Part shown: positions 1 to 16,005 of the stretch, one piece after another
Layout of the letters: every line of letters begins with the position of its first letter
Numbering within the stretch: the first letter of the stretch is position 1
Assembly (NCBI GenBank): GCA_021129445.1
Contig: JAJOLG010000074.1
Coordinates: 1-16,005, forward strand
Reading direction: 5' to 3'
Length of the DNA stretch: 16,005 nt
Source of the DNA: Candidatus Altimarinota bacterium
GTDB lineage: Bacteria; Patescibacteriota; Gracilibacteria; GCA-2401425; JAJOLG01
Notes under the pieces: generated by a model
Told to the model about the DNA's origin: nothing
The model's input: the letters and a program-made list of their open reading frames with translations, nothing else
Databases searched by the model: none
Program-made: the position numbers and the translations under genes

Positions 1-1
1 A

Positions 2-136
2 GCTTTGCGAGATAGAGCGGATTTAAAATTAAGTTTTTCAAAAATGACTTTTACTCATCAAATGATGAGATTTATTTTATTTGAACAGATTTTTAGGGCT
101 TTTTCAATTTTGAATAATACAAGTTATCATAAATAA
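2..136 (+). CDS. C-terminal end of an unidentified protein (5' truncated by window edge)
   Basis: The frame starting at base 2 is open to the TAA at 134-136 and gives 44 residues beginning [12 protein letters not shown]. The fragment contains no TGA codon, is basic and helix-like (amphipathic segment around [11 protein letters not shown]) and ends in a polar tail. Its shape, with a D-x-x-LK-like turn followed by a hydrophobic helix close to the end, loosely recalls the C-terminus of DNA polymerase III delta (HolA). That is a weak guess from a fragment and should not be taken as an assignment. It lies upstream of, and on the same strand as, the pheA-recF-gmk-metG run, separated by a gap that may hold a small ORF. 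Confidence 0.55.
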
Positions 137-163
137 TTTTTGATTTTTTAAGGAAAAAGTTTT

Positions 164-307
164 ATGTTTTTTGGGAAAACAAATTGAAAAACTTGAAAAA
201 AACAGGTGAAAAAAAATTTTTTTGAAAAATTTTTCTGACCATGAAATTTTTTTTGAAAATTGAGAAAAAATTTGTTTGGATGAGTGGGAAATTTTGTAAA
301 AAATTAA
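164..307 (+). CDS. Possible small basic protein, 47 aa (unrecognised)
   Basis: With TGA read as Gly, the frame from ATG 164 runs to TAA 305-307. The product is Lys-, Phe- and Gly-rich (begins MFFGKTNGKT) and includes six or seven TGA-encoded glycines. An AAGGA-like purine stretch lies at about 150-154, at workable distance for a ribosome-binding site. In favour: it fills most of the gap between the truncated gene and pheA on the same strand. Against: the composition is what A+T-rich intergenic DNA yields when only TAA and TAG stop, no domain is recognisable, and open frames of this length are not rare under code 25. Treat as tentative. Confidence 0.3.
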
Positions 308-320
308 AAAATTTAAAAAA

Positions 321-1148
321 ATGAAAATATTTTATCAATGAATAAAAGGCTCGTATTCTTCAATTCCAGTTTACGAAATGGCAAAAAAATACGGAATTTT
401 AGAGGAAAATATTTTTTGATGTGATGAAAATTTTACTGAAATTTGGAAAAAAATTGATGCTGAAAAAGATGCGATTTGAGTTTTGCCAATTGAAAATTCG
501 TATGCTTGAATGATTCATGAAAATCTTTTTAATTTTTTGCATTTTGATTTTAAAATCATTTGAGAGGTTTCTGTGCAAGTAAATCACTGCCTTTTGTCGA
601 AAGAAAAAAATATTTCTGATGTAAAAAAAGTTTTTTCGCATCCTCAGGCTTTGTCGCAATGTTTTGAATTTTGTGAAAAAAATTGAATTTCTCAGGAAAA
701 ATTTGTGGATACTGCACTTTCTGCTAAAATGCTTGCAGAGTCTGATGAGAAGTGAATTTGAGCAATTACATCTCGTAATGCAGGAGAGATTTTTTGATTA
801 AATATTTTAGCAGAATGAATTCAGGATCAGGATTGAAATACGACAAGAATGTTTATTGTTGCGAAAAAGTCGTCGGATTTCGTTTTGAAAAATGATGATT
901 TGAAATGAAAAATTTCAATTTTGTTTGAGTTAAGAAACCATCCTGCTGCACTTTACAAGTGCTTGTGAGCTTTTGCGACAAATGATTTGAATTTGACAAA
1001 AATTGAATCGATGCCAAATTTGAAAAATCCTTTTAATTATTTATTTTGCATTGATTTTGAATGAAAAATGTGAGGTGAAAAAGTGAAAAATATGTTCAAG
1101 GAATTGGAGTTTTTTGCTGAACAAATAAAGGTTTTAGGAGAATACTAA
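321..1148 (+). CDS. pheA: Prephenate dehydratase with C-terminal ACT domain
   Basis: Converts prephenate to phenylpyruvate, the committed step to phenylalanine, in the cytoplasm. The 275-residue product is the normal size of a monofunctional enzyme. Seen: N-terminal YQGIKGSYSS (residues 5-14), catalytic-domain GVLPIENSYAG (53-63), SHPQALSQC (106-114) and NTTRMFIV (173-180), the last corresponding to the family's Thr-Arg-Phe catalytic motif with Met in place of Phe. Residues about 197-272 form an ACT domain with PAALYKCL and ESMP (229-232), the equivalents of the GALV and ESRP phenylalanine-binding motifs, so feedback inhibition is plausible. Fifteen glycines are TGA and five are GGN. ATG 321 is the only start that keeps the canonical N-terminus. 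The stop is followed one base later by the recF start. Isolated from other aromatic pathway genes, which is unusual for this lineage. Confidence 0.93.
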
Positions 1149-1149
1149 A

Positions 1150-2250
1150 ATGATAAAAAAAATTTCAATAAAAAATTATCGCAATATCAAAAACATTGAA
1201 TTAAATTTTTCTGAAAAGGAAAATTTGATTTTGTGAAAAAATTGACATTGAAAAACCTCCATTTTGGAGGCAGTTTATTTTTTGTCTGTTTGAAGGGCTT
1301 ATCGTTCGCATTCTTGGGATGAAGTTGTGAATTTTAACGAAGATTTTTCTTCGATTGATTGAGAATTTTTTTCTGAAAAAATTAAAAATTTGTCAGTTTT
1401 TTTGCAAAAAAAGCCAAGAAAAAAGATAAAATTTACGATAAATAATTCAGAAGAAAAACTTTTGGATTTTATTTGAAATTTTTCTTCTGTGTATTTTTCG
1501 CCTGATGATTTGAAGATTATCAAGGATTGACCAAGTTTTAGGAGGAATTTTTTGGATTCACTTTTGGTAAAAATCAACAAGGATTTTTTATTTAATTTAA
1601 CAAATTATTGAAAAATTTTAAAGCAGAGAAATGGGATTTTGAAAAAATATTGAGAGTCGAGCAGGTTTGAGATTTTGGAAATCTTAAAAATTTTTGACGA
1701 AAAATTAGCTGATTTTTGAACAAAAATTCAGCTTGAAAGGCAAAAAATTTTGGAAAAAATTTCTGAAAAAATTTTATTTTTTTACAAAAAAATTTCTTCG
1801 TGATGATGAAAAAAAATTTCCGAATGAAAAAATTTTACACTTAAATATTTACATTGATTGGAAAAAATTTCGCAAGAAAATTTTTTGGAAAAGTTAAATT
1901 TAAGAATTGAAAGGGATTTAATTTTGTGATATACCAGCGTTTGACCGCATCGAGACGATATTGAGTTTTTTTTGGACGAAAAAATTATGAAAGATTTTGC
2001 CTCGCAATGAGAAATTAGAACTTGAATTTTGGCTTTAAAATATGCGGAAATTGAGATTTTGAAAGAAGAGTGAAAGGAAATAACCTTGCTTTTGGATGAT
2101 GTTTTTTCTGAACTTGATGCGGATAGACAGGCTTCTTTGGTTGATTTGTCGAAGAAATATCAGACGATTTTTACTTCGGTGCATTATTCAGGGGATTTGG
2201 AAGATGTGAAGGTTTTTGAGTTGGTGGAGTGAGGTTTTGTTGGTGGGTAG
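1150..2250 (+). CDS. recF: DNA replication and repair protein RecF
   Basis: SMC/ABC-like ATPase that, with RecO and RecR, loads RecA at single-strand gaps and stalled forks. The product is 366 aa, typical for RecF. It opens with MIKKISIKNYRNI, has Walker A GKNGHGKT at residues 29-36 (all three glycines are TGA), the ABC signature region GPHRDD near 265 preceding ASQGEIRT, and Walker B LLLDDVFSELD near 312. ATG 1150 lies one base after the pheA TAA, and a GGAG at 1137-1140 inside the pheA tail is well placed as its ribosome-binding site, so the two genes are likely translationally coupled. A triple TGA (Ser-Gly-Gly-Gly-Lys) occurs at about 1801-1809. Intact from end to end under code 25. Confidence 0.96.
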
Positions 2251-2325
2251 TTTTTTTTAAAAAATCTTAAATATTTTTTGAGTTTCTAAAAAAAATCTTT
2301 TTACTAAATAAAAAATTTAAAAAAC

Positions 2326-2970
2326 ATGCAAAAAAAAATCTGAAAATTAATTTTAATCCTTTGACCAAGCGGAGTTTGAAAATGAACTCTAATTTCTTTG
2401 CTTAAAAAAAGGAAAAATCCTGAAAAATATTTTTTCCCAATTTCTTGCACTACGAGAAAACCTAGATTAATAAAAGAAACCTGAGAATTTGAAAAAGATG
2501 GTGAGAATTATTTTTTTATTTCAAAAGAGGAATTTGAGAAAAAAATTGAAAATTGAGATTTTTTGGAGTATGCTCATGTGCATTGAGAAACATATTATTG
2601 AACATTAAAAAAGCCAATTTTGGATGCGATAAATGAGTGAAAAATTGTAATTCGTGAAATTGATGTTCAAGGTTTTGAGACAATTTGTAAAAATTTCGAT
2701 AAAACTTTGCTTTGATCGATTTTTATTGATATTCCACCGCTTCATCTTCTGAAAAATCGTATTCGTGCTCGTGCACCGATTTCGGAAAAGGAGTTGCAAA
2801 AAAGGATGGAAAGTATGCAGAAAGAGCTTGTTTATCGTGATGAAGTTGATTTTATTGTGAAAAATATTGAGAATGGGGTTGAGGAGATGTATGAGGATTT
2901 GGAGTTTAAGATTGGAGTGATTTCTGATGAAGATTTAAAAAGTAAAATAAAAAAACAATATGAAAAATAA
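2326..2970 (+). CDS. gmk: Guanylate kinase
   Basis: Phosphorylates GMP to GDP with ATP, feeding GTP and dGTP pools. The 214-residue product has the P-loop GPSGVGKG at 13-20, the GMP-binding stretch ISCTTRKPR (39-47), the G-x-NYFF segment around 60-64, GDFLEYA (77-83), and a lid region rich in Arg (KNRIRARAP, 143-151). Three of the four P-loop glycines are TGA and one is GGA. A 75-base gap without a clear hairpin separates it from recF. Its last 11 bases overlap the start of metG. The start at 2326 puts the P-loop at the usual distance from the N-terminus. Confidence 0.95.
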
Positions 2971-4426
2971 TTTTTACATAACAACATCAATAGCCTACGC
3001 AAATTGAGAACCGCATTTGTGATTTGCGATGGAGTCAATTTTGGCAGATTCGATAAATCGTGCTCAAAAAATGTTTTGAAAAGAGACGAGATTTTTAACT
3101 TGAACAGATGAGCATTGAATAAAAATTTTTAAAAAAGCAGAAGAATTATGAATGTCTGCGAAAGAATTATGTGATAAAAATTCTGAAAAATTTAGAAATT
3201 TAAAGGAAAAATTAAACCTGTCAAATGATGATTTTATCAGAACAGCTGATCAAGAAAGGCATTGGCCAGGTGCTCAGAAGATTTGGGAGAAATTGGTTGA
3301 AAAGTGAGATATTTACAAAAAACATTATGAAGGGCAATACTGCGAAGGTTGTGAGGTTTTTTTGCCTGAAAAAGATTTAATTGAGTGAAAATGCCAAATT
3401 CATAAAAAAGAGCCGGTAAAAATTTCTGAGGAAAATTATTTTTTCAAATTGTCAAAATATTCCGATCAAATTTTGGATTTATTAAAAAGCGATAAATTGA
3501 AAATTATTCCATCTTTTAGAAAAAATGAAATTATGAAAATGTTGGAAGGAGAGGGGTTGCAGGATGTTTCATTTTCAAGGCCAAAAAAATCTTTGCTGTG
3601 GTGAATTCCGGTTCCTGGTGATGAAAATCATAATATGTATGTTTGGTGTGATGCTTTGACAAATTATATTTCTGCACTTTGATATGCGGAAAATTCTGAA
3701 AATTTTGAAAAATTTTGGCAAAATTGAGAAATTGTTCATTCAATTTGAAAAGATATTGTGAGGTTTCATGCGGGGATTTGGATTTGAATGCTTTTGTCTG
3801 CGGAAATAAAAGTTCCTGAAAATATTCACATTCATTGATTTTTGACTTCAAATTGAGAAAAAATGTCAAAATCTATTTGAAATGTTGTTGATCCGATTGA
3901 GTATGTTGAAAAATATTGAGCTGAAAGGTTGAGGTATTTTTTGCTTCGTGAGGTGCCAACTTGAAGAGATGCGGATTTTACGAAAGAGCAATTTTTAAAT
4001 ATTTGTAATGCACATCTTTCAAATTGACTTTGAAATTTGATAAATCGTGTTGCTGTGATGTCTAAAAAAAATTGAGTTGAAAAATCTTGAAAAATAACTT
4101 TTGAGCATTTTGAAAAGAAAATTACCGAAACTTGGAAAAATTTTGAAGAAAAAATCTCAATGGATTTTTGAAATTATGATACACAGTGAGCTCTTGTTGA
4201 GGCTTGGGAGCTTGTTGAATTTTGAAATAAACAAATGGACGAGTTAAAGCCTTGGCTTGTTAAAAAGGAAAATGAGGAAAAATTTGTTGAAATTATGCAA
4301 AATTTTTTGGAATTGATAAAAGAAATTTGAAAAATTTTGCAGGCATTTTTACCTGAAACTTCGGAAAAAATTTTGAAGATTTATGAAAGTGGGGAGAGTG
4401 AGATTTTGTTTGAGAGGGTAGAGTAG
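2960..4426 (+). CDS. metG: Methionyl-tRNA synthetase
   Basis: Class I synthetase that charges tRNA-Met, including the initiator tRNA. The product is 488 aa. Seen: N-terminal FYITTSIAYANGEPHLGF, where the HIGH box reads HLGF (19-22); LTGTDEHG (46-53); a zinc-knuckle candidate with Cys128, Cys131, Cys145 and His148; IPVPGDENHNMYVWCDALTNY in the catalytic core; KMSKS at 301-305 followed by GNVVDP; and an all-helical anticodon-binding domain with the LKPW motif. No C-terminal EMAPII-like tRNA-binding domain is present, which is common for the short form. ATG 2960 lies within the gmk 3' end (11-base overlap) and is the only Met codon that keeps the canonical N-terminus. The second His of the HIGH box is Phe, see findings. 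Ends in TAG, converging on holB. Confidence 0.96.
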
Positions 4427-4465
4427 ATAATAATTTTTTGTTGCATTGTTGCTATTTTATATTCT

Positions 4466-4494
4466 GTTATTCTGAGCAAAGTGAAGAATTTTCT
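4466..4494. repeat. Dispersed repeat copy C (GTTATTCTGAGCAAAGTGAA-type)
   Basis: A 29-base stretch with far more G+C than its surroundings. It matches copy A at 12503-12533 (there in reverse orientation) at most positions and shares the CTGAG...AAGCGAAG core with copy B at 12544-12580. It occupies most of the 66-base convergent gap between metG and holB and reaches into the holB stop codon. Confidence 0.6.
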
Positions 4495-5416
4495 AAGCTA
4501 CAAAAAAATAAAACCTATCAAAAACCAATTTAACATTAAAATTCCCTTTTATTCATCTTTTTAATTCCAAAAATCACTCATAAACTTTAATAAATTTTTC
4601 ATCACCAAAAAATTTTCTTCATTCACTTTCCAAAAAATTTTCAAGGAAAAAAATCTCATCTGGGATTTTTTCTTTATTTTTGGCTAAAAATTCGGATTTT
4701 TGATAAATTTTTGAGTAGGAAATTTCTTCTAAAAAATTTTTTCAATCGTCAAAAATTTTTTTCACCTCCAAAAAATTTTTTTCATCTTCCAAAAATTTTT
4801 TTGCCAAATCAATTTTTCAAAAACACAATTTTGTTGCTTCTTCGATGTTTCACAAAAAATTATTTTCTTCCAAAATTTTTTTTATTTCTTCATTTTTTAA
4901 TTTAAAAAATTCAATTTTTTGAAATCTTGAAATTATCGTTGGTAAAAGTAAATTTTCATTTTTTGTTGTGCAAATAAAAATTGAGTTTTTTGCTTCTTCG
5001 ATAGTTTTCAAAAAGGCATTTGATGTTTCATCTGTCATTCTTTCGATGTTTTTTATCAAAAAAACTTTTTTTCATCAAATTGCACTTGTGTTTGCAATTT
5101 TTATAATTTCACGAATATCTTCAACTCAAATTTGCTCTGTTTTTACTTTTCTTTTTTTCCTATCCTCCTGTGAAATATTGGTTGTTTTGGGGATTTTTTC
5201 TTCATCGCATCATTCAAACCGTACATCTCAAAGTGAATAAAAATTTGTTAAAAAATTTTCTCAAAGAATTTTTTTCGCAAAAATTTTTCAAGTTTCAAAT
5301 TTTCAAATTCAATCTGGTCAAAAAAATAAAATTGCATTTGGAAGATTTTTTCAATCATTTTCCAAATATTTTTCCAAAATTTTTCACTGCCTTTTGTGTC
5401 AAAAAAATTTTTCCAT
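4493..5416 (-). CDS. holB: DNA polymerase III delta' subunit (clamp-loader ATPase-fold)
   Basis: Non-motor or stator subunit of the clamp loader that places the beta clamp on primed DNA. The 307-residue product begins MEKFFGHKRQGKILEKYLEN, has a Walker A-like GPDGIGK at 33-39, and carries the diagnostic central block KVFLIKNIERMTDETSNAFLKTIEEAKNSIFI in which the usual Asp and Glu of Walker B are largely lost, followed by the sensor 1/arginine-finger region IISRFQKIEF. This block is what separates delta' from DnaX. Only one Cys is present where tau/gamma and many delta' proteins have a four-Cys zinc module, so that module appears absent. ATG at 5416 starts one base after the TAA of the upstream pseudouridine synthase gene (TAAAATG), suggesting coupling. 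Stops at TAG, with its final bases inside a dispersed repeat. Confidence 0.92.
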
Positions 5417-5417
5417 T

Positions 5418-6128
5418 TTAAAAATCAATATCGCTTAATTTTATTTTTTTCCATTTTCCAACTTCTAAATCTCAAAGTTGAATATTATTTATCCTGACTC
5501 TTTGCAGTTTTTCAACTCTAAGGCCAAGGTTTCAAACCATTCTTCTAATTTGCCTGTTCATTCATTCTTTTATTACCATTCAAAAACTTCTTGCGGATCT
5601 TCTGTAAATTTTTACTGGTTTTTGCAGTTTTCTTCACAAAAATTGCATGGCTTCATTTTGTAACTCTTCAAGTTGGTCGTCGTAAATTTTTCTTGTCGTT
5701 AAAACATGATATTCTTTTTCATGTCAAAATGATGGATGGCTTAATTTGTAGGTTAAATCGCCATCGTTTGTCATAATTATCAGCCCCGTTGTCTCCTTGT
5801 CAAGTCTTCAAATTGGAAATAATTTTACATCTTTTGGGAAATAATCTGTGATAATGTCTGGTTCATGCTCAGTTCTGTGGGTTGTTGTGACAACTCATGC
5901 TGGTTTATTGAAAATGTAATAAACTTTTTTTTCCTCCTCGTTTTTCAAAAATTTTCAATCAACTTCAACTTTGTCAATATCTGGATTTATTTTTGTTCAC
6001 ATTTCTGTGATAACTTTTCAATTCACTTTAACTGCTCATTTTGCAATAAATTCCTCACTTTTTCTACGCGAAGCAATTCATTTTTCTGACATGTATTTTT
6101 GTAATCTGATTTTTTTTTCTTCTGACAT
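5418..6128 (-). CDS. Pseudouridine synthase, RsuA/RluB/RluF family
   Basis: Isomerises a specific uridine of rRNA to pseudouridine. The 236 residues contain an N-terminal S4 RNA-binding domain (IRLQKYMSEKGIASRRKSEEF, then KGAVKVNGKV, to about residue 58), the catalytic segment IGRLDKETTGLIIMTNDG with catalytic Asp110, and the C-terminal EGMNRQIRRM signature (188-197) that places it with RsuA/RluB/RluE/RluF rather than RluA. RluB is the most common member in bacteria, but the rRNA target cannot be read from the sequence, so no symbol is given. ATG 6128 is chosen because it includes the complete S4 start and an in-frame TAA lies three codons upstream; a second ATG 12 codons in would truncate S4. 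It sits 12 bases after the secreted-protein gene and one base before holB. Confidence 0.93.
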
Positions 6129-6140
6129 AAATTTTTATTT

Positions 6141-7412
6141 TTAGTAATCTGGTTCTCATCAATATTGTAAAAGTCATTTTGTTGTTCAGGCGCTTTCGTT
6201 GTGTTTATCAATAAAATCTGAAAATTTTATTATGAAATTTTTTAAATGTTTGTATTTTTTATTGTTTCAATCTTCTATTCAAAATTCTTTTAATTCTTCT
6301 TTGTTTCAATTTGCTTTCACGATATCATTTTCTAATTTTTTTAAATTTACAATAATTTCATCATTTGCATTTTCTTCTAAATTATTTGTAAAATTATCTT
6401 TTTCAAAAAATTTTGTTGCAATTTTTGCATATTGTGCAGTTTTATTTTTTGTTTCCGATGTATTTAAAAAATTTTTAACTGTTCAAGAAATTTCTGTTTG
6501 TTCTGTATTTTCTTTAAAATTAAATAAATTAGATATTTTATTTTTTGCTTTTCATCATAATTTTGCGGTTGTGTCAAAAATATCTTCTTCAACCGGTTTT
6601 ACTTTTGCAGTAATTCAAAAATTTTGCAAGGTATTATTTAACCCTCATAAAACATAATTTTCAGCATCTTTTTTTCATTGTTTTTCAGCTTGGGTTTTTA
6701 TTTTGTCCAAATCAAATGAAAAATTATCAAAAAAATCTCATGTTCAGCTTGATAAATCTGTAATTTTTTTCTTTAATTCATCAATTTTTTTAACTGTTTC
6801 AGTAAAAGAATCTTCCTGGCAATTTTTTGGTACTGTTCAGTATAAATCATCTTCAAAAAACTCAATTTCATCTTCAAATTTTTTTTTCAAAAGTTTTATT
6901 CAACTTATTGGATTTCAATTTTTATCATTTTCTCAAATAATTTCTTTTATTTTTACAACACTTCAAGTTTGGCATTTTTCTGCCATTTTTGCTCAACTTT
7001 GAATTGCAAAATTAAGTAGGGCATCAATTTTTTTTAAATCCCTTTGAAAACAATAATTTCATGCAAATTGGATTGTAAATGAGTTGGCAATTTCCTGAAA
7101 TCATCAGACAGAAACTTCATCCAAAAATTTTTCTTTTGCCTTAAGTCAAGTTTCAGAAATTTGATATTTTTCTTTGAAAAATACTTCATCAAAATCTTTT
7201 TTTATTTTTGATGAAGTGGAGTAGTTCGTAATGTCTGTGCAATAATTTTTAGTATCCTTCAAATTGTTAATTTGAGTTTTTATTTCCAAAATTTTTTTCT
7301 CTAATTCTTGATTTTTTTCAGCAAAAATTTTTTCTGAATTTAAAAAAAATCAGAAAAATAATACTCAAATTAAAAAAAATTTTTTAGCCAATAAAATTTT
7401 TTTATTTTTCAT
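6141..7412 (-). CDS. Secreted protein of unknown function, 423 aa
   Basis: Not recognised. The first 31 residues form a clear Sec signal: basic MKNKKILLAKKF, hydrophobic FLIGVLFFGFFL, and a likely cleavage after KIFA. The mature part begins with a coiled-coil-like heptad segment (about 34-52) and continues as a charged, Lys/Glu/Asn-rich, mostly helical protein with four cysteines (about residues 58, 121, 148 and 199) all in the N-terminal half, which could form two disulfides. No transmembrane anchor, lipobox or sortase motif was seen after the signal. Many glycines are TGA, including pairs (GG) near 104 and 289. The gene starts just after a minus-strand terminator, so it may begin its own transcription unit with the pseudouridine synthase and holB genes; the gap to the former is 12 bases. 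Confidence 0.85.
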
Positions 7413-7430
7413 TAAAAAAATTTTTACAGA

Positions 7431-7465
7431 AAAAAGAAAAAAAGCCAATTTTTTTTGGCTCTTTT
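7431..7465 (-). terminator. Intrinsic terminator after the transporter-HEAT gene
   Basis: On the minus strand the order is a stem AGCCAA (7455-7460) / TTGGCT (7443-7448) with a six-base loop, followed by TTTTTTTCTTTTTT. It lies directly after the TAA at 7473-7475 and upstream of the secreted-protein gene, separating the two into distinct transcription units. Confidence 0.75.
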
Positions 7466-7472
7466 TATTTTA

Positions 7473-9869
7473 TTATATTTTTTCTCTCAAAATATGCTTA
7501 ATTTTTATCACTTCATTGTGTTCGTCGATAATGTAATAATAATGAATTAAATCTTCAAGTGCTTGAACTGACATATTTTCAATAAGATCGGTTTTTTCTT
7601 TTTTTATAATTTCTTTAATTTTCTTAATTACTTCGTGCTTTACAATGTTATTTATGTGCTTTTGGATATGTTCTGGAACTTTTTGCATCATTTTTTTGGT
7701 TTTTAAAGCATGCTCTCTGTTTTCATGTAGTAAATATTCTATGATATGATGCGAAATTCATATTTCTCATAATTTTAAAATCGCAATAATTGCCATTTCT
7801 CTTATTTCTTCATTGTCATCGTCCAAGAAATTATACAATTTTGATATTTCTTGCTTTGAATTTATCTCTCATAAAATAAAAATTGCAGCAAGTATATCAT
7901 CTTTATTTTTTGATAAAAGTAGTTTTGAAATTTGAATTGTTAATTGCAATCTTAATTGTTCAAACTGCCATAAAGCTATTATTACAGAGGCTTTTACTTG
8001 TGGATTTTTAGTATTTAAAAATTTTTTAATATAATGATTTAAATTTATATCTTCAAAATTTTTACAAACATAAATAATATTTTTTTTCGTATCGTCATCA
8101 GTATTTTCTAAAATATTAACAATAAAGGAGATAATTTCTTGATCGTGAATATTTGCAAAATTTTTGATTATTAGCTCTTTTACTGATTTTGATTGTGTAT
8201 CTTTTAGTAATTTTTTTAATTCATTTAAAATTCTGTGTTTTGTGAATCATTCTTGAAAAAGATTTTTTCCCGTGATTTTAAAATTTAAAAGTGCATTTAA
8301 TGCGGCTTTTGTGATATTTTTATCTTCATGTTTTGTTAAATTTAAAATTTCAGGAATTGATTCTTTGTGTCAAATTTCCCCCAAAGAATATAAAATTTTT
8401 CATTTTATTTCTTCTAAATTTCTTTTTTTTAATAATTTTGATAAAATCAAATGTGCATTTTTGTGTCATTTTTGTGTTAAAACTTCAATTGCTTCAAGTT
8501 TTTCTTGAATATCTTTGCTGGTTTCAGCTTTTTTTCTTGCTAGTTGTGTGTATTTATCTTTTGTTTTTTTAGTTAAAAAATACATGAGAATAAATAAAAT
8601 TATGATAATTGTAGAAATTGTTGTGTGTAAAATTTCTCAGTGAAGAAAAAATCATAAAAATAAAAGAATTATTGTTCAAGTCACTGTTCAAAGCGGGATA
8701 ACTATTCATTCATTAAATTCTTTTCAATATTCTTTCATTCTTTCATTTGCTGCATAAAATAAGGTAAGATATGCAGTTCTATGAAGTCAGTTTAAGATTT
8801 CAAAACTGGCTTTTGTAAAAACTGCTGTTTTTATTCAAAATGATGATAAAAGCGCAAAACTTGGGATAATCATCAGAAATGGATTAAGGGACATTGTTTT
8901 TATCAATCAAAATTTTCTGTTTAATCTTGATGAAATAAAAATTTGGCTTAAAAATAATAAAATTGAGAAAATTACATGATAAAATCATAATCAATGTGCA
9001 AGTTTTGAAGAATAAGATTCTTTATCATATGATTTTTGTTCTCAGTACATTTCTATTGAGTTGTGGATATCTTGATCAAGTGCAGAAGTGTATTGAAATT
9101 CAATAAGTGTAAAAATTATAAATTGTAAAAATACAATTATTGAGATGTATTTAAAAAATTTTGTACCTTTAATTTGTTTAAATCATTGATGAATTTTTTC
9201 TAATTTTGATTCTTTTTTTACATCGTTTTTTTTATGTTTTAATCTTGGTGTTTTATCGAGTAAAATTGAAACCGAGATTGCAAACATAAATATTATGAAC
9301 AAAAATATCAATATTTTAAAAAATGTTGTAATATCGATTTGTGTCGCTCAAATTGCCAAAAGTGATCATGCCAAAATTCATCAAATCGGCTCTGAGGCTA
9401 CAATAAATGGAATTGTTCTTTCACTTTCAAGTGGAGAAAAGAGTTCTTCAACGAAAATTCAAAGAATTATTTTTATTTGATATAAAACCACTGAAACAAA
9501 AAATATTATCGATCAGAAAAATAAAAGCGATCTTTCTTCCGAGATTCCCGTGATTGAAATTATCAAAATTGATAAAACTGAAAGCCAAATTAAAATTCTT
9601 CTCTTGTCTTTTGATTCAATTAAAAAAGAGAATCAAATTGATCAAATAATTGTTGAAATTGCGAGAATGATGTACAAAACTGGTAAATGTAAAATTCAAT
9701 AATATTCCAAAAATGATGCAGTTAAAAGTGTGCTTGCAATTACATAAATTCAAAAAATTATTGTTTTTACAAAAAAAGAAAATAGAACTCTTCACCATTC
9801 AAAAGTTGAAATATTAAAGATTTTGTTGATTGTGTGTAAAATATTTTGTGTTAAAAGTATTTTTTTCAT
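7473..9869 (-). CDS. Multi-pass membrane transporter-like protein with C-terminal HEAT repeats, 798 aa
   Basis: Not assignable to a substrate. Residues about 20-430 are a membrane domain with roughly ten to twelve hydrophobic spans (e.g. VKTIIFGIYVIAS, LYIILAISTIIGSIGFSFL, ILIFLFIIFMFAISVSIL, HVIFSILLFLSQIFI, GTVTGTIILLFLGFFL). The charged segment ANERMKEYGKEFNEG before the last spans resembles the conserved R-x-K-x-K-D/G region of ATP/ADP-translocase-like (NTT) and related MFS-type carriers. After about residue 440 the chain becomes soluble and is built from paired-helix repeats of 30-35 residues (for example ILYSLGEIGHKESIPEILNL, and NEEIREMAIIAILKLGEIGI), typical of HEAT repeats. ATG 9869 is the only plausible start; stop codons bound it just upstream. 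No TTA or CTA interrupts the frame on the plus strand. NTT-HEAT and MFS-HEAT fusions are known in other bacteria; the assignment to either is inference. Confidence 0.85.
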
Positions 9870-9901
9870 ATTTTTTTCTTTTTTTCTTAAAAATCTTTTT
9901 A

Positions 9902-9971
9902 TTTTACTGAAAAAAATTTATTTTGATATGAAAAAATTTTTACTTTTTACTGAAAAATTATTTTTTGATAT
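9902..9971. repeat. Imperfect direct repeat, 27-28 bases, spacing 43
   Basis: TTTTACTGAAAAAAATT...TTTTGATAT at 9902-9929 recurs as TTTTACTGAAAAATTA...TTTTGATAT at 9945-9971. Both ends of the unit (TTTTACTGAAAAA and TTTTGATAT) are conserved while the middle varies by a base in length. The placement in the upstream region of the minus-strand transporter gene suggests a paired regulatory site; this is inference, and A+T-rich DNA gives such repeats more easily. Confidence 0.4.
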
Positions 9972-10000
9972 TTAAAAAATAATTAATATTTTTCCATCTA

Positions 10001-10028
10001 TTGACTTTTTTCAAAAAATAATTACATT
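10001..10028 (+). promoter_or_regulatory. Candidate sigma-70-type promoter
   Basis: TTGACT at 10001-10006 is followed after 16 bases by TACATT at 10023-10028. It lies about 60 bases before the zinc-ribbon gene and is the best -35-like hexamer in the intergenic region. Confidence 0.45.
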
Positions 10029-10090
10029 GGTTTAGCTATTTTAAATCAATTTTTTTGCTTTAAAATAAAGAAAATATTTAAAAAATCTAA

Positions 10091-10555
10091 ATGAATTTAG
10101 ACAGTATTATAAATTTTATTTGAAGTTTACAAGAATTTGTGACTTTAAATTCGTCATTTGATACAATTATAAAATGATTTTTATTGTATCTTGCATTTTT
10201 CTGGGTAGCACTTGTGATTTGGGTTGCAAAAGATGCGATTGCGAGGTCGAATAGTATTATTTTTCATGTTTTGGTAATTATTTTAAATATATTTTTACCA
10301 GTTTTTTGATTGATGATTTACCTTTTGATTAGGCCGTCAAGAACACTTTTGGATAAATATTACGAAGATTTAGAGTTTCAAGCCTTGACATGACACGATA
10401 AAAAATTTTGTCTAAAATGTCACGCGATGGTTGAAGATTGATTTAAATTCTGTTGAAAATGTTGAGAGAATTTAATGCAAACTTGTAAAAAATGTAAAAA
10501 AGATTTTTCAAAAGAATATGAAATTTGCCCATTTTGTGGGGAAAAACATAAATAA
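10091..10555 (+). CDS. Membrane-anchored double zinc-ribbon protein, 154 aa
   Basis: Family unknown; architecture clear. Two hydrophobic spans come first: about 28-46 (GFLLYLAFFWVALVIWVA) and 56-80 (SIIFHVLVIILNIFLPVFGL and on), ending in a positive RPSRT. The tail carries four Cys pairs: CLKC (with CHAM), CGKC, CKKC and CPFC, i.e. FCLKCHAMVEDGFKFCGKC and TCKKCKKDFSKEYEICPFC, two adjacent zinc ribbons as in the DZR type. Topology by the positive-inside rule puts the ribbons in the cytoplasm. Six to seven of the glycines are TGA, including those in the second knuckle pair (FCGKCG). A promoter candidate precedes it and a terminator directly follows, so it is probably transcribed alone. Such proteins may be adaptors for nucleic acid or protein partners at the membrane, but nothing here shows which. 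Confidence 0.85.
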
Positions 10556-10556
10556 T

Positions 10557-10589
10557 AAAAAATCCATTTTTTATGGATTTTGATTTTTT
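10557..10589 (+). terminator. Intrinsic terminator after the zinc-ribbon gene
   Basis: A nine-base-pair stem AAAATCCAT (10559-10567) / ATGGATTTT (10573-10581) with a five-base T loop is followed by GATTTTTT. It starts two bases after the stop codon. Confidence 0.75.
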
Positions 10590-10609
10590 AATAATTTAAA
10601 AATATAATT

Positions 10610-11005
10610 ATGGAATTTTTAACTGAGTTAATGTCTAAAATGACAATTGAAAATTTATTTAAATTACAACCTTCTACGGATTTTTCTTATTCTTATTTGG
10701 TTTTCTGATTTTTGATTTTTTTAGTGGTTTTTTCGTTTGTTTTTGATTATATTGCAAAACATCAAGAAAATAAATTTTTAAGAAAAGCGATGAAGTGAGA
10801 AATGGCTCATGTGAGATGGACTTTGCCTTTGGTTTGAGCATTTTTACTTGTTTCAAGACTGGAATGAATTCCGTTTTTTAATATGAAATTTTTATTGATA
10901 ATTTATTTATTTGTTGTTATTTGACATTTTGTTTATCTTTATTTTGACATCAAAAAACAATATTTAAAAAAGCTTGAAAAACAAGAAAAATATTCAAAAA
11001 AATAA
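10610..11005 (+). CDS. Small membrane protein of unknown function, 131 aa
   Basis: Not recognised. It begins MEFLTELMSKMTIENLFKL and has three hydrophobic segments: about 28-46 (SYLVFGFLIFLVVFSFVF), 71-84 (TLPLVGAFLLVSRL) and 93-112 (KFLLIIYLFVVIGHFVYLYF). The C-terminal tail is short and strongly basic (KKQYLKKLEKQEKYSKK), consistent with a cytoplasmic end. Glycines in the membrane segments are TGA. The start is the first of three in-frame ATGs (10610, 10631, 10640); a weak choice, since no convincing ribosome-binding site is visible for any. It stands between a terminator and hisS with an 82-base gap to the latter. Confidence 0.75.
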
Positions 11006-11025
11006 TTTTTTCTAAACTAAAAAAT

Positions 11026-11062
11026 AAAAATTTTTTTAAATAAATAAAAAAATTTTTTTCTT
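11026..11062 (+). terminator. Possible A/T-only hairpin between the membrane gene and hisS
   Basis: AAAAATTTTTTT and AAAAAAATTTTTTT face each other across a short A/T spacer and end in a T run. The stem has no G or C, so terminator function is doubtful; it may simply be composition. Confidence 0.25.
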
Positions 11063-11087
11063 AATTTAAAACAATATTTAAAAAAAT

Positions 11088-12491
11088 ATGATAAATTTAA
11101 AATTAAAAAAAGAGTTAAAACCAGAAAAGATTGAAAAAATTGATTGAACAAGGGATGTTTTACCTGTTGATCAAGAGCTTTATGATTTATTTAAAAGGGT
11201 TGCTTGACAAAGAGCAAGGCAGTCATGATTTTCAAAATTTTCAACTCCGATTATTGAAAAAGCTGAACTTTTTGAAAGGTGATTGTGAAAATCTACTGAT
11301 GTTTTAACAAAAAATCAGTTGTTTACTTTTGAAGATAGAAATTGAGAAAAATTGGCTTTGAGATCAGAATTGACTTTGTGAATGTGTAGATCTTACATTG
11401 AAAATATGCTTTCGCAAGAACCTCAACCTTTAATGTTTTATTCATTTGACAAGGTGTTTAGAAATGTTGAGTGAGAAAATAAAATTAGAGAATTTAATCA
11501 ATTTTGAATGGAGGTTTTTTGAGAAGTTGATGCCTGAATCGATGCACAATTGATTTATTTGTGAATGCAGATTTTAACTGATTTAAAAGTTGCAGAATGA
11601 GCAAAAGTTTTAATAAATTCTGTTTGAAGTCATAAAACTAGAAAAAAATTTTATAGATTTGCAACCGATTATTTTGAGTGAAAAAGAAAGGTTTTATGTT
11701 CAGATTGTCAGGAAAAAATTGAATTAACACCTTGGAGGATTTTTGATTGTCAAGAGGAAGATTGTCAAATTATTTGTTTAAAATCACCTAAAATAAAGGA
11801 TTTTTGGATGGGTGATGACAAAAAATTTCACGAGGAAATTTTAGAATTACTTGATGTTATTGATATTTCTTATGAAGTTGATGAAAAATTGACAACTTCA
11901 AATGATTATTACAACAGAACTATTTTTAAAATAGTTGATGCAGAGTGAAAAACAATGCTTGAAGGTTGAAGATATGATTTATTAACAACTCATTTATGAT
12001 GAGAAGAGATTCCGGCATCATGATTTTCGATAAATGCTGAAAATGTGATTGATAAAATGAAAAAAATCTGAGTGAAAACTCCAATTAAAAATAAAATTGA
12101 TGTTTTTGTTTGACAACTTTGAAAAGTTGCTAAAATAAAGGTTTTTCCATTGATTGAAAAATTACAAGCTCTTTGAGTTAGAACAATGTGATGAGTTTGA
12201 CAACCATCAATTAAATGACAAATGGCAATGGCTGAAAAGTCAAATGCAAAATTTGCTTTAATTATGGGAACTTTGGAGGTTAGAGATAATGTGGTGATTT
12301 TGAGAGATATGAAAAAATGAGTGCAAGAGCAAATTCCATTTGATGATGCAATTGATATTGTTATTGAAAAACTTTGAAAAGAAAATCTTGATAATAATAA
12401 ATTTATTGATGAGATTTACATTGAGGAGCCGAAAGAGGAGACTGATGAGGAGAAATTTAGGAAGAAGAGGAGGAGTAGGTTTAATTGATAA
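11088..12491 (+). CDS. hisS: Histidyl-tRNA synthetase
   Basis: Class II synthetase charging tRNA-His. The 467-residue product has the entry motif DGTRDVLP (19-26), motif 1 region with TPIIEKAELFERG, LRSELTLGMCR (91-101), motif 2 YSFDKVFRNVEGENKIREFNQ around 118-138, the histidine-specific LEGGRYDLL (291-299), an insertion with CSDCQEKIELTPWRIFDC typical of bacterial HisRS, and a C-terminal anticodon-binding domain (about 335-430). In motif 3 the block reads GFSINAENV (312-320), where family members normally have an Arg after the Glu (GFAIGLERL); here it is Asn319. The last 27 residues form an acidic then basic tail (EEPKEETDEEKFRKKRRSRF). The gene ends TGA TAA, giving a terminal Gly under code 25. 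No interruption. Confidence 0.94.
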
Positions 12492-12502
12492 AATTTAAAT
12501 TA

Positions 12503-12533
12503 AGAAATTTTTTGCTTTGCTTAGAATGACAAC
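12503..12533 (-). repeat. Dispersed repeat copy A (reverse orientation)
   Basis: The reverse complement reads GTTGTCATTCTAAGCAAAGC, followed by AAAAAATTTCT, and aligns with copy C at 4466-4494 (GTTATTCTGAGCAAAGTGAA) at most positions. It lies 12 bases after the hisS stop. Confidence 0.6.
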
Positions 12534-12543
12534 ATAAAAAAAG

Positions 12544-12580
12544 ATTATCCTGAGGGAAGCGAAGCGACGAAGGATCTTTA
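12544..12580 (+). repeat. Dispersed repeat copy B (G+C-rich)
   Basis: TTATCCTGAGGGAAGCGAAG followed by CGACGAAGGATC is one of the few G+C-rich stretches in the window. It belongs to the CTGAGCGAAGCGAAG-type dispersed repeat familiar from many bacterial genomes and stands inverted with respect to copy A, ten bases away. The inverted pair could fold, but copies A and B are only partly complementary. Confidence 0.6.
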
Positions 12581-12595
12581 TAGCGATAAAACAAC

Positions 12596-12634
12596 TTAAA
12601 AAGCATCAAAAAAATTTTTTTTGATGCTTTTTAA
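12596..12634. terminator. Strong bidirectional intrinsic terminator
   Basis: TTAAAAAGCATCAAAA and TTTTGATGCTTTTTAA form a perfect inverted repeat centred near 12615 with T runs on both strands. It follows hisS on the plus strand. The stem core GCATC/GATGC is the only G+C part. Confidence 0.8.
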
Positions 12635-12701
12635 AATATTTAATTTTTGTTTCTATTTTTTATAAAAAACTGAAATACCGTAATTGAAGATTCTTTTTTT
12701 T

Positions 12702-12766
12702 CACACAAAAGTGTAAGGTGGGTGGTCTATATCAAATACCCACGGGTAAAAGAAAATCTAGCCCCC
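12702..12766 (+). ncRNA. Candidate structured RNA or mobile-element remnant (unidentified)
   Basis: About 43% G+C over 65 bases in a region otherwise near 15-20%. Three hairpins can be drawn on the plus strand: ACAC-AAAA-GTGT (12703-12714); GTGGGT/ACCCAC (12718-12723 with 12738-12743) around a 14-base loop; and GGGT/GCCC (12744-12747 with 12761-12764). The run of T before the first hairpin and absence of one after the last mean it is not a plus-strand terminator. It matches no riboswitch, 6S, SRP, tmRNA or RNase P RNA core I can recall. The GTGGGT and GCCCCC elements also recall terminal hairpins of IS200/IS605 elements, so a decayed end is an alternative. Strand is a guess. Confidence 0.35.
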
Positions 12767-12779
12767 ATAAAATTATGAA

Positions 12780-12949
12780 AGAGAAAAAAAATTTTTATCA
12801 AGATAAGCAAATATTTCAGTATTTTTAATTTTCTATATAAAAAATTTATACAATAAAATATTTTAGTCAAATGTTTTTTTAATAAAAAAAAATTTTACAT
12901 CATTAAAAAAAATTTTTTAATATAAAAAATATAAAATAATAAAAAAAAT
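12780..12949 (+). other. A+T-rich leader upstream of the YtxH-like gene
   Basis: About 170 bases with almost no G or C. A TATACAAT at 12847-12854 could be a -10 element, with only a poor -35 (TTAATT, 12825-12830). A palindrome ATTAAAAAAAATTTTTTAAT at 12902-12921 lies close to the start codon. Nothing else is visible. Confidence 0.35.
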
Positions 12950-13447
12950 ATGAGTTTATTTAAAATACTTTTTGGGGCTACAACTTGACTGGCAGTATGA
13001 TTACTTTTTGCGAAAAAATCTGGAAATGAATTAAGAAATGATTTGAAATGAAAAACTTCTGAGGAAAAGGCGAAAATTTTGTGAAATGAAATTTTGAAAA
13101 CTTGAAAAGATTTGCTTGAAGAATTGAAAAAAATACCAGAAAATGAACAAATTGAAAAAATTAAAATTTTGTGAAAAGAAAAGATTGAGATTTTAAAAGA
13201 TGAAATAAAAAAACAAGGTTGAGAAAAAATTTCTGATTTTAAAGATTTTTGAAAAGAAAAACTTGACGAACTTTTACCAAAATTGGAAAATACTTTGGAT
13301 GAAATTAAAAAAAATTGATGAGAAATTGCAAAAGAAAAAATTTCTGATGCGAAAAAATTTTCTTGAAAAAAAATCAAGGAAGTAAAAAAAATTTTTAAAA
13401 AAGAAGAAAGTGTTTGAGCGAAAATGACAAAAATTTTTAAGAAATAA
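12950..13447 (+). CDS. YtxH-like protein, 165 aa
   Basis: The N-terminus MSLFKILFGATTGLAVGLLFAKKSGNELRNDL matches the YtxH/GvpP-type pattern: a short Gly-rich hydrophobic helix (about 7-21) followed by the A-x-x-SG-x-E-LR signature. The rest (25-165) is a long, highly charged Lys/Glu amphipathic helix or coiled coil with repeated GKE/KEK units, e.g. LGNEILKTGKDLLEEL, GKEKIEILKDEIKKQG, GKEKLDELLPKLENTL. The family is associated with the cell envelope and general stress, with no known enzymatic role. All but two glycines are TGA, so under the standard code the gene is invisible and a longer antisense frame appears instead. It is followed eight bases later by pyrG, probably in one transcript. 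Confidence 0.82.
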
Positions 13448-13455
13448 TTTTTTTA

Positions 13456-15057
13456 ATGAAAAACAGAACAAAATACATTTTTATCACAGGTTGAGTTTGT
13501 TCAAGTTTATGAAAATGAATTGCGGCAGCATCAATTTGAGCGATTTTGAAATGAGCGGGATTTAAAATTTTTATGCAAAAATTGGATCCGTATTTGAATA
13601 TTGACCCGTGAACTATGTCGCCAATTCAACATTGAGAGGTTTTTGTAACTGATGACGGAGCTGAAACGGATTTAGATTTGGGGCATTATGAAAGATTTAT
13701 TGATGAAAATTTGACAAAACATTCCACTGTGACGACTTGAAAAATTTATTCTGAGGTTTTGGAAAATGAGAGGAATTGAAAATTTTGATGACACACGGTG
13801 CAAATTGTTCCGCACATTACCTGAGCAATAAAGCAAAAAGTCTTGAATGCTTGAAATTCTTCGTGAGCGGATTTTGTAATTGTTGAAATTTGAGGAACGG
13901 TTTGAGATATTGAAGGGGAGCCATTTTTGGAGGCGATTAGGCAGTTGAGGTCTGATCTTGGTCAGGAAAATACACTTTTTGTGCATTTGACACTTTTACC
14001 ATTTTTAACTGCTTCAAAAGAATTAAAAACGAAGCCAACTCAACTTTCTGTGAGAGATTTGAGGAGAGTTGGGATTGCGCCGGATATTATTTTAGCAAGA
14101 GCTGATAAAAAAATTGAAAAAAGTATTTTGAAAAAAATTTCAATGTTTTGTTGAGTTGATGAGGATGCGGTAATTCCGGCAGAAACTTTAAATTCAATTT
14201 ATAAAGTGCCTGTTGAATTGCAAAAATATTGAATTTCTGAAATTATTTACAGAAAAATGAATGTAGATTTTAAAAAATCTGATTTGTCTGAGTGGGAAAA
14301 ATTGATTGAAAAAATTGATGAAAAAAAGGAAAAAATCGCAATTTGAATTGCGGTAAAATATCAATGACTTGAAGATGCGTATTTGTCAGTTGTTGAAAGC
14401 TTGAAAACCGCTTGCCTTTACGAGTGATTTGATTTGGATTTGAAATGGATCGATACGGAAAAATTGGAAAATTGAGATGAAAAAGAATTTGAAAAAATGC
14501 ATTTTGTAAAATGAATTTGTGTACCTTGATGATTTTGAAATAGAGGGATTGAGTGAAAAATTTTGGTTGCAAAATATTGTCGTGAAAACAAAATTCCATA
14601 TTTGTGATTGTGTTTGTGAAGTCAAATTTTGGCAATTGAGTTTGCAAGAAATATTGTTTGATTAAAAAATGCAAATTCTGCTGAATTTAATCAGAAAACT
14701 GAAAATAAAATTTTTAAAATTTTAGATTGAAAAAATGAGGAAGAAATTTGATGAACATTGAGATTGTGAGCTTGTGAGTGTCTTTTAAAAAAATGAAGTT
14801 TGGCAGAAAAAATCTATTGAACAACAAAAATTTCTGAAAGGCACAGGCATAGATTTGAATTTAATAATGAATGCAAAAAAATTCTTGAAGAAAAATGACT
14901 TTTGATTTCTGGTATTTCGCCATATTGAGATTTAATGGAAATTGTAGAAAATTCAAATCATCCATTTATGATTTGAAGTCAGTTTCATCCGGAATTTAAG
15001 ACGAGAGCTTACAAAAGCCATCCTTTGTTTGTTGGATTTGTGAGGAGTTTGGTTTAA
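13456..15057 (+). CDS. pyrG: CTP synthase
   Basis: Makes CTP from UTP, ATP and glutamine, the last step of de novo pyrimidine nucleotide synthesis. The 533-residue product is the usual length. N-terminal amidoligase: KYIFITGGVCSSLGKGIAA, with the P-loop glycines mostly TGA, then [40 protein letters not shown], and [21 protein letters not shown]-terminal glutaminase (about 290-533): VPGGFGNRG as oxyanion strand, nucleophile loop GLCLGSQ with Cys386, and QFHPEF with His511 and Glu513 completing the triad. The nucleophile-loop glycines are both TGA, among the best evidence for the recoding. The gene starts eight bases after the YtxH-like stop and is closed by a terminator. Confidence 0.97.
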
Positions 15058-15093
15058 AAAAATATAATTTATTTATCACGACAGATTTTTTTT

Positions 15094-15133
15094 AAAGATA
15101 GAAAAAAAATAATTTTTTTCTATCTTTTTTTTT
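15094..15133 (+). terminator. Intrinsic terminator after pyrG
   Basis: AAAGATAGAAAAAAA and TTTTTTTCTATCTTT form a long stem with a tiny loop, followed by TTTTTT. It begins 37 bases after the pyrG stop. The symmetry would let it act on both strands. Confidence 0.75.
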
Positions 15134-15146
15134 AAGAAAAAATAAG

Positions 15147-15152
15147 TATAAT
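15147..15152 (+). promoter_or_regulatory. Candidate -10 element (TATAAT)
   Basis: A perfect TATAAT 225 bases before the secreted-protein ATG. No matching -35 hexamer is visible in the T-rich sequence 17 bases upstream. If used, it produces a long 5' leader that includes the hairpin at 15309-15346. Confidence 0.4.
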
Positions 15153-15308
15153 ATAAAAAGATTTTTTTTATGTTAAAAAAAATTGTAAATTCAAATTGTC
15201 GGAAAAATAAAAAAAAATTTTTGAAATGATGAAAAAATTTTGAAAAAGTTGATTAAATAAAGAAAAATTTTTTTCCAAAAGAGAAAAAAATAAAAAATTT
15301 AAAATAAA

Positions 15309-15346
15309 ATCTAAAATTTTTTTGAGTGATAAAAAAATTTTTAGAT
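15309..15346 (+). other. A/T-rich hairpin in the leader of the secreted-protein gene
   Basis: ATCTAAAATTTTTTT and AAAAAAATTTTTAGAT pair around the loop GAGTGAT with one bulged base. It is not followed by a T run, so it is not a normal terminator, and it ends 31 bases before the start codon. It may affect mRNA stability or translation; this is inference. Confidence 0.35.
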
Positions 15347-15377
15347 ACAAAAATTTTAAAAAATAAAAATAAAAAAT

Positions 15378-16005
15378 ATGAAAAAAAATAAATTACAAAA
15401 AAAATTGCAGAAATTTTTTTCCTCGGGGTTTAGAGGTTTTGTGGCGGTGAGTTTGGTGATTGGGTTGTTGAGTGGGAATGTGGTTAGTGTGAAGGCTGGT
15501 AATTTAGGTAATTATGGTGATTCTGATTTTAGTTTTCCTAAGTTTAGTGAATTGAATGGTATTAGAAACTCTGATAAATTTAATAATGGTGAGAATTGTA
15601 TTTATAAATGGGGGGGGACTAGTATGGTTTATATTTGAAAAGTGTCATCATCTACATCCTGATCCTGCTCATCAAATGTAATTTTAAAATCGGATTTATA
15701 TAATAAAATTTATAATACAGATTTTTTAAAAATTGATGGTTGAAATATTAGTTTGAAATGAATTCCTTGAAAGTATTTTACTAAGATTTATAATTGGGTA
15801 TATGAAGATATTAAACCTTGTCCAGATTGAACTTATAATACTTGAAGTTTGGTTCATAGATGTGAAAGTGATTCTTTTAAGGAAAATTGAAAATATTGAT
15901 ATCATACTTCAACATGATTATTTATTATACCTCAGGCGTGACAATATTTTAATGAAAACGGAAAAGATATTAAACCTTGTCCAGATTGAACTTATCAAGA
16001 TGAAT
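15378..16005 (+). CDS. Secreted Cys-rich protein with CPDGTY repeats (3' truncated by window edge)
   Basis: Not assignable to a known function. At least 209 residues are encoded before the edge. The N-terminus is a Sec signal: basic MKKNKLQKKLQKFF, hydrophobic GFVAVSLVIGLLSGNVV, and likely cleavage after VKA (residue 40). After a Gly/Asn/Ser-rich stretch, the block DIKPCPDGTY occurs twice (about 144-153 and 197-206), nearly identical at DNA level (15807-15836 and 15966-15995). CPxGTY followed by spaced Cys is the pattern of GCC2/GCC3-type (ephrin-receptor-like, TNFR-like) Cys-rich modules in extracellular proteins, suggesting a repetitive surface or adhesion protein. The first 86 codons use only GGN for glycine; from residue 87 on TGA dominates. 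ATG 15378 is the only start that includes the signal. Confidence 0.8.

Follow-up and report, generated by a model that had tools for sequence, protein, structure and literature searches.

Descriptions of 6S RNA present it as almost universal among bacteria, and competition between σ factors is one rationale for it in model species. By mimicking an open promoter, the RNA occupies the RNA polymerase holoenzyme, which escapes by copying the 5′ bubble of the RNA into a short pRNA (PMC8876501, PMC11077062). Typical members of the family (6S RNA/SsrS; RF00013) measure ~180–200 nt, and that of the hyperthermophile Aquifex aeolicus, at ~160 nt, is among the shortest known (PMC11077062). The free 6S-1 RNA of Bacillus subtilis has a small hairpin on the 3′ side of its central bubble (PMC8876501), and its gene has aspS and yrvM as neighbours (PMC11077062). 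Another RNA of the polymerase-binding type, actinobacterial Ms1, also has a central bubble, but it is ~300 nt long, binds the core enzyme and carries extra hairpins at both ends (PMC9130861).

Here we analyzed a 16,005-nt stretch of DNA from Candidatus Altimarinota bacterium (hereafter, the window), in which a G+C-rich island at 12702–12766 had been singled out. The island is real, but it is only the middle part of a 163-nt element on the minus strand (12825–12663), which is very probably the organism's single 6S RNA gene (ssrS). The element is part of a conserved family of rod-shaped RNAs found through the 6S model, and it occurs once in the genome. Like RF00013 RNAs, the window RNA forms a rod with a terminal stem, a central bubble and an apical arm, matches model positions 1–187 and carries the CACCCACCU motif, and its relatives have a promoter of their own. 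Unlike typical members, it is shorter, contains 28% G+C, has a P2 helix in which nearly all pairs are A-U, and reaches 26.4 bits where the cut-off is 46.4. It resembles B. subtilis 6S-1 in a predicted small hairpin on the 3′ side of the central bubble, and A. aeolicus 6S RNA in its length, both likenesses being drawn from overall features rather than base by base; its gene neighbours differ from those of 6S-1, and its source, unlike A. aeolicus, is not a hyperthermophile. By analogy, it may also share with Ms1 the property of binding RNA polymerase.

The G+C-rich island lies within a longer folded element

The island is located between hisS, which ends at 12491, and ytxH–pyrG, which begins at 12950; as the original prediction had stated, 184 bases separate the island from the start of ytxH. 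Reading TGA as glycine is required for the genes of the source genome to be open. G+C content reaches 44.6% in the island, compared with 25.8% in the window and 20.3% in the intergenic region (12492–12949). This value is the maximum among the 1,094 fully intergenic 65-mers of the window, but 0.8% of all window 65-mers attain it when genic ones are counted. When folded alone, positions 12695–12780 were mildly better than shuffled sequences (z = −1.7 for the plus strand and −2.4 for the minus strand), whereas the wider 12655–12835 region was clearly better on both strands (z = −3.3 and −3.4), because a long outer stem, formed by ACTGAAATA from 12669 and TATTTCAGT near 12819, encloses the island. 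The feature thus exceeds the predicted coordinates and extends from 12663 to 12825.

Model searches point to 6S RNA

An Rfam search, proposed as a check of the original prediction, called no family at the element at the gathering cut-offs. In a permissive search, RF00013 matched minus-strand positions 12825–12663 over its full length with 26.4 bits (E = 0.0016 on 461 bases), below its gathering cut-off of 46.4 bits, which is a threshold for automatic annotation and not a property of the molecule; a search of the whole source genome with RF00013 returned nothing. Other near-matches, such as SpF19 at 12561–12655, were also below cut-off and rested on the A/T-rich terminator hairpin. When RF00013 was applied to 192 genomes of the same class, 13 genomes had a match above the cut-off that the window fails to reach and 59 had one at E ≤ 1, nearly all of these matches being full length and ~155 nt long.

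We then used a covariance model (R1) made from 28 of the same-class relatives found with RF00013, with the window left out. On the source genome, R1 returned exactly 12663–12825 on the minus strand (51.4 bits; genome-wide E = 1.5e-11), and this was the sole match at E ≤ 10 in 673 kb, so that the rest of this A+T-rich genome acts as a negative control. Homology of the element to accepted 6S RNAs is thus established with a model that did not contain it. A model trained on the relatives plus the window (R2) gave 71.0 bits for the minus strand and 5.5 bits for the plus strand at the element, values obtained with the window in the training set. Plain DNA similarity to the relatives produced A+T-rich noise only, and a PyrG scan of genome contigs picked up nothing but distant bacteria whose PyrG genes are low in G+C, without usable synteny.

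The features of the element and its flanks are as follows.

12825 to 12663, minus strand: predicted 6S RNA (ssrS) gene, 163 nt (R1, 51.4 bits; RF00013, 26.4; R2, 71.0)
12808–12820, minus strand: terminal (closing) stem, 5′ strand, pairing with 12669–12680
12669–12680, minus strand: terminal stem, 3′ strand, CGGUAUUUCAGU (covariation and window fold)
12767–12791, minus strand: central bubble, 5′ side, rich in pyrimidines, together with the 5′ strand of P2 (UUUCUC-type block conserved in relatives)
12783–12791 with 12694–12702, minus strand: downstream helix P2, mostly A-U (pairing from predicted folds)
12764–12766, minus strand: GGG at the base of the apical arm, pairing with CCC at 12720–12722 (helix 2; G-C pairs in the window)
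12737–12748, minus strand: apical hairpin UACC-CGUG-GGUA (helix 4)
12717–12723, minus strand: ACCCACC motif, base of the apical arm (3′ side), hardly varying across the family and fitting CACCCACCU of the Rfam 6S consensus
12703–12714, minus strand: small ACAC/GUGU hairpin, 3′ side of the central bubble (predicted folds and family alignment)
12843–12870, minus strand: candidate promoter TTGACT – 16 nt – TAAATT (consensus match only, 9/12)
12595–12635, minus strand, terminator-like on both strands: terminator-like hairpin downstream of the RNA, 19 pairs plus a T-rich tail
12703–12706/12711–12714, 12718–12723/12738–12743 and 12744–12747/12761–12764: stems ACAC/GTGT, GTGGGT/ACCCAC and GGGT/GCCC of the original prediction, seen in the sequence

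The 6S structure covaries, unlike the stems of the original prediction

Over 43 homologues, the 32-pair structure was paired in 89.5% of cells, compared with 70.4% after shuffling, and its covariation score was 0.604, compared with 0.230 for shuffled and 0.136–0.158 for slid structures and matched in none of 500 shuffles; because the 43-sequence alignment was fitted to the 27-pair structure of R1, these counts lean somewhat towards the structure. In a MAFFT alignment that preceded the model, double changes were already present in 20 of the 27 pairs. The terminal stem (helix 1) was paired in 89.9% of cells, with 12 of its 15 pairs forming in the window; helix 2 was paired in 81.4% and helix 4 in 92.8%, each of the nine helix 4 pairs being changed at both positions in some relative. 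In the window itself, 24 of the 32 family pairs form, five of them differing from the commonest pair at both positions, and the inner apical arm is weak, with three U-U cells. The 6S architecture of terminal stem, central bubble and apical arm is thus backed by covariation. Where the window has its ACAC/GUGU hairpin in the 3′ bubble, a CCU/AGG hairpin occurs in the family, with the register slightly shifted.

Energy prediction for the window sequence by itself gave an optimum (−36.5 kcal/mol) other than the family fold, which is 4 kcal/mol weaker when enforced (−32.5 kcal/mol). The three stems of the original prediction occur in this optimum and are present as described, but they do not form a conserved structure, since they pair in 57.0% of cells in the 43 homologues and in 55.9% after shuffling. 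The covariation analysis over homologues that had been suggested therefore favors the 6S structure and not these stems.

Separately, we observed that the apical loop GUGG (12740–12743) is complementary to the nearly invariant CCAC (12718–12721, minus strand) in most homologues. Considered as an alternative fold, this pairing lacked compensatory changes, and 14 of the 43 sequences break one of the pairs; it could conceivably still be used at release.

Relatives carry a promoter of their own upstream of the RNA

A −10 box occupied a fixed slot just upstream of the RNA in 47 of 58 relatives (15.1 in shuffled sequences), and a σ70-type −35 and −10 pair was found upstream at a fixed distance in 38 of them (4.9 in shuffled sequences). 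The same counts for the opposite strand at the RNA's other end were 7 and 3 of 58. The relatives' RNAs thus have their own promoter, on the same strand as that found in the window. The candidate promoter of the window (12870–12843) would start transcription ~10 nt before the first base of the model, and it is tentative because, in the relatives, the promoters lie ~10 nt closer to the RNA. Two terminator-like sites were found, compared with 0.1 expected in shuffled sequences. With its 163 nt, the promoters of its relatives and the terminator-like hairpin downstream, the element has the size (~150–200 nt) and the make-up of a stand-alone transcription unit of the 6S type, its own promoter being uncertain. 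Of the three possibilities raised in the original prediction, that of a stand-alone small RNA was the right one, the element being the 6S RNA gene proposed here.

Other explanations for the element

The original prediction had also considered a leader of the ytxH–pyrG operon. A 5′ leader or riboswitch on the plus strand would suit an element located 184 nt before ytxH, and folding is predicted for the plus strand too, but the RNA lies on the strand opposite to ytxH–pyrG, as the R2 scores of 71.0 (minus) and 5.5 bits (plus) indicate, and no Rfam family matched above cut-off. Moreover, hisS, ytxH and pyrG were not found beside the 6S genes of the relatives, so that the element has neither the strand of the operon nor the conserved upstream position expected of a leader, and we consider this explanation very improbable. 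More improbable still is a degraded end of an IS200/IS605-type element, the remaining suggestion. Short hairpins within a G+C-rich patch would fit such an end, whereas the element is present in a single copy in the genome, the window proteins scanned include no transposase (TnpA or TnpB), and a covarying RNA family matches the element from end to end.

A subtler alternative is that the RNA is 6S-like but binds the polymerase otherwise, as Ms1 does with the core enzyme lacking σ, or that it acts without pRNA synthesis. It is fold and sequence that support 6S RNA here, and binding mode and pRNA synthesis are not readable from sequence; in addition, the genome has a single σ70 region-2 match, so σ competition may not apply. 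Against this alternative, a length of 163 nt and a full-length match to the 6S model contrast with the ~300 nt of Ms1 and its extra terminal hairpins (PMC9130861), and the 5′ bubble block is conserved, as a template should be. We therefore regard it as unlikely and retain 6S RNA as the preferred identity of the element.

Proposed function

By analogy with described 6S RNAs, the RNA of the source organism would bind RNA polymerase containing the housekeeping σ factor as an open-promoter mimic, and would keep the enzyme inactive while nutrients, or a partner cell, are lacking. Once NTPs are available again, the polymerase would copy the 5′ bubble into a short pRNA, with a putative sequence of about AGAGAAAAAAAAUU (plus strand, 12780–12793), the start being a guess from the conserved CUC block. 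The pRNA would then open the weak P2 helix, upon which the 6S RNA would refold and the enzyme would be freed. The window RNA possesses a terminal stem, a pyrimidine-rich 5′ bubble, an A-U-dominated P2 that is easy to open, a 3′-bubble hairpin and an apical arm, and from this likeness we infer polymerase sequestration and pRNA-mediated release. The conservation of the pyrimidine-rich 5′ bubble is compatible with a role as pRNA template. One σ70 region-2 match was found in the genome (assembly ~95% complete), indicating that a σ70-family factor is present; because this match is single, the RNA may be a general store of idle polymerase and not a σ switch.

Distribution in the phylum

At E ≤ 0.01, R1 detected the RNA in 76 of 117 genomes (source genome included), nearly all with a single match. 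Of 286 genomes from the phylum, R2 singled out 113 as having candidates at E ≤ 0.001, and all but one of these had one match each; the 113 is an estimate because R2 E-values are rough and some distant matches cover the apical arm only. By comparison, the Rfam 6S model found 6S RNA in 19 of the 286 genomes, above its cut-off in 3. No convincing match was obtained in the nearest relative genome examined (G001; same order, 96% complete), where the gene may have been lost, be missing from the assembly or be too divergent.

The window RNA is a new, divergent member of the known 6S family. Beyond this single gene, we find it rather probable that a divergent 6S subfamily, mostly invisible to the Rfam model, extends across the phylum (Patescibacteria/CPR). 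There it would restrain RNA polymerase globally, in very small cells that probably depend on a host and that in some cases have a single σ factor. In the literature searched, which lacked most subscription papers, 6S RNA was not reported for Patescibacteria, for Gracilibacteria or for the candidate phyla radiation; one paper contains a single passing mention of 6S RNA and a single one of Patescibacteria. Uncultured, streamlined bacteria thus gain a predicted global regulator of transcription together with a model for its annotation, and they offer a way to test whether promoter mimicry survives a reduction to one σ factor.

Additional observations

In a few relatives (L067, L085, L059, L065, L096 and L103), long open frames appear only when TGA is read through, whereas the other 52 look like users of the standard code. 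The class may therefore mix recoded and standard-code lineages, although some of these six loci are high in G+C, where long chance frames are possible. In the window, a second short G+C-richer patch is present at 12545–12585 (TCCTGAGGGAAGCGAAGCGACGAAGGATCTTTAT); we take it to resemble a TGAGCGAAGCGAAG-type intergenic repeat of many bacteria. The core of the patch occurs once in the genome at up to 1 mismatch, and a weak copy (2 mismatches) lies at 4473–4486. Finally, positions 7473–9869 of the minus strand encode a 798-aa protein whose N-terminal part looks multi-membrane-spanning and whose C-terminal part consists of HEAT repeats. Pfam recognized only the HEAT repeats, and the protein is possibly a transporter fused to them.
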